Part shown: positions 1 to 64,000 of the stretch, piece after piece
Position numbering within the stretch: the first letter of the stretch is position 1
Layout of the letters: every line of letters begins with the position of its first letter
Source of the DNA: Candidatus Kapaibacterium sp.
GTDB taxonomy: Bacteria > Bacteroidota > Ignavibacteria > Kapaibacteriales > UBA2268
Direction: 5' to 3'
Assembly: GCA_013414795.1 (NCBI GenBank)
Contig: CP058732.1
Span: 2,083,950-2,147,949 of the forward strand
Length of the DNA: 64,000 bases
The notes under the pieces: generated by a model
What the model was told of the DNA's origin: nothing
Seen by the model: the letters and a program-made list of their open reading frames with translations, nothing else
Database searches by the model: none
Position numbers and translations under genes: made by a program

Positions 1-1580
1 TCATCGAATTTTGGAACATTTTGTTGTTCTTGCTCTACTTTCCATTCAATGACTTTTGGAATATCCCCTGTCCCTTCAAAAACTTTAACAACCCCCTGGC
101 TTTGAGATGTTATAAGTTGCCAGCGGTCCACACCAATTGGGGTTTTAACATCGGTCTTAAATCTAAATGTTGGGGGATTTACCTCCCTTAAAGTATCCTC
201 AACAACTAAAGGTTCGAATATTTGTGGAATATTTGCATAAATCTCAACTCTTCTATTTTCTTCGATACCATCTGGGTCGTTTGGATTGGATGGATTATCG
301 GGTAAATTCTTGGCTACAATTTTCAACCTTTCGGGTTCAATATTCCAAACATTAATAAGATAATTTCGCACTGCTTCGGCACGCTTTCGTGAAAGGTCAA
401 GATTCCCTTTTTCCAAACCTTGGTCACTAATGCAACCAACGATTGTTAGTTCCGCTTGTGGATATTGGGCAACTCTTTTTCCAATGATATTTAAAATATG
501 ATAATAGATATCGAGTGTGGGTAAACCATACAACTTTTTGACATTGAAATCCTTCGTCTCGGCTGGGTTTAACAATTTATACCTTTTGGGGATTACTGCT
601 GAATTTTCATCAAAGAAAACGTAACCAAGCAATGGATGCATCTTTGTTGAAAGGAATTCTTCGATTTTCAAAACTGTTACTGGTTGTTCGTTCCCTTTTT
701 CATCAAGACTAACAGCAACGATGGATGCTTCGAGCGATGGGGAAGTTGGAGGCTCGGGCAAGTCTGCAAGCGGTGGTGTAATCGGCGGTGGTGCTGGTGG
801 CTTGACTATCTTTACTTTCCTCGGGGCATAAACCAAAGAAATACCACCAGAAATCGAAAAAGAACGCCATTCGTGATTTTTTGCAATTTCGTTAAATCGT
901 CCACGAAACATAACATTTGGAACGAGGAACAAAGTGTTGTTAGCATTCATTGGTAGATAGTAATTGACGCCAAGTCCAACACCGAAAAGCAATTTATTGA
1001 CGTTGGGGATTTCACCAGTGGTATGATTTCTCACCCTTGTTTTTTCAATTGCAAAGACGCCGTAGGAAGGTTCAATAATCTCTTCTTTTTGTTCAAATTC
1101 ATTTTTAAAAAGGAAGTTCATTGTCGGTCCAAAAAGTATATGAAATTGCGGAGTGAATCTATACGAAAATAATATATCCCCAGAAACAGAATTTAACGTT
1201 GCTTTGACAGAATGTTCGAATGTTCCTAAAACACCATCAAGCCCTTGGGCAGACAAATATTCATTTTCCTTCTTCTTCAATGTAGCACTAAGATTTTCCA
1301 ATCCTCCTTGAATTCGAAGGGAAAAGTTCTCGCTTAACGGAAAAGAAACAAGAGGACCAACCCAGTAGTTAAGTCCTAAACCTGTCTCGAAACGAGGACA
1401 ACAACTGGGAATATTAGGAAAGTCAATTCCCTTAAAATTTGCTGTTTGGAAATTAAGCCCTACCCCAAAACCCAAACCAAAAGAAAGACGATTGGACCAA
1501 GGAGAATCTAGAAATTCAATCGAAGATAAATTAAATCTTAAGAAGAAGAGAAGGAATAACACAGTCAAAATCTTTTTCAT
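1..1580 (-). CDS. OmpA-like outer membrane protein (3' end beyond window)
   Basis: The frame is open from the ATG at 1580 to the left edge, about 526 codons, so the C-terminus is missing. It begins with a signal peptide (MKKILTVLFLLFFL), followed by about 250 residues of beta-rich sequence typical of an outer membrane barrel. Then comes a proline-rich linker (KPPAPPPITPPLADLPEPP) and an OmpA-type peptidoglycan-binding domain, with a LTIVGCISDQG strand and LSRKRAEAVRNYL helix and an ENRRVEIY end. It probably links the outer membrane to peptidoglycan. It is a paralogue of the protein at 44863-47043: both carry a P-x-IP-x-CC motif early in the barrel and the same sequence of domains. An AAAGGAG site precedes the start. 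Confidence 0.85.
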   Translation of the reverse strand, partial: MKKILTVLFLLFFLRFNLSSIEFLDSPWSNRLSFGLGFGVGLNFQTANFKGIDFPNIPSCCPRFETGLGLNYWVGPLVSFPLSENFSLRIQGGLENLSATLKKKENEYLSAQGLDGVLGTFEHSVKATLNSVSGDILFSYRFTPQFHILFGPTMNFLFKNEFEQKEEIIEPSYGVFAIEKTRVRNHTTGEIPNVNKLLFGVGLGVNYYLPMNANNTLFLVPNVMFRGRFNEIAKNHEWRSFSISGGISLVYAPRKVKIVKPPAPPPITPPLADLPEPPTSPSLEASIVAVSLDEKGNEQPVTVLKIEEFLSTKMHPLLGYVFFDENSAVIPKRYKLLNPAETKDFNVKKLYGLPTLDIYYHILNIIGKRVAQYPQAELTIVGCISDQGLEKGNLDLSRKRAEAVRNYLINVWNIEPERLKIVAKNLPDNPSNPNDPDGIEENRRVEIYANIPQIFEPLVVEDTLREVNPPTFRFKTDVKTPIGVDRWQLITSQSQGVVKVFEGTGDIPKVIEWKVEQEQQNVPKFD

Positions 1581-1604
1581 AAATTGCTCCTTTATCAGCA
1601 ATTT
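1581..1604 (-). promoter_or_regulatory. hairpin overlapping the ribosome binding site of the OmpA-like gene
   Basis: A perfect 8-bp inverted repeat (AAATTGCT / AGCAATTT, 8-nt loop) sits directly before the start codon at 1580 on the minus strand. In the mRNA, the AAAGGAG ribosome binding site straddles the loop and the 3' arm. Folding could therefore limit access to the site. Regulation by this hairpin is inference only. Confidence 0.4.
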
Positions 1605-1698
1605 CAAAATTATCTAAAAAAACATTATAAATGATAATTCAAAAGGAAAATTACGAAAAAACTTTTAAAATAGAAAATAATATTAAGCGTTTTATTTA

Positions 1699-1718
1699 AT
1701 TTAGTTTTTTAACTAAAT
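1699..1718 (+). promoter_or_regulatory. palindromic candidate ArsR operator
   Basis: ATTTAGTT-TTTT-AACTAAAT is a perfect inverted repeat with 8-bp arms, ending 6 nt before the arsR start. ArsR-family repressors normally bind AT-rich dyads in their own promoter, so this is the likely autoregulatory site. No second copy was noticed elsewhere in the window. Confidence 0.5.
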
Positions 1719-1724
1719 GACAAA

Positions 1725-2072
1725 ATGGAAAAATTTTTAAAAATCTTTAAAGCATTAGGCGACACTCAAAGGCTAAGAATTGTTTCAATTCTTGCCGAAA
1801 CAGAACTATGCGTTTGCCAAATCCAAAGTGTCATTGGTTTCACCGCTGCTACAATATCGCAACATTTGTCGATACTTTCAAACGCTGGCTTGCTGAAATC
1901 AAGGAAAGAGCAAAAATGGGTCTTTTATTCAATAGATTGGGAAAATCTATCCGAACCAATCAAACAATTTCTTCTCTATACGATTGAGCAAATTAAAGAA
2001 GACAAACATATTAAAGCAGACCTTGCTAAACTAAAAAATATAGAGAACATTCAGTTTTGTAGTCCAAACTAA
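1725..2072 (+). CDS. arsR: ArsR-family metalloregulatory repressor
   Basis: This 115-residue protein is the usual size of an ArsR/SmtB winged-helix repressor. The N-terminal KALGDTQRLRIVSIL segment and ELCVCQI motif are diagnostic. Cys29 and Cys31 in the ELCVC motif match the thiols that bind As(III) or Sb(III) in classic ArsR proteins. The recognition helix region (TAATISQHLSILSNAGLL) follows, then a beta-wing. It is the first gene of a cassette with a permease 25 nt downstream and a small thioredoxin-like protein, and it has a palindromic candidate operator just upstream. Repression relieved by arsenite or an organoarsenical is inferred from the family; the true ligand is not shown by sequence. 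Confidence 0.85.
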   Translation: MEKFLKIFKALGDTQRLRIVSILAETELCVCQIQSVIGFTAATISQHLSILSNAGLLKSRKEQKWVFYSIDWENLSEPIKQFLLYTIEQIKEDKHIKADLAKLKNIENIQFCSPN

Positions 2073-2097
2073 TTTATCGAAGGGTAGGAGTATAATT

Positions 2098-3390
2098 ATG
2101 GAATTGAAAAAAGAATTGAAGATATTGGTTACTTTTGTTGGAATATTTATATTATTCTACTATCTACCAATTGGAAACCAAAGATTTGATAATGCTATTT
2201 TCGAAGCACTCGAACTTTCAAAATGGTATGCACGTGAACACGTTTTGCTTTGCTTAATTCCAGCATTCTTTATTGCTGGGGCAATCAGTGTTTTCATCAA
2301 ACAAGAAGCAGTATTGAGGTACCTCGGCAGTAGTGCTAACAAAGTGCTGGCTTACGGTGTTGCTTCCGTTTCTGGTGCAATTCTTGCAGTATGCTCTTGT
2401 ACTGTTCTTCCTCTTTTTGCTGGAATTTACCACCAAGGAGCTGGAATTGGTCCAGCAACAGCATTTCTCTATTCTGGTCCAGCAATCAATGTGCTTGCTA
2501 TTATCTTAACCGCAAAGGTGATTGGATTAGAAATCGGGATTGCAAGAGCATTGTTTGCAATTATATTCAGTATTATTATTGGCTTATTAATGCAAATGCT
2601 TTTCAAAAAAAGCGATATGGAGAGATTGTATAACATTCCTGTAGTTGAAAGCAATAAGGAAGGAAGAAAAATTTGGCAAGAAATTGTTTACTTTGGAACT
2701 TTAGTATGCATTTTGGTTTTTGCAAATTGGGGTACTTCGGGCGAAACAAGTGGTTTTTGGAATGTTGTTTACCAAAACAAATGGTACCTTACCGCTTTCT
2801 TCTCCATTGTGCTTGGGTTAATTCTTATTTTTTGGTTCAAAGCAAGTTGGATACTCGAAATAGTTTTTGCTCTTATATTATTAGTAGTTCATCTCATTTG
2901 GTCTAATGTAACTTTAACGTTTACACTTGGTGTTGTGTCATTAATAATTATTCTTGCAACCGGAACAGAGGAATTAAAAAACTGGCTATCGAGCACTTGG
3001 GACTTTGCGAAACAAATTGTTCCACTACTTTTTGCTGGGGTTCTTGTGGCTGGGTTCCTACTTGGTCGCCCAGGAAATGAAGGAATTATTCCAAACCAGT
3101 GGGTATCTACTTTGGTTGGTGGCAATTCTATATTTGCAAACTTTTTCGCTTCAATAGTTGGAGCGTTTATGTACTTTGCAACTTTGACAGAAGTACCAAT
3201 CGTCCAGGGACTGCTTGGTAGTGGAATGGGTAAAGGACCGGCATTAGCATTGCTTTTGTCGGGTCCGGCTGTCTCTCTGCCAAGTTTGCTTGTAATAAAT
3301 AAAATACTCGGTCTTAAAAAAACTATTGCTTATGTCCTTTTAGTAATAATTTTTTCTTCCTTGGTAGGTTTTGTTTTTGGAATGCTCTGA
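2098..3390 (+). CDS. permease of the ArsP/DUF318 (UPF0718) family
   Basis: A 430-residue polytopic inner membrane protein, hydrophobic over most of its length. Two similar halves each contain a SGPAxxxxx turn (GPAINVLAI near residue 130 and SGPAVSLPSLL near the C-terminus). The VCSCTVLPL motif places Cys99 and Cys101 in a membrane helix; paired cysteines here are typical of ArsP, which exports trivalent organoarsenicals. A strong AGGAG site lies at the start. Its position between arsR and a redox-active thioredoxin-like gene is a recurrent arrangement for this family. Export of methylated or aromatic arsenicals is the best guess; other substrates are possible. Confidence 0.8.
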   Translation: MELKKELKILVTFVGIFILFYYLPIGNQRFDNAIFEALELSKWYAREHVLLCLIPAFFIAGAISVFIKQEAVLRYLGSSANKVLAYGVASVSGAILAVCSCTVLPLFAGIYHQGAGIGPATAFLYSGPAINVLAIILTAKVIGLEIGIARALFAIIFSIIIGLLMQMLFKKSDMERLYNIPVVESNKEGRKIWQEIVYFGTLVCILVFANWGTSGETSGFWNVVYQNKWYLTAFFSIVLGLILIFWFKASWILEIVFALILLVVHLIWSNVTLTFTLGVVSLIIILATGTEELKNWLSSTWDFAKQIVPLLFAGVLVAGFLLGRPGNEGIIPNQWVSTLVGGNSIFANFFASIVGAFMYFATLTEVPIVQGLLGSGMGKGPALALLLSGPAVSLPSLLVINKILGLKKTIAYVLLVIIFSSLVGFVFGML

Positions 3391-3451
3391 GCATAGAATA
3401 GATAAGAAACAACCAATTAGTTATTAAGTTAATTATAAAGGAGGTTGAAAA

Positions 3452-3706
3452 ATGGCAAAAGTAAAAATCAAAGTACTTGGTCCAGGTTGTCCAAAATGCC
3501 AAGCCCTTGAACAAAGGGTACGAGAAGTTGTTGAAAGAAATAATTTTGACGCAGAAATCGAAAAGGTGCAAAACATAATGGACATAATGAAATACGGCGT
3601 AATGTTGACACCAGCATTGGTAATTAACGAAAAGTTAATGGCAAGCGGTTCCCCATTACCAAGTTCAGATCAAATTAAAGAATGGATTAAAAACATGCTT
3701 AAATAA
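3452..3706 (+). CDS. small thioredoxin-like protein (MTH895/TM0996 type)
   Basis: An 84-residue cytoplasmic protein with a single thioredoxin/glutaredoxin-like fold and a CPKC active site (Cys13, Cys16) straight after strand one, in the order KVLGPGCPKCQALEQ. The cis-proline region appears as MLTPALVINEK. There is no signal peptide. An AAGGAGG site precedes the ATG. This family is often encoded next to ArsP-like permeases. It may reduce the regulator, the permease cysteines or a thiol-bound metalloid substrate, but the electron donor and target are unknown. Confidence 0.8.
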   Translation: MAKVKIKVLGPGCPKCQALEQRVREVVERNNFDAEIEKVQNIMDIMKYGVMLTPALVINEKLMASGSPLPSSDQIKEWIKNMLK

Positions 3707-3737
3707 ACAATTAGATAATTATTTGCTAAAAATCAAG

Positions 3738-5129
3738 TTAGAATATTTTTAGAATAAGGTAATGTTCGTCAGTAACATTTTTTTTGTAGTATTCGTAAAC
3801 GTAACTATTTGTAGATACCCAATAACTCATCCCACTATGTCCCGAAGTTTCTCTTTCAATATCACCACAATAAACTTGGTCTTTAACCATAATAACTTTT
3901 TGATTTACTATAATTGTATCATAAACAATACTGAAAGGTAAATTAACAAAATTATACTGATAACCATCTTCATGACTATAATAATTGAATTGATCGGCTC
4001 TACCATTAACAGTTCGGGCACCATAGAATATACTTATTAAAGGTGTACTATTGGTTGTATCAATATTAATTTTAAAAGTCAAACGATAATATGGCTCTTC
4101 AATTTCGTATCCAAAAGTTAAATTCCCTAAACGGTAAAATTTATGATTGATGGTAAAATTAAATCTATCTTTATCTATTACCCTTTTAATAACAGTGTCC
4201 CTTCTAGAACCATTTCTATCAGAATATGAATAAACATCATAAAGAATCGTGGGTATAACCATATCAATATAAAAGTGTTCCGCCCTTAGGATTAAATCAC
4301 CAATATTGAAATTTGGAACTATTTTACTATTTCCATTGTAAAAATTAGGTGATTTTAAACTGTGCAACAATTGATCATAATCCGATTTTGAACAAACAAT
4401 AAAATTCTCACGGAAAATAATTGTATCATCAAGATTTACAAAGAATAAATTATATCTACCAAAAGTCAGTTGGGGTATTTCTACAAATATGGAATCGAGA
4501 TTCTTTCTAACAATTTTTGCAGGTATCTCATTAAACTTTATTTCTGGAGAAATAGTCTCTACATTAAAAATATCTTTTTTAAATAAATATTTTTTCCAAG
4601 AGATAGAGAAAATTTCTCCAACGAAGCCAACAGTGAATTTGGTTGAGACTAAATCCCCTTTTGCAACTACCTTAAGTTTCTCTTTGAGAAAATAAACTTT
4701 CTCTTGAACTACAATTTTAACTAAATAGGTTGAGAATCGCAATTCTGGAACTTTAAATTTGCAATAATTCCTATTTAATTCAATGATTTCTGTGGTTGAA
4801 TCACCAATAAATAATTTAAAAGGAATGGTATTTAATTGGATTGTAGGATAATATTCATCCAAGAAACTTTTCAATAATATTGTCACAGTATCTCCCCAAC
4901 CAACTTCGTTTTGCAAAATCGTAGTTCTATCGCTTAGCACAAAAAGTTTAGGCTGAATTGGAACTTGAGTCGGCTTTTCGCAAGAGTTAATGACTAACAT
5001 AATTACAACAGAAGCAAGTAAAAAAGCTTTAACAAGCAAATGGTTACTAACAAAACGATAATCTTTTCTTTTTGGGACAAAATGCTTTTTAGTCCCTACT
5101 TCAAAGAAAGGCTTTTTGAAGGGAGTCAT
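3738..5129 (-). CDS. hypothetical lipoprotein, beta-rich
   Basis: Not recognised as a named family. A lipoprotein signal sequence ends in LVINSC followed by EKPTQ, so the mature protein probably starts at that cysteine and is anchored in the envelope. The first ~220 mature residues look like two or three immunoglobulin-like (IPT/TIG-type) beta modules; the C-terminal half is beta-rich without a recognisable signature. The start is uncertain: the ATG at 5129 leaves an unusually long charged stretch before the signal, while a TTG at 5039 would give a normal lipoprotein signal. A further TTG at 5171 is also open. The gene converges on the arsenic cassette, 32 nt away. Confidence 0.6.
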   Translation of the reverse strand: MTPFKKPFFEVGTKKHFVPKRKDYRFVSNHLLVKAFLLASVVIMLVINSCEKPTQVPIQPKLFVLSDRTTILQNEVGWGDTVTILLKSFLDEYYPTIQLNTIPFKLFIGDSTTEIIELNRNYCKFKVPELRFSTYLVKIVVQEKVYFLKEKLKVVAKGDLVSTKFTVGFVGEIFSISWKKYLFKKDIFNVETISPEIKFNEIPAKIVRKNLDSIFVEIPQLTFGRYNLFFVNLDDTIIFRENFIVCSKSDYDQLLHSLKSPNFYNGNSKIVPNFNIGDLILRAEHFYIDMVIPTILYDVYSYSDRNGSRRDTVIKRVIDKDRFNFTINHKFYRLGNLTFGYEIEEPYYRLTFKINIDTTNSTPLISIFYGARTVNGRADQFNYYSHEDGYQYNFVNLPFSIVYDTIIVNQKVIMVKDQVYCGDIERETSGHSGMSYWVSTNSYVYEYYKKNVTDEHYLILKIF

Positions 5130-5228
5130 AAGTAACTCCAAATTATCCACATTTTTTTGAACGGATATCAATGCAACTAATTGTATTGTTTATCAATTTT
5201 TTATTTTTAATCTCAAAATTTTTGTCCC

Positions 5229-5236
5229 TATTTTTG
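5229..5236 (+). promoter_or_regulatory. candidate -7 box of aspS promoter
   Basis: TATTTTTG matches the TAnnTTTG -7 consensus of Bacteroidota promoters, 28 nt before the aspS ATG. No good TTTG -33 element is seen at normal spacing, so support is weak. Confidence 0.3.
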
Positions 5237-5264
5237 GTAATTTGCAATTTTTTTGTTAATAAAA

Positions 5265-7031
5265 ATGGAATTTCCAAAACGAACCGTTACTTGTGGCGAA
5301 CTTAGACTCGAAAACGAAGGAGAAACTGTCGTCCTCAATGGTTGGGTTTCAACCATTCGTGATATGGGAGGGTTAATATTCATCGATTTACGGGATAGGT
5401 ATGGAATAACCCAACTCGTCGTCGTCCCCGAGCAAAATCCATCCCTTGCAGAAAGAGTGAAAGAATTGAAATCTGAATTCGTAATCTGGGCAAAAGGTTG
5501 TGTGCGACGACGTGAAAACCCAAATCCCAAATTACCCACTGGTTTAATCGAAATTGAATTAGAAGATTTTGGGATTCTCAATCGTTCTGAACTTCCGCCT
5601 TTTGAAATTTCCGACTCGGCAGAAATAACCGAAGAAAATCGTCTTCGTTATAGATTCTTGGATTTACGTCGACCTTCGGTTCAACGAAGATTCATCGTCC
5701 GCAATGAAATTTACCAAATAATCCACAGTTACTTCCACGAACACAAATTTGTTGAAATTGAAACACCTTTTTTAACCAAATCCACTCCCGAGGGAGCTCG
5801 GGACTTCCTTGTTCCTTCGCGACTACATAAAGGTAAATTCTACGCTTTGCCACAATCACCACAACTTTACAAACAAATATTGATGATTTCTGGCTTCGAC
5901 CGTTATGTTCAAATCGTAAAATGCTTTCGAGACGAAGACTTGCGCAGCGACAGACAACCAGAGTTTACACAAATCGACCTCGAAATGTCCTTTGTAACAA
6001 TTGAGGATATTATTACCATAACAGAAGGGCTTTTTAAGAGGCTCTGGAAAGAAATATTAGGGTTAGATATTGAAACTCCATTCCCAAGAATGAGTTTCAA
6101 CGATGCAATGACAAAATTTGGTTCCGACAAGCCCGACCTACGCTACGGTTTGCAGATTGTAACACTTAGCAACAAATTGAAAGACACAAACTTCCGCGTT
6201 TTCGACGAGGCAATCGAAACTGGAAAGATTATCGCTGGGATAAATGCTAAAGGATGTGCCAATTTCTCGAGAAAACAAATCGATGAACTTACTGAATTTG
6301 TTCAAAAACTTGGCTGTAAAGGATTAATTTGGATGAAGTATACTAATGGGGAAATTAATTCACCAATTGCAAAGTTTTTAAGCCAAACAGCAATCGAAAC
6401 CATTAAGGCGGAAGCAAATCTTGAGGATGGAGATTTGTTATTAATTGTTGCCGATGAATGGGAAAAATGCTACACTACTCTTGGTGCTTTGCGTAAAGAG
6501 ATTGCCAAAAAAACTGGAATTATTGAAAAAGTCCGCAATAAGTTTTCGTTTCTCTGGGTTGTTGATTTTCCAATGTTTGAATTTGACCCCGACGAGCAAA
6601 GACTTGTTGCCAAACACCACCCGTTCACTTCGCCAAAAGATGAAGATATGGACATACTCGAAACAGAACCATTGAAAGTTCGTGCAAAAGCCTACGATAT
6701 AGTTGTCAACGGCGAGGAAATTGGTGGCGGAAGCCTTCGCAATTATAAACCAGAAGTGCAAGAAAGAATATTCCGACTTTTGAAACTTTCGGAAGAAGAT
6801 ATAAAGGTCAAATTTGGCTTCCTGCTCGAAGCATTAAAATATGGAGCACCACCACACGGGGGCATTGCAATTGGACTCGACAGACTGGTAATGACTCTGA
6901 CAGACACGGATAACATTCGAGACGTGATAGCTTTCCCCAAGACAACAAGCGGGCTGGCACTTATGGAAAATTGTCCAACACCAGTAGAAACAAAACAACT
7001 GAAGGAATTGGGTATTAAATTGGAAGATTAA
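5265..7031 (+). CDS. aspS: aspartyl-tRNA synthetase
   Basis: A 588-residue class II aminoacyl-tRNA synthetase of the bacterial type, attaching aspartate to tRNA-Asp. An N-terminal OB-fold anticodon-binding domain (about residues 1-110, with RTVTCGELR and [19 protein letters not shown]) is followed by the catalytic core. Motif 2 appears as [20 protein letters not shown] and motif 3 as [11 protein letters not shown] near the C-terminus. The long insertion between motifs 2 and 3 is the bacterial GAD domain. An earlier TTG at 5253 is in frame, but the ATG at 5265 matches the usual N-terminus. Whether it also charges tRNA-Asn cannot be told from sequence alone. Confidence 0.95.
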
Positions 7032-7121
7032 ACACAAAACAAAAATAGGGCAAACATTTCGAAACTATTCAATTATCGCTTTTGATTAATTTCGTCTTTT
7101 TGAATAATTAAGAAAATTGAA

Positions 7122-8327
7122 ATGAGATTGTCAAAAGTAGAACCAGCAAAAAGAACCTTAGGTATTGCCTATGCTATTCGTGACATAGTTGTTCTTGCCG
7201 AACAAATCGCTAAAAGCGGCAAAAAAATGCTCTACTTGAATATTGGCGACCCGAATCCTTATGGACACCAAACACCGCGTCAAATTATCGAAGCAGTTTA
7301 CAATGCTATGCTTGAAAATCACAATGGTTACTCCCCTTCCTCTGGAATCAAACCAGCAATCGAGGCTATACAAGAAGATGCTCGCAGAAAAGGAATCACA
7401 AACATTCTCGACACATTTATCACAACAGGAGCAAGCGAAGCAATAGAAATTTGCCTAACAGCATTGTTAAACCCGGGGGAAAATGTATTAATTCCCGAAC
7501 CCGGCTATCCCCTTTACTCAGCAATTCAAAGCAAACTTGAACTTGTGGCAAACCCCTACTACCTCGACGAATCTAATGGCTGGCAACCGGATATCGACGA
7601 TATCAAGAAGAAAATAAACAACAAAACACGTGCGATTGTTCTGATAAATCCAAACAACCCAACTGGTACAGTTTTCACAAAAGAAATACTAAATCAAATC
7701 GTCGAAATTGCGCTCGAACACAATTTGGTTGTTTTCGCAGATGAAATTTACGACAAACTTCTTTTTGACGGTGTTCAACATATTTCAATTGCATCCTTAT
7801 CCCAAGATTTACCTTGCATTACTTTCTCTGGTTTGTCCAAAAATTATATTGCACCCGGCTTTCGCATTGGTTGGGGGGTTGTAAGTGGTCCAAAAGAAAG
7901 GCTCGAAGATTACATCGAAGCGATAAACAAAATTTTGCGGGCACGCCTTTGTGCTAATCATCCGATACAATATGCAATACCAGTCGCATTGCTTGGCGAC
8001 CAATCCCATCTGGTTGAAATGAACCAAAAGTTACAAAAACGGCGAGACATTGTTAAAGAAAAGATTTCTAAAATCGAAGGAATTGAACTTGTCGAACCGC
8101 ACGGAGCCTTTTATGCATTTCCATCAATAGATGTGAAAGACGATAACCACTTTGCACAAGAATTGATGAAAGAAACTGGAGTCGTAGTTGTACCCGGTAG
8201 TGGATTTGGTCAAAAGCCCGGAACCAGCCATTTCAGGATAGTAATCCTTCCGTCCGAAGAAATTCTTACGGAAGCATTCGATTTGATTTCCGATTTTTAC
8301 AAAAAATATAAGAATTTATACCAGTGA
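7122..8327 (+). CDS. class I PLP aminotransferase, alanine-aminotransferase-like
   Basis: 401 residues, fold type I PLP enzyme. The cofactor lysine is Lys240 in SGLSKNYIAPGFRIGW; the NPNNPTGTVF and ADEIYDKLLF motifs that bind pyridine nitrogen and phosphate precede it. The N-terminus (YAIRDIVVLAEQ, YLNIGDPNPYG) resembles AlaA/AlaT-type enzymes, which transfer the amino group between alanine and 2-oxoglutarate. The stop overlaps the GTG start of dapB (GTGA), so the two are probably co-translated. That context leaves open a role in amino acid biosynthesis more broadly, for instance another branched or aromatic aminotransferase specificity. Confidence 0.85.
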   Translation: MRLSKVEPAKRTLGIAYAIRDIVVLAEQIAKSGKKMLYLNIGDPNPYGHQTPRQIIEAVYNAMLENHNGYSPSSGIKPAIEAIQEDARRKGITNILDTFITTGASEAIEICLTALLNPGENVLIPEPGYPLYSAIQSKLELVANPYYLDESNGWQPDIDDIKKKINNKTRAIVLINPNNPTGTVFTKEILNQIVEIALEHNLVVFADEIYDKLLFDGVQHISIASLSQDLPCITFSGLSKNYIAPGFRIGWGVVSGPKERLEDYIEAINKILRARLCANHPIQYAIPVALLGDQSHLVEMNQKLQKRRDIVKEKISKIEGIELVEPHGAFYAFPSIDVKDDNHFAQELMKETGVVVVPGSGFGQKPGTSHFRIVILPSEEILTEAFDLISDFYKKYKNLYQ

Positions 8328-9040
8328 GCACAATAAAACCAAAGATAGCCTTAGTTGGCTACGGAAAAATGGGCAAAGAAGTTGAAAGAACCGCCGTAGA
8401 GATGGGTTTCACTATCACAGACATTTTCGAAATTAACAATCCTATAAACCCGGAAAATCAATATGAATTTGATGTTGCAATAGAGTTTACAACTCCCGAA
8501 AGCGTAGTCCAAAACATTGAAAAAATTTCTCTTTTAAAAAAGAATATCGTTGTAGGCACTACTGGATGGTACGACAGACTTGACCAAGTCAGAGAAATTG
8601 TTGAAAAATCTGGAATTGGCTTGATTTACAGCCCTAATTTTTCCGTTGGTATTCAAATTATTTTGAAAATCATCGAAGAAGTCTCCAAAATACTAAATCA
8701 AATCAACAATTATGATATAATTATTGAGGAAACACACCATAGAAAGAAAAAAGATGCTCCAAGCGGAACAGCATTGAAAATCGCTGAAAAAATTTTACAG
8801 AACTTTAAAAATAAAGAACGCATTGTAACAAATCCAATGGAATTAGATTCCAAAAGCATACAAATTGCTTCTCTTCGCCTTGGAGAAGTCTATGGTATAC
8901 ATAGAGTTATTCTCGATTCCGAATTTGATACTCTTGAAATATCCCATACTGCAAAGACACGAAAGGGTTTTGCAATTGGAGCATTGTTAGCAGCCGAATT
9001 TATTTTCGAAAAGCAAGGCTTCTACGAATTTACATTATGA
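8324..9040 (+). CDS. dapB: 4-hydroxy-tetrahydrodipicolinate reductase
   Basis: 238 residues, the usual DapB length. It reduces 4-hydroxy-tetrahydrodipicolinate in the lysine and diaminopimelate pathway. The N-terminal Rossmann motif is VGYGKMGKEV; the family signature EETHHRKKKDAPSGTALKIA holds the catalytic His and Lys. The VGTTGW segment is the conserved cofactor-side loop. It starts with GTG inside the stop codon of the aminotransferase gene, which supports translational coupling. The annotated start is secure because the glycine-rich motif follows within ten residues. Confidence 0.93.
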   Translation: MSTIKPKIALVGYGKMGKEVERTAVEMGFTITDIFEINNPINPENQYEFDVAIEFTTPESVVQNIEKISLLKKNIVVGTTGWYDRLDQVREIVEKSGIGLIYSPNFSVGIQIILKIIEEVSKILNQINNYDIIIEETHHRKKKDAPSGTALKIAEKILQNFKNKERIVTNPMELDSKSIQIASLRLGEVYGIHRVILDSEFDTLEISHTAKTRKGFAIGALLAAEFIFEKQGFYEFTL

Positions 9041-9137
9041 ACTTAAAACACTAAAAATTCTTGGTTTGTAGAAAGAATTCATTTAGAATTTTATACGAAG
9101 AGATATAATAAGGTATCTCTTTGCCAACTAAATCCAG

Positions 9138-9210
9138 CTGCCCCGCCAGGGCTCGAACCTGGAAACTTCTGATCCAGAGTCAGACGTGTTGCCAATTACA
9201 CCACGGGGCA
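9138..9210 (-). tRNA. tRNA-Gln (anticodon CTG)
   Basis: The minus strand folds into a full cloverleaf of 73 nt: acceptor stem TGCCCCG/CGGGGCA, D stem GTGT/ACAC, anticodon stem TCTGA/TCAGA with loop CTCTGGA (anticodon CTG, reading CAG), and T arm CCAGG-TTCGAGC-CCTGG. The discriminator base is G. The CCA end is not encoded. Confidence 0.93.
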
Positions 9211-9312
9211 ATGGAAATACAAAAATATGAAATTTGAGCCGAATTATCAAACGTTTTAATTGAAATTTTATCTTTAATTTTGATGTTATCTAATTAATAG
9301 TTCGAGGTGAAA

Positions 9313-9906
9313 ATGACACATCGAGAGATTTTCGAATGGTTTGAAAAAGAAAAAGAAAAAAATACTCCAATTTATATACCAGAAGAAATTTTCAATCAAA
9401 TAACAGAGGAAATAGCCACAGAATTGGTGCGAAGATTTTCTCGCGATACACTATTATATCTTCCTGAACGCGAAATACACTTTTTTGAGTGGTTAAAAGA
9501 AAAAGACTACGATGTTTGGGAAGATTTGTGGGGCGGTGTCAAGGAAGAACCTTACGTCGTTTCGATTTCATTCTTGCCCTTACTTATTAGAAGATTCGGT
9601 GGTTTTCCAATTTGCGATTTGATGAACAATGTAAATTATTATTTTACCGAAGAAATGATTAACCCAAAAACTTCCCATCTGCTCCTTGAAACTCTACGAG
9701 AGAAATATCTTCAGAATGAAAAATTAACAATTGCCCAAGCCCTTCTTCTGGAAATGTCTGTTGCACCAATCGATATTTGGCATTTCGCCTATTACCACCA
9801 AATTCCCATCTCCGAAGCCAAAAAGGCTGTTGAAGAACTTGTTGAAGACAATCTAATCGTACATTACAAAACAGCAGAAGAATTAGCAAATTTTGTTCAA
9901 TTTTGA
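9313..9906 (+). CDS. hypothetical protein, alpha-helical
   Basis: Not recognised. 197 residues, predicted soluble and mostly helical, rich in Glu, Lys and aromatic residues, with no signal peptide or membrane segment. The middle has WEDLWGGVKEEPYVVSISFLP; the last ~60 residues (IAQALLLEMSVAPIDIWHF, ISEAKKAVEELVEDNLIV) look like a small winged-helix or helical bundle, which is only an impression. A GAGG site 5 nt upstream supports the ATG at 9313 over a GTG at 9307. The stop lies 8 nt before pyk, so the two are probably co-transcribed. Confidence 0.75.
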   Translation: MTHREIFEWFEKEKEKNTPIYIPEEIFNQITEEIATELVRRFSRDTLLYLPEREIHFFEWLKEKDYDVWEDLWGGVKEEPYVVSISFLPLLIRRFGGFPICDLMNNVNYYFTEEMINPKTSHLLLETLREKYLQNEKLTIAQALLLEMSVAPIDIWHFAYYHQIPISEAKKAVEELVEDNLIVHYKTAEELANFVQF

Positions 9907-9914
9907 TACATTTT

Positions 9915-11342
9915 ATGAAAATCAAAAATGCGAAGGCAAAAATAATTTCGACAATTGGACCAGCAACTGAATCAGTCGACAAAATTGTCCAAATGATTGA
10001 AAAAGGAATGGATGTTGCCCGCCTGAATTTTTCACACAACATCCATTCCAAGTATAAAGAGATTATAGACAATATTCGAAACGCAAGCAAAAAAACTGGG
10101 AAAGAAATTGCAATTTTACAAGATTTGCAAGGGCCCAAAATTCGTATTGGATTAGTTGAAAACGACGCTGTTGAAATCAAAAACGGCGGACAATTAATAA
10201 TTACAACCGAGGAGATACCAATTGGTAACGATAAAATCGTTTCGACAAACCACAAAGCTCTGCCTTCCGAGGTGAAACCCGGAATGACTATTTTGTTGGA
10301 TGATGGATACATTATTCTTGTGGCAGAAAAAGTTACCGACAAAGAAATCGTCTGCAAAGTTCAGAAAGGCGGTTTGCTGAAAAGCAAAAAGGGAATTGTT
10401 GTTCCGGGGACTAAGTCCCAAGCCCCGTCGATAACAGAAAAAGATATCGAAGACCTAAAATTTGGTCTAGAAAATGGAATTGATTTGGTAGCGCTTTCTT
10501 TTGTCCGTTCCGAGAAGGATATAATCGAACTACGGGCAATGATGAAAGTTCTGGGCAAAGTTTTACCAATCATCGCAAAAATCGAAAGAGCAGAAGCAAT
10601 CGAAAGCATCGACAATATAATCCAAGAAGCCGATGGTATTATGGTTGCCCGTGGTGATTTAGGCTTGGAACTTGACGCCGAGAAAGTCCCAATCGTTCAA
10701 AAAGAAATCATTCGAAAATGTAGATATTACGGAAAACCAGTAATAATTGCTACGCAAATTCTCGAATCTATGATAAACAATCCCCGACCAACCAGAGCCG
10801 AAGCCAGCGATGTTGCAAATGCAGTCCTCGACGGTGCCGACGCTTTAATGCTTAGCGCAGAGACAAGCGTAGGCTCTTATCCAATCGAGGCAGTAGACTA
10901 TATGAACAGAATTATTTTGGAAGCAGAAAGAGTGGAATTCCAATCTAATCAGTTTCAAAAAGATTTGGTATTCCATTCCTCACAAATTTTCGACGCTATT
11001 GCCAATGCTTCAACATTACTTGCGGAGCAAATCAAAGCGAATGGTATCGTTGCCCTAACTCAAAATGGTTTCACAGCGATTAATATCGCCAAATACAGAC
11101 CCAAAATTCCAATTTTCGCTTTCACTGAAAGAATCGAAACTGTACGAAAATTAGCCTACGTTTGGGGAATAGAAAGTTTTCTTTTCCCCCACACAGACGA
11201 CAAAGCAAAAATTGATGATGTCGTTGCTTTTATCAAGAAAAACAAAATTGGAAAGACTGGTGATAAATTCGTAGTCGCAACTTGCGCACCCAGTGCTTCA
11301 CTCAAAAGCGAGAATTCGATTAGAATTATTGAAATTCCTTAA
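9915..11342 (+). CDS. pyk: pyruvate kinase
   Basis: 475 residues, standard bacterial pyruvate kinase, transferring phosphate from phosphoenolpyruvate to ADP in the last step of glycolysis. The N-terminus AKIISTIGPATES and the RLNFSHN motif are typical. The catalytic signature reads IIAKIERAEAI with the active-site lysine, followed by the metal-binding MVARGDLGLEL. The C-terminal allosteric domain (about residues 350-475) is present. An in-frame TTG at 9903 would add four residues, but the ATG at 9915 fits the family. It follows a hypothetical gene closely and converges with mdh. Confidence 0.95.
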   Translation: MKIKNAKAKIISTIGPATESVDKIVQMIEKGMDVARLNFSHNIHSKYKEIIDNIRNASKKTGKEIAILQDLQGPKIRIGLVENDAVEIKNGGQLIITTEEIPIGNDKIVSTNHKALPSEVKPGMTILLDDGYIILVAEKVTDKEIVCKVQKGGLLKSKKGIVVPGTKSQAPSITEKDIEDLKFGLENGIDLVALSFVRSEKDIIELRAMMKVLGKVLPIIAKIERAEAIESIDNIIQEADGIMVARGDLGLELDAEKVPIVQKEIIRKCRYYGKPVIIATQILESMINNPRPTRAEASDVANAVLDGADALMLSAETSVGSYPIEAVDYMNRIILEAERVEFQSNQFQKDLVFHSSQIFDAIANASTLLAEQIKANGIVALTQNGFTAINIAKYRPKIPIFAFTERIETVRKLAYVWGIESFLFPHTDDKAKIDDVVAFIKKNKIGKTGDKFVVATCAPSASLKSENSIRIIEIP

Positions 11343-11381
11343 AACGACGACAAAAGATCTTCTCTCGGAGTTAATATGAAA

Positions 11382-11403
11382 ACAAGGGGCAAAAGCCCCT
11401 TGT
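11382..11403 (-). terminator. rho-independent terminator of mdh (possibly bidirectional)
   Basis: ACAAGGGGC-AAAA-GCCCCTTGT is a perfect 9-bp hairpin 27 nt past the mdh stop. On the minus strand it is followed by TTTC, a short T run. It lies between the convergent pyk and mdh genes and may end both transcripts. Confidence 0.7.
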
Positions 11404-11429
11404 CATTAAACAGCAGAAAGTGGAAATGA

Positions 11430-12365
11430 TTACTTATTAATTAATTGCATACCTTCTTGAATCACTTTTCGTACGTGTTCAACAGATTTATGCAACAAAG
11501 CCTTTTCTTCCTCATTCAACTTCAATTCAATAACCTTTTCACAGCCGTTCTTTCCAAGAATAACTGGAACACCAACCACGACATCGCTATAGCCATACTC
11601 TCCCTCGAGCATAACAGAGCACGGCAGAATTCGCTTTTGGTCCTTAACAATCGACTCGACCATTTGAACAACTGCAGCAGCAGGAGCATAATAGGCACTA
11701 CCAGTTTTAAGATACGAAACAATTTCACCACCGCCACCAGCAGTCCTTTTGACTATTGCTTCGAGTCTGTCCGGGGGAATTAAATCCGTTACTGGAATTC
11801 CAGCAACAGTTGTATACCTTGGCAATGGGACCATAGTATCTCCGTGTCCACCAAGGATTAAGCCTTGAATGTCTTGCATCGAAACGCCAAGTTCCATTGA
11901 AATGAATGCACGGTAGCGGGCTGTATCCAAAATTCCAGCCATACCAAACATTCTGCTTCTTGGCAAACCAGTGAGTTTCATAGCGAGGTAGGTCATTACA
12001 TCGAGCGGATTTGAAACAATAATATAATACGCATTTGGCGAATATTGAAATGCTTGTTTAATACAAGAAGAAACAATTTCTGCGTTTGCAATCAACAAAT
12101 CGTCGCGGGACATTCCTGGTTTCCGCGCCATTCCAGCGGTTTGAATAACAATATCAGAGTCTTTAGTGGCTTCGTAAGAATTTACACCAAAGATTTTTGA
12201 ATCAGAGCCCATAATCGGCATAGACTCGTACATATCGAGCGCCTTTCCTTGCGGAATTCCTTCGAGAATGTCCACTAAATAGATTTCATTTGCCAATTCC
12301 GCATTGGCAAGTAATTGTGCTGTTGTTGCGCCCACATTTCCGGCGCCAATGACTGTTATTTTCAT
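11430..12365 (-). CDS. mdh: malate dehydrogenase
   Basis: 311 residues of the LDH-like malate dehydrogenase group, oxidising malate to oxaloacetate with NAD. The NAD-binding GAGNVGATTAQ opens the protein. The mobile loop ARKPGMSRDDLL has Arg where lactate dehydrogenases have Gln, which marks malate specificity. The catalytic His lies in GGHGDTMVPLPR, and Asp in the ILDTARYRAFI segment. The ATG at 12365 is chosen because GAGG lies 6 nt upstream; another ATG at 12371 is possible. It lies downstream of citrate synthase on the same strand but a terminator separates them. Confidence 0.94.
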   Translation of the reverse strand: MKITVIGAGNVGATTAQLLANAELANEIYLVDILEGIPQGKALDMYESMPIMGSDSKIFGVNSYEATKDSDIVIQTAGMARKPGMSRDDLLIANAEIVSSCIKQAFQYSPNAYYIIVSNPLDVMTYLAMKLTGLPRSRMFGMAGILDTARYRAFISMELGVSMQDIQGLILGGHGDTMVPLPRYTTVAGIPVTDLIPPDRLEAIVKRTAGGGGEIVSYLKTGSAYYAPAAAVVQMVESIVKDQKRILPCSVMLEGEYGYSDVVVGVPVILGKNGCEKVIELKLNEEEKALLHKSVEHVRKVIQEGMQLINK

Positions 12366-12396
12366 ATTCATCCTCACAAAGTTTAACAAACAAAAA

Positions 12397-12418
12397 GCCC
12401 ACGAGGAGACTCGTGGGC
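12397..12418 (-). terminator. rho-independent terminator after citrate synthase
   Basis: On the minus strand GCCCACGAG-TCTC-CTCGTGGGC is a perfect 9-bp stem followed by TTTTTG, 7 nt past the citrate synthase stop. It separates that gene from mdh. Confidence 0.85.
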
Positions 12419-12425
12419 AGAAAAA

Positions 12426-13709
12426 TTAACTAGCGGCTTCAACAATTTTACGATAACTGGCAGTAGTCAAGGACTTCGGTCGGGTAATGGGATACCCCAT
12501 CGCTCTGGCAACAACTGCTTGAGAGCAAATACCAAGCGCACGGGAAATGCTGAACAATACTGTGTAATAACTAAACTCGGTCATACCGTAATGGTAAATA
12601 GTTGCACCAGAGGCTGCATCAACATTTGGCCAAGGATCTTTAATCTTTTGCACCTGCTTCAAAACATTTGGCACGACTTCGTAAACCCGTACAACGGTCT
12701 TGAAGATTGGGTCTTCTGGGAAGTATTTCTTTCCGAATTCTAGGAACGCATCGAATCTTGGGTCGGTAATTCTCAAGACAGCGTGACCGTAACCGGGAAT
12801 GACACGCCCAGAGTTCAAGGTCTCCCAAGCGTATTTTTCTAATTCTTCGTGGGTTGGGACTCCACCAAATTTTTCAACTACACCAATAATCCAAGCAAGA
12901 CATTCTTGATTGGCTAAACCGTGAAGTGGACCAGCAAGACCATTCAATCCGCCCGAAAGAGCATAATATAGGTCGGACAAAGCAGAATTAATAGTCGCAG
13001 CGGAAAATGCACTAACGTTTCCGCCTTCGTGGTCGCAGTGCAAAGTAAAGTATAGTCTCATCAATTTAGTCAATTCTTCATTTGGGTCTGGCAAGCCAAT
13101 CATATGGACAAAATTCTTAGCCCAGTCGGCAGTTTTGTCGCTTTCGATTCTTGGTCCTTTATTGAAACGCTTACGATAGACATAAGCACCAATTGCTGGC
13201 AATTTGGCAATGATATTGATTAAATCGTCGTAGGTTGCTTCCCAATATTCTTCCTTTTTCATTCCTTGGGCGTAACGCTTAGCAAATACCGACTCGCGTT
13301 GCATAACAAGAATTGCAGTGTTGAACATTGTCATCGGGTGTGAATCGGCTGGCATTGTGTCGAGAACTTGCCAAACGTAGTCTGGTACTTCCTCGTGGGC
13401 TTTTAATTCAGCCTGCAAATCCTTCAATTCCTCGGGAGTCGGAAGTTCACCAGTAAGAAGAAGCCAGAGAATTTCCTCGGGCCATTTGTCGAACAAATAT
13501 TTTAGTTCAATCCCACGAATAATCAACCCTTTGTCTGGTGGAACCTCGCTCGTATCGCAAACCAAGCACTTGACGCCGCGCATTCCACCGTATGCTTGTG
13601 CAAGAGTAACTTGGGAAACGACTTTGTCGCCATATTGCTTAACAAATGATTGAATTTCTTGACGCAAAGGTGGGAAAATTTGCGCCAATTTTTCTTTTAA
13701 CATTGACAT
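12426..13709 (-). CDS. gltA: citrate synthase, eukaryote-like type
   Basis: 427 residues, longer than the ~370-residue form of many bacteria and resembling mitochondrial citrate synthase, a type also known in Geobacter. It condenses acetyl-CoA and oxaloacetate at the entry of the TCA cycle. The three catalytic residues are visible: His in GPLHGLANQE, His in PGYGHAVLR and Asp in NVDAASG. The conserved HCDHEGGNVSAF stretch and the SxxAxGICSQ C-terminal region also fit. AGGTG precedes the ATG. A hairpin terminator directly follows the gene. Confidence 0.93.
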   Translation of the reverse strand: MSMLKEKLAQIFPPLRQEIQSFVKQYGDKVVSQVTLAQAYGGMRGVKCLVCDTSEVPPDKGLIIRGIELKYLFDKWPEEILWLLLTGELPTPEELKDLQAELKAHEEVPDYVWQVLDTMPADSHPMTMFNTAILVMQRESVFAKRYAQGMKKEEYWEATYDDLINIIAKLPAIGAYVYRKRFNKGPRIESDKTADWAKNFVHMIGLPDPNEELTKLMRLYFTLHCDHEGGNVSAFSAATINSALSDLYYALSGGLNGLAGPLHGLANQECLAWIIGVVEKFGGVPTHEELEKYAWETLNSGRVIPGYGHAVLRITDPRFDAFLEFGKKYFPEDPIFKTVVRVYEVVPNVLKQVQKIKDPWPNVDAASGATIYHYGMTEFSYYTVLFSISRALGICSQAVVARAMGYPITRPKSLTTASYRKIVEAAS

Positions 13710-13941
13710 AACGCACCTAAAATTTTGTTAGTAATACTTCCTATTAAAACTCTCATTAAGAGAGCAAATGCAAATTAGTAAATAAAAGTTTACTTGAACA
13801 AGAAAAAATTTAAAAACAAAATAATAATTAAAATCTGTATAAAAAGTGTTTTAAATTTAGGCTTGACTAAAATTTTTTCTTATGATTTTCGTTTAAAAAT
13901 TTTTTCAAATTCTTATGTTTTATTAAGAAAAGGGTGCTTGT

Positions 13942-14556
13942 ATGAAAAACAATTTCAAAAAATTGATAATTCTTGGCTTAAACTTAATTTTCCTTGCGAC
14001 GCTAAGTTCACTTGCCCAAAATACTTACAACCTCGACGTTGCTAAAAGCAATATCAAATGGATTGGCAAAAAGTTCCTTGGAGCACATTGGGGTTGGGTT
14101 AACTTTAAATCCGGTAATATCTCTTATGATGGAACCAAGATAACTTCTGGAGAATTTGAAGTCGATATGACCTCGATACGGAATGAGGATTTGAAGGATA
14201 AAGATTTGAATGCAAAGTTGGTTGGGCATTTAAAAAGCGACGACTTTTTCTCAGTGGCAAAATTTCCAACTGCAAAGTTTGTCATTACACATTCAACTCC
14301 ATTAAAAGCCAGCAAAGCCGGCGAACCAAACATTGCAATCACCGGGAAAATGACAATAAAAGGGATTACCCAAACAATATCTTTCCCAGCAACAATTAAA
14401 GCAGACGGTAATAAAATAACCGCAAAAGCAACATTAGAATTAGACAGAACAAAATTCGATGTTCGATATGGCTCTGGTTCATTCTTTGATAATCTTGGGG
14501 ATAATGTAATCTACGACAATTTCACTCTTGAACTTAACCTTACTTTCAATAAATAA
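13942..14556 (+). CDS. YceI-family periplasmic protein
   Basis: 204 residues with a signal peptide (MKNNFKKLIILGLNLIFLATLSSLAQ) and one YceI-like lipocalin-type beta-barrel over the rest. Family landmarks are YNLDVAKSNIKWIGKK, a DLxDxxLNAKLVGHLKSDDFF stretch, and KMTIKGITQTISFP. YceI proteins hold an isoprenoid chain in E. coli homologues; the ligand here is unknown. The ATG follows an AAAGGGTG site. The gene stands alone in a 230-nt gap on each side: upstream holds only AT-rich promoter-like DNA, downstream a probable terminator. Confidence 0.88.
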   Translation: MKNNFKKLIILGLNLIFLATLSSLAQNTYNLDVAKSNIKWIGKKFLGAHWGWVNFKSGNISYDGTKITSGEFEVDMTSIRNEDLKDKDLNAKLVGHLKSDDFFSVAKFPTAKFVITHSTPLKASKAGEPNIAITGKMTIKGITQTISFPATIKADGNKITAKATLELDRTKFDVRYGSGSFFDNLGDNVIYDNFTLELNLTFNK

Positions 14557-14616
14557 CTTGAAAGAAAATTCAAGAATTTGATAATTAATTATTATTTGCT
14601 AAACAAAAATTTAGAG

Positions 14617-14639
14617 AATGGGGGCTAACAGCCCTCATT
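14617..14639 (+). terminator. probable terminator after the YceI gene
   Basis: AATGGGGGCT-AAC-AGCCCTCATT forms a 10-bp stem with one G-T mispair, followed by TTGGTTT, 60 nt after the YceI stop. The T tract is poor, so confidence is moderate. Confidence 0.45.
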
Positions 14640-14788
14640 TGGTTTAATTCATAACTACTTGATATTGAAGCAATTAAATTCAACCTTCAATTCTCAGTAT
14701 CACTCAATTATCCAAATCGAAAATTTTTTTCTGAAAAATAATATTTCTATTTTTTTATTATTTTGCGAATAGTAAAATTTAGAAAATT

Positions 14789-15049
14789 ATGTTAAGCCCG
14801 GAAGAATTAGAAAAACTGCAAGAGTTTGGAAAAATCTTTGAACATTCAGATGATATAGTTGCATTATCGGACGGAAGCGGAAAATTGTTATATATCAATA
14901 AATCTGGTTGAAAGTTTTTAAAAATCGAAGATAATTTAAAGGAATTACCTTTTTGTTTCAATGCTTTTCATTGTACCATTCTGGAACAAATACCCGAATA
15001 TTGTCCCGGGAAAGAACTTTCCGCCGAAAGAATACCAAATCTCTTTCAA
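14789..15049 (+). pseudogene. interrupted 5' PAS-coding segment of the sensor kinase gene
   Basis: From the ATG at 14789 the frame encodes MLSPEELEKLQEFGKIFEHS and then a PAS-like start (IVALSDGSGKLLYINKSG). It stops at TGA, codon 41 (14909-14911), and continues open in the same frame into the kinase at 15050. After the stop it reads KFLKIEDN and then a CFNAFHC...YCPG segment typical of PAS domains. The fold therefore spans the stop. TGA where TGG (Trp) would fit suggests a nonsense mutation or an assembly error. Confidence 0.6.
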
Positions 15050-18000
15050 ATGATTACAAAGGTTGGTGATGAAATTTTTAAACTTAATTGTACACCAGTT
15101 TACAACGGTACAAATGAAATCAGATACATTGTCCATATTGCGAAAAACGAAACCGAAAGTTACAAGAGGGAGAGAAAGCTTTTACACACCAATAGTCTTC
15201 TCAAAGCCATTAGAAACTTCAATCAATTTATTTTTGTTGAAAAGGAACCCAACAGAATCCTCGACGAAGCCTGTCAAATACTCTATCAGACGCAAAATTA
15301 CATTTTTGTGGGATTATTAACTGCCAAAGATACTCCTTTCGAAAAAGATGTTTACTATTATTCCAAATACAACATTGAATTAAAAAATTTTGAAAATAAT
15401 CAGATTGAAATATACCTCCATTTTAAAGAAAAAGCAGGGGAGCAAATTAAAATTTATGCAAAACTACCCCAGTTTGAACGAAAAGTCGAAATCCACGAGG
15501 AAATTTATGAAAATGAAAAATTCATTATAATTTTAATTCCAATCTTTTATAAAAAACTTAATTTTGGGCACCTTGTTGTTTCAAGCACACAATTCCAAGT
15601 TGATGAAGAAGAAATTGCTTTTCTCCAAGAATTTGCAGACGATTTGGCACTTGCTCTATATTCGATTTTTTCAGAACAAGAAAAAGAAAAACTCGAAGAG
15701 ACTGTTCGCGAGCGAGAACGCTTTTATTACACACTATTAAGCAATCTTCCCGGATTTGTCTACCGGTGTCGGAACGATAGATACTGGACAATGGAGTACC
15801 TTAGCGACAACTTTTACAAAATTACTGGTTATAGACCGGAAGAAGTCATTGGAAATAAAGTTCTTTCTTTTAATGACTTAATTCATAAAGACCATCAAGA
15901 ACGACTTTGGGTTAAGTGGCAAATTTTACTACGCAAGCGTCAAGTGTTTGAAGATGAGTACCCAATCGTTACCAAAAGTGGTGAAATTCGATGGGTTTAC
16001 GAACAAGGTTGTGGGGTTTATGACGAAAATGGTAATGTTGTTGCGCTCGAAGGTTACATTACCGATATTACTCCACGAAAGAAATTGGAAGAGCAAATAA
16101 TTGAAAGCGAAAGAAAATACAGAGCCCTTTTCGAAGAATCTGCTGATGGTATATTTTTAATGTCAGCCGATACTTTTATTGATTGCAATCTTTCGGCATT
16201 AAAGATGTTCCGTTGCGAACGAAAAGATATTATTGGAAAACCCCCCTACGAATTTTCACCTCCGTTTCAACCTGACGGACAACCTTCAAAAAAGAAAGCG
16301 ATTGAACTAATCAACCGGGCATATAAAGGCGAAACCATTCGATTTGAATGGCTCCACAAAACATTGGACGGGGTTGAATTTGAATGCGAAGTGTCTTTAA
16401 ACAAAATTTCTTATGGTAAAAAATCATACATCCTTGCCATAGTTCGGGACATCTCAGAACAAAAGAAATCTTACTACGAAATTCTTAAATTTGCAAAAAC
16501 ACTCGATTCTATTGGGGAAGCGGTATCTATTACCGACCTTTCAAATAAATTTATTTACGTCAATAAAGCGTTTGAAAACCTTTACGGATATACATCTGAA
16601 GAAATTTTAGGGAAAAACTTTCTGGTTATTCGTGCCCAAGAATCACTTAACCCAGAAATTGAAAAATCGATGTTTGAAGCTCTCTCAAAAAATCAAGTCT
16701 GGCGCGGTGAACTTTGGAACAAAGACAAGAATGGAAGGAAGTTCAAAGTGCACTTGACAGCAAATATTATTTTAGACGACAACGGAAAACCCATTGGATA
16801 CGTTGGTGTTGCTATTGACTTGACAGAGAAAATTAAAATGCAAAAAGCCCTGGAAGAAAGCGAAGAACGATATAGAACGCTCGTTTCCTCAATGCTCGTT
16901 TCCTCAATATATGATATTGTATATACTCTTGATACTCAACATAGGCATAATTGGATTTTCGGAAAATGGGCTCAAAATTATGGCTTAACCGAGGAAACAA
17001 TCCTTGGCAAAACTGCAATAGAGATTCTTGGTGAAGAAGACGGAAAAATTCATATCGAAATGCAAGAGCGTTGTTTAAAGGGGGAAAGCATTGTTTACGA
17101 ATGGTCCAGAACTCTTGGAAAAGATACATTCTACTTTCAAACTCACATTTCGCCTATTAGAAATAGTAAAGGAGAAATTATTGGAATTGCCGGTATTGGA
17201 CGTGATATTACAAAACTCAAAAAATTGGAATTGGAATTAGTAAAATTTTATCAAATTGTTGAACAGACACCAACTGGTGTTTTCATTCTGGAACCAGACG
17301 GGCTAATAACTTTTGTCAACAGAAGCTTAGAAAAAATTTTAGATGTTAATAGAAACGAAGTTGTCAATCATAAAATTTCCGAAATACATTCCAAAATCTT
17401 TCCAGAAAACTATTTCAAAGAGTTAATTAATAAAGTTGAGAAGGAAGGTGCCGAAAGTATTGAACTCAACATTAAAACCAAAAAATCAAATGAAATATGG
17501 GTTAAAATACATTTTTCCCCAATCTTCAACGATAATGGGCAACTCGTAAATTTAGTGGGGTTATTAAATGATATTACTAAAGAAAAAGAATACATCGCCG
17601 AACTTCAAAGGGCAAAAGAGAAGGCAGAAGAATTGAGTGCATTGAAAACATATTTATTAATAAATTTTAGCCACGAATTTCGCACCCCGTTGAATGGTAT
17701 TCTCGGTTGGTCGCAAGTTCTTAAAGAAGAACGAAATGAACCAGAAATTCAAGAAATAGCAAATTATATATTTCAAAGTGGAACAAAGCTTTTGGAAACT
17801 GTAAATTATATAATTGATTATTCTCGAATCGAAACGGGGTTTCTTAAAATCCAAGCCTCGGTTTTTGATATTGTGGACACAGTGCGCGAAATTACTAATT
17901 CTATTAAGGAACAATTTAAGGATAAAAATTTGTTGGTTAAATTTGACTCGGAACCCGACTCAATAATTGTCGAAACTGACGAATATATGGTCCGTGCCAT

Positions 18001-18355
18001 TGTGCACGCAATTGTTCACAATGCTTTCAAATTTACTCGCCAAGGGGAAATTAATATTATCTTACAAAAGAAAATTGATGAAAACAATCTGGAACAAGTC
18101 GAAATTGTAGTTTCCGACACTGGCATTGGAATACCAGAAGACCAAATTGATTTGATTTGGACAGATTTCTACCAGATTAGCCAAGGTTTATCGAGAGAAT
18201 TCGAAGGGCAAGGCTTGGGTCTTTCGATTGCCAAGAAATTTATCGAAAAGTTGAATGGTAAAATCTTTGTAAAAAGTGAATTGGGCAAAGGCAGTACTTT
18301 CACAATCCTAATCCCTGCAAATCATTTCAATTCAATAAATGCTACAGATAATTAG
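15050..18355 (+). CDS. multi-PAS hybrid-type sensor histidine kinase
   Basis: 1101 residues from the first ATG after an in-frame TGA; the original gene probably began at 14789. No membrane segment is seen, so it is probably cytoplasmic. In order: the end of a PAS domain, a GAF domain (about 30-205), five PAS domains (about 222-345, 350-475, 478-605, 605-730 and 735-855), a dimerisation/phosphoacceptor domain with His875 in NFSHEFRTPLNGILGW, and an ATPase domain with the N box HNAFKF, DTGIGIP and GQGLGLSIAK. All catalytic boxes are intact. It is followed after 8 nt by a response regulator. A 15-bp tandem duplication lies in the fourth complete PAS. The signal sensed is unknown. Confidence 0.85.
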   Translation: MITKVGDEIFKLNCTPVYNGTNEIRYIVHIAKNETESYKRERKLLHTNSLLKAIRNFNQFIFVEKEPNRILDEACQILYQTQNYIFVGLLTAKDTPFEKDVYYYSKYNIELKNFENNQIEIYLHFKEKAGEQIKIYAKLPQFERKVEIHEEIYENEKFIIILIPIFYKKLNFGHLVVSSTQFQVDEEEIAFLQEFADDLALALYSIFSEQEKEKLEETVRERERFYYTLLSNLPGFVYRCRNDRYWTMEYLSDNFYKITGYRPEEVIGNKVLSFNDLIHKDHQERLWVKWQILLRKRQVFEDEYPIVTKSGEIRWVYEQGCGVYDENGNVVALEGYITDITPRKKLEEQIIESERKYRALFEESADGIFLMSADTFIDCNLSALKMFRCERKDIIGKPPYEFSPPFQPDGQPSKKKAIELINRAYKGETIRFEWLHKTLDGVEFECEVSLNKISYGKKSYILAIVRDISEQKKSYYEILKFAKTLDSIGEAVSITDLSNKFIYVNKAFENLYGYTSEEILGKNFLVIRAQESLNPEIEKSMFEALSKNQVWRGELWNKDKNGRKFKVHLTANIILDDNGKPIGYVGVAIDLTEKIKMQKALEESEERYRTLVSSMLVSSIYDIVYTLDTQHRHNWIFGKWAQNYGLTEETILGKTAIEILGEEDGKIHIEMQERCLKGESIVYEWSRTLGKDTFYFQTHISPIRNSKGEIIGIAGIGRDITKLKKLELELVKFYQIVEQTPTGVFILEPDGLITFVNRSLEKILDVNRNEVVNHKISEIHSKIFPENYFKELINKVEKEGAESIELNIKTKKSNEIWVKIHFSPIFNDNGQLVNLVGLLNDITKEKEYIAELQRAKEKAEELSALKTYLLINFSHEFRTPLNGILGWSQVLKEERNEPEIQEIANYIFQSGTKLLETVNYIIDYSRIETGFLKIQASVFDIVDTVREITNSIKEQFKDKNLLVKFDSEPDSIIVETDEYMVRAIVHAIVHNAFKFTRQGEINIILQKKIDENNLEQVEIVVSDTGIGIPEDQIDLIWTDFYQISQGLSREFEGQGLGLSIAKKFIEKLNGKIFVKSELGKGSTFTILIPANHFNSINATDN
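16879..16908 (+). repeat. 15-bp perfect tandem duplication in the kinase gene
   Basis: GCTCGTTTCCTCAAT occurs twice back to back (16879-16893 and 16894-16908). It keeps the frame and gives LVSSMLVSSI in a PAS domain, five residues more than expected. It looks recent because the copies are identical. Confidence 0.85.
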
Positions 18356-18363
18356 GAGGCGGT

Positions 18364-18738
18364 ATGGACAAAAATATTCTTGTTATTGAGGATGACGTAA
18401 CATCTTGTTTGCTGATAAAACAGGTTCTTGGGAAAGCAAACTTCTTTGTTGATATTGCAAAAGATTCAATCGAAGGTTGGGAAAAAGCCACCCAAAAAAA
18501 ATATGACTTGTTCATTGTTGACTTGAATTTACCCTTTGGGGAAAATGGATTTGAATTTGTTTCAAGAATACGGACCAATTCTCAATACAAAAACACCCCA
18601 ATTGTAGCCATTACTGCTTACATTGGTATCTTCGACAAAGACGAATGTCTAAAAAAAGGGTTCAACTACTACGTTGCTAAGCCATTCGACATCAAATATT
18701 TTGCCAATCTTGTTAAAGATATTTTTCAACAAAAATAA
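18364..18738 (+). CDS. single-domain response regulator
   Basis: 124 residues, a stand-alone receiver domain of the CheY type. The acidic pocket is Glu9-Asp10-Asp11, the phosphoacceptor is Asp53 in FIVDLNLP, the conserved Thr lies in VAITAY and the Lys in VAKPF. No output domain is attached, so it acts by protein contact or as a phosphorelay link. AGGAGG precedes the ATG, 8 nt after the multi-PAS kinase, its obvious partner. Its stop lies 5 nt from the stop of the convergent qmoB. Confidence 0.9.
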   Translation: MDKNILVIEDDVTSCLLIKQVLGKANFFVDIAKDSIEGWEKATQKKYDLFIVDLNLPFGENGFEFVSRIRTNSQYKNTPIVAITAYIGIFDKDECLKKGFNYYVAKPFDIKYFANLVKDIFQQK

Positions 18739-18743
18739 ACTTT

Positions 18744-20960
18744 TTACATATCCTTATACGGATTTGGTCCCAATCGCTCTATTGTTTCGGCAAAGTTGTT
18801 GAAAATTTCTGGTATTTTATCATACTCATCTATCGAGAGAGTATGGAATTCAACCCTTTCTGGTTCAAGCACTAATTGTTTCAGTTTTTCTTGGACATTT
18901 TCCATTCTCTTGTTTGCAAGTTCGCTTCCACGGATAAAGTGACATTGGTAATCCTCGCCGTACTTGCAACCGATAAGAACAATTCCATCGTAACCCATTG
19001 ACAAAGCATCGGCAATCCAAATGATATTAACCGAACCAAGGCAACGAACTGGAATAATTCTAACAAATGGAGTATATTGTATGCGCTTTTTAGCAACAAT
19101 GTCAAGCGAAGGATATGCGTCATTTTCGCACAAGAAAGCAAGGATTCTTGGCTTTTCTTCCTCACTTTCTGGAATTTCAAGCGACTTTATCATCGAAGAA
19201 ATAATCTGTGGGGAATAATTCTTGAAACTAATTATTCTTTCGGGGCAAGCCCCCATACAAATTCCACACCTTCGACATCGATTGGGATTTGGCTTTGGCG
19301 TTCCCTTGTCGTCTTCATCAAGAGTTCCAAAAGGACACTCTTCGGTGCAACGCTTGCATTGAGTACATCTTTGCAAGAAGAAGTCGGGATACGAGGTATC
19401 TCCACTTCTCGGATGTACTGCTTTACCAATACGAACATTTTCAATAACTTGAATTGCTTTTAGAGCAGCACCGTATGCATCATTCACACAAGAAACGCCA
19501 TCCATCGGAGAGCGAACAGTACCAGCGGCATAAATTCCCGTTCGCCTCGTTTCATATGGAAAACAAATGTAATGTGAATCGGGGAAACCATATTTCAAAG
19601 TTGGTAAATCGGTCCCTTGCCGATATGTTAAATTCAAAATTCTGGCTCCAACTTCTGCCCCAGCAGCAACCTTTTTCCCATCGGCAGTAGTCGAGACCTC
19701 TTCCACTTTTGCCTCTTCAACAAATGTGGAAGGAACCATACCGATTGCAAGCACAATTAAATCTACATCTATCTTGATTTTCGGGGCAATCAAAGTGTCT
19801 GAAATTTCAACTGAGAGAGCACTATTTCCATTCGTTTCAATCTTTTCGATGTCACCTTTTGTTAGGAAAATATTGTCTTCGCTTTGAACACGTTTATAAA
19901 ACTTCTCGTATTGGGCTGGGGTTCGCATATCTTTATAAACAATATAAATTTTTGCATCGGGATAAAGTTCACGCACATAGAGTGCTTGCTTCAAACTCGC
20001 ATTGCAACAATAGGAGGAGCAATATGGAAGATAGTTTGGGTCTCTTGAACCAGCACATTGCACAAAAACAATACTCTTCAACCCTTTTCCATTAAACTTT
20101 TGGTTAAGTTTATTTTCTTTAACTAATTGTTCAAATTCAACGTTTGTTACAACGTTATCAAAACTTCCATAGCCAAGATGAGGTAATTTATGGGCATCGT
20201 ATGGTTTCCACCCAGTGGCTTGGATTATCGCACCAACTTGAAATTGTATTTTCTCACCCTGTCGCACTGCGTCCACATCAAATATTCCTGGTTGCCCAGA
20301 AATTTTTTCAATTGTGGTATTTGTTAGTACCTCGATTTTGGGATTCGAAAGAACATCCGAAATTATTTCCTCGATGTTGTTATTCTCAAGTAAAAAATAT
20401 GGGCTTCTTTGGGGGACAAGTTTGTACAAGTTTTTGTAAAATCCGCCAAGTTGACTTTCCTTTTCGACAAGGATAACATTATATCCTGCATTGGCACACG
20501 CCAGAGCAGAATTCAAACCAGTAATTCCACCACCAACAACCAATATAGTGGAGTTGATGTCGAACACAATAGGTTCTGGATAGGATGAATTCAAAGCCTT
20601 CAAAATGCCCATCTTGACGTAATCCAAAGCCAGCTCGTTTGTATGTTCATCGTTTGGTTTATGAGTCCAAGCAACTTGTTCACGCAGATTTACTCTTTCA
20701 ACAACTGTTTTATCAAAATTGAACAAATCGGTTAGATAACGCGGAGAACAAGCGGCGATAACCACTTTCTCTAACTTTTTCTCCTCGATATCCTTCCGAA
20801 TTTCATTAACAAATTTTTCATTGCATACCCAGCCATTTAATTTGCAAATGGAGGGTTGAAATTCTTTCTGTATCGCATCAAAAATGTTTTGACAATTGAC
20901 GGAATTTCCAATTTCACACCCAGTACAAATGTAAACGCCAAGTTTTTCTCCCTTTTCCAT
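18744..20960 (-). CDS. qmoB: Qmo complex subunit B (HdrA/MvhD-like)
   Basis: 738 residues. The N-terminus (LGVYICTGCEIGNSV) and an HdrA-like flavoprotein core with GGGITGLNSALACANAGY near residue 140 are followed by two [4Fe-4S] motifs: Cys532/535/538/542 and Cys562/565/568/572. The C-terminus is an MvhD-type module with cysteines in FLCEN, VRCLG and GCKYGEDYQC, ending in GPNPYKDM as in known QmoB. In sulfate reducers and green sulfur bacteria Qmo moves electrons between menaquinone and APS reductase. A perfect AGGAGG lies inside the end of qmoA, and the start overlaps the qmoA stop (TAATG). The membrane subunit qmoC does not follow. Confidence 0.9.
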   Translation of the reverse strand: MEKGEKLGVYICTGCEIGNSVNCQNIFDAIQKEFQPSICKLNGWVCNEKFVNEIRKDIEEKKLEKVVIAACSPRYLTDLFNFDKTVVERVNLREQVAWTHKPNDEHTNELALDYVKMGILKALNSSYPEPIVFDINSTILVVGGGITGLNSALACANAGYNVILVEKESQLGGFYKNLYKLVPQRSPYFLLENNNIEEIISDVLSNPKIEVLTNTTIEKISGQPGIFDVDAVRQGEKIQFQVGAIIQATGWKPYDAHKLPHLGYGSFDNVVTNVEFEQLVKENKLNQKFNGKGLKSIVFVQCAGSRDPNYLPYCSSYCCNASLKQALYVRELYPDAKIYIVYKDMRTPAQYEKFYKRVQSEDNIFLTKGDIEKIETNGNSALSVEISDTLIAPKIKIDVDLIVLAIGMVPSTFVEEAKVEEVSTTADGKKVAAGAEVGARILNLTYRQGTDLPTLKYGFPDSHYICFPYETRRTGIYAAGTVRSPMDGVSCVNDAYGAALKAIQVIENVRIGKAVHPRSGDTSYPDFFLQRCTQCKRCTEECPFGTLDEDDKGTPKPNPNRCRRCGICMGACPERIISFKNYSPQIISSMIKSLEIPESEEEKPRILAFLCENDAYPSLDIVAKKRIQYTPFVRIIPVRCLGSVNIIWIADALSMGYDGIVLIGCKYGEDYQCHFIRGSELANKRMENVQEKLKQLVLEPERVEFHTLSIDEYDKIPEIFNNFAETIERLGPNPYKDM

Positions 20961-22240
20961 TATTGTACCTCCTTGATTTTTACAATTGCTTTCATAGCCG
21001 CACCAGTTGCTTCTTGAACCACTGATGCAACATCTTTTGGACTTACGCAAACGCCACAACCAACAATACCATCGTTCGAGTCCTTACGAATAAAGCCATT
21101 TTCATCGAGCAACTCTGCGAGAAAACCAGAATTCTTCGCAGTTGTTGGTTGCATTCCAGTTGCCAAAACGACAAGGTCTACTTCTTTTTCTATCAATCGT
21201 CCAGTCAAAGTATCTTCCGCTTCAACCAACAATCTTTTATTAATTGGATTTTGGAAGACTTTTGCTACTTTTCCTCGATGGAATTCAATCATTGGGTCGC
21301 TTTTGGTTTTGTTGTAAAAATCTTCAAGGATACCATTTGCACGCAAATCAATATAAAAAATATGCACTTTCGCATTAGGATATTGTGTTCTAATGTATGT
21401 TGCTTGTTTCATCGAAGCCAAACAACAAATCGAAGAACAATATTCAAGATGATTTTCATCCCGAGAGCCAGCACATTGCACAAATGCAACTTCATTAATT
21501 GGAATGTCCAAATTTGGTATTCTAAGCACACCGTTCGTTGGTCCCGATGGAGATGCAATCCTTTCCATCATCATATTTGTTATAACGTTTGGATATTTTC
21601 CAAAACCTAAGTGGTCGAGCCTTGTGGCATCGTATGGGTCCCAACCAGTAGCCCAAACAACGGACTTGGCACTTACATCAATAATTTTTTTCTTCTCGCC
21701 AAGGTCGATTGCTTTATACTTGCAAACATCAACACACATCTTGCAATTTTCAAACTGACAATACTTCTCATCGATAACATATCTTTGTGGATATGCATTG
21801 TTATAGGGATAATAAATTGCTTTTGTGGTGTCGAGTCCAAAATTGAAATCATTCGGTCTGTCTACTGGGCAAACACTAAGGCAATCGCCACACAAAGTGC
21901 ACCGAGAATTTACAAAACGAGGATTTTGTTGAATTGTTAGACTTAATTTTCCGTTAGTCTTTTCAAAGCTCTTCACAATTGAAGTTGTTAACAACTTGAT
22001 TTTATTGTTCTCACGAAGCCGACGAATATTAATTTCAAGACCGCAAGTTGGCGGGCAAAGTTTGGGGAAATATTCGTAAAGTTGTGCAACTCTACCGCCA
22101 ACATATGGATTCTTTTCTACAAGCAAAACAGTAAATCCAGTTTCTGCCAATTCCAAAGCAGAACTCAAACCCGCAATTCCCGCTCCAACCACAACTACAT
22201 CGACTTCGAGTCGCTCTGCATCAACACTATGGGAAACCAT
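20960..22240 (-). CDS. qmoA: Qmo complex subunit A (HdrA-like flavoprotein)
   Basis: 426 residues. An FAD-binding VVGAGIAGLSSALELAETG is followed by GGRVAQLYEYFPKLCPPTCG, a stretch characteristic of QmoA. Two cysteine clusters can hold [4Fe-4S] centres: Cys114/117/120/124 and Cys161/166/169/173. The VWATGWDPYDATRLDHLGFG and FVQCAGSRDENHL segments also match QmoA. The ATG at 22240 is preferred over an upstream TTG at 22264 because the flavin motif begins soon after. It is the first gene of a two-gene unit with qmoB. No sat or aprBA genes are present in the 64 kb, which is unusual for a sulfate-reduction cluster. Confidence 0.9.
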   Translation of the reverse strand: MVSHSVDAERLEVDVVVVGAGIAGLSSALELAETGFTVLLVEKNPYVGGRVAQLYEYFPKLCPPTCGLEINIRRLRENNKIKLLTTSIVKSFEKTNGKLSLTIQQNPRFVNSRCTLCGDCLSVCPVDRPNDFNFGLDTTKAIYYPYNNAYPQRYVIDEKYCQFENCKMCVDVCKYKAIDLGEKKKIIDVSAKSVVWATGWDPYDATRLDHLGFGKYPNVITNMMMERIASPSGPTNGVLRIPNLDIPINEVAFVQCAGSRDENHLEYCSSICCLASMKQATYIRTQYPNAKVHIFYIDLRANGILEDFYNKTKSDPMIEFHRGKVAKVFQNPINKRLLVEAEDTLTGRLIEKEVDLVVLATGMQPTTAKNSGFLAELLDENGFIRKDSNDGIVGCGVCVSPKDVASVVQEATGAAMKAIVKIKEVQ

Positions 22241-22345
22241 ATTTATCCCAAAATTGTAAAACAACTTACTGCAAAATGTAAATTAGAACTGCGGGGCTTT
22301 GTTTAAAAATGCTTAAAGAAGAATGTAATTATTTTGTTGTAAAAA

Positions 22346-25300
22346 CTACCAAGTGGAACCGTATTTCAATTTTATTTCCCAATCTTTTTGATTTCTTAGA
22401 ATACTCTGTGTAAGACTCGAGGAACGACTCAACTGTAAAATAATATTTGGCACATTGTAAGGTAGAACTTGACCAATTGGCACTTCGATGCTTAACTCAT
22501 TGTTATTCCATAAATCTGCCATTGTACCACCGAAGTTCCAAGTCATACCCAGAAACCTGCCACTCATTTTTAGAGTGGCTCGGTCGAAAGCGGAAGCACT
22601 CGGCGGGAGGAAAATGTCCGCACTCGAAATAAACCCAGTTCCAGAAAGAGCATCCGAAACAAGTTTCGAAAGCAAAGCAGAACTTCCCGAAGTCGACACC
22701 TCTGAAAGATTAAAGTTACTTCCTACGCCACCCTTTTCAATTTCACTTTTGGTTCTCCCAAATGCAAGGAGAAAAATTGCATCTTGTGCAACTTTCGAGG
22801 AATCATCTGTTGCTGATTGTCCATCTATTGTATAATCAAAACGGAGGTTGGGTTTTTCTTTTGTCCCAGTGATGTATATCGTAACAGTGAAGTTCCTTAC
22901 AGCATCGTTGTACACACTTTGACCCGTGTATTGTGCTTTCAAGTTCAAACCTGGATTGTCAATTGAACCAGTTGGAAAATTGATTTTGCCTTCTGTATTA
23001 AATAGTTTGATAAATTTCAAAGTAGAACCTTCACGCAATATTAAATCATTTCCAGTGAGTAGAACAATGTTGTTCTTTGGGTCGGAATAAAAACGCAAGG
23101 TCGAAGTGTTGTCCTCCAAACTAATAATGGCATAAATTTGCCCAATCGTAGCCAAATCTAATGTCAACTCTATTGGCTGGATAAACCGCAACGTCAAATC
23201 CAATTTAAAATTGGTTTCTTCCTTTTTCTGTTCTTGTTCTTTGCTGACAAATTCGGAAGTATCACTTTGTTTCGAACCAGAAATTTCATATTTAACAAAG
23301 GATTCCTGCACGGTTTCTCCACCAGTGGTTTCGGGCATAAATAATTTGCCAAAGAGGAAATTTACATTCCCTTCCAATGCTAATTGATTTTGTTCAAATT
23401 TGAATCGAAGAAAACCAGGATTGGTTGAAATAATCAAATCGCCATACAATTGTGGCATCGCTTTAGCAGAAGCATTGCTTAATACCTTTATCCCATTACT
23501 TGTTAAGAATAAATCTATATTCTCTAATCTATTGTTGCTAAAAATTATACTACCAGAAATCGTTCCAAAGCCTTTTCTATAGTCTTCCTGTGAGTTATAA
23601 ATACTTAAATTGTCTAATGTGAACTTGGTGCCGTCCAATTGAATTTTTCCTTTAAGACTATATTTCAAGTTGTTGGCTACGGGTTTGAAAAAAGATTCAA
23701 AAATTTCTACAAAACCGTGAAATCTTAAGTCCTCGGGCAAGTAACCAGAAACTTTTGTCGAAATTCTGGCATTACCCTGAAAATTTTCAACACTTTTGGA
23801 CAAGAAGGGAGAAAGTAGACCTAAATTGAACTTCTCGCACTCAATAAAGCCAGCGAATTCCTTGCTCTTTATAACACCAAATTCCATATTCTTCAAATCA
23901 AACATAATAGGAACATCTAAAAGGCTAATTTTTAGCGGTGAACTTGTTTTCTCTGTGAGTTCAACCTTCCCAGAAAGAATACTGTTCGTAAAATTCAAGT
24001 TTATGTCAAGATTACTAATCTCAAAATTGTCGACTTTCAAACTATCGGAAGACAAGGAAAATACAATCGAAGGGTTTTCCAAAGAGTTTGTAATGGTGAA
24101 ATCCACTTGGTCAACTTTCCCAATGATACTTTTGATGTTAGACAATGAATTATCTTCTGAATGAAAAAGTTTATGAAAATCATTTAAAGGAATACCAAGG
24201 ATTTTGCCCTTGAAGTCAATTGAGTCATTGAAAAAGTATTTCCCAGAAACAATAATGTTTTCAGCGTTTTCTCGATATAGTTCCAAAGAGTTTAATGAAA
24301 CAAATTTAGAATTCGCAAATACATCCGTTGGTTTGTTCAGATTCCATTGGAAAACGTTTTGAAATGTAATACCCAATTCGTCAAAAGTTAAATGAAGGAG
24401 TGAATCACTAAAACTTGTTTTAAATTGTAATTTTGTACCAAGTAATGAATTTAAACTTGTGCCAGTTTCAACTTCAAGGATATCGTTTGAGTAGTTCAAG
24501 TTAAAATCAAGAAAGTCCAGATATGAATTCCCAAAAATTATTCTATTTTCACTTTTGGTATTAGCATTGACAGATTTCAAATTAAATTTTCCATCGACAA
24601 GTTCAATATCATATTCCAAATTCACTAATGTATTCGAAAGATTAATTTTGGTATTTTCAAGTTCCAATGCAAAATTTCTGACCATCAAAGTATCGATTTT
24701 CAAATGGCTAATACTATCTGTTGCCATTCCACGCAATTTAACTTTTCCCGAAAAAGTAGTATTTTTATTCAAAAGTATCGCAAGAAGTGAAAAGTCGTTA
24801 ATGTTGAATTCAGTCTGAAAATCAAAGTTGTGGAATTTTAAATTTTGATTCGATTTCTTTTTCCTTTTGTCAATTGGTTTTTCAACCTCTTCAACAAAAT
24901 TGGAATCCTTAAAAATTTTATTCACTTTGTTGGAGAATGCATCGGTAATTGATGAGAACTGCATTGCAAAGTCTTTTACCAGTGACTGTATGGAATACCT
25001 GCCGACAATAGACCCTTGAATAATGTCCGAGTTGATTTGAATTTTTCTTTGCATTGAATCGCTATGGTCAATGGAAACTTCAAGGGAAAAAGGAAATAGC
25101 ATTCTATCAGCAAAAGCAAACTCTTCGATTTTACCACGTAATTCCAAGACAATATTGTCAATGTCGTAACCAATTCCATCAAAATTGAATTTGCCACTTA
25201 TTTGTTCTGGCACAAATTGTCCCGCTGGGAAAAAATACCTGGGCAAAAAATTGTTAAACTCCAATGCACCAGAATACTTTGGTCGCTTAAAATCGGAAAG

Positions 25301-26857
25301 ATTAACCTTTCCAGTAAAGTTAACTTTGCTTTGTTTTTCTTCCAAACTGTCTTTGAAAAAAGAAATAAATTTCAAAGAGTCAATGATTGCTTCCCCATTA
25401 ATAAAATTTGAATTCAAAGTCAACTTAAAATCTTTCAAGCCCTCAATTTTCGCACTTCCAGTTACCACGTTTAAATTCAAAAATCCGTTCAATTTGGAAA
25501 AATCTTTCAAATCCACAGAACCTTCCGAACTTCCATAAAGTTGCGTATTGGGTAAAGAAACCAACAATTTCTGTAAGTCCAATTTATTGAAATTGATAGA
25601 GTAGTTCAAAATCGAATTCGAGTCTATTCTTACATCTGAATAAACATTTCCAAAGGAAGAAATGAAATTTCCCTTCAAGAAAATAGAATTGTCTTTGAAT
25701 ATAACTGAATAGCCTTGCGTCGATAAAAAGTTAAACCGAATTGGCAATCCTTGGAATATGTCTGGAAGAAATTTTCTAACATCTTCTTCAAAAAAGTAGG
25801 CTTTTGAAAGATTCAAATCCACTTCTGGGTTATCTGACTTTAACTTTACTTGTCCCGAAAGTTCAACCTTTGTTTTCGAATTCACTAAAAGTTTAACCGA
25901 TTCCAAATTCAAGTTACCATCAAAATATCCATTTGTTGAAATGTTAACAATCGAGTTAGCACCAAAGGGCAAACTCACAAAGGTTAGCAAATCCGACGCA
26001 GTTAAATTTGCATCGTTTAAGTTGAAGTTAATTCTGGAATTACGTAAATGATAAACTATATTTGCATTTAAAACACTTTTTGGAGTAAGAATTTTAACAC
26101 TTTTTGCTTGAATCAAATTAGTATCAACAAACAATTTTGTAGAAAGTGACTTCAAAGTAAAATTTGAATGATTTTCATAAAAAGAAATGTTTTTTACATC
26201 GACTTCGTAGCGACTATTCAGCAAATCGAGTTTGGCACTTGCATAAACATCTAAATTTTGTAAATCGATATATGATGGCGAAAAGTGATTATCTTTTGGA
26301 GAATGATTTTTGTCTATAAGTCTTACATTTAAATTTTTTAACTTAACATTTTGAAATAAAATAGTTAAGTTTGTCTTACCTTTGGCTTTAGTCTCTTCTT
26401 TTGGCTTGAAAAATTTCTGATAGTTCCAAATGGTATCACCAATTTCTTTGACGAGGTTTACCGTCCCGCCATCAATTTCGACAAATTTTACGAAAACCTG
26501 TCTTTTCAACAAAGGATTTAAATCCCAATCAACTCGGGCTTTTCGTATGAAAGCAATCGTATCATTATCAAGAGTTGCAATAACATTTTCAATAATCAAT
26601 CCTTTGAATAAATTCAAGTGTACCTTCTCAAAAGCAATTTTTCCATTAAATCCCTTATTTGCACTTTCAACAACAGTTTTAAGTAAAATTGTTTTAGAAA
26701 AATTAAATATCAACACCAATGAAATAAAAAGAGAAAGAAAAAGGAAAATGGCTACAATCGAAATTGGAATTTTCCAGAGCCAAGAGAACTTCCCTCTCCT
26801 TCTATTAGATTGGGTACCATTTGACTCCAATTCTACTTTTTGTGGCTTTGGTTCCAT
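22346..26857 (-). CDS. TamB-like (DUF490) translocation and assembly protein
   Basis: 1503 residues. A short cytoplasmic start with RRRGKF is followed by a transmembrane anchor (about 27-53), then over 1200 residues of periplasmic beta-strand sequence of AsmA/TamB type. The C-terminal ~350 residues carry the TamB/DUF490 signature, with TGTKEKPNLRFDY and a GRFLGMTWNFGG segment. TamB-like proteins bridge inner and outer membranes and move lipids or outer membrane proteins. The start overlaps the end of engB by 25 nt. This is a minus-strand chain with engB and a T9SS protein gene upstream. Confidence 0.85.
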   Translation of the reverse strand: MEPKPQKVELESNGTQSNRRRGKFSWLWKIPISIVAIFLFLSLFISLVLIFNFSKTILLKTVVESANKGFNGKIAFEKVHLNLFKGLIIENVIATLDNDTIAFIRKARVDWDLNPLLKRQVFVKFVEIDGGTVNLVKEIGDTIWNYQKFFKPKEETKAKGKTNLTILFQNVKLKNLNVRLIDKNHSPKDNHFSPSYIDLQNLDVYASAKLDLLNSRYEVDVKNISFYENHSNFTLKSLSTKLFVDTNLIQAKSVKILTPKSVLNANIVYHLRNSRINFNLNDANLTASDLLTFVSLPFGANSIVNISTNGYFDGNLNLESVKLLVNSKTKVELSGQVKLKSDNPEVDLNLSKAYFFEEDVRKFLPDIFQGLPIRFNFLSTQGYSVIFKDNSIFLKGNFISSFGNVYSDVRIDSNSILNYSINFNKLDLQKLLVSLPNTQLYGSSEGSVDLKDFSKLNGFLNLNVVTGSAKIEGLKDFKLTLNSNFINGEAIIDSLKFISFFKDSLEEKQSKVNFTGKVNLSDFKRPKYSGALEFNNFLPRYFFPAGQFVPEQISGKFNFDGIGYDIDNIVLELRGKIEEFAFADRMLFPFSLEVSIDHSDSMQRKIQINSDIIQGSIVGRYSIQSLVKDFAMQFSSITDAFSNKVNKIFKDSNFVEEVEKPIDKRKKKSNQNLKFHNFDFQTEFNINDFSLLAILLNKNTTFSGKVKLRGMATDSISHLKIDTLMVRNFALELENTKINLSNTLVNLEYDIELVDGKFNLKSVNANTKSENRIIFGNSYLDFLDFNLNYSNDILEVETGTSLNSLLGTKLQFKTSFSDSLLHLTFDELGITFQNVFQWNLNKPTDVFANSKFVSLNSLELYRENAENIIVSGKYFFNDSIDFKGKILGIPLNDFHKLFHSEDNSLSNIKSIIGKVDQVDFTITNSLENPSIVFSLSSDSLKVDNFEISNLDINLNFTNSILSGKVELTEKTSSPLKISLLDVPIMFDLKNMEFGVIKSKEFAGFIECEKFNLGLLSPFLSKSVENFQGNARISTKVSGYLPEDLRFHGFVEIFESFFKPVANNLKYSLKGKIQLDGTKFTLDNLSIYNSQEDYRKGFGTISGSIIFSNNRLENIDLFLTSNGIKVLSNASAKAMPQLYGDLIISTNPGFLRFKFEQNQLALEGNVNFLFGKLFMPETTGGETVQESFVKYEISGSKQSDTSEFVSKEQEQKKEETNFKLDLTLRFIQPIELTLDLATIGQIYAIISLEDNTSTLRFYSDPKNNIVLLTGNDLILREGSTLKFIKLFNTEGKINFPTGSIDNPGLNLKAQYTGQSVYNDAVRNFTVTIYITGTKEKPNLRFDYTIDGQSATDDSSKVAQDAIFLLAFGRTKSEIEKGGVGSNFNLSEVSTSGSSALLSKLVSDALSGTGFISSADIFLPPSASAFDRATLKMSGRFLGMTWNFGGTMADLWNNNELSIEVPIGQVLPYNVPNIILQLSRSSSLTQSILRNQKDWEIKLKYGSTW

Positions 26858-27444
26858 TCATCAGCCGATTTTCTTATGATAGCGAGCAATTCTTCACGCC
26901 CTCTTCTTGTGATAGAAGAAAAGGGCAATAGTTCTATTACAAACTTACAATATTGCAATAAAAATTCATATTCTTTCAATCTTTTTTTAAGTGAATCCTC
27001 CGAAATTTCATCCGTTTTTGTGAAAACAACAACATATTCTCTTTTAATATCTTCGAGCAGTTCAATTTGAGCAAGGTCGTTTTTCTGTGGCTCCAATCGT
27101 GAATCTACCAATACGAACACTACTACCAAATTTTCCCGCAATTTAAAGTAACTTGTATTCAAAGCAAGCCAACGTTGTCGCTCTTCTTTGGAAACAGAGG
27201 CATAGCCAAATCCAGGCATATCGGCAAAAATATATTTATCCTCGATTTGATAAAAATTTATCTGTCTGGTTTTTCCAGGCTTGGAACTTGTGTGTGCAAG
27301 ATTTTTTCTCAATACCAAGGTATTCAATAAAGAGGATTTTCCAACATTCGAGCGACCAGAGAAAGCAAATTCAGGCAAATTTGTCTGAGGAAATTGTTCT
27401 GGTTTCGATGCTCCAATAATGAATTCTGCTTTCAAAACTTTCAT
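26833..27444 (-). CDS. engB: ribosome-biogenesis GTPase EngB (YsxC/YihA)
   Basis: 203 residues, the EngB size. It is a TrmE-Era-EngA-like GTPase needed for large ribosomal subunit assembly. G1 is FSGRSNVGKSSLLN, G3 is DMPGFGYA, G4 is FTKTDE; the G2 threonine region is GKTRQINFY. The ATG overlaps the stop of the upstream gene (ATGA) and the gene overlaps tamB by 25 nt, so all three are co-transcribed. Confidence 0.94.
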   Translation of the reverse strand: MKVLKAEFIIGASKPEQFPQTNLPEFAFSGRSNVGKSSLLNTLVLRKNLAHTSSKPGKTRQINFYQIEDKYIFADMPGFGYASVSKEERQRWLALNTSYFKLRENLVVVFVLVDSRLEPQKNDLAQIELLEDIKREYVVVFTKTDEISEDSLKKRLKEYEFLLQYCKFVIELLPFSSITRRGREELLAIIRKSADEWNQSHKK

Positions 27445-29741
27445 CGTTCCAAAACAATAGGAAAAATTTGTACAACACCAACCTCATTAGAAATCTTTAA
27501 AAAATAAACTCCTGGAGGATTATTGGAAACATCGATTTGGTAGATGTTTGGCTTGCCTTTGGAAATTTGGCTTATCGGTGCCTTTTCGCCATATGAAGTA
27601 AATAAATCGAATGAATACTCTTTCTTTTTCGCTTTTACTTCAATAAAAATTATACCACTAGTTGGATTTGGATAATAAACAACCTCATCTGTAATCCTAC
27701 CAACAGTGAAGTTGATTGTTTCGCCCGAAACAGTTACATTGCAAGAACTTTCCGCAGAGTACAAATTTGGTTCACCAACGCCACGAAGGAATATGTATTG
27801 GTCCCAACATTTGTCGAAGAGAATAACTGTGTCCCGCTCTTCTCCGATTTTTGTTGGGGAGTAACAAACACTTACATTCTTTGTTTCGTAAGGAGCAAGA
27901 ACCAATGGAAATTGACCAGGAATTGTTGAAAAAGATTTATTTCCTTTTACAAATAGATAATCCAAAACCAATTGTTCACCAGTTTGATTACGAATCGAAA
28001 ATTCTATGCATTTAATTCCTCTCGCTTTTACACTGTCGAAATCCAGAATATACTTTGTTGACGAAAGCAATATTTCAAAGGCATTTGTTTCCTGGCGAAC
28101 ATTAATCACAACAGTATCGGAAAGCACTTCACATCCTTCCACGGCGAGTGCTCTTGCATAATAAGAACCAGTAGTCCGAGCAATGATTTGTTTTCCAGTT
28201 CCAATGGGTTTATTTTCTGAATCTTTGAACCATTCCACTTTCGTAAAATTCCCCTCAACAAAAAGAATAACAGAATCACCCTCGCAAATATCCAATCTCC
28301 CTATAACTTGAATCTTCGGCTTTGGAACCAGACGGAATTCAACAACTGCACTGTCTTTGCAACCATATTGATTGACTGCGTAAGCAACGAAACGACCAGG
28401 TTTTGTAACGAAAATCGTATCTCGTCGACCATCGCTCCAAAATGCGTTTGGTTCCTGCGTTTCGTACCACAAAGGAATCCCATTCCCCTCGCAAATATAT
28501 GCAATCCCTTCCTGTGATAATTTGATTTTCGGTTTGGAGTAAAATGTAATATTTATGCTCGCAGGAACAATCGTATCGCAATCTGTATCCCAAGAAATCA
28601 ATTCGTATTTCCCACTTTTGGTAACTCGAATTTCCTTTGACGTGGAGTTGTTCGACCACTGATAAAACTTTGCATTATTGACTGCTCTCAAAACAATTGT
28701 GTCGCCTTCGCAGGCAGTCGTATCGGGAACGACTTGGATTTGCGAGACAACTTTTTTAACCCCGACAAATTTGTATATGCCATCACCAACAACCCAACCA
28801 AGTGTGTCGTTAATAAACCAAAAATCATCGAGGTCAACTCCAGGGTCAATTCCGCAATTAAGTAAAGTCCAAGTGTCACCGCCATCGGAGGTATAATAAA
28901 CGGCTCTATCCCAGCCACAAACCCAACCACGAAGTGAATCGTGGAGAAAAGCCCCAAACATAGAAGTACCAGTCGAAAACTGCTTCCAACTTTTTCCCAA
29001 ATCTTTGGATGAACGAACACCACCCGAGCCACCGTCGCCACCGCATCCAGTTGAATAAGGAACAATTATAGTATTACCCGAAATCCACAAATCTTCTTGC
29101 CAGTCGTTGTTACCAGTGCGTGAAAAGATTTGCCAACTTCTCCCCCCGTCCGTCGTTTTCCAAATATATCCACTACTGGTTGCATAACCCAAACCCCATC
29201 TTGAGTAAATAATTACATCAGTAAGTCCAGAATTTGGGAGATAATTGATTTCAGTAACATAGTCCCAAGAATTGCCCCCGTTCGTAGTCAAAAAGAAACG
29301 TTGTGGTGTAATACAACCGCCACCAATCACAACACCATAATCCCTATCAACAAACCAATGTCCCCATAAATCTTCTGCTCTATTTGGCGTTATATCAAAC
29401 CAAGTTGCCCCGCCATCAGTCGTTTTGTAAATTTTGCCAAAACCATTTGATCCAATTCCAGAGGTAAATCCTACCTTTTCGTCAACAAAGTGAATGTGTT
29501 CCAATTGGTAAGCACCACGAATCATTGTTCCAGTCCAGGTTGCCCCCATATCAGTCGTTCTCAAAACTTTTCCATCGTAACCACAAACCCAGCCATAGTT
29601 TGGTTTATCGGGGAGGAAATACATTTCAAGCCAATAAGACTTGTCATACGGAGGAGGAATATTTTTTACCTTTTCCCATTGAGCAAAAAGAGAAGATATT
29701 GCAAACAAAAACAGCCAAATTGAAATATATAATAACTTCAT
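27441..29741 (-). CDS. secreted YCF48/BNR-repeat protein with T9SS C-terminal domain
   Basis: 766 residues. A signal peptide (MKLLYISIWLFLFAISSLFAQ) is followed by about 300 residues of beta-propeller repeats of YCF48/BNR type, visible as repeated TTDGGATW, TTNGGNSW, TTDGGRSW and TSDGGDTW motifs. Three or so Ig-like cysteine-containing modules (CEGDTIVLRA, CEGNGIPLWYE, CEGDSVILFVE) come next. The C-terminus has YYPNPTSGIIFIEV, GVYFLKISN and a short basic end, which is a type IX secretion sorting domain. The protein is likely exported and anchored at or released from the surface. It heads a chain with engB and tamB; a functional link is not implied. Confidence 0.85.
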   Translation of the reverse strand: MKLLYISIWLFLFAISSLFAQWEKVKNIPPPYDKSYWLEMYFLPDKPNYGWVCGYDGKVLRTTDMGATWTGTMIRGAYQLEHIHFVDEKVGFTSGIGSNGFGKIYKTTDGGATWFDITPNRAEDLWGHWFVDRDYGVVIGGGCITPQRFFLTTNGGNSWDYVTEINYLPNSGLTDVIIYSRWGLGYATSSGYIWKTTDGGRSWQIFSRTGNNDWQEDLWISGNTIIVPYSTGCGGDGGSGGVRSSKDLGKSWKQFSTGTSMFGAFLHDSLRGWVCGWDRAVYYTSDGGDTWTLLNCGIDPGVDLDDFWFINDTLGWVVGDGIYKFVGVKKVVSQIQVVPDTTACEGDTIVLRAVNNAKFYQWSNNSTSKEIRVTKSGKYELISWDTDCDTIVPASINITFYSKPKIKLSQEGIAYICEGNGIPLWYETQEPNAFWSDGRRDTIFVTKPGRFVAYAVNQYGCKDSAVVEFRLVPKPKIQVIGRLDICEGDSVILFVEGNFTKVEWFKDSENKPIGTGKQIIARTTGSYYARALAVEGCEVLSDTVVINVRQETNAFEILLSSTKYILDFDSVKARGIKCIEFSIRNQTGEQLVLDYLFVKGNKSFSTIPGQFPLVLAPYETKNVSVCYSPTKIGEERDTVILFDKCWDQYIFLRGVGEPNLYSAESSCNVTVSGETINFTVGRITDEVVYYPNPTSGIIFIEVKAKKKEYSFDLFTSYGEKAPISQISKGKPNIYQIDVSNNPPGVYFLKISNEVGVVQIFPIVLER

Positions 29742-29796
29742 AAATTCAAACTAAACTATCAAAATTACAATCGTTTTAATGTTGTTTTTATTGAAA

Positions 29797-30771
29797 TTAC
29801 ATTTTAAGAGAGTTACCAGCCTCTTGCAAAAGGTTTTCTAAATTGTAAACTATTGTAAATAAATTAAACTTTCGAAATCGCTGGCAAACCATATCGGCAA
29901 ACGCTTTTGAATAGAATGTACCTATTGAAAACACTCTGCCACCGAAAGTTCTCAACTCTTGAATGTCGGGAATCATCTCACGCACAATTTGCTCTTGCTC
30001 TGGTGTTTGCGGTACTATTATCACCTGGTAAAGTGGCATTTGCTGTTCCTTTTGCAAGTACCCATCAATCATACCATTCAACTCCTCCGAAATCAATTTC
30101 TCTTCATCTGTAACTTTCTCATCGGCTAATACCATTTCATTAATTAAATCTTTTAATTGTGCAACTTGTTCAACTGGTGGGTCTCGGGATAAGTAATCCA
30201 GAAGTTTATTCCGCAAATAAACATATTTATTTTCCTGTTTAATATATTTTCTTTCTTTGTTTTTGCTTTCAACGGAATATGGAATGTTCCATTCAAGTGC
30301 AAAAAACTGGATTAAATTCTTTTCACGCTCATCTAAATCTTCGTCTATCATAGCAACTTGATGAAGAATATCTAAAATAATCTCTGCATTTTGCGGTTTG
30401 AAAAATTTTTTCAACAAATAGTTTGCTTCTTTTCGTTCAATCTTTAACGCTTGTTTAACAAGTGTCCAAAAACCTTTCTTCCTTTCACCCCGAACCCATA
30501 AACCCGTACCAATTAGCAGGAAAACAGTTGATTGCAGAATTATTAACGATGTATCAATAATGCTTTCAATATCGTTTTTCATAACGTAAGAGATGAGCCA
30601 AATCAAACAGTTTAATATCAAAAGAGAAAGACCAGCAATCGATTGGCTTTCTGCAACTACTTTCTCGTGTTTACGCTTCCATATTTTGTTTGTTTGCAAA
30701 TAAACTTGAACCACACTCATTAGAAGTGAAATCCAAATGAAGGCATCTATCAACTTTTCAAAAGTATCCAT
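29797..30771 (-). CDS. membrane protein with PQ-loop-like, TerB-like and SPOR-like parts
   Basis: 324 residues, no close family recognised. The first ~110 residues hold three hydrophobic helices whose pattern (QTNKIWKRK, then LILNCLIWLISYVMKNDIESI) resembles a SemiSWEET/PQ-loop unit. A middle cytoplasmic stretch (about 125-245) has acidic TerB-like segments, LHQVAMIDEDLDEREKNLI and EMVLADEKVTDEEKLI. The last ~70 residues (FSIGTFYSKAFADMVCQRF) look like a SPOR-type ferredoxin-like fold. These matches come from reading patterns by eye and are tentative. It stands 55 nt upstream of the T9SS YCF48 gene on the same strand. Confidence 0.6.
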   Translation of the reverse strand: MDTFEKLIDAFIWISLLMSVVQVYLQTNKIWKRKHEKVVAESQSIAGLSLLILNCLIWLISYVMKNDIESIIDTSLIILQSTVFLLIGTGLWVRGERKKGFWTLVKQALKIERKEANYLLKKFFKPQNAEIILDILHQVAMIDEDLDEREKNLIQFFALEWNIPYSVESKNKERKYIKQENKYVYLRNKLLDYLSRDPPVEQVAQLKDLINEMVLADEKVTDEEKLISEELNGMIDGYLQKEQQMPLYQVIIVPQTPEQEQIVREMIPDIQELRTFGGRVFSIGTFYSKAFADMVCQRFRKFNLFTIVYNLENLLQEAGNSLKM

Positions 30772-30857
30772 ATTCGCCTCGTGTTGAAACTTACAAAAAT
30801 AAATTACAAAAGTTTTTCAGAAATTTGCAATTTAAGTTTATTACAAATTAGAATTAA

Positions 30858-31955
30858 ATGGTAATTTTCGTTGACGAGCAAATTCCTTTCCTTGCTGAAT
30901 CTCTTGCCTCGGTCGGAGAAGTTCATACTTTTAATGGCAGAAGTTTAACTCGAAAGCATTTATCCGAATCAAATTGTGAGTTTCTCTTTGTTCGTTCGAC
31001 CACAAAGGTTAACCAAAACTTGCTCGATGGAACAAAAGTAATTTTTGTGGGAACTGCAACTTCTGGTATTGACCACATCGATACTGATTATCTAAAATCC
31101 AAAAATATCCATTTTGTCGAGGCAAAAGGTTCAAATGCAAATTCCGTTGCTGAATATGTGGTATTCTCCATTTTGCATTGGTCTAAAATCAAACAAATAG
31201 AGTTAAAAAGCCAAACTATTGGGATTATTGGTTTTGGAAACATTGGTAAACTTGTTGCAAAATATTCAAGTCTTCTTGGTTTGAAAATATTGATTAACGA
31301 CCCACCCTTGCTCGAAGAGTCGTACAAGAAAAATATTAATCCATTCCCAAACTATGTAAAATATTGTGAATTGGACGATTTGTTAGGGAATTCAACTATT
31401 GTAACTAACCACACTCCTTTGACAATGACCGACAAATACCCAACATATCGCTTGCTTGACGAGGAAAAATTACAACTAATCGAACCCTATTCACTATTCA
31501 TTCATACCTCAAGAGGAAGTGTTGTTGTAGAAAAAGATTTGCTCGATTTGCAACCAGAAAAGAAATTTTCATTAGTTATCGATGTTTGGGAGAACGAACC
31601 AAATATCAACACAGAACTTGTTAAAGAATGTATGATATGCACGCCACACGTTGCTGGGTACTCATACGATGGCAAACTGCGTGGGACATTGAAAATGCTT
31701 TCCGAATTCGAAAAGTTTACCAACATAAAGCCTAACTATTCACTGATTGAAAAAGAACTTTCAAACTACCAGCCATTAAGCAGTGAATACTTTAACAATC
31801 CCGATTATATTTACGAAAAACTTCAGCAAAATAGATGTTTACTCGAAGATACGGAACAATTCAAGACTATTTTTTCAATCTCTAACCCAACTGAACGAGC
31901 AAAATTTTTCGATTCATTGCGGAAGAACTATCCAAAAAGAAGGGAAACTCTTTAG
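30858..31955 (+). CDS. pdxB: 4-phosphoerythronate dehydrogenase
   Basis: 365 residues, a D-2-hydroxyacid dehydrogenase fold with the PdxB-type C-terminal dimerisation extension. PdxB oxidises 4-phospho-D-erythronate in the deoxyxylulose-5-phosphate-dependent pyridoxal phosphate pathway. Landmarks are VDEQIPF at the N-terminus, LFVRSTTKVN, FVGTATSGIDHID, and the NAD-binding IGIIGFGNIGKLVAKY. The catalytic region HTSRGSVV and TPHVAGYSYDGK is present. The stop lies 7 nt before folC, so both cofactor genes form one unit. Confidence 0.88.
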   Translation: MVIFVDEQIPFLAESLASVGEVHTFNGRSLTRKHLSESNCEFLFVRSTTKVNQNLLDGTKVIFVGTATSGIDHIDTDYLKSKNIHFVEAKGSNANSVAEYVVFSILHWSKIKQIELKSQTIGIIGFGNIGKLVAKYSSLLGLKILINDPPLLEESYKKNINPFPNYVKYCELDDLLGNSTIVTNHTPLTMTDKYPTYRLLDEEKLQLIEPYSLFIHTSRGSVVVEKDLLDLQPEKKFSLVIDVWENEPNINTELVKECMICTPHVAGYSYDGKLRGTLKMLSEFEKFTNIKPNYSLIEKELSNYQPLSSEYFNNPDYIYEKLQQNRCLLEDTEQFKTIFSISNPTERAKFFDSLRKNYPKRRETL

Positions 31956-31962
31956 GTCGAAT

Positions 31963-33282
31963 ATGAGGAAGGACTTATTAGAAAAATTATTTGGGCTTCG
32001 TCGGTTTGGGATAAATCCAGGACTTGAAAGAATAGCCAAAATTCTCGACGATAGTGGCAATCCCCATCGAAACTTAAAAGCAATACACATTGCTGGAACA
32101 AACGGAAAGGGTTCGGTTGCATCGCTTTTAGCATCTATTTACACCGAAGCCAATTATAATGTAGGCTTGTACACTTCCCCTCATATCTTTGCTTTTAACG
32201 AAAGAATAAAAATTAACGGGAAACCAATACCCGACGAGGCACTTGAACCTTTGATTGAAAAATATCTACCATTCAGCGAGAAGTATTCTGCAACTTTTTT
32301 TGAAATTACAACAGCAATTGCGTTTGAATACTTTGCAAACTCAAATGTTGATATTTGTGTTGTCGAAACTGGGCTCGGTGGTCGGTTCGATGCCACAAAT
32401 ATCATTGACCCAATTATTTCTGTTATAACAAAAATAGATTTCGACCACGAGCAATATCTTGGAAAAACATTAGAAGAAATTGCAACCGAGAAAGCGGGTA
32501 TAATAAAACCAAACAAAAAGGGGATAATATCCTTTAACAACGAAAACGTATACAAAAAGATAAAAGAAATTTGTTCAAACTCCTCCCAAATTCTTTTAGT
32601 TGAAGATTTAGTTAAAGGAAATATACAATCAATAACACTAAACTCTATGATGCTTGAAATCGAAACGAACAAAGATATCTACTTCTTTGAAACTGATTTG
32701 CTTGGAAGCCATCAATTTGAAAACATTGCAACAAGTGTCGTATGTGTCGAAAATCTTCTTAATCAATTTCCAATTTCAAAGAAATCACTCATTGACGGAA
32801 TTAAAAAAGTTCGAACAAACGCTGGGCTTTATGGTAGATTTGAATTACTGCGAGAAAACCCGCCATTTCTAATTGATGTCGGACACAATCCGAATTCAAT
32901 TCAAAAAACGACAGAACTCATCAAACAACTTTTCACCAATTTGAAATGGCAAATAATTTTTGCATCAATGAGTGACAAAAATTATTCAAAAATGATAGAA
33001 TACCTTGCGTCAATAGCCAAAAGTTTCCTCCTTCCAAATCTTCAATACGAGCGAGCAGAAAGGAATTCGAAAATAGCAAAAGCAATCGAAAATTCCAGTG
33101 CAACAAAGAGCATACCATTTATCTTATTCGACACGCCCGAAAAGGCACTGGAATATACATTAAACAGCCACGAACCTACACTTGTTATTGGTTCTTTCTA
33201 CTTACTTGCTGAATTAACACCATCACTAATAAAACACTTAAACTGGAAATTTGAAATTTCTTCTGACCAAATGACAATTTAA
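31963..33282 (+). CDS. folC: folylpolyglutamate synthase / dihydrofolate synthase
   Basis: 439 residues, Mur-ligase-like ATP-dependent enzyme adding glutamate to dihydropteroate or folate. The P-loop is IAGTNGKGSVASLL, followed by YTSPHIFAFNERI and the GLGGRFDATNI motif diagnostic of FolC. The FDHEQYLGKTLEEIATEKAGIIK stretch is conserved and holds the carbamylated-lysine region. The ATG at 31963 gives a normal N-terminus; longer in-frame openings back to 31783 lie inside pdxB and are not credible. A strong hairpin terminator follows. Confidence 0.93.
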   Translation: MRKDLLEKLFGLRRFGINPGLERIAKILDDSGNPHRNLKAIHIAGTNGKGSVASLLASIYTEANYNVGLYTSPHIFAFNERIKINGKPIPDEALEPLIEKYLPFSEKYSATFFEITTAIAFEYFANSNVDICVVETGLGGRFDATNIIDPIISVITKIDFDHEQYLGKTLEEIATEKAGIIKPNKKGIISFNNENVYKKIKEICSNSSQILLVEDLVKGNIQSITLNSMMLEIETNKDIYFFETDLLGSHQFENIATSVVCVENLLNQFPISKKSLIDGIKKVRTNAGLYGRFELLRENPPFLIDVGHNPNSIQKTTELIKQLFTNLKWQIIFASMSDKNYSKMIEYLASIAKSFLLPNLQYERAERNSKIAKAIENSSATKSIPFILFDTPEKALEYTLNSHEPTLVIGSFYLLAELTPSLIKHLNWKFEISSDQMTI

Positions 33283-33290
33283 AAGCGAAG

Positions 33291-33317
33291 AGGGCTCTTT
33301 CTTTGGGAAAGAGCCCT
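33291..33317. terminator. bidirectional rho-independent terminator
   Basis: AGGGCTCTTT...AAAGAGCCCT is a perfect stem of 10-11 bp with a TTTGG loop, followed on the plus strand by GTTCTTTTTG. It lies between convergent folC and a lipoprotein gene and probably serves both. Confidence 0.85.
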
Positions 33318-33343
33318 GTTCTTTTTGAATAGCGGTGGTTTTT

Positions 33344-34015
33344 TTACGGTCTTGTTCCTGGTCCTTTTCCGCCCCTGTTATCTTTACATTTTGCAAGTAG
33401 TTCATCGAACAAGGCTTTTTGCTCATCAGTCAAAATACTCTTAATATTTGCAATGAAAGTATCCCAGCATTCTTTCAATTGTTGCAAAACTTGTTGACGC
33501 ACAGGATTGTTAATCAATGCTTCCCTTGTTCTTTCGTTAATTTGGCGCAATTGTTGCCAAGCCTCTTCACGGGTAATTGCCCCACTTTGCAGTTGTTCAC
33601 GAACTTGTTGTCTTGCTTGATTGGCTTGTTGAAGGATTTGCCTTTCGCTTTCTCTTAAAGCCATTAAAGCACTTTTGACGCAATCACGATATGCTTGCAT
33701 AAACTCTTGAATTTGTGCTTTTTGTTCATCGGTTAAATTCAATTGCTTCAAAATCCTTCCAAGTGGGACCATATACTTAATTGGTCTCTCTGGATAAAGT
33801 GGGTCATCTTTGGGGAAGAGAAGCATTGCTGGTTTGTCGATTGTGGCTTCGCTCAAATCAGACGGCACATTCATTTCCGTTTCATACGGAATATTGGCGT
33901 TGTAAATCATATTTTCGGTCGTCGGATTTGTTGGGTTATCCAATTTGTTGCAGGCAGAGAATAGAACCAACCCGAGTGTTAAGATTGCTACTGCAATAAC
34001 TGTTAGTCTTTTCAT
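33344..34015 (-). CDS. lipoprotein with Spy/CpxP-like helical repeats
   Basis: 223 residues from the ATG at 34015, which has AAGGAGG upstream; an earlier start at 34042 is less likely. The signal ends in LVLFSAC, a lipobox, with mature residues CNKLDNPTNPT. After a disordered stretch the C-terminal ~130 residues are Gln/Arg/Glu-rich amphipathic helix with two LTDEQKA motifs (LTDEQKAQIQEF and LTDEQKALFDEL), the pattern of Spy/CpxP-like periplasmic chaperones and LTXXQ proteins. Function in envelope stress or metal binding is only suggested by that pattern. Confidence 0.75.
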   Translation of the reverse strand: MKRLTVIAVAILTLGLVLFSACNKLDNPTNPTTENMIYNANIPYETEMNVPSDLSEATIDKPAMLLFPKDDPLYPERPIKYMVPLGRILKQLNLTDEQKAQIQEFMQAYRDCVKSALMALRESERQILQQANQARQQVREQLQSGAITREEAWQQLRQINERTREALINNPVRQQVLQQLKECWDTFIANIKSILTDEQKALFDELLAKCKDNRGGKGPGTRP

Positions 34016-34155
34016 AGAACCTCCTTTTGTTTGGTTAAACATCCGTTACTCAATTATTTTGACAAAAAACTTTTAAAAAAGTTTAATTGAACTCAAAAAA
34101 AACAACAAAAATTTTTAAATTTTGTTACACACGAAATAAAAAAATTTAAAAAAGT

Positions 34156-34830
34156 ATGGAAATATTTGATTTAGAATCTCAAAATTACGATAGTTGGTAC
34201 GAAACGAAACTGGGACATTTTGTTGACCAGATTGAAACGCAAGCAGTCTTCGATTTACTTACACCAGAAGAGAATATGAAAATACTCGATGTTGGCTGTG
34301 GAACTGGCAACTACTCTATCAAACTTGCTAAACTTAATTGCATTGTCACAGGAATTGACATTTCAGAAGAAATGCTAAAAATTGCTAAAAGAAAAAGCGA
34401 AGCAGAACAACTCCCAATTAATTTTGTACACGGGAACATCGAGTCTATGCCCTTCGAATCCAATTCATTTGATGCAGTAATTTCTGTTGCTGTCCTTGAA
34501 TTCGTTAATAACAAAGCAAAAGCATTCGAAGAAATATTTCGAGTGGTTAAACCCAAAGGGAAAATTGTTGTCGGATTTCTGAATAAAGAAAGCCCTTGGG
34601 GAGAACTATATCTTTCGGATGAATTTCAAAAGAACACAGTTTTTAAATATGCTTATCTTTACACAAGAGAAGAAATTTCTAAAATTTATTCCGAGGAGTT
34701 AGTTACAATTAAAGAAACATTGTTTACCCCTCCGTGGATTTCAGAAAGCGAAATTTCATTGGAAAAAGAAAAAGAGTTCTCCAAAAAATATAATGGTGGT
34801 TTTTTGGTGGCACTATGGATGAAAAAGTAA
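34156..34830 (+). CDS. class I SAM-dependent methyltransferase
   Basis: 224 residues, Methyltransf_11-type fold. The SAM-binding motif I is ILDVGCGTGNYS, with the acidic residue of motif II in GIDISEEML, then GNIESMPFESNSFD and the RVVKPKGKIVVG motif. The substrate cannot be told from sequence. The gene overlaps the next one by 16 nt in another frame (LWMKK stop over ATGGATGAAAAA). A role tied to thiamine or small-molecule methylation is a guess from that overlap only. Confidence 0.85.
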   Translation: MEIFDLESQNYDSWYETKLGHFVDQIETQAVFDLLTPEENMKILDVGCGTGNYSIKLAKLNCIVTGIDISEEMLKIAKRKSEAEQLPINFVHGNIESMPFESNSFDAVISVAVLEFVNNKAKAFEEIFRVVKPKGKIVVGFLNKESPWGELYLSDEFQKNTVFKYAYLYTREEISKIYSEELVTIKETLFTPPWISESEISLEKEKEFSKKYNGGFLVALWMKK

Positions 34831-35078
34831 TATCAGCGGAAGTTTCTTTTATTCCAATAGAAACAAATAATTATTTCGAAGACGTTAATGAGGTTCTTCA
34901 AATAATTAAAAACGCTGGTATACAATACGAAATAAATTCCTTCTCTACAATTGTTTTTGGGGAAAAAACGAAAGTATTTGGGCTTTTGCGCACCATTTTC
35001 GACGCAATGGATGTAAATTCCAAATTCATTTTGGTTGCGAAAATATCTAACACTTGCGGTTGCAAAATAAAGAATTAA
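34815..35078 (+). CDS. MTH1187-family (DUF77) thiamine-binding-type protein
   Basis: 87 residues, matching the small MTH1187/YqgV-like family of ferredoxin-like fold proteins, some of which bind thiamine-like pyrimidines. The motif VNEVLQIIKNAGIQYEINSF followed by STIVFGEKTKVFGLL is characteristic. A C-terminal CGCK pair may bind metal but is not a family hallmark. It starts inside the methyltransferase gene, which suggests translational coupling. Confidence 0.75.
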   Translation: MDEKVISAEVSFIPIETNNYFEDVNEVLQIIKNAGIQYEINSFSTIVFGEKTKVFGLLRTIFDAMDVNSKFILVAKISNTCGCKIKN

Positions 35079-35087
35079 TGTTTCATA

Positions 35088-36011
35088 TTAATAATTCATT
35101 AGACGTTCGAAATCGGAGCCTTGCTCCCTGTCGAGATATTTGTAGGTCATCAGTCCTTCACTTATTGACGAAAACTTGATGGACAGCAACGCTTCCGCAT
35201 AAGATTGTTGCAAGCCAAAGAAAGTGCCTTCATCCTTTTGCGAAACAAGTCTTCTATATATTTTTAAATTGAAAAATTTGGCGATTTTTTCTGCAAAAGT
35301 TTCCATTGAAACATAATCAAAACCACCGAAATGAAGAGTACCAGTCAGTTCCATTTCAATTATTTTGAAGACTCCCCAAGCAACATCTTCGCTCAACACT
35401 GGATTAGTTTTATAATTGTGGGTAATAACAAGAAGCCCATTGTTTCGTAATTCAGAAAGAATTTTACCAACAATGTCTTTTTTCTGATGACCGCTTACAC
35501 CGTAGACCAACGGCAACCGTATAATTGTGTAATAATTCAGGTTAGAAATTACAAGATTTTCCGCAGCAAGTTTGGTTTTTCCAAGATATGTTTTGGGGTT
35601 TGGCTTTGCCTTCTCGAAATATGGACCATCGTTCCCATCGAAAATATCTTCGCAAGAAAATGTAATCAAGTGGGAATTAAGGATTTTTGAAATAGAAACA
35701 AGATGTTCGACAAGTTGAACATTGACCTGCCAGGCAATTTGTTTGTTCTTCTCGCAAAACTCTCTATCGCTAATTCCAACAGCATTGATAATGACATTGG
35801 GTTTTTCTTCAAGTAATTTCGCCCGTAACTGTTTAAAATCAGTTAATTGAAACACATAATTTTTTTTCAATTTCTCGAACTCGACAGAAAGTTCTCTGTT
35901 GGAGTATGTAACAAGGCTCCAAGAATCATCGGCTTCTTGTAGAATTGTTTCAACAATTGCTTCGCCAACAATTCCCGTTGGACCTAACAATGCAATTTTC
36001 TTTTCACTCAT
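35088..36011 (-). CDS. NAD-dependent epimerase/reductase (RmlD-like SDR)
   Basis: 307 residues from the ATG at 36011. An extended SDR Rossmann fold starts with IALLGPTGIVGEAIVE. The middle has INAVGISDREFCE and the YLGKTKLAAE active-site motif with catalytic Tyr and Lys, then IIRLPLVYGVSG. This resembles dTDP-4-dehydrorhamnose reductase (RmlD-type) proteins, but it is not next to other rhamnose genes. It follows mnmG by 8 nt, with a GAAAGG site in the end of mnmG, so it is co-transcribed with it. The in-frame frame upstream of 36011 lies inside mnmG. Confidence 0.8.
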   Translation of the reverse strand: MSEKKIALLGPTGIVGEAIVETILQEADDSWSLVTYSNRELSVEFEKLKKNYVFQLTDFKQLRAKLLEEKPNVIINAVGISDREFCEKNKQIAWQVNVQLVEHLVSISKILNSHLITFSCEDIFDGNDGPYFEKAKPNPKTYLGKTKLAAENLVISNLNYYTIIRLPLVYGVSGHQKKDIVGKILSELRNNGLLVITHNYKTNPVLSEDVAWGVFKIIEMELTGTLHFGGFDYVSMETFAEKIAKFFNLKIYRRLVSQKDEGTFFGLQQSYAEALLSIKFSSISEGLMTYKYLDREQGSDFERLMNY

Positions 36012-36019
36012 AACTGCTT

Positions 36020-37885
36020 TTAACCTTTCAAATACAAAGCAAGAATAGCAACATCGGAAGCGGAAACCCCAGGTATTCGAGAGGCTTGCCCAAGGGATTC
36101 TGGTCGAATTTTGGACAACTTTTCTCTTGCCTCTTTGGATAGAGAGTTCAACTTCCAATAGTCAAAGTTTGGTGGAATCTTTTTGTTTTCGTTTTGAAGG
36201 AAAAGTTCAATTTCTTTTCTTTGCCTTTCAAGGTAACCCTCGTAACGAATTTCGATTTGCAATCTATTGATTAGTTCGGGAAATTTTTTTAATTGTAGTA
36301 AGACTTCTGGCGTTGAATTAACAATGTTCAAAACATCCAACAAATTAACATTGCTTCGTTTTGCAATGTAATGCAAATCAACGGTTGATTCAATGGGAGT
36401 TTCTTCAACTGATAGCAAATAATGATTAATGTCTTCTGGCTTAATTTTATATCTTTTTGATTCGTCGTAGGACTTTTCGAGCAGTTCCATTTTTCGCAGA
36501 TGCTCTTCATATTCCTCTTCTGGAATCAAACCGAATTGGTAACCATATTTCATCAACCGCTCGTCTGCATTATCTTGTCGTAGAAGAAGCCTATATTCTG
36601 CCAGTGAAGTAAAAATTCTGTATGGTTCTTCTGGTGCTTTGTTGACCAAGTCATCAATCAACACTCCAATGTAAGCCTCGCTTCGTTTAAGTACAAAAGG
36701 CTCTTTACCTTTTAACTTAAGTGCAGCATTTATTCCAGCAACGATACCTTGCGCAGCAGCCTCTTCGTAACCAGAAGTACCATTGATTTGCCCCGCAAAA
36801 TACAATCCTTCGACAAGTTTAGTTTCTAATGTCAATTTTAGTTGATAAGGATAGAAAAAGTCGTATTCAATAGCATACCCTGGTCGTATTAATTCAGCCT
36901 TTTCAAGTCCAGGTATAGTATGTAAACCTTTGATTTGTACTTCTTCGGGTAAACTGGTAGAAAACCCGTTAACGTAAATTGAATCTGTGAACAATCCTTC
37001 TGGTTCGAGCAATATTTTATGGGAAGTTTTGTCGGCGAATCGATTGACTTTGTCCTCGATAGATGGACAGTAGCGAGGTCCAGTTCCTTTTATCCTTCCA
37101 GTGAACATTGGGGACTGGTCGAAGCCAGTTTGGAGAATTTCGTGAGTAGTTTGATTTGTCGAAGTTGAAAAACAAACAATTCGATTTTTAACTTGCTTTG
37201 TATTTCTATGAAATGGTTGCGGTGGGTCGTCCCCAGGAGCAATTTCAAGTCTCGAAAAATCAATCGAATGACGCCAAACTCGTGGCGGGGTTCCTGTTTT
37301 CAAACGTCCCGTTTCGAAACCAAATTCAGCAAGCAAATCGGAAAGATACTTGGATGCTGGCTCGTTGAATCTTCCCCCAGGTGTGGCTTTCAGTCCAGTC
37401 CACATTACCCCATTGAGGAAAGTTCCAGCACAAAGAATAACTGCGTTTGCATAAATTCTATCACCATCGAGTGTTTCGATTCCTTTAACTCTGTAGTATT
37501 CAATAAGAATTCTTTTGACCGTTGCTTCAACAATTGTCAGATTGGGCTGTTGAGAAAGTAACTTATAAACATAAATCGGATAGAGGTCTTTGTCAATTTG
37601 ACATCGAGGAGACCAAACAGCGTAGCCTTTTGAACGGTTCAACATCTTAAAGTGAATTCCAGCCTTGTCGGCGAGAATAGCCATTGCACCGCCAAGTGCA
37701 TCTATCTCCTTAACCAAATGTCCTTTCGCTGTTCCGCCAATTGATGGATTGCAGGAAGGTCTTCCCATTGTGTACTTATTCATTGTAACAAGAGCAACCT
37801 TGCACCCCATTCGACTTGCAACGAACGAGGCTTCGATTCCTGCGTGTCCTCCACCAATTACTATTATGTCGTATTTATTTTCCAC
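36020..37885 (-). CDS. mnmG: tRNA uridine-5-carboxymethylaminomethyl enzyme MnmG (GidA)
   Basis: 621 residues, the usual size. With MnmE it uses FAD and folate to modify the wobble uridine U34 of several tRNAs. The N-terminal FAD motif is [13 protein letters not shown], followed by [26 protein letters not shown], the GidA signature. The [11 protein letters not shown] segment and [12 protein letters not shown] complete the core; the C-terminal helical domain binds MnmE. It is the first gene of a two-gene unit with the SDR. Confidence 0.95.
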
Positions 37886-38042
37886 AATTTTAAACAGATA
37901 TAAGAAATATAAAAATCAAAATAGCAGAGACGAAAATATCAAGCAATTAGTAAGTTAACCAAAATCATTCAAAGAAAAAATTGTTAAATTGCAAATTGTT
38001 TTTATTTTAGGAAGTAATGAAAAAAATTATAGAGGTTATTTT

Positions 38043-40166
38043 ATGAGTAAGTTTTTATTTTATTTTCTTTTCTTTGCTTTAATAATAAACTTCAACGCTC
38101 TCCATTCTCAACAATTACGAAAAAACCAATCCAAAGATGCTGCTGTTTTAATATCTGTTAAAACTTATTCTTCGCCACCGAAAATCGTTATCAATTGGCA
38201 AAAGCATCCACTTGCATATCTCTATGAAATCCGACGTAAAAACTTTGGGGATTTGACATTTCCACAAACGCCTCTTGCAATTTTAGACACAAACACAACA
38301 ACATACGAAGACAAAAATGTTGTCATTGGCGCAGAATACGAATACGAAGTCCGAGCTCGCTACAAAGCATTAGCAGATGTAACAATGCAAAGACCCGACG
38401 GCTCAACTTTCGATACAACAATTGTTCTACACTTTATGGCTTTTGGATATGTGCATACGGGAATAAACGTACCGCCAAAACATTCTTTTGGCAAAGTGCT
38501 TGTTCTTGTGGATGAAACTTACCAATGGGATTTGCAACTTGAAATAGAAACATTTGTAAATGATTTGATAGAAGAGGGTTGGACTGTTTCAGTCAAATAT
38601 GTACCCCGAGCAGAGAATTTCGACCCTCAAAAGGTTAGGCAGGTTAAAGATTTAATTTTAGAAGAATATGGAAAAGACCCATTGAATTTCAATACAGTGG
38701 TTTTAATAGGCAGAGTGGCGGTCCCATATTCTGGATTAATTGCCCCCGATGGGCATCCAGACCACAATGGTGCTTGGCCCTGCGATATGTATTACGGAAG
38801 CATCTATGACACTTACTGGACAGATTTTTCTGTGAATAATTCATCGGCAAAAGACCCACGGAATAGGAATATACCAGGCGACGGAAAATTCGACCAGAGT
38901 ACCCCCGGAAACGAAATCAGTTTCGGGGTTGGAAGAATAGATTTTTACAATATGCCCAAATTTACACAAGGGGAATTATCGCTACTACGGGCTTACTTAA
39001 ATAAAAACCACCAATACCGAACTGGCCAATTATCGGCAAAAGAGCGAGGTTTGATTGACGACAATTTCGGTGCAAATAGATACCTAAATGCTTTTGCGTC
39101 TTCTGGTTATAGAAATTTTGCCTCTTTATTAGGACCTGAAAACATAACCGTAGCCGACTGGTTCTCGACCTTAAAAACCGATGACTACCTTTGGGCTTAT
39201 GGTTGCGGTGGGGGAACTTATACAAGTGCTGGTGGAATTGGCTCGACAGATGATTTCGTCGCAAACAAGGTCAATGCAGTGTTTACAATGCTTTTCGGTT
39301 CTTACTTTGGGGACTGGGACTCGCAGAATAATTTTATGCGTGCAGCCTTGGCTTCTGAACCATCAATTTTAACTTGCAGTTGGGCTGGCTTTCCCCATTG
39401 GTATTTCCACAATATGGCTGCAAATCTGCCCATTGGTTATTCAACTAAAATCACACAAAGCAACTATACAAATTACCTTGGAGCAGCATATTCTCAAGAT
39501 AGCATAAGATTCTATTTAATTACTCAAGGTTTATACCAAATCCACGTTGCATTAATGGGCGACCCAACCCTCACGCTTTATCCATCGATTGTTCCAAAAC
39601 CAAAAAACGTCTCCGTTGTCCAGCCCTCTGGTGGCTTTGTTCATATCACTTGGGAACCAGCGGATGGCAAAGTCGATGGCTATTTTGTTTACAAATCCTA
39701 CAGTAATAATGGAGACTTTACATTGTTGAACAAAGAGCCAATCAAGGCAAATGAATTTACTGACTCAACACTTTACGAAGGCTTCGTTTACTATATGGTT
39801 CGTGCAGTAAAAACCATCGAAAACAATTCTGGTACTTTTTCATTATTAAGCCGTGGAGTAGTTCAAATTGCTAAAATCACAAGCGTCGAAGCCCAAGACG
39901 ATTTCTTCGAGTTTAAAGTCACGCCAAATCCAATTGAATTTTCTTTCAACATCAAATTGACGCTTCCAAAAGATGATTTTGTAACACTCGAAATTTTCGA
40001 CCTTTTCGGCAACAATGTGCAAACTCTTTTTAATGGATATTTATCAAAGGGAATGCATTCTCTTGCATTTGAGAAGAACAAGCATTTCAACAATTCTGTT
40101 TATTTCTTAAAAGTTACAACAACGAGGTTCTCCAAGACAGAAAAAATTGTGTTTATCTCAAATTAA
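38043..40166 (+). CDS. secreted C25-peptidase-like protein with T9SS domain (probably inactive)
   Basis: 707 residues from the ATG at 38043 (GAGG upstream). Signal peptide (FLFYFLFFALIINFNALHSQ), an FN3-like module, then a gingipain-like domain (about 170-520) with VVLIGRVAVPYSG, DMYYGSI and ISFGVGRID. A further FN3 module (about 530-605) precedes a T9SS sorting domain (VTPNPIEFSF). Where gingipains have the catalytic GHG, this has YGCGGG (Cys388); where they have the nucleophile Cys it has FGSYFGDWD. Both catalytic residues therefore seem to be replaced. Family assignment is by pattern and moderately sure. Confidence 0.7.
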   Translation: MSKFLFYFLFFALIINFNALHSQQLRKNQSKDAAVLISVKTYSSPPKIVINWQKHPLAYLYEIRRKNFGDLTFPQTPLAILDTNTTTYEDKNVVIGAEYEYEVRARYKALADVTMQRPDGSTFDTTIVLHFMAFGYVHTGINVPPKHSFGKVLVLVDETYQWDLQLEIETFVNDLIEEGWTVSVKYVPRAENFDPQKVRQVKDLILEEYGKDPLNFNTVVLIGRVAVPYSGLIAPDGHPDHNGAWPCDMYYGSIYDTYWTDFSVNNSSAKDPRNRNIPGDGKFDQSTPGNEISFGVGRIDFYNMPKFTQGELSLLRAYLNKNHQYRTGQLSAKERGLIDDNFGANRYLNAFASSGYRNFASLLGPENITVADWFSTLKTDDYLWAYGCGGGTYTSAGGIGSTDDFVANKVNAVFTMLFGSYFGDWDSQNNFMRAALASEPSILTCSWAGFPHWYFHNMAANLPIGYSTKITQSNYTNYLGAAYSQDSIRFYLITQGLYQIHVALMGDPTLTLYPSIVPKPKNVSVVQPSGGFVHITWEPADGKVDGYFVYKSYSNNGDFTLLNKEPIKANEFTDSTLYEGFVYYMVRAVKTIENNSGTFSLLSRGVVQIAKITSVEAQDDFFEFKVTPNPIEFSFNIKLTLPKDDFVTLEIFDLFGNNVQTLFNGYLSKGMHSLAFEKNKHFNNSVYFLKVTTTRFSKTEKIVFISN

Positions 40167-40222
40167 AAACTTATTAAAAAATTGTTTCACTAAAATTTAC
40201 TTGAAATAGTAAAGGAGGCTCT

Positions 40223-41614
40223 ATGAACACAAGAATTGAACGGGATTCGATGGGCGAAATTGAAGTGCCAGCAAATGTTTACTGGGGTGCCCAAACCCAA
40301 CGTTCTCTTATTCATTTTCGAATTGGCGAAGAGAAAATGCCTCGCCCCATTATTCGTGCATTTGGCATTTTGAAAAAGGCTTGTGCAATTGTCAATTATG
40401 AACTTGGCTTGCTACCGAAAGAGAAGATGGAGTTAATCGTTCAAGTTTGCGATGAAATAATTAGTGGCAAACTTGACGACCAATTCCCTCTTTCAGTTTG
40501 GCAAACTGGAAGCGGAACCCAAACCAATATGAATGTTAACGAAGTTATTTCCAACAGAGCAATTGAAATTGCTGGCGGAGAATTGGGAAGCAAAAAGCCA
40601 ATCCATCCCAACGACGATGTTAACAAATCGCAAAGTTCGAACGATACTTTTCCCACTGCAATGCACATTGCCGCCGCCGAAGTTTTAAATCATCAAGTTT
40701 TACCCGCTGTTGCAAATTTGAGGAACACACTTAAACAAAAATCCGATGAATTCAAAGATTTAATCAAAATTGGCCGTACACACTTGATGGATGCTGTACC
40801 TTTAACTTTAGGCCAAGAATTTTCTGGATACGTACAACAACTCGACAATGCAATCGAAAGAATCCATCTTGTACTTCCGGGGCTTTACGAGTTGGCTATT
40901 GGCGGAACTGCCGTCGGAACTGGTTTGAACACTCATCCAGAATTTGCCGAGAGAGTTGCCAAAAAGGTTGCCGAACTAACTGGTTTCCCTTTTGTATCGG
41001 CACCGAACAAATTCGAAGCGCTTGCTGCTCACGACGCACTTGTCTTTGCACACGGTGCTTTGAAAACTCTTGCAGCGTCCTTGATGAAGATTGCAAACGA
41101 TATTCGTTGGCTTGCTTCTGGTCCTCGTTGTGGCTTGCGTGAGATTACAATTCCAGAGAATGAGCCTGGTTCATCTATTATGCCTGGAAAAGTCAATCCC
41201 ACACAATCGGAAGCAATGACTATGGTTGCTGTGCAAGTCTTTGGTAATGATGCAACAATCAATTTTGCTGGCGCCTCTGGCAATTTCGAACTGAATGTAT
41301 TCAAACCAGTGATTATATACAACTTCTTGCAAAGTGCTCGCTTGCTTGCCGACTCCTGCACAATGTTCAATCAACACTGTGCTGTCGGCATAGAACCCGT
41401 TAAAGAACGACTTGAATACTACGTAAACAATTCCTTAATGCTTGTTACAGCGTTGAACCCACACATCGGTTACGATAACGCAGCCAAAATTGCTAAATAT
41501 GCTTATCAGAATAATACAACCTTGAAAGAAGCGGCTGTAAAATTAGGTTTGCTGACCGAAGAACAATTCGACCAAATTGTTCGACCAGAAAAAATGCTTG
41601 GACCAAATATGTAA
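40223..41614 (+). CDS. fumC: class II fumarate hydratase
   Basis: 463 residues, fumarase/aspartase superfamily. It hydrates fumarate to malate in the TCA cycle. The signature loop is [16 protein letters not shown] with the catalytic Ser; the substrate-binding [18 protein letters not shown] and [13 protein letters not shown] are present. Close FumC features such as [12 protein letters not shown] favour fumarase over aspartate ammonia-lyase, though a close call. AAAGGAGG precedes the ATG and a strong terminator follows, so it is monocistronic. Confidence 0.92.
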
Positions 41615-41640
41615 AATAGAACATTGGTTAACCTGTGGAT

Positions 41641-41668
41641 GAAGGTGGATGTGAAAGCATCCACCTTC
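41641..41668 (+). terminator. rho-independent terminator of fumC
   Basis: GAAGGTGGATG-TGAAAG-CATCCACCTTC is a perfect 11-bp hairpin followed by TTTTTTATTTTC, 26 nt after the fumC stop. Confidence 0.93.
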
Positions 41669-41732
41669 TTTTTTATTTTCTTGATTTTCAAATAATTTCT
41701 TATATTTGAAACAGAAAAAATAATTTTTTTAT

Positions 41733-41740
41733 TATTTTTG
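41733..41740 (+). promoter_or_regulatory. candidate -7 box of the tonB operon promoter
   Basis: TATTTTTG fits TAnnTTTG and lies 21 nt before the tonB ATG. A second match, TATATTTG, is at 41701-41708. The -33 element is not clear at normal spacing. Confidence 0.35.
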
Positions 41741-41761
41741 CGTTGAAATTGGGGGGGAAAT

Positions 41762-42529
41762 ATGTATAAAGGATATCAAGAAGATAAGCAGATTAAGATA
41801 AATATTCATTGGGACCCTAACACTGCAAAAGGGTTTCTCCTTTCGCTTTTACTATTCTTTATACTTCTGTTTGTAATTTCTTTTGTTAAATATGAACCCC
41901 CAACAATTCCCACATACGAACCCAAAACAATCCCTCTGGAATTAATTAATTTTGGGCTGGGTGATGGTACTGGCTTAAGTAAAGGGAACCTTTCACAAGA
42001 AGGCATAGCCCACAAAGGGAAGGCTCCGTCGAACCAACTCGAAGACGCCAGCATTGCCACAGCCAAAGGTAGCAAACCATCACAAATCGACGACCCTTTA
42101 CTTGCAAAACAAATAACGCCAACTAATCAACTTGCTTCGGAAACAGGTAGTAAAAACGCCGGGGGAAGCGGTTCAAAAGATATTGGGAAACCCGATGGAA
42201 CAAAAGAAGGCATTGGGCTGGGCAACTCGGGTTTCGGTCCCGGTGCTGGTTATGGTCTTGGCGATATCGAATGGGGCGGCGGTGGAAATAGAATTGTACT
42301 ATACAAAGTTCTTCCCAAATATCCCTCTGGCTACAATGTCAATGCTCAAATAAAATTAAAATTCACTGTTTCTGCTGACGGCGTTGTTACAAGCGTTGTT
42401 CCATTGCAAAAGGGTGACCCAGTACTCGAACGCGCAGCAATCGAAGCACTCCGACAATGGCGATTTAACAGACTCAAGGAAAACAAGGAAATGTATGGTA
42501 TCATCACTTTTACCTTTAAAGTCAGTTGA
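41762..42529 (+). CDS. TonB-like energy transducer
   Basis: 255 residues. A short cytoplasmic end, one transmembrane anchor (FLLSLLLFFILLFVISFV, about 30-48), then a flexible periplasmic linker and a TonB C-terminal domain (about 175-255: KVLPKYPSG, IKLKFTVSADGVV, AAIEALRQWRF). The linker is Gly/Ser-rich (GLGNSGFGPGAGYGLG) rather than the usual Pro-Lys type. It would pass proton-motive force from ExbBD to receptors such as the one at 55926-57851. No exbB or exbD gene is in the window. It is the first of four closely packed genes. Confidence 0.85.
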   Translation: MYKGYQEDKQIKINIHWDPNTAKGFLLSLLLFFILLFVISFVKYEPPTIPTYEPKTIPLELINFGLGDGTGLSKGNLSQEGIAHKGKAPSNQLEDASIATAKGSKPSQIDDPLLAKQITPTNQLASETGSKNAGGSGSKDIGKPDGTKEGIGLGNSGFGPGAGYGLGDIEWGGGGNRIVLYKVLPKYPSGYNVNAQIKLKFTVSADGVVTSVVPLQKGDPVLERAAIEALRQWRFNRLKENKEMYGIITFTFKVS

Positions 42530-42710
42530 AATTGTCGCTTTAAAAGCAGGAATATTCGATTGGTTTGCAACACTTCCATTGTACCTCCAAATTATACTCT
42601 TACTAATCATTTTTTCGATTGTTTTTGGAATTGTCAAAAGACTTTTTAAATTTGTTTTTTTCATAATTTTTCTTCTAATTTTAGTTATAATATACTTCTT
42701 GATTTTTTGA
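42495..42710 (+). CDS. small hydrophobic membrane protein
   Basis: 71 residues, not recognised. Starts with ATG inside tonB, overlapping it by 35 nt in another frame, and ends 6 nt before the phosphatase gene. Two adjacent hydrophobic segments (LPLYLQIILLLIIFSIVFGIV and FKFVFFIIFLLILVIIYFLIF) fill the C-terminal two thirds. There is no clear ribosome binding site. The tight packing in a co-directional unit supports that it is real, but no homologue is known to me. Confidence 0.5.
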   Translation: MVSSLLPLKSVEIVALKAGIFDWFATLPLYLQIILLLIIFSIVFGIVKRLFKFVFFIIFLLILVIIYFLIF

Positions 42711-42716
42711 GGTTTT

Positions 42717-43988
42717 ATGCAAGAAAAGCAAACTTTGCAACAACATCAACGAGAAACCTACAAACTTGTTGAAAAACTAATTTCCACTGAATTCAAGGAC
42801 CCACTTGAACTTTTGAAACGTTTAGTGAAAGAAATTGTCGACCATACTGGCTTTGATATTACGGGGGGTCGAGTTTGGGAATTCATCCCAGAAGATATGG
42901 CATATGAATTGCGAATGCAATATGGCAGTGTGGAGAAAATTCCCGAAAATTATCGAATTTTCATTGCCGACCAACCATTCCTTTTGGATTTAGTCAAAGA
43001 AAGAACTATAACTACAATTGAAACTGATAAATTACTGAAAGAAAAAGGAATAAAACTATATTCTGTGACTGGTGTTGGTCAGATAATCAAAACAAAAAAT
43101 GGCAAATTTTACAAATATCTTTTGGGGTTCAATGCCCCAGAAATAAAACCTACCTTCGCCGAAACTTTAACGATAATTAGCAGTGTAGCGACCGTTGCCC
43201 TTAAAAACATCATCGACACCATCGAAAGAAAAAAAATCCGTGAAGATTTGTACCAGGCTGCTCAAATTCAGAAAAATCTATTCCCCGACCATTACCTTGA
43301 ATTCTATGATTATGAAGTTTATGGTGTTTGTATCCCAGACGCCGAGGTAGGCGGCGACTATTTCGATTATCTTCAAATTGAAGAGAAGGAAAACGAAGAA
43401 GAACGACTTGGAATAGTGGTTGGTGACGCAGCAAGCAAAGGACTTTCTGCCGCAATCCAGGCATTGTTTGTATCGGGCGCATTTCGTATGGGCTGGAGTT
43501 ATTCTACAAGAATGAGTGACTTGTTCTCTCGACTTAATAAACTAATCTACAAGACTTTCCAGTACGAAAGATTTGTAACGCTTTTCTATTGCGAATTGAC
43601 TTTGTCTTCCAATAGATTAGTTCTCTATGTCAACGCTGGTCACTGTGCACCTATTCATTACAGGGTCGATTCCGATAGTATCAGAAAATTGGAACCAACT
43701 GGTGGACTTTTGGGAATTCTTTCAAACCAAAAATTTCGAGTGGAAAACATTAGAATGCACGTAGGCGACATTCTGGTGCTTTACACCGATGGGATTACAG
43801 AATCAATGGATGAAAACCATAACCTTTATGGCGAAGACAGACTAATTGAAATCCTTAAGAAATCTAAAGACCTAGGCGCAAAAGAAATTGCTTTCTCAAT
43901 CATTGAAGATGTAAACAAATTCTCGGCAAAATCTGATTTCAATGACGACAAAACAATCATTGTTGTTAAACGAAGAGAAAAATATTAA
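42717..43988 (+). CDS. GAF plus SpoIIE/RsbU-type PP2C phosphatase
   Basis: 423 residues, no membrane segment. The N-terminal ~180 residues resemble a GAF-type sensor module. The C-terminal ~230 residues form a SpoIIE/RsbU PP2C domain: PDAEVGGDYFDY with metal-binding Asp, GIVVGDAASKGLSAAI, YVNAGHCAPIHY, and LYTDGITESMDE with another metal Asp. Such enzymes dephosphorylate an anti-sigma-factor antagonist in partner-switching pathways. No anti-sigma or antagonist gene lies nearby, so the target is unknown. Its stop overlaps the start of the nitrilase gene (TAATG). Confidence 0.88.
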   Translation: MQEKQTLQQHQRETYKLVEKLISTEFKDPLELLKRLVKEIVDHTGFDITGGRVWEFIPEDMAYELRMQYGSVEKIPENYRIFIADQPFLLDLVKERTITTIETDKLLKEKGIKLYSVTGVGQIIKTKNGKFYKYLLGFNAPEIKPTFAETLTIISSVATVALKNIIDTIERKKIREDLYQAAQIQKNLFPDHYLEFYDYEVYGVCIPDAEVGGDYFDYLQIEEKENEEERLGIVVGDAASKGLSAAIQALFVSGAFRMGWSYSTRMSDLFSRLNKLIYKTFQYERFVTLFYCELTLSSNRLVLYVNAGHCAPIHYRVDSDSIRKLEPTGGLLGILSNQKFRVENIRMHVGDILVLYTDGITESMDENHNLYGEDRLIEILKKSKDLGAKEIAFSIIEDVNKFSAKSDFNDDKTIIVVKRREKY

Positions 43989-44797
43989 TGAAAGTCGCTG
44001 TTGTTCAATTCTATCCTAAATTTAAAGACATTGAGTACAACTTTTCCTTCATCCACAAACAATCAAAATCTATTGAAGCAGATTTGATTTGCTTTCCAGA
44101 ACTTTCCACTTCTGGTTACTTCTTTTGGGAAAAAGATGAACTTGCCCCCTTCGCTTTCGATTTTAATTCACGCATTATAAAAGAAATACAAGAAATTTCC
44201 ACTTCACAAAATAAAATTATTCTTTTCGGTTTTCCAGAGCGTTCTGGTGGTAATTTTTACAATTCCTGTGCAATCCTGTTTCCCGATGCAAAGTTATCCA
44301 CCCTTTACCGCAAAACACATTTATTTTATCGAGAACGTTTCGTGTTTACTCCTGGCGATACTGGCTTTTTCGTAATCCATTACGAACCAATGAATTTAAA
44401 TCTTGGGACGATGATTTGCTACGACTGGCGTTTCCCCGAAGCGGCTCGTTCGCTTGGCTTGCTTGGTGCGGACATTATCGCTTGCCCATCGAACCTTGTA
44501 ACTAAAATATGGCATCTTGCAATTCCAGCAAGGGCAATTGAAAACAAAGTCTTTTTCCTCGTGGCAAATAGAATTGGAAAAGAAACCAATCATGGCGAAG
44601 AACTTGTTTTCAATGGCAAGTCTGGTATTTGGCATTACTATGGAAGTTTAATTGCAACTGCTAACGACAACGATGAGACTACTTTAATCGCAGAAATCGA
44701 CCCAACCGAAACACGAGACAAGTCCATCGACAAATACAATAACATTTTCAAAGACCGCAGACCAGAAATGTATTCCAAAATCACCGAAATAACATAA
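43988..44797 (+). CDS. carbon-nitrogen hydrolase (nitrilase superfamily)
   Basis: 269 residues. The catalytic triad is visible: Glu38 in CFPELSTSGY, Lys109 in YRKTHLF and Cys144 in MICYDWRFPE. This class hydrolyses amides or nitriles such as omega-amidase, N-carbamoylputrescine or NAD-synthetase amidase substrates; the exact one cannot be assigned. Overlap by one base with the phosphatase gene indicates co-translation. Confidence 0.88.
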   Translation: MKVAVVQFYPKFKDIEYNFSFIHKQSKSIEADLICFPELSTSGYFFWEKDELAPFAFDFNSRIIKEIQEISTSQNKIILFGFPERSGGNFYNSCAILFPDAKLSTLYRKTHLFYRERFVFTPGDTGFFVIHYEPMNLNLGTMICYDWRFPEAARSLGLLGADIIACPSNLVTKIWHLAIPARAIENKVFFLVANRIGKETNHGEELVFNGKSGIWHYYGSLIATANDNDETTLIAEIDPTETRDKSIDKYNNIFKDRRPEMYSKITEIT

Positions 44798-44862
44798 CTC
44801 TTCCACAAACTCATAGTTTACAAGTTAACCAAAAAGCAATTAATTTCGCTTCTTTTGCTAAT

Positions 44863-47043
44863 TTGAGTTTTTGTTTAAAAAATTTTTTCAAAAAGTTGAA
44901 AGATTTTTGGTCGAAATCTGCTTTTAGTATTATTGCTTTGTGGTTTTTGTGTATTTATGTAGGTTTTTCAAACGACACAACAGCAATAAAAACCAACTAT
45001 TGGAAAATACCCGATACAGTGCGTCAGTTTGGTATTTATGCTGGTTACAATTTAAACGACCATAATCCAGATTTTGCAAAACTTCCAGGGATTCCCAACT
45101 GTTGCAAAGGATTTACAAATGGTACTGGGACGGGCTTTTCGGCTGGTTTTTTTATTGAAACCCCTCTACCCTACTCGCTTTTTGCTGGTTTGCGAGCCTC
45201 TGGAACCAGTCTCGATGGCTGGCTTAAAGAAAAAGAACATACTTTTATCCGAGATGGTAACAACATCATCGATGGCATATTCGAACACAATTTGAAAGCA
45301 AATATTATAACTGTTGGCTTCGAACCATACTTAAGATTCAACCCAGTTCTTGGATTTAGCATTTATTTTGGTGGTAGATTAGCATTCCCTCTGGTAAAAA
45401 AGTTTGAACAATGGGAACAAATTGTCGAACCCGCCGATAAAGGTGTATTCGTAGATACCCAATCCAGAATTAGAAACAAATTTTCTGGTGATATTCCCAA
45501 AGCAAAACCAGTCCAAACAGATTTGCATTTTGGTATTTCTTTTGACTTTCCAATGAACAAGCATAAATCGTTTATCCTATCGCCTTTCGCTTCTTATCAC
45601 ATTGGAATGTCCGACGTTGCCGATAGTGTCAAATGGACTATAAACTCGCTTCGTTTGGGCTTATCAATAAAGTATCTACCAATAAAAATTGAGAAACCCA
45701 AGGTGCTTCCTCCATTGGAAGAACACAAAACAATTTATAAAATAGACACAATTATTGTTGAAAACGAAAAAGTCACCCGCTCGAAGTTTATTGTTGGTTT
45801 AGAAAGAAAAGATACAATTATTGATAAAACAAAAAATAAGATTATTTACACCGAAATAATTTCAAGAACAGATACGATTTACAAAAAGCCTAAACCAGTT
45901 GCAAACATATCAATCAACACAGGAACAATTCACCTCGAGACACAATTCGTAACGCAAGCATTTCCGCTTCTTCCAATACTCTTTTTCGAATTAAATTCAA
46001 GCGAAATCACAGATTTTTATCATAAAATCGACAAACCAGAAGAATTCAACTACGACAGTCTACCCACCAGACCACTTGATTTAAACAAACAAGTTTTAAA
46101 TATTATTGGCTATCGACTTACCCAAAAGCCGAATGCAAAAGTTACTATTATTGGATATTCCGATTCAACAACAGAGAAAGCCGATTGCGAACTTGCCCGA
46201 AGACGAGCATCATCGGTAAAAGATTATTTAGTTAATGTTTGGAAAATCGACCCTGCGAGAGTACAAGTTCAAACTGGAAAGGGACGCTGTTACCCACGCA
46301 ATAGAACAATAACACAAAATGATAGTGGTTTTGCAGAAAATCGCCGAGTTCTAATTTCATCCAACGACCCAGAGATTATGCAACCAATCTCCAAGAAAAG
46401 ATTTCTCGAAATATTAGATTTTCAACCAAAAGTTTTAGAATTCGACCCAAAAAAATCAAAACTTTATGGTATAAAAAACTGGAATTTGGAGGTTATTAGC
46501 AATAATTCTCCAACTTTAAGTTACAATGGAGAAGGTAATCCGATTATTATTAAAGAAGAAGTTCAGGAAAAACTGTTAAACATTCTAAAACAAAACCAAA
46601 CTCTTGATGTGGTCTTCAAACTTACAGACAGCGAGGGAAACGTTTCGATCGACAAGAAGCAAATCCAAGTTGTAAATGATACAAACGAAATTGAAATCCA
46701 AAGACTTTCTTTAATCTTGTTTGATGTTTCCAGCTCTGAGATTCCACCAATCACGAAAAAAGAAATCAAGAATTTCCTCAGCGTCAATTCCGAATTGACA
46801 CAAGCGAGGATAATTGGCTATTCAGACATTTTAGGAGACCGTGATTTCAACTATTCGCTTTCTCAAAAAAGAGCCGAAAAAACATTGGAACTCGTAAAAA
46901 GTATAGACCAAAACATTGAAATAATCGAAATCAAAGGGGTAGGTTCTTCAAAATTACCACCGGGAATAAATTCTTACTCTACACCAGCAGAGCGATTTCT
47001 TTCTCGTACTGTCTATATTGAATTAATAAAAAAATGGAAGTAA
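44863..47043 (+). CDS. OmpA-like outer membrane protein with two OmpA domains
   Basis: 726 residues, the start is a TTG at 44863 as no ATG is in frame near; a TTG at 44896 is also possible and gives a plainer signal peptide. A hydrophobic export signal (SAFSIIALWFLCIYVGFS) precedes a beta-barrel with LPGIPNCCKGF. Two OmpA-like peptidoglycan-binding domains follow: about 385-500 (TIIGYSDSTTEKADCELARRR) and 615-720 (IIGYSDILGDRDFNYSLSQKR). It is a paralogue of the protein at 1-1580. An envelope-linking role is likely. It is a lone gene followed by a convergent one, 18 nt away. Confidence 0.85.
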   Translation: MSFCLKNFFKKLKDFWSKSAFSIIALWFLCIYVGFSNDTTAIKTNYWKIPDTVRQFGIYAGYNLNDHNPDFAKLPGIPNCCKGFTNGTGTGFSAGFFIETPLPYSLFAGLRASGTSLDGWLKEKEHTFIRDGNNIIDGIFEHNLKANIITVGFEPYLRFNPVLGFSIYFGGRLAFPLVKKFEQWEQIVEPADKGVFVDTQSRIRNKFSGDIPKAKPVQTDLHFGISFDFPMNKHKSFILSPFASYHIGMSDVADSVKWTINSLRLGLSIKYLPIKIEKPKVLPPLEEHKTIYKIDTIIVENEKVTRSKFIVGLERKDTIIDKTKNKIIYTEIISRTDTIYKKPKPVANISINTGTIHLETQFVTQAFPLLPILFFELNSSEITDFYHKIDKPEEFNYDSLPTRPLDLNKQVLNIIGYRLTQKPNAKVTIIGYSDSTTEKADCELARRRASSVKDYLVNVWKIDPARVQVQTGKGRCYPRNRTITQNDSGFAENRRVLISSNDPEIMQPISKKRFLEILDFQPKVLEFDPKKSKLYGIKNWNLEVISNNSPTLSYNGEGNPIIIKEEVQEKLLNILKQNQTLDVVFKLTDSEGNVSIDKKQIQVVNDTNEIEIQRLSLILFDVSSSEIPPITKKEIKNFLSVNSELTQARIIGYSDILGDRDFNYSLSQKRAEKTLELVKSIDQNIEIIEIKGVGSSKLPPGINSYSTPAERFLSRTVYIELIKKWK

Positions 47044-47061
47044 CGAGAAAATAACCCAAGA

Positions 47062-48393
47062 TTAGTACGCCGGTATTTTAGTCATAAGCAACGTCGAGTA
47101 ATCATCCTTCTGAATTTGCAATAGTAAAACCTGTGGAGCAATTTTTGGTAAGTAAATTGTATTTTCACCTTTCACAATATTATAATTTTTCGACTCCCAA
47201 ATTCTTTTCCCAGATATGTTGAAAATTTTGACTTTACAATTTGGAAAGTTATGGGTTGACCTTAAAATAATGCACTTGCTAACTTCATTGTAAAAAACAT
47301 CTAATCTCCCAACTTCTTCTGTGCCAGAAACTTCTTGAATTTTCTCGCTCTTTCTATAATTCTTGCCACTTTCTCTCTCAACCCAAACATAATTTTTATC
47401 GTTAACGAAAAACTTATCGAAATATCGAGAATATAGCGAATCGACCAAATAACTATGTTCTCCAAACCATCTTCTATCGCTTGGTAAATCTTGAAATCTC
47501 AATGGTCTATTTTGTCTTGCTATTAAACTATCTAAATATTCAATCAATTTCCCAAAATAATAAACTTCAAAATCCGCATAATCAAACGCACAAATTGTCC
47601 AAGGGATAATACATTCCCCATTGTTATAGTCATAAAATGGAGAGAAGTTGAATTTTGATGGTTCTGCGTCCAACCACATTCCGAATGGTGTTGGACCATA
47701 TCGCCTTGTTGAGATACGAAAATAAACTTCGCGACCAGCAAATTCATCTGGTAATTCCACCTCGACTTTTGTAATTTTCGGATTAGTCCCATAAACATTC
47801 GCGTAGGGCGAACTGTAATTGGTCGAAATTCCAACGCTATCGAGCGATGCCAAGACCCTTCCAGTTTCCCCATCCATTAATTGAACAACCCATTCACTGG
47901 TATCGAGAACAACCCCAACAAACCCGACCCAAAACGAAGCATCTTGAACATAATTTGCATTTGTATCAATTGCTGGATTTGAACTACAAGATATTCCGGC
48001 AGTCAGTAATCGGAAGAATTGTAGTTTAGATGCTGAATCATAAACAATTGGTTCGGTTCGAGCCAATCCACTAAGTATTCTGTCTTCTCCAACTTCTTCT
48101 TGTCCCAGAATTCTCCAATTATTTCCTGCAAAAATCTGGTCGATCTTTAAATTAACTTTTCGTTTTTCATTGTTTCTCACAATTTGAAACTCACCATAAG
48201 TGGCATTAATAACTACCGAATCGAAAACATTATAGAAATGAAAGTACCAAAGAAATTTTGAGTTTTCAGGTGAAATCCCAAGCAATGCTTTCGAATAGTC
48301 ACAGGGCGGACAATCGGCACGAACACTTTGCTGAAAATTCAATATGAAAACGATGAAAAAAACAATTAATGAAATGTTCTTCATACTTTTCAT
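47062..48393 (-). CDS. secreted protein, probable T9SS-type C-terminus
   Basis: 443 residues from ATG 48393 (GGAGG just upstream; ATG 48396 and 48384 also possible). A signal peptide (NISLIVFFIVFILNFQQSVRA) is followed by a cysteine-containing mature start (DCPPCDYSKALL). The mid part is beta-rich with a DGETGRVLASLDS stretch, and the last ~85 residues (CKVKIFNISGKRIWESKNY, GENTIYLP, VLLLQIQKDDYSTLLMTKI) resemble a T9SS sorting domain of weak match. The function is unknown. It is co-directional with a small cysteine-rich protein gene 22 nt upstream. Confidence 0.65.
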   Translation of the reverse strand: MKSMKNISLIVFFIVFILNFQQSVRADCPPCDYSKALLGISPENSKFLWYFHFYNVFDSVVINATYGEFQIVRNNEKRKVNLKIDQIFAGNNWRILGQEEVGEDRILSGLARTEPIVYDSASKLQFFRLLTAGISCSSNPAIDTNANYVQDASFWVGFVGVVLDTSEWVVQLMDGETGRVLASLDSVGISTNYSSPYANVYGTNPKITKVEVELPDEFAGREVYFRISTRRYGPTPFGMWLDAEPSKFNFSPFYDYNNGECIIPWTICAFDYADFEVYYFGKLIEYLDSLIARQNRPLRFQDLPSDRRWFGEHSYLVDSLYSRYFDKFFVNDKNYVWVERESGKNYRKSEKIQEVSGTEEVGRLDVFYNEVSKCIILRSTHNFPNCKVKIFNISGKRIWESKNYNIVKGENTIYLPKIAPQVLLLQIQKDDYSTLLMTKIPAY

Positions 48394-48415
48394 CATTCCT
48401 CCAATTATTAAAAAA

Positions 48416-48865
48416 TTATTGTCTGATTATTTCGAAGGAGCAGGAATGGATAAAATGGAATCCTCTGCAATCGAGCCGATAATATTCTGCACAAAGATAA
48501 GGACAGGTACCATTGGCGTGTTCAGTTAAAAGTCCTTCAATTTGCCAAGTTTCGTCAAAATTACAACCATCCACAGAAGTAACTTTATCCCATCTCCTGC
48601 ATAATTCAAACTGAACAGTATAACTTCCACAATAATAAGTTGTATACTGTTGTGTCTCGGGATCTTTACAATCAATATTGCAATCAATGTTACAAGTTGC
48701 CCTTGAAACAAAGCAATAATAAACCACATATCCATTTTTCAGGACAATACAGCAACCAGGTTCGCAAGGTTTCTGATTTGGTTTCGCAGTTAAAGCGAGT
48801 AGATTTGGAACACTCATCATAAATGTTAAAACCAAAAAGAACAGTATTAAAATACATCTTCTCAT
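48416..48865 (-). CDS. small cysteine-rich secreted protein
   Basis: 149 residues, not recognised. A signal peptide (MRRCILILFFLVLTFMMSV) precedes a mature chain with 14 cysteines, an even number suited to seven disulfides, in pairs such as CEPGCC, CNIDCNIDC, GTCPYLC and LDC. GGAGG lies 6 nt before the ATG. It is followed by the secreted protein at 47062-48393 in the same direction. A disulfide-knotted surface or extracellular role is suggested by composition only. Confidence 0.65.
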   Translation of the reverse strand: MRRCILILFFLVLTFMMSVPNLLALTAKPNQKPCEPGCCIVLKNGYVVYYCFVSRATCNIDCNIDCKDPETQQYTTYYCGSYTVQFELCRRWDKVTSVDGCNFDETWQIEGLLTEHANGTCPYLCAEYYRLDCRGFHFIHSCSFEIIRQ

Positions 48866-49019
48866 ATCAAACCTCCAAATTTACACAAACAAAATTAAAA
48901 TGAACAAACAAAAAAAAACAAGTATAATTTTGGTGATTTTTTTGTAGCAAAATCTATTTATTTTTTGTCATATTTTATACTACAAATTTTAAATTTATAA
49001 TATTTTCACAATTCCTTCC

Positions 49020-49027
49020 TATTTTTG
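49020..49027 (+). promoter_or_regulatory. candidate -7 box of the phosphodiesterase gene
   Basis: TATTTTTG fits TAnnTTTG, 19 nt before the ATG at 49047. The rest of the 180-nt gap from 48866 to 49046 is AT-rich with no other gene. Confidence 0.35.
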
Positions 49028-49046
49028 CTTTTTTATTGAGTAAAAA

Positions 49047-50246
49047 ATGAAAATAGTTAAATTAATTTTATTATCATTTTTTGTTCTAACGTTAAATACT
49101 TTTGCGGACGCTTATGTTCTGCTTATTTCTTTCGATGGATTTCGATGGGACTATTTGAATCGAGGCCTAACACCAAATCTTGAAAGATTTGCCAAGAATG
49201 GAATTCGTGCAATTTCGCTTGAACCCTCCTTCCCAAGCGGAACCTTTCCCAATCACTACTCAATTGTAACAGGTTTATATCCTCAAAATCACGGAATTAT
49301 TGGGAATCACATTTACAACAAATTTTCCAATGCCTCATTTTCGCTCAAAGACACAAGCGCTGTTTCCGATCCGCGCTGGTACTTTGGCGAAGCTATTTGG
49401 GAGACTGCAAAGCGACAGGGTCTTCTTACCGCATCGTTCTTTTGGCCAGGCTCCGAAATGAAACTTGATTACCGACGCCCAAATTATTTCATTCCGTTCA
49501 ATCCCAAAATCCCGTATAAAGTAAGAATTGATTCAGTTATAGGATGGCTAAAACTCCCCTACGAAAAGAAGCCCAAATTCATAACTTTATACTTCGAGGA
49601 AACAGACACCAAAGGTCATGACTTTGGACCAAATTCTCCACAAATAGACTCAGCCATTGCCCTATGCGACCATTTATTTGGATATTTAATCGAGAAACTT
49701 ACAAGTATTAACTTCCTCGATAGCATAAATATTATTGTTGTCTCTGACCATGGAATGGCAGAAATCGACAAAAACAAGATTATTGTTTTGATGGATTTAC
49801 TGCAAATTGGCAAGATCAAAATCAATTCTTATGGCTATCTTGCGTCAATAACTGGCGACAAGGATTCAGTGGAAAAAGCCTTCAAAGTGCTAGAAAGCAA
49901 TGAAAACCATTTCAAAGTTTATAAAAGAGAAGAGGTTCCAGAATTTTATCATTTCTCGAATAATCCGTGGATTGGAGATATTGTCATAATTCCGGATTAT
50001 GAGTGGACAGTTGCATATGATTCGAGTGAATACACATTCAAAGTCAAAGGGAACCACGGTTACGACAACCACTGGATGGATATGCATGGAATTTTTATCG
50101 CTGGCGGCCCTGCTTTTAAAAAAGCATACACTACTGGCACAATACGTAATATTGACATTTACCCATTACTATGCAAAATCTTAAACATAGTTCCAAGAGG
50201 AAATATCGACGGTAAACTTGAACTAATAGAATTTATCCTTAAGTAA
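49047..50246 (+). CDS. ENPP-type nucleotide pyrophosphatase/phosphodiesterase
   Basis: 399 residues with a signal peptide (MKIVKLILLSFFVLTLNTFA) and the alkaline-phosphatase fold. The metal-binding LISFDGFRWDYL, the catalytic Thr66 in PSGTFPNHYSIVTGLYPQNHG, and a later DTKGHDFGPNSP and SDHGMAE are all present. These enzymes cleave phosphodiester or pyrophosphate bonds of nucleotides or lipids in the periplasm. Specificity is unknown. Its TAA stop directly abuts the stop of the convergent kinase gene without intergenic DNA. Confidence 0.88.
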   Translation: MKIVKLILLSFFVLTLNTFADAYVLLISFDGFRWDYLNRGLTPNLERFAKNGIRAISLEPSFPSGTFPNHYSIVTGLYPQNHGIIGNHIYNKFSNASFSLKDTSAVSDPRWYFGEAIWETAKRQGLLTASFFWPGSEMKLDYRRPNYFIPFNPKIPYKVRIDSVIGWLKLPYEKKPKFITLYFEETDTKGHDFGPNSPQIDSAIALCDHLFGYLIEKLTSINFLDSINIIVVSDHGMAEIDKNKIIVLMDLLQIGKIKINSYGYLASITGDKDSVEKAFKVLESNENHFKVYKREEVPEFYHFSNNPWIGDIVIIPDYEWTVAYDSSEYTFKVKGNHGYDNHWMDMHGIFIAGGPAFKKAYTTGTIRNIDIYPLLCKILNIVPRGNIDGKLELIEFILK

Positions 50247-51494
50247 TTACTCTTGGATTTGCAAATCCAGTGGAATGGAAAAGAGGAATTTGGCGCCTTT
50301 CCCTTCATCGCTCTCAACCCAAAGCTTTCCTCGATGCCGTTCGATATACTCTTTGCACAGTATCAATCCCAGACCAGTACTCGATTCTCCCTCCGTGCCA
50401 GGACGCGAAGTCTTTGCTCCTACCTTGAACAAATTTGGAATCAATTCCCTTGGAATACCAATTCCCGAGTCCTCTACAAAAAAAACAACTTCATTGTCCA
50501 CTATTTGAGAACCAACCCAAACTTTTCCGTTGCGTGGGGTGAACTTTATGGCATTTGAAATCAAATTTCGGAAAACAGTCGAAAGCATATTGTAATCGCA
50601 AACCAATTCCAAATTTTCTGGAATTAAATTTTGAAAATAAATTTCTTTCTTATCAATATTCACTTTTTGAAATGAATAGATTTGCTCGACTAAAGAACGG
50701 ATGTTGTACCTGTTTGGTTCGAATGATATCATTCCTCGTTGAATTCTTGACCATTCCAGTAAGTTTTCAATCAATTTATAAACATTTTCTACAGATTCTT
50801 TCAACATTTTTGCAATATCAACAAGTTCTTCTTTTGAGAAACTATCTATATCCACCGAAAGCATTTCTGCAATCCCAAGTAGACCTGAAAATGGGCTTTT
50901 CAAATCGTGGGCAATGATAGAGAAAAACATATCCTTTTCACGATTGGACTCTTCCAATTTTTCCTTAGTTTCAGTTAGTTCGTAAAGAAGTAAATTCTTT
51001 TCATATAAAGCCTCTTCTAAAACGCTTTTGGCAATTGCTAGGTCTTCGGCTAATTTTTGTGTATCCTCGGCGATTTTTTCAATTTTTTCTTCTCGGTTTT
51101 TTAAACTCAATAATTGGCTATATTCCTCTGTTACATCAAAAAAGAATGTTGTAAAATAATATTTTTGGGGTGAGAAAACAGTAACTTTGTACCATCTTTT
51201 TAATGCCTCGGAAAATTGCAAAAAAGTTCTATGTCCACCATTTAGTGCAATCGAACCATAAAAAGAAATCCAATCGAACTTATCATTTTTTATTTCTGGA
51301 ATAACTTCTAACAAAGTTCGATTCAAAAGATTTTCGATTTTCAAACCAGTAAATTTTTCGAATGCTGGATTAGCATCAATGAAAAGAAAATCGATTGGTT
51401 TACCTTCATCATCAAGAATAATCTTGTGGTGAGCAAAACCAATTGGTGATCTGTGTATGATATCTTTGTAAATTTCTAGGTTTTCTGCTTCCAT
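50247..51494 (-). CDS. PAS-domain sensor histidine kinase
   Basis: 415 residues from the ATG at 51494. One PAS domain (about 10-125, with FIDANPAFEKFTGLKIEN), a coiled coil (about 125-190), a phosphoacceptor domain with FSIIAHDLKSPFSGLLG, and an ATPase domain with NLISNAIKF, DSGIGIP and STGLGLILCK. It is cytoplasmic in this model. Starting at ATG 51572 would add a hydrophobic stretch in AT-rich DNA; a TAATTTTG box at 51513-51520 supports the later start. No response regulator is adjacent, so the partner is not known. Confidence 0.85.
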   Translation of the reverse strand: MEAENLEIYKDIIHRSPIGFAHHKIILDDEGKPIDFLFIDANPAFEKFTGLKIENLLNRTLLEVIPEIKNDKFDWISFYGSIALNGGHRTFLQFSEALKRWYKVTVFSPQKYYFTTFFFDVTEEYSQLLSLKNREEKIEKIAEDTQKLAEDLAIAKSVLEEALYEKNLLLYELTETKEKLEESNREKDMFFSIIAHDLKSPFSGLLGIAEMLSVDIDSFSKEELVDIAKMLKESVENVYKLIENLLEWSRIQRGMISFEPNRYNIRSLVEQIYSFQKVNIDKKEIYFQNLIPENLELVCDYNMLSTVFRNLISNAIKFTPRNGKVWVGSQIVDNEVVFFVEDSGIGIPRELIPNLFKVGAKTSRPGTEGESSTGLGLILCKEYIERHRGKLWVESDEGKGAKFLFSIPLDLQIQE

Positions 51495-51619
51495 AAGTGC
51501 GAAGTATAAAAACAAAATTAAAAAATTAATTTTTAAAATTTCCAGCACAAAAAAAATTATCTTTTGTAACATTTTTAAGAAAAATTTGTTAAATTTTGAT
51601 GTTTTTTTTGAGGTAAATT

Positions 51620-54600
51620 ATGAAAAAATTATTTTTATTTGTGGTGGGTTTGTTTTTACTCATCTGCAACAACCTTGCTTTCTCTCAAAAAATTACAGCA
51701 GAGCAGTTATTGTTCAATTCTTCGCAAGGACGCGAATTTTGGATTGCCATTCCACCCAACGAAGACGACCGTCAACCAATTGGAAACACTGAGGAAATAG
51801 CAATTGAAATTTATGTAACATCTTCCAAAAATTGCTGGGCAACAGTTGAAATACCAGGATTAGGATTAATTAAAACTAAAAAAGTTGAAGCATTTCGAAT
51901 CACAACTTTTTCGACAATTACAAATGATTTATTCTGGAACTTAGAAGTCCGAGAAAGCGAAACCCCAACTCCAAAAGCAATTCACGTTTATGCTACTGAA
52001 CCAATTTCAGTCTATGTACTCAACCACAGACATTACACAGCCGATGGCTATCTTGCTATTCCGATTTCTTCCTGTGGAACAGAATACATACACCTTTCGT
52101 ATTACGACTTCCATGAAGATTTGTACGGAGGGGAATTTCGGGGCGGTGGTTTTCTGATTATTCCTAGCGAAAACGGTACAACAGTGCAAATCGAATTAAA
52201 AGGACGTGGCCAGGCTATTGGTCAAACAATTGGGGGCCACAAAATTGGAGACAAATGGAAAGTAACTCTCAACAAGGGTGAAGTCTATTGCGTTATGGGT
52301 GATGGTGCAACACGAGGTCAATTCGACCTTTCCGGTTCACGTGTCATTTCGAATAAACCAATTGGTTTCATCTCTTTTCATAAAAGAACGCTTATTCCAT
52401 CCTTTGATTTGTATAACGGAAGAAATATGCTTTGCGAAATGATTCCCCCAGTTCAGGCCTGGGGCAAGAAGTATTATACTGTGGAATTTCAAAGAAAAGG
52501 GCGGGGCGATTTCTTCCGTATAATCGCAGCCAGAGACAACACAACTTATACTGTCAAATGGTACGACCTCAAAGATGGACGATTCCTCGGTCAAAGAGGA
52601 CCCAAATTGTTAAAAAAAGCGGGCGATTTCGATGAATACGAAGAAGTTTTTGTGCCCCAAGGTCAACCCAACACTCTTGAATCAATTAAAGGAACCTCAG
52701 TTTGGGAAGCAGACAAACCAGTTCTCGTAATGCAATACTCCTACTCAACAGATTGGGATAATGCTCCAGAATTCGACCCATTTATGATTCTTGTAATCCC
52801 AAGAGAACAATATGTACCAAACACAGTGTTTCAAACCCCAGAAGCACAAGCACAATTCCTAACGAACTATTTCAATATAATTGCAGTTGGCGATACCAAT
52901 GACCCCGAGAACAAGCCTATTAAATCGATTACATTAGATGGCAAACCAATCTGGCAAATCGAGCCAAAATTCATTTTCAACAGAATACCAGGTACCGACC
53001 TTTATTGGGCAAAAATTACAGTTAAGCCTGGTTGTCACGTTGTGCGAAGCCAGACAAAATTCGGTGGTTACATCTATGGCTTCAGCGAGGCTGACGGTTA
53101 TGGTTGGCCTGCTTGCACTGCATTCAACAAAGTTGACGAAACCGACACGCTTCCACCCGAAATATATGTCCAAGAAAATTGTGGAGTTTTCACAATTCGA
53201 ACCACAGAGCTCAGAAATGGTCAACCCGGGGACGACCCACGTCAAATCGACCAAGGAGTTAGCGATATAGTATTGCTTGATAGTTCATACAATTTTGAGT
53301 TAAAATTTATTAATGAATTCAAAACTTTCCCACCATTATATGATTATACATTTATTGTTCAAGTAATCGATAAAAACAAACGCGGAGTTGCATATCTCCA
53401 AATTACAGACCGCGCCGGTAACTTTTCGCTCGATACTCTTTATTTCCATCCAGATACACTGGAAATTACCCCAAATCCATTGAACTTTGGTGTGGTTCGG
53501 CTTTCTACTTCGAAAACACTTCCAGTCAAAGTTACAAATGCTTCCGATACAACCGAGAAAATACTTGAAATCAAACTTCAACAAGGCACTGTATTTAAAA
53601 TCGTTAGTGGAAATGTGCCTCCGGAAATCGAACTCCTTCCAAAGGGAGAACATAACCTTGAAGTGGAATATACACCAGCAACAGAGTCCCAAGCCTCAAA
53701 TTTGTTTGATGTCGATACATTAATTGCAATTACAGACTGTGATACTTTTAAAATTCCAGTTATCGGACAAAGTTTAGCCCCAAGAATTTTGGTCGAAGAT
53801 TGGAACGCTGGTACCGTAATTGTCAACAAGAAAGTTTGCAAATTGCAACAAACACAAACTGGATTGTTAATACAAAACCCCGGAACTGATACTCTTATTG
53901 TAAACGGTATCGAAGGAGTTAAACTTCCATTTTCACTCTCTTCTCCTTATACCCCTGAATTCCCAATTATCATTCCTCCGAAAGGAACAGCATACCTGGA
54001 AACACCTTGCTTCGAACCAACAAGTGTCGGACTTTATTCAATAGATGTCATATTACATAGCAACGCACTCAGTGGCGACAGCATTTCCAATTGGCAAGGC
54101 ATTGGTGTTCAACCAGGACCTTACATTACTAATTATGATTGGCAAAGAAGACGAGTCGGGACCTCAAACGAAGGCAAAGTTTACTTAAAAAATGGCGGCA
54201 GTTCAAAGGTTAGAGTTACCGATATAAAACTTGAGCAGCCATCTCCTCATTTCCGAATCAAACCCGGCGGAATAAATCCACAACCTTCTCCATCTACACC
54301 TATCGATTTAATGCCCGATACCAGTAGCACAGGTGTTACACAAATTGAAATCACAGTTCTTTACGAACCACAAGACGAATTCGACCACAACAATACCGTC
54401 GTCCCAGAATTTCATCCAGATGATATGATTGAACCTGGTTCCGTTGTTGGCACTTTACACGGTTACGGCTATCTACCAAAAATAGAAGTAAAGGGATATG
54501 AATTCCTTCCCCCAGTACTCGTTGGAACACAACATCCCGACATCGGAAAGGTTGTCATCAAATCTACGAGTCAATCGGCTGACTTGTTTGTCCAATCTAT

Positions 54601-55858
54601 AAACTGGAACCAGAATACTTTAAACGAATTTGAGTGGGTAACTCCACCGCCAACTAATATCGTAATCCCTAAAGGTGATTCTCTTGTTCTTCCCGTTCGC
54701 TTCACTCCAAAGCAAATTAATAAACGCACTGCAATGGTCGATGTAATTAACGACGCTGCACCAGCGCCAGACTCAATCATTACTACCACCACAGATGTTA
54801 TTGGTTATGGAATTGAAAAAGGAATTGTAGTAGATTCAATAAACTATGGCTTCGTGCTTTTGTGCGATGAACCAGTTAAAGAATTCACAATAAGAAACAC
54901 AAGTTCAACATCTTTTGCCACTATCGATAGCATTAAATTTGCATTTGGAGATTTTTCAAACTTCGAAATTATCAAAACTGTTTTTCCAATCCTCATTCCA
55001 GAGTTAAGTTCTGTAAAAATTCCAGTCAAATTTACTCCCAACAAGGTTGGCAATTTCCGTGCTGTGCTAAGAGTTTACAGCGATGTTGGAAACAATTACT
55101 TTGTAGAACTTGTGGGAATTGGCTACAATGTACCAGTTCAATTGACTTTAAGAGATTTGGACGCAGACTTGAATTTAGGTCCGGGTAATATTGTAACACT
55201 TATTACTTATGCAAAATCAAATAATTGGAAAGATGCAAATGTAACTGCTTTCGAGTTTGATATCATCCATAAAACAGATTGGTTCCAATCCAGTTCGATT
55301 GAGCGTGGAGATATTCTTGATAATACCTGGAATGTAACTGCTACGCAAGCAAAATTAGACGACATTTACTCAAAAATCCATATTTCTGCTTCTGGAACTA
55401 CTCCAATAAGCCGTGATGGTGAATTGGTTCGTCCAAATATCTTGCTTTTACTTACTGATGCAAAACAATTCAATCCTTACATTAGTAACATTACATTCCA
55501 CGAAAGAGACAAGTGTATCGTCCCAACCGGTGATACCTCCCGAATCGTTCTTAACACTTGCGTAATCGACATTCGTGCTGTTGCTATTGCACTAACGGGA
55601 TACTTCCTCGAGGTAAAGCAAAATCCAGTTGTCGATGATAATCTAACAATCAATTTGGGCGTTAGTTTTGATGCAAATACAAAAGTGGAACTTGTAAATC
55701 TTACAAGTGGAGCTATAATCCCATTGATTAACGATTATCTAAAAGAAGGTGTTTACGAAGTAGTTGTCTCAACAAAAGAAATCGCTTCTGGCGTTTACGC
55801 ACTTCGAATGATAAGCGGAAGTTTCACCCATACCACTAAGGTAATTATTGCCAAGTAA
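51620..55858 (+). CDS. giant T9SS surface protein with IgGFc-binding-like N-terminus
   Basis: 1412 residues. A signal peptide (MKKLFLFVVGLFLLICNNLAFSQ) leads a ~500-residue N-terminal region resembling the IgGFc-binding domain (FWIAIPPNEDDR, YLAIPISSCGTEY, VLNHRHYTADG). The middle consists of ASPM/SPD-2/hydin-like beta modules (FGVVRLSTSKTLPVKVTNAS, FTPKQINKRTAMVDVI, KFTPNKVGNFRAVLRV). The C-terminal ~90 residues form a T9SS sorting domain, ending VYALRMISGSFTHTTKVIIAK. It is likely displayed on or released from the surface; adhesion or glycan contact is a guess. A bidirectional terminator follows. Confidence 0.83.
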   Translation: MKKLFLFVVGLFLLICNNLAFSQKITAEQLLFNSSQGREFWIAIPPNEDDRQPIGNTEEIAIEIYVTSSKNCWATVEIPGLGLIKTKKVEAFRITTFSTITNDLFWNLEVRESETPTPKAIHVYATEPISVYVLNHRHYTADGYLAIPISSCGTEYIHLSYYDFHEDLYGGEFRGGGFLIIPSENGTTVQIELKGRGQAIGQTIGGHKIGDKWKVTLNKGEVYCVMGDGATRGQFDLSGSRVISNKPIGFISFHKRTLIPSFDLYNGRNMLCEMIPPVQAWGKKYYTVEFQRKGRGDFFRIIAARDNTTYTVKWYDLKDGRFLGQRGPKLLKKAGDFDEYEEVFVPQGQPNTLESIKGTSVWEADKPVLVMQYSYSTDWDNAPEFDPFMILVIPREQYVPNTVFQTPEAQAQFLTNYFNIIAVGDTNDPENKPIKSITLDGKPIWQIEPKFIFNRIPGTDLYWAKITVKPGCHVVRSQTKFGGYIYGFSEADGYGWPACTAFNKVDETDTLPPEIYVQENCGVFTIRTTELRNGQPGDDPRQIDQGVSDIVLLDSSYNFELKFINEFKTFPPLYDYTFIVQVIDKNKRGVAYLQITDRAGNFSLDTLYFHPDTLEITPNPLNFGVVRLSTSKTLPVKVTNASDTTEKILEIKLQQGTVFKIVSGNVPPEIELLPKGEHNLEVEYTPATESQASNLFDVDTLIAITDCDTFKIPVIGQSLAPRILVEDWNAGTVIVNKKVCKLQQTQTGLLIQNPGTDTLIVNGIEGVKLPFSLSSPYTPEFPIIIPPKGTAYLETPCFEPTSVGLYSIDVILHSNALSGDSISNWQGIGVQPGPYITNYDWQRRRVGTSNEGKVYLKNGGSSKVRVTDIKLEQPSPHFRIKPGGINPQPSPSTPIDLMPDTSSTGVTQIEITVLYEPQDEFDHNNTVVPEFHPDDMIEPGSVVGTLHGYGYLPKIEVKGYEFLPPVLVGTQHPDIGKVVIKSTSQSADLFVQSINWNQNTLNEFEWVTPPPTNIVIPKGDSLVLPVRFTPKQINKRTAMVDVINDAAPAPDSIITTTTDVIGYGIEKGIVVDSINYGFVLLCDEPVKEFTIRNTSSTSFATIDSIKFAFGDFSNFEIIKTVFPILIPELSSVKIPVKFTPNKVGNFRAVLRVYSDVGNNYFVELVGIGYNVPVQLTLRDLDADLNLGPGNIVTLITYAKSNNWKDANVTAFEFDIIHKTDWFQSSSIERGDILDNTWNVTATQAKLDDIYSKIHISASGTTPISRDGELVRPNILLLLTDAKQFNPYISNITFHERDKCIVPTGDTSRIVLNTCVIDIRAVAIALTGYFLEVKQNPVVDDNLTINLGVSFDANTKVELVNLTSGAIIPLINDYLKEGVYEVVVSTKEIASGVYALRMISGSFTHTTKVIIAK

Positions 55859-55877
55859 TAATTTTAATCAAATAAAA

Positions 55878-55904
55878 CAAGGGGTCACTCAATGTGACCC
55901 CTTG
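55878..55904. terminator. bidirectional rho-independent terminator
   Basis: CAAGGGGTCAC-TCAAT-GTGACCCCTTG is a perfect 11-bp hairpin. Plus strand follows with ATTTTTG, minus strand with TTTTATTTG. It sits between the T9SS protein and the convergent TonB receptor gene. Confidence 0.92.
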
Positions 55905-55925
55905 ATTTTTGTATTTTATTCTGAA

Positions 55926-57851
55926 CTAAAGAGTTAAAGTCATTGCCAAGTTAAAATTAAAACCCGGTTGTGGATAGCCCCAATCTGAGTAATAAAGAAC
56001 ATCGAAAAGGTTTTTTACGCTTGCAGAAAATGTAAGATTTGAGTTGACTTTGAAAGAACCCGCAAAGTTTACAAGTCCGTAATTTGGTAATTCAAAATAT
56101 TGTTTCTTATCAGAATTATAAGCATATTGATTGTAATATCCTAAATATTGAATTTCAAAAGTAACACCAAAATTGAAAGAACGAATAATTTTAATGTTGG
56201 TCAAGTATTTTGGACGCAGAGGCATAATTTGACTATTTGCACTCGGAGTTTTATTTTCGGCTTCTTGATAATTCAAACCAAAGAAGAAATCAAAATCGTA
56301 AAAAGTAAGGTTTCCACTAAATTCAATGCCTTTAAATAAAACTTTGCCATAATTTACAAACTGACGACTTTTATCTTCGAGGACAATGATGTCGATAAGA
56401 TTTCTGACATCATTGTAGTAAAGCGATGCTCTAAAATTAATATCTTCCAAAGGCTTAACGCTAACCCCCAACTCGTACAAGTTGGCAAATTCAGACTTTA
56501 AGTTTGGATTTGGCTTGTTTGCTCCTAAAACTTCGGCATAGAGTTCCTTCAAGGTTGGAAAACGACTTTTGTGAGCAAAATTAGCATAAACATTGTACAC
56601 TTCAGATGAATAATTAGCACCAACTTGATAGTTCAGGAAAGAAATTGATTTTTTGTGTTCGGTTTCACCAATATCATTGGGTTTAAGGTAATCCAAGTTA
56701 AAACCAACAATTCCGCCGAAATTTTTGTAGGAAAGATTTTGTTCGAACGATAAAGAAGCAAGTTCGGATTGAAATGTTTTCCAGGGTTGAGAATAATTAG
56801 ATTGCTGGTCTTGGGTTTCACGGTCGTACCTTATTCCAATCTTTGTCAAATTTGATTCTAACAATCTCAATTCAAAAATCGAGGAAAATCCAATTTTTTT
56901 GTTTGATTGAGTAGAATGGAAAGACAAATTTGTCAATTGTGTTGAATAGGTCGAGTCGTCGTAAGAGTCGATAACATTATAAAAGTTCGTAAAATAAATG
57001 TTAGTTTTCGAAAAAACGCTTTCGTTTGGCGAATATGCAAAGGCGTAATTTAGTAGGATATTACGAAACTCTGGCATTTTCCAAAATCTTTTCCTAGTCG
57101 CTTCGATATTAACTGGAATTCCCCTGTCTCCAGTGTTAAAAAAAATTGTAAAGTTATGCAAAAAAGTTCGACTGATGGGATTAACTACCTTGAAGAATAA
57201 TGAATAGGTTTTCGAATAACTATTGTCAATTCTGTCAAAATTACTCAAATTTCTAGACGTGTTGAAATTGTCGAGTCCAATATAATCAAGATTGGATATA
57301 AAGTAGAAATTCGAAAGTCTCTGATTTAACTTTACCCCAAAATTTTTGGAAACATTACCCAATTCCCCTTTTACTTCAATCAAATTCTTTCTGAAATTGT
57401 TTTCTGTAATTAAATTAATTGAACCAGCAAGATTATTCGCACCATAAAGCAAGGAACTTAACCCTTTCGAAACTGAAACTTTTGATATGGAAGATGTAGG
57501 AAATTGATATAAATCAACCATCCCATCGTATTGAGTAACAATTGGAATGCCATCCAGAAAAATACCAACTTGCCGTTGGTCGAATCCTCGCATTCGAAAG
57601 TAGCCTTCGTTCTTTGAATTTCTTCGTGAATCGAAACCCAGTATGTCGTTTAACAATAAATCCACAGATTTGTATTTTAAGAGATGAAAATCACTTAAAT
57701 CAAACTCTTGTGCTGCACTGCTTTTACTCAACTGCTCATCTTCAGAAAGAACCACAACTTCATTTGTTTTGTACAATTTTAATGTATCAACACAAAAAAG
57801 ATTGAATGGCTCTGCAAGAAGAATCAAAATAAATATTAATATTCCTACCAT
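55926..57851 (-). CDS. TonB-dependent receptor
   Basis: 641 residues. A signal peptide, then TNEVVVLSEDE (a TonB-box-like segment), a plug domain with RMRGFDQRQVGIFLDGIPI and a 22-strand-type barrel. The plug signature YGANNLAGSINLIT and the aromatic C-terminal barrel strand (GFNFNLAMTLTL) are present. It imports an iron complex, vitamin B12 or another scarce ligand across the outer membrane, powered by TonB. The ligand cannot be told. It ends at a bidirectional terminator, and ptb follows on the upstream side. Confidence 0.88.
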   Translation of the reverse strand: MVGILIFILILLAEPFNLFCVDTLKLYKTNEVVVLSEDEQLSKSSAAQEFDLSDFHLLKYKSVDLLLNDILGFDSRRNSKNEGYFRMRGFDQRQVGIFLDGIPIVTQYDGMVDLYQFPTSSISKVSVSKGLSSLLYGANNLAGSINLITENNFRKNLIEVKGELGNVSKNFGVKLNQRLSNFYFISNLDYIGLDNFNTSRNLSNFDRIDNSYSKTYSLFFKVVNPISRTFLHNFTIFFNTGDRGIPVNIEATRKRFWKMPEFRNILLNYAFAYSPNESVFSKTNIYFTNFYNVIDSYDDSTYSTQLTNLSFHSTQSNKKIGFSSIFELRLLESNLTKIGIRYDRETQDQQSNYSQPWKTFQSELASLSFEQNLSYKNFGGIVGFNLDYLKPNDIGETEHKKSISFLNYQVGANYSSEVYNVYANFAHKSRFPTLKELYAEVLGANKPNPNLKSEFANLYELGVSVKPLEDINFRASLYYNDVRNLIDIIVLEDKSRQFVNYGKVLFKGIEFSGNLTFYDFDFFFGLNYQEAENKTPSANSQIMPLRPKYLTNIKIIRSFNFGVTFEIQYLGYYNQYAYNSDKKQYFELPNYGLVNFAGSFKVNSNLTFSASVKNLFDVLYYSDWGYPQPGFNFNLAMTLTL

Positions 57852-57887
57852 TTCAATTAAATTTTTGTTTACAATAATTACTAATCA

Positions 57888-58784
57888 TTAAAACGACGCT
57901 GCAAGAGCAATTGACATAAGTTTACTTTTTTCGGTATCTGCACGAGAAGTTAGAACAATTGGCACCATAGCCCCGAGGATAATCGCAGCAACAACTCCGC
58001 CAGCAAAATATGTAAAACTTTTGTAAAGTGCATTTCCAGTTTCGATTTCTGGGGCTACGAGCAAATCCGCATCGCCAGCAACAGGACTAACAATTCCTTT
58101 ATGCTCGGCTGCTTCTTTCGAAACAGCATTGTCGAAGGCAAGCGGTCCATCAATTATGCAATTCTTGATTTGCCCCCGCCGATTCATCATTGTTATCAAT
58201 GCTGCATCAATTGTTGCTTGCATCTTGGGATTGACATTTTCGACAGCCGCAAGCAACGCTACTTTTGGATTTTCAATACCCAATCTTCGCAATAAATCGA
58301 CGCTGTTTTGAACAATTGAGACTTTTTCTTCTAGATTTGGTGCAATGTTCTGAGCAGCATCAGTCAAACCAATTAATTTGTGATATGCGGGGATTTCAAA
58401 CACACCAATGTGACTTAACAAATTTCCAGTTCGAAGTCCAATTTCTTTATCCAAAATTGCACGCAAGTAATCCGCAGTATTTACAAGCCCTTTCATAATA
58501 ATTTGTGCCTTGCCTTCGCGAACCATTTGAACCGCAATTCTTGCAGATTTCGCTGGATTGCTTTCTTCAATAAATTCATATTTTTCAATATCAAACCCAA
58601 TTTGATTTGCTAAGTCTTTTGTTTTCGACAGGTTGCCAACTAATATTGGTTCAACTATTCCAATGTCCGTTGCTTGTTTCAAAGCCAGAAGGACTTGTTC
58701 ATCTTCTGATGCTGCAACAGCAATTTTCTTCTTTGGCTTACTTAATGCTATTTCAACTAAATTTTCAAGTTTGTTTAATTCCAT
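57888..58784 (-). CDS. ptb: phosphate butyryltransferase
   Basis: 298 residues of the phosphate acetyl/butyryltransferase family, near the usual Ptb length of about 300. It transfers an acyl group between CoA and phosphate, typically butyryl-CoA to butyryl phosphate. Conserved segments are IIMKGLVNTADYLRAIL, GLTDAAQNIAPNLEEK and ALITMMNRRGQIKNCIIDGPLA. Phosphotransbutyrylase may also take branched-chain or other acyl groups. AAGGAG overlaps the stop of hutH, so ptb is translated from the same message. No butyrate kinase gene is in the window. Confidence 0.85.
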   Translation of the reverse strand: MELNKLENLVEIALSKPKKKIAVAASEDEQVLLALKQATDIGIVEPILVGNLSKTKDLANQIGFDIEKYEFIEESNPAKSARIAVQMVREGKAQIIMKGLVNTADYLRAILDKEIGLRTGNLLSHIGVFEIPAYHKLIGLTDAAQNIAPNLEEKVSIVQNSVDLLRRLGIENPKVALLAAVENVNPKMQATIDAALITMMNRRGQIKNCIIDGPLAFDNAVSKEAAEHKGIVSPVAGDADLLVAPEIETGNALYKSFTYFAGGVVAAIILGAMVPIVLTSRADTEKSKLMSIALAASF

Positions 58785-58795
58785 TTCAACTCCTT

Positions 58796-60319
58796 TCAGT
58801 CTAAAGGACCAATTTCTTTTTCAACTTCTTCAAGAATTTCGCAACTTTTTACCAATTCTTTCATTTTGTTATGGTCTGGATATAATGGTCTATCCACTTC
58901 GAGGAAATCGACATATTTTCGGACAACTTTGCGAGCGGTTTCGACGCCTCTTCCAACTTTGAACTTCCTAATGTCGAGGGCTTGGGAAGCAGCCATAAAT
59001 TCGATACCCAGGACACCATAAGCGTTTTCAAGAATTTGCGCATTTTTCAAAGCAGTGTTCATTCCCATTGAAACGAAATCTTCTTGGTCAGCAGCAGCAG
59101 GTATCGATTGAATAGACGCGGGAACCGAAAGTATCCTTTGCTCGACAATAAGGGTATCGGCAGTGTATTGGCTAAGCATAAGCCCAGAATAAAATCCTGG
59201 ATTCAGGCTTAAAAATGCTGGCAAACCTTGACTAAGTGCGGGATTCAATAATCTATTCAATCGTCTCTCCGAAAGAACGCTTACCATTGTAACGCTTGCT
59301 CCTACAAAATCCATAGGCAAAGAAATCGGCGTCCCCTGGAAATTTGCACCAGTAAGGGTCAAATTGTCTTCCACGACGAAAATGGGATTGTCGCCAACTC
59401 CATTGAGTTCAATTTCAACTTGCTTCCAAGCATATTCAATTGCATCGCGTGCGGCACCAATGACTTGCGGCGTCGAACGCATCGAATATGCATCCTGTAC
59501 TTTGGTTTTAACTTTTCCAGAGACCAAATCGCTCCCTTCAATGCATTTCATAATTGCTCGGGCGCTTTTTATTGCTCCTTCAAATCCACGAAGTTTGTGT
59601 ACACGTTCATCGTACGGTTTCAAGTTAGCAAGTAAGGCTTCGAGGCTCATCGCAGCAGCAATTTCTGCTTGCTTAATCCAGCGTTTAATATCCCAAAGTT
59701 GTAATGCACTTATCGCTGTTATGAAATTTGAACCATTAATGGTGGCAAGTCCATCTCTTGCTTGCAACCCAGGTATTTTGATGCCCGCCCGCTCGAAAGC
59801 AACTCGACCTGGCAATCGCTCGCCATTGTAAAATGCTTCGCCTTCGCCCATCATCAGCAAGGCAATCTGGGACATCGGTGCAAGGTCGCCGCAAGCACCA
59901 ACAGAACCTTTCGTACAAACTACGGGAATTACATTTTTATTTAGCATTTCAACTAATGTTAAAGTAATTTCTGGACGACAAGCAGAATACCCTTTTGCGT
60001 GAACGTTGATTCTGCTTGCAATTGCCCCGCGAACCCACTCGATTGGCATTGGCTCGCCAATTCCAGCAGAATGATTATAAATCAAGTATTTTTGAAACTC
60101 ACGGACTTGCTCGTCGGAAAGTACGATTTCCGAAAATTCACCTATACCAGTGTTCGTTCCGTACATCACCTCACGAGCAGCAAGTTTTCGCTCAAGCATT
60201 TCGCGACAGGCTTTGATTCTATTAAGCGAATCCTCTGCTAATTCAACTTTTTCTCCATATCTTGCTATTTTTACAAGTTTTTCAATTGTTAAACTCTTAC
60301 CATCAAGAACTATAGCCAT
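58796..60319 (-). CDS. hutH: histidine ammonia-lyase with Cys in the MIO tripeptide
   Basis: 507 residues, aligned colinearly with Pseudomonas HAL over the first 200. Tyr53, His83 and Asn195 stand at the same numbers, and Gln275, Tyr278, Arg281 and the Glu in AADQEDFVSMG match the HAL pocket. The MIO cofactor normally forms from Ala-Ser-Gly; here it reads Ala142-Cys143-Gly144 within GSVGACGDLAPMSQ. A Ser143Cys mutant of the Pseudomonas enzyme is known to be active. The Asn at 82 and Phe after QED differ from typical HAL. No other hut genes are nearby. Substrate histidine is likely but another aromatic acid is possible. Confidence 0.87.
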   Translation of the reverse strand: MAIVLDGKSLTIEKLVKIARYGEKVELAEDSLNRIKACREMLERKLAAREVMYGTNTGIGEFSEIVLSDEQVREFQKYLIYNHSAGIGEPMPIEWVRGAIASRINVHAKGYSACRPEITLTLVEMLNKNVIPVVCTKGSVGACGDLAPMSQIALLMMGEGEAFYNGERLPGRVAFERAGIKIPGLQARDGLATINGSNFITAISALQLWDIKRWIKQAEIAAAMSLEALLANLKPYDERVHKLRGFEGAIKSARAIMKCIEGSDLVSGKVKTKVQDAYSMRSTPQVIGAARDAIEYAWKQVEIELNGVGDNPIFVVEDNLTLTGANFQGTPISLPMDFVGASVTMVSVLSERRLNRLLNPALSQGLPAFLSLNPGFYSGLMLSQYTADTLIVEQRILSVPASIQSIPAAADQEDFVSMGMNTALKNAQILENAYGVLGIEFMAASQALDIRKFKVGRGVETARKVVRKYVDFLEVDRPLYPDHNKMKELVKSCEILEEVEKEIGPLD

Positions 60320-60390
60320 TTCAATCTCCTAAAAAAGACAAAATTACGAATAATGATAAAATGAATTGATTTGGGTACTCGGTTTGTATT

Positions 60391-61074
60391 TTATTCGTTT
60401 TTAAATTGTTGCTCGTATTCTCGGATTATTTGAAGGCTAGCGCTTGTACCAATTCGAGCAACTCCAAGATTTATAAAATTGTATACTTGTTCAAGAGTGC
60501 GGATTCCGCCAGAAGCCTTTATCTTCGTGTTACCAGAAAGGTTTTCGCGAATTATCTTCACATCATCGTAACTTGCACCCCGCGATAGTATCCCAGTAGA
60601 AGTCTTTACAAAGTCCACACCAATATCACAAAGCAAGCGAGTTGCAAGAGCAATTTCTTCGGGTTGTAGAAATCCTGTTTCGATAATAACTTTCAACTTG
60701 ACATTACTCGCTCGGCAGATTTCCAAAGAATCTGATATTTCTTTTTCGACGAGCCCATAATCTTTATTTAAAAATGCGGGAAGGTTCATAACAATATCAA
60801 TTTCGTCCAACGAAGTTTTTACCAAATTTTCGACTTCGGCAACTTTGGATTTAAGAAGTGAACTACCATAAGGGAAATCTACAACAGAAACAACCCGTAC
60901 AGAAGTAGTTTTCAATTTCGACACTGCAAAAGGAACGTAATACGGTTGCAAGCAAACCGCAAAGAACCCATTTTCCACTGCTTCATTACAGAACTCTTCG
61001 ACCTCGGCAAAACTAAGATTATTCTTCAAGTTAGTATGGTCGAAATATTTTGCAAAATTTTGAATTTCATTCAT
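60391..61074 (-). CDS. deoC: deoxyribose-phosphate aldolase
   Basis: 227 residues, the class I aldolase that splits 2-deoxyribose-5-phosphate into acetaldehyde and glyceraldehyde-3-phosphate. The Schiff-base lysine lies in DFVKTSTG, the second Lys in IKASGGIRT, and DHTNL opens the protein. The ATG at 61074 is preferred over a TTG at 61080 because AGGAG lies at 7-8 nt spacing. It overlaps the upstream barrel gene by 8 nt and so belongs to the dprA-to-deoC run. Confidence 0.94.
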   Translation of the reverse strand: MNEIQNFAKYFDHTNLKNNLSFAEVEEFCNEAVENGFFAVCLQPYYVPFAVSKLKTTSVRVVSVVDFPYGSSLLKSKVAEVENLVKTSLDEIDIVMNLPAFLNKDYGLVEKEISDSLEICRASNVKLKVIIETGFLQPEEIALATRLLCDIGVDFVKTSTGILSRGASYDDVKIIRENLSGNTKIKASGGIRTLEQVYNFINLGVARIGTSASLQIIREYEQQFKNE

Positions 61075-62680
61075 ATTCAAACTCCTCTCCTAATATACCT
61101 GGCAATTCAAATTGATGGGATTTAAAAATAGAAAACATTTGGTCGGAAGATATTATTATCTCTGCAAATTTTTTCCTGTCGAAATTGAAAGCAAAATCAA
61201 TTCGTATAATACCAAGTTTCCCCGAGGTTTTATCATTGTGAATGCGAAAACCAAAACCAGCGGAATTTCGCCACCGTGATTTGAAAATTTCGGTATTTTG
61301 GTTCCAAACAGTCCCACCATCGTAGAACAAAACGCCTGAAAATTGAAATATCCAAAAGTGAACATTCGGGAAAAATCTAAATTCAAAATTCGCAACCAGA
61401 CGATTGTCGCCAGCCAACTCGTTAAGAGTATAACCTCGAAGATAATGTTTGTCATCAAGCAAAAGTTGACGAACACCACGCCAATTCCACACCGTTTGTT
61501 GCTTGACTTGTGTTGCAAACAGAATATTGTCATTAAAACGATAGTACATCAAACCCAAAAATTCTTGGTAAGTATTGAATCCTATGGAATTTGCAAAGGC
61601 GCTTCCTCCCGCCAAACGGCCAAAAAGGTACACTCGTTCATCTGGTGAAAGATAGGACTTTTCGCCTACACCGGCAAGATAAAAAGCATCCGTTCCGTTT
61701 GTATCGATTTTAAATGTTCGTCCAAGAACTGCACTCCCCCAGCCACCGACAACTATATCTTCCGTTAAAAAAGTATTTAATTTATCACTTTTATAAAAGT
61801 TCTCGGATATAGAAGAGAATGCAACAAATATTCTACCAGAATTGTCAAATGCACGGGTATATGTTTGCGCTCCACGAATAACTTTCCTCACATCAAGCAA
61901 CCCCGAGATGAATAACCTATCTTCCTTAAACCAACTGTGCGAGTACCAAATTGTTCCACCTTTTTCGTAAAAATTCATTTTCTGGTATTGACCGTTGCCA
62001 GTAAATAGTAAATCGTTGCCAAAATTATTAACGATAGTCGCTCCAAAGGAATTCTTTGTCTGTCGAGAGAAAAATGGCTTCCAAAAGGAAAGATTATGTA
62101 AAGTCCGAAATCGGTTAATGAAGAATTCATATTTGATCGAAAAATCGGAACGGAAAAGTCTTCGTTGGTACAACTTTGCGCGCACTTGCATTCGGGTGTC
62201 GTTTTCGCTACGGTAAAGAAATTCGGGTACAATTGTTGTCCCAGTGCCAAGAAAATTCAACTCTTCTATTCGGAAGCCAAGACGATAGGCTTCTCCACCA
62301 GTACCAAAAAGCAAAGAGGGATTTGTCGACCAACGATCTTTGGTAACTACATAAACATTGCAATTCAGTGGATCTAATGAATCGATTGTTATTTCGACAC
62401 GAGAAAACAAGTTCATCGAGCGAAGGTTCTTTTCTGTTTCGAGCAATATATTATCATCAATAATATCACCTCTTGAAAACAGCAGTTCGTCCTCAATTAC
62501 ATATTGGCGAGTTAGAAAATGCAAGGAATTAGCAAGTTTTGCAGCAAAAAACCAATCTTTGCTAGTAGAATCAAACACATTTAAACGTTCAATAAAAATG
62601 TCGTTTACCCTAAATTGTGAGAAAGCGAAATTTGTAGATAGTAGAAACAACGCAAGCAAAAAACTAATACGAGCGAACAT
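61067..62680 (-). CDS. POTRA and beta-barrel outer membrane protein (BamA/Omp85-like)
   Basis: 537 residues. A signal peptide (MFARISFLLALFLLSTNFAFSQ) leads a single POTRA-like module (about 60-115, with DELLFSRGDIIDDNILLETEKNLRSM reading as FSRGDIIDDN and RVEITIDS), then a beta-barrel region typical of bacterial surface antigen (D15) proteins, with YLRGYTLNELAGDNR and FYDGGTVWN near the C-terminus. BamA itself has five POTRAs and is larger, so this is an accessory Omp85 relative. It overlaps the polyprenyl synthase gene by 17 nt and deoC by 8 nt. Confidence 0.82.
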   Translation of the reverse strand: MFARISFLLALFLLSTNFAFSQFRVNDIFIERLNVFDSTSKDWFFAAKLANSLHFLTRQYVIEDELLFSRGDIIDDNILLETEKNLRSMNLFSRVEITIDSLDPLNCNVYVVTKDRWSTNPSLLFGTGGEAYRLGFRIEELNFLGTGTTIVPEFLYRSENDTRMQVRAKLYQRRLFRSDFSIKYEFFINRFRTLHNLSFWKPFFSRQTKNSFGATIVNNFGNDLLFTGNGQYQKMNFYEKGGTIWYSHSWFKEDRLFISGLLDVRKVIRGAQTYTRAFDNSGRIFVAFSSISENFYKSDKLNTFLTEDIVVGGWGSAVLGRTFKIDTNGTDAFYLAGVGEKSYLSPDERVYLFGRLAGGSAFANSIGFNTYQEFLGLMYYRFNDNILFATQVKQQTVWNWRGVRQLLLDDKHYLRGYTLNELAGDNRLVANFEFRFFPNVHFWIFQFSGVLFYDGGTVWNQNTEIFKSRWRNSAGFGFRIHNDKTSGKLGIIRIDFAFNFDRKKFAEIIISSDQMFSIFKSHQFELPGILGEEFEYE

Positions 62681-63653
62681 TAATCTTATCGAGTAAATAC
62701 TTCAACATCTTGGTGCCCTGGTTCCTTGATAAATTATCTAAAGCATTGCTTGCTTTCTCGAAATATGAATTAATCGTTTCTTGAACGTCGTTAAAAACGT
62801 CAAGTCTTTCGAAGAGTTCAACAAATTCGGGTATCAATTCTTGTGGGATTTCACCAGGGGAATAAAGTCTTTCCAAAAGTGACTTGTCCTTTTCAAGTTT
62901 CGCCCGCTCGAATGCCATCAAAACCATTAATGTTTTTTTCTTCTCCAGTATGTCATTCCCAATTCTTTTGCCAAGTTTCATATCTGTTGCCTTCAAATCG
63001 AGATAGTCGTCTTGAAGTTGAAACGCAATTCCAAGGTTCAATCCAAATTCTTTTAGGTTTTCTAAATCATCCTCAATCGCTCCAGCACAAAGCCCCCCAA
63101 GTACCAGGCTAGTTTGTATTACAGCAGAGGTCTTCTTTCTCACCATATGAAAATAATCGTCGGTAGTAACATCCTTTCTGTTATTAAACAACATATCGAG
63201 CGCTTGTCCTTCGCATACTTCAATGTAACCGTATGCAAATTGTTCGATGATTTTACCAAAGTTAGTGTAGTTTGAATAACTCGCTAAAACTTCCAAAGCA
63301 AGCCCGACCATTGCATCGCCAGAAAGAATCGCTGTTGGCAAATCCCATTTTAAATGAATAGTTGTTTTGCCCCTTCTCAAAGGGGAATTGTCCATTATAT
63401 CGTCGTGAACGAGTGTGAAATTATGCATTATCTCGACAGCAACTGCTGCATCAACAGACTCGAACGGGTCTCCCCCAGTAGCCTCGCAAGCCAACATACA
63501 AAGCAAAGGACGAATTCTTTTTCCACCGTCAAGTAAAATATACTCAATTGGAGAATAAAGGTTGTTGGGTTCTCTTTTTTGGACTAATTCAGAAAGTCTG
63601 TTTTCGATTAATGTTTGATAATAACTCAAAGTCGAATCGTAATCTTCCATCAT
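62664..63653 (-). CDS. polyprenyl diphosphate synthase
   Basis: 329 residues, trans-prenyltransferase fold, chain extension of allylic diphosphates with isopentenyl diphosphate. The first Asp-rich motif is HDDIMDNSPLRRG, the second QLQDDYLDLKA; GGKRIRPLL precedes. Product length, such as geranylgeranyl, farnesyl or the octaprenyl side chain of menaquinone, is not decided by sequence. The start ATG overlaps the TGA stop of dprA (ATGATGA), and the gene overlaps the barrel gene downstream. Confidence 0.9.
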   Translation of the reverse strand: MMEDYDSTLSYYQTLIENRLSELVQKREPNNLYSPIEYILLDGGKRIRPLLCMLACEATGGDPFESVDAAVAVEIMHNFTLVHDDIMDNSPLRRGKTTIHLKWDLPTAILSGDAMVGLALEVLASYSNYTNFGKIIEQFAYGYIEVCEGQALDMLFNNRKDVTTDDYFHMVRKKTSAVIQTSLVLGGLCAGAIEDDLENLKEFGLNLGIAFQLQDDYLDLKATDMKLGKRIGNDILEKKKTLMVLMAFERAKLEKDKSLLERLYSPGEIPQELIPEFVELFERLDVFNDVQETINSYFEKASNALDNLSRNQGTKMLKYLLDKINVRSY

Positions 63654-64000
63654 TTAACCCTAATATAGTATTTACCAGGTAATTGTCTGATTAAACCCTT
63701 AAATTCTAAATTTAATAGTCGAAATAGTAGATCTGAAATATCAATATTCAACTCGTCTGCAAGAACATCGATATGCTTGGGTTCGCTTGAAATAGCATTG
63801 TAAATACCACTATCGAGGCTATCCTCGAACTCCACTTCGTTTTCATTTTCAGAAAAAAGTTTTGGTTCTTCCGCCAGTCCAAGTTCGTATAACACTTCCT
63901 CTGGCGAGGATACCAATTTAGCAAAATTGTTTTTTATCAAATAGTTTGTTCCTCTACTCTTGGGGGAATTAACATTGCCTGGAACAGCAAAGACGTCCCT
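63650..64000 (-). CDS. dprA: DNA processing protein DprA, C-terminal part
   Basis: Partial: the frame is open to the right edge, so the N-terminal Rossmann domain is missing. The visible 116 residues include the family motif RDVFAVPGNVNSPKSRGTNYLI, seen as AVPGNVN and SRGTNYLI, and a C-terminal winged-helix (IDVLADELNIDISDLLFRLLNLEFKGLI, GKYYIRV). DprA loads RecA onto incoming single-stranded DNA during natural transformation. Its stop overlaps the start of the polyprenyl synthase gene, giving one long leftward unit with it, the barrel protein and deoC. Confidence 0.88.
   Translation of the reverse strand, partial: RDVFAVPGNVNSPKSRGTNYLIKNNFAKLVSSPEEVLYELGLAEEPKLFSENENEVEFEDSLDSGIYNAISSEPKHIDVLADELNIDISDLLFRLLNLEFKGLIRQLPGKYYIRVK

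Follow-up and report, generated by a model that had tools for sequence, protein, structure and literature searches.

Histidine ammonia-lyase (HAL) of Pseudomonas putida (PDB 1b8f, 1gkm, 1eb4) carries its MIO precursor as the tripeptide Ala142-Ser143-Gly144. In a passage of PMC3903478 on this tripeptide, ASG is called strictly conserved, and work cited there gives a more than thousand-fold loss when the MIO serine of HAL and PAL is mutated to Ala. A passage of PMC9002059 names Ala, Ser, Cys or Thr for the first position and Ser only for the middle one. In the literature searched, most of it open-access, we found no published report of a natural Cys at the middle residue; sequence databases may already annotate such proteins. 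A laboratory S143C mutant of P. putida HAL, from the 1994 work of Langer, Lieber and Retey, is said to be active, so that Cys should be able to serve as MIO precursor. The lyase described here would likewise use Cys, which in the mutant was an engineered single change, whereas here it is natural and long-kept.

The window, by which we mean the whole 64,000-nucleotide stretch of DNA that was analysed, contains a hutH-like gene (Table 1) whose translated product is KGSVGACGDLAPMSQ. The sequence-only reading had found in it the motif GSVGACGDLAP, with a TGC-coded Cys143 at the place of Ser143 and with Ala142 and Gly144 kept, and both the ORF sequence and an alignment to P. putida HAL bear this out. 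The tripeptide was located by that reading at 59889-59896, an interval one base short of the full span, 59896-59888. A phmmer alignment to P. putida HAL (1gkm) is gap-free over residues 9-216, with Cys143 opposite Ser143, and therefore Tyr53, His83 and Asn195 indeed keep their Pseudomonas numbers; two extra residues are present in P. putida HAL after window residue 266. Both proteins share Tyr53, His83, Asn195, Gln277, Tyr280, Arg283, Phe329 and Glu414, which we take to be the active-site residues of HAL. They are about 34.5% identical, and the window lyase differs by Cys for Ser143, Asn for Ser82, QEDF for QEDH and an extra Cys135. That Asn82 and QEDF are unlike common HAL had been remarked before, and the alignment agrees.

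Table 1. Position of the lyase gene, its motifs and the adjoining genes in the window.
Feature	Position	Strand	Basis or remark
hutH-like gene, 507 aa, PF00221 aromatic amino acid lyase, NTGIGE/QEDF subfamily	58796..60319	-	ORF and profile matches
MIO-precursor tripeptide Ala142-Cys143-Gly144	59888..59896	-	aligned to Ala142-Ser143-Gly144 of P. putida HAL
Codon TGC for Cys143, replacing Ser143	59891..59893 (read 59893-59891)	-	counted from sequence
Cys135 (PVVC), subfamily-specific, just upstream of the MIO loop	59915..59917	-	alignment
QEDF, window residues 412-415, subfamily mark	59075..59086	-	most other HALs here have QEDH
Phosphate butyryltransferase-like gene (PTA_PTB), downstream, 11 bp from hutH, context only	57888..58784	-	Pfam
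DeoC-type aldolase gene, upstream of hutH, context only	60391..61080	-	Pfam

The PF00221 match of the window lyase covers all 466 profile positions and scores 538.5 bits against a gathering score of 27.3, and the X-Ser-Gly that defines the MIO precursor in this family reads Ala-Cys-Gly. With 527.4 the protein lies above the cut-off of 524 of the NCBIfam subfamily model NF006871 (histidine ammonia-lyase), and it stays below those of the equivalog models for HAL (TIGR01225, 495.8 vs 539.15 bits), tyrosine 2,3-aminomutase (TIGR03832, 365.7 vs 501) and phenylalanine ammonia-lyase (TIGR01226, 224.5 vs 519.15). An AlphaFold2 model built on 30 sequences has a mean pLDDT of 93.3, and its three top PDB matches are mutants of P. 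putida HAL (TM 0.93), so the fold predicted by this model is shared. The best sequence match among solved structures is HAL of Thermoplasma acidophilum (PDB 7tqr), which has the same fold but is of the QEDH type and lacks the NTGIGE motif.

A sequencing or assembly error, with TGC standing for TCC or AGC, had been named as one thing that could undo the observation. We regard its probability as negligible: Cys143 is also found in the four genomes of the same genus that were searched (loci L031, L035, L039 and L044) as well as in 25 of the 30 distinct rows of the subfamily that come from 60 genomes including the window's own, and at least 115 loci elsewhere encode the Cys motif. These other assemblies rule the error out, and the intact ORF with its complete active site rules out a chance or decayed gene.

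The loci elsewhere come from a scan of one genome per species with an exact degenerate DNA pattern that encodes the Ala-Cys-Gly motif. All 115 matches listed have an open frame with the motif, and 102 of them are of one type, in which GSVGACGDLxP is followed by M, the sequence YGxNTGIGE or one close to it is present and QEDF or QEDY is found where covered. By their motifs, the other 13 of the matches listed (L068, L074, L080, L082, L085, L094, L105, L119, L120, L133, L144, L149 and L157) are ordinary or related lyases. Titles seen for 80 of the matches listed, the majority of them metagenome bins, place the subfamily in, among others, Myxococcota, Thermoplasmata, Aminicenantes, Zixibacteria, Ignavibacteriales, Kapabacteria, Bacteroidales, Acidobacteria, Chloroflexi, Cloacimonadota, Delongbacteria, Elusimicrobia, Eisenbacteria, Fermentibacteria, Planctomycetota, Gemmatimonadales, Sumerlaeota, Krumholzibacteriota, Coatesbacteria and WOR-3.

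A tree was calculated by a quick IQ-TREE search (LG+G4, columns 82, 143 and 416 excluded, support as SH-aLRT) from 364 lyase sequences, which gave 301 rows after identical ones were merged and short or contained pieces dropped; the program warned of long branches and odd letter composition for some rows. One group of 136 rows comprises all 132 with the NTGIGE-type and QEDF/QEDY marks plus four truncated ones, and it is split from the rest of the tree by a branch of SH-aLRT 100. Residue 142 is Ala in all 136 of these rows, and residue 143 is Cys in 126 and Ser in 10, many rows having been picked for Cys. In P. putida numbering, Tyr53, His83, Gly144, Asp145, Asn195, Gln277, Tyr280, Arg283, Phe329 and Glu414 are present in all tabulated subfamily rows wherever the alignment covers them, the gaps being truncated ends. 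Outside the subfamily, Cys143 occurs in 14 of 165 rows, which by their sister rows represent about eight separate lineages (L085/L068, L082/L149, L105/L144/L074, L120/L157, L080/L318, L094, L119 and L215). The canonical HALs with sporadic Cys143, such as L080 of Aliidiomarina taiwanensis, share Ala-Cys-Gly with the window lyase but have the ordinary QEDH background and separate places on the tree.

Residue 82 of the subfamily is Asn in 116 rows, Ser in 19 and a gap in one. Since subfamily rows with Ser143 retain both Asn82 and QEDF, these are marks of the subfamily and not partners of Cys143; the ordinary-type Cys143 rows have neither. Cys135 is found in 93% of the subfamily rows with Cys143, in 90% of the 10 with Ser143 and in 0% of the other rows; in this alignment it thus goes with the subfamily, whichever residue stands at 143. 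A Cys135-Cys143 pair is unlikely to be the point of the change, because the Ser143 rows keep Cys135.

A few lyases stand apart. L215, from the Elusimicrobia genome G148, sits on a very long branch; it combines Ala-Cys-Gly with QEDV, and its Pfam match falls into two low-scoring pieces of one frame. L271, L272, L273, L274, L301 and L349, from the archaeal sample, read Cys-Ser-Gly, with the Cys at residue 142 and not 143. The HAL-like proteins L251, L252, L255 and L190 have Asp, Thr, Thr or Cys aligned at His83, and their substrate may differ. In a genome of the same order, a 92-position lyase-like match (L060, G037:C1:1831727-1832002) lies inside an open frame of 2952 aa; we found no MIO motif in this fragment, which was left out of the counts.

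For counts free of any choice for Cys, PF00221 was the sole criterion for drawing five samples, whatever their residue 143: 60 genomes around and including the window's (58 with a match), 79 from the phylum of L091, Elusimicrobia (8), 39 from the phylum of L125, Cloacimonadota (38), 60 from the archaeal phylum of L081, Thermoplasmatota and kin (52), and 39 from the family of L080 (32). Only matches long enough to span residue 143 were counted. The 59 distinct lyases of the window's relatives comprise 25 Cys and 5 Ser within the subfamily and 0 Cys and 29 Ser outside it. The corresponding distinct rows are 2 Cys/0 Ser and 1 Cys/5 Ser for the phylum of L091, 6 Cys/5 Ser and 0 Cys/35 Ser for that of L125, and 10 Cys/0 Ser and 0 Cys/44 Ser for that of L081, where the fragment L309 could not be mapped; the family of L080 has no subfamily member and 2 Cys/28 Ser outside. 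In total, 197 distinct rows give 43 Cys/10 Ser in the subfamily vs 3 Cys/141 Ser among other lyases, and residue 143 is nothing but Ser or Cys. The samples are chosen groups with related rows, neither random nor independent, and a Fisher p therefore says only that Cys and subfamily co-occur. Ten further matches, kept apart from the 197 rows, all have Ser143. Nine are from the family of L080 and lie outside the subfamily by motif; the tenth is the partial L349, with YGVTTGIGE and Cys-Ser-Gly, which is off the tree and, if it is a member, would bring the subfamily to 43 Cys/11 Ser.

Parsimony on the 53 subfamily rows requires 7 changes with a Cys root vs 9 with a Ser root, hence at least 7 switches, and Cys is the commoner and probably also the older state within the subfamily. 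If it is older, each departure led to Ser, though single-base changes of TGC also give Arg, Gly, Tyr, Phe and Trp. Both Cys codons are used (TGC 88, TGT 38), which is what selection acting on the residue would predict.

Why Cys stands at this residue can be approached through the codons. According to a passage of PMC6872785, a single base change leads from TGY to either set of serine codons, AGY or TCN, and a direct switch between these needs two changes. Cys143 could be a neutral stand-in, that is, a stepping stone between AGY and TCN that brought no special benefit and became fixed in one old branch, and we are evenly divided about this reading, which is compatible with the best explanation given below. 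The Ser rows of the subfamily use both codon sets (AGY 6, TCN 4), as they would if Ser had come back from Cys, and Cys may therefore be an intermediate that was tolerated and then retained. No direct AGY-TCN switch is needed in the subfamily with a Cys root, where the cost is 9 by unit or two-step weights, but equal costs are weak evidence when Ser rows are few. Ser codons are mixed outside the subfamily too (AGY 101, TCN 49), and AGY, TCN and TGT all occur in the 30 lyases from the family of L080; over the whole tree, however, many AGY-TCN switches have no sampled Cys between them (lowest cost 38 vs 52), and Cys in 43 of 53 subfamily rows is more than a passing state would give. We think it rather unlikely that the change of leaving group was itself selected, with an old cross-phylum HAL subfamily, bacterial and archaeal, maturing MIO from Cys by default and releasing H2S, for easier maturation or for gating by redox state or thiol-binding metals; beside a Ser-type HAL, its members might then be condition-specific or mixed-subunit partners.

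The genomic context points to histidine. In the window genome the lyase is the single PF00221 gene, and the rest of the histidine-to-glutamate pathway was found as hutU (C1:2284083), hutI (C1:836282) and ftcD (C1:914668), none of which is near it. The window's family, its own genome included, has hutU in 22 of 24 genomes, hutI over the cut-off in 13 of 15 and ftcD in 15 of 15. Whereas ftcD is present in all 15 of these genomes (G000-G014), it is found in 0 of 9 genomes from other families of the order (G036-G044), and the final reaction of histidine breakdown does not seem to be the same in the two groups. Of 28 genomes selected among those of the 102 subfamily loci to cover a wide range, 23 have hutU, a raw co-occurrence count for a gene that is itself common; 16 of the 28 have no PF00221 match besides the lyase, and 12 of these 16 have hutU. 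Clustering places urocanase on the pieces (up to 8 kb) of six loci of the subfamily (L061, L062, L097, L102, L148 and L161), all six passing the TIGR01228 cut-off, and histidyl-tRNA synthetase on nine pieces. The 74 same-strand frames within 250 bases of subfamily genes have hisS (6) and hutU (5) as their two commonest families. A PTA_PTB gene, as downstream of the window lyase, occurs twice among the same frames.

Ordinary HAL genes of the QEDH type with Cys143 also lie beside hutU by clustering in L080, L119, L120 and L157, the hutU of L080 being checked by HMM, and hutI is in the piece of L133, another ordinary-type locus. Thirteen genomes have Cys143 in lyases of other types; a Pfam search found hutU in 12 of them, and in the thirteenth, that of L119, clustering shows a urocanase-like piece next to the lyase. 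Aliidiomarina taiwanensis AIT1 (L080) is a strain and not a bin; its hutU immediately precedes hutH, and L080 has a further Cys lyase, L318, as its neighbour on the tree.

It is improbable, in our view, that MIO forms from Cys143 but the histidine context is incidental, the main substrate of the subfamily being a different amino acid or its main activity that of an aminomutase. The score below TIGR01225 would suit such an enzyme, as would Asn82 and the Phe of QEDF, which are unlike canonical HAL, but His83 and Glu414, which are marks of HAL active sites, are kept. Likewise, hutU was not found in 5 of the 28 subfamily genomes, one of which (G080, with L113) is titled a chromosome, yet hisS and hutU lead the scanned neighbours and the window lyase is the sole one in a genome with hutU, hutI and ftcD. 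In twelve genomes a subfamily gene (Cys 10, Ser 2) has a canonical Ser-type HAL as its same-strand neighbour, and there it may have a different role. The 12 result from 22 loci after duplicates were merged by hand, and the pairs (L066, L077, L088, L125, L139, L168, L181, L242, L244, L245, L277 and L279) occur in either gene order, in hosts that include Cloacimonadota, Delongbacteria, Thermoplasmata-like archaea and Melioribacteraceae. Their stop-to-stop frames overlap or are about 30 bases apart or less, in L066 about 290. Such tandem pairs could be mixed-subunit or condition-specific enzymes.

We consider it quite probable, judging from these comparisons, that the gene product is a functional histidine ammonia-lyase from a distinct subfamily spread across phyla; it would make MIO from Ala142-Cys143-Gly144, probably with loss of H2S, at a site where Cys and Ser are largely interchangeable. 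In this self-cyclisation the Gly amide nitrogen would attack the Ala carbonyl with loss of water, and elimination of H2S from Cys143 would leave the very dehydroalanine part that arises from Ser143 by loss of water; the mature enzyme and its reaction, presumably histidine to urocanate and ammonia, would be as in ordinary HAL. Support for a working HAL comes from the restriction of residue 143 to Ser and Cys, the complete active site, the histidine context and the Cys143 of ordinary HALs beside hutU; counted against it are that no hut gene adjoins the window lyase, that it scores below the TIGR01225 cut-off, that the search for hutU was negative in 5 of 28 genomes and that 12 genomes have a canonical HAL gene next to the subfamily gene. 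Cys143 might also stay unconverted as a free thiol, so that the protein has no MIO and is dead or performs other chemistry. The sequence comparison, from which conversion itself is predicted, yielded nothing in favour of such a protein, and we hold it to be very improbable: Cys is repeatedly exchanged with Ser only, the other residue able to give dehydroalanine, the residues of the MIO pocket are kept, and Cys143 occurs in ordinary HALs beside hutU. The earlier suggestion of a working natural variant is well supported by conservation across many phyla, the occurrence of Ser and Cys only, the complete active site and the histidine-pathway context.

Within the lyases compared here, the Cys143 swap is the usual state in a large family branch across many bacterial and archaeal phyla. 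Motif rules that demand Ser would miss or mislabel these enzymes. They offer a natural case of Ser/Cys exchange at a catalytic site and a ready test of how far the leaving group limits maturation, and the natural, long-kept Cys form suggests a second evolutionary precursor for the self-made MIO cofactor.
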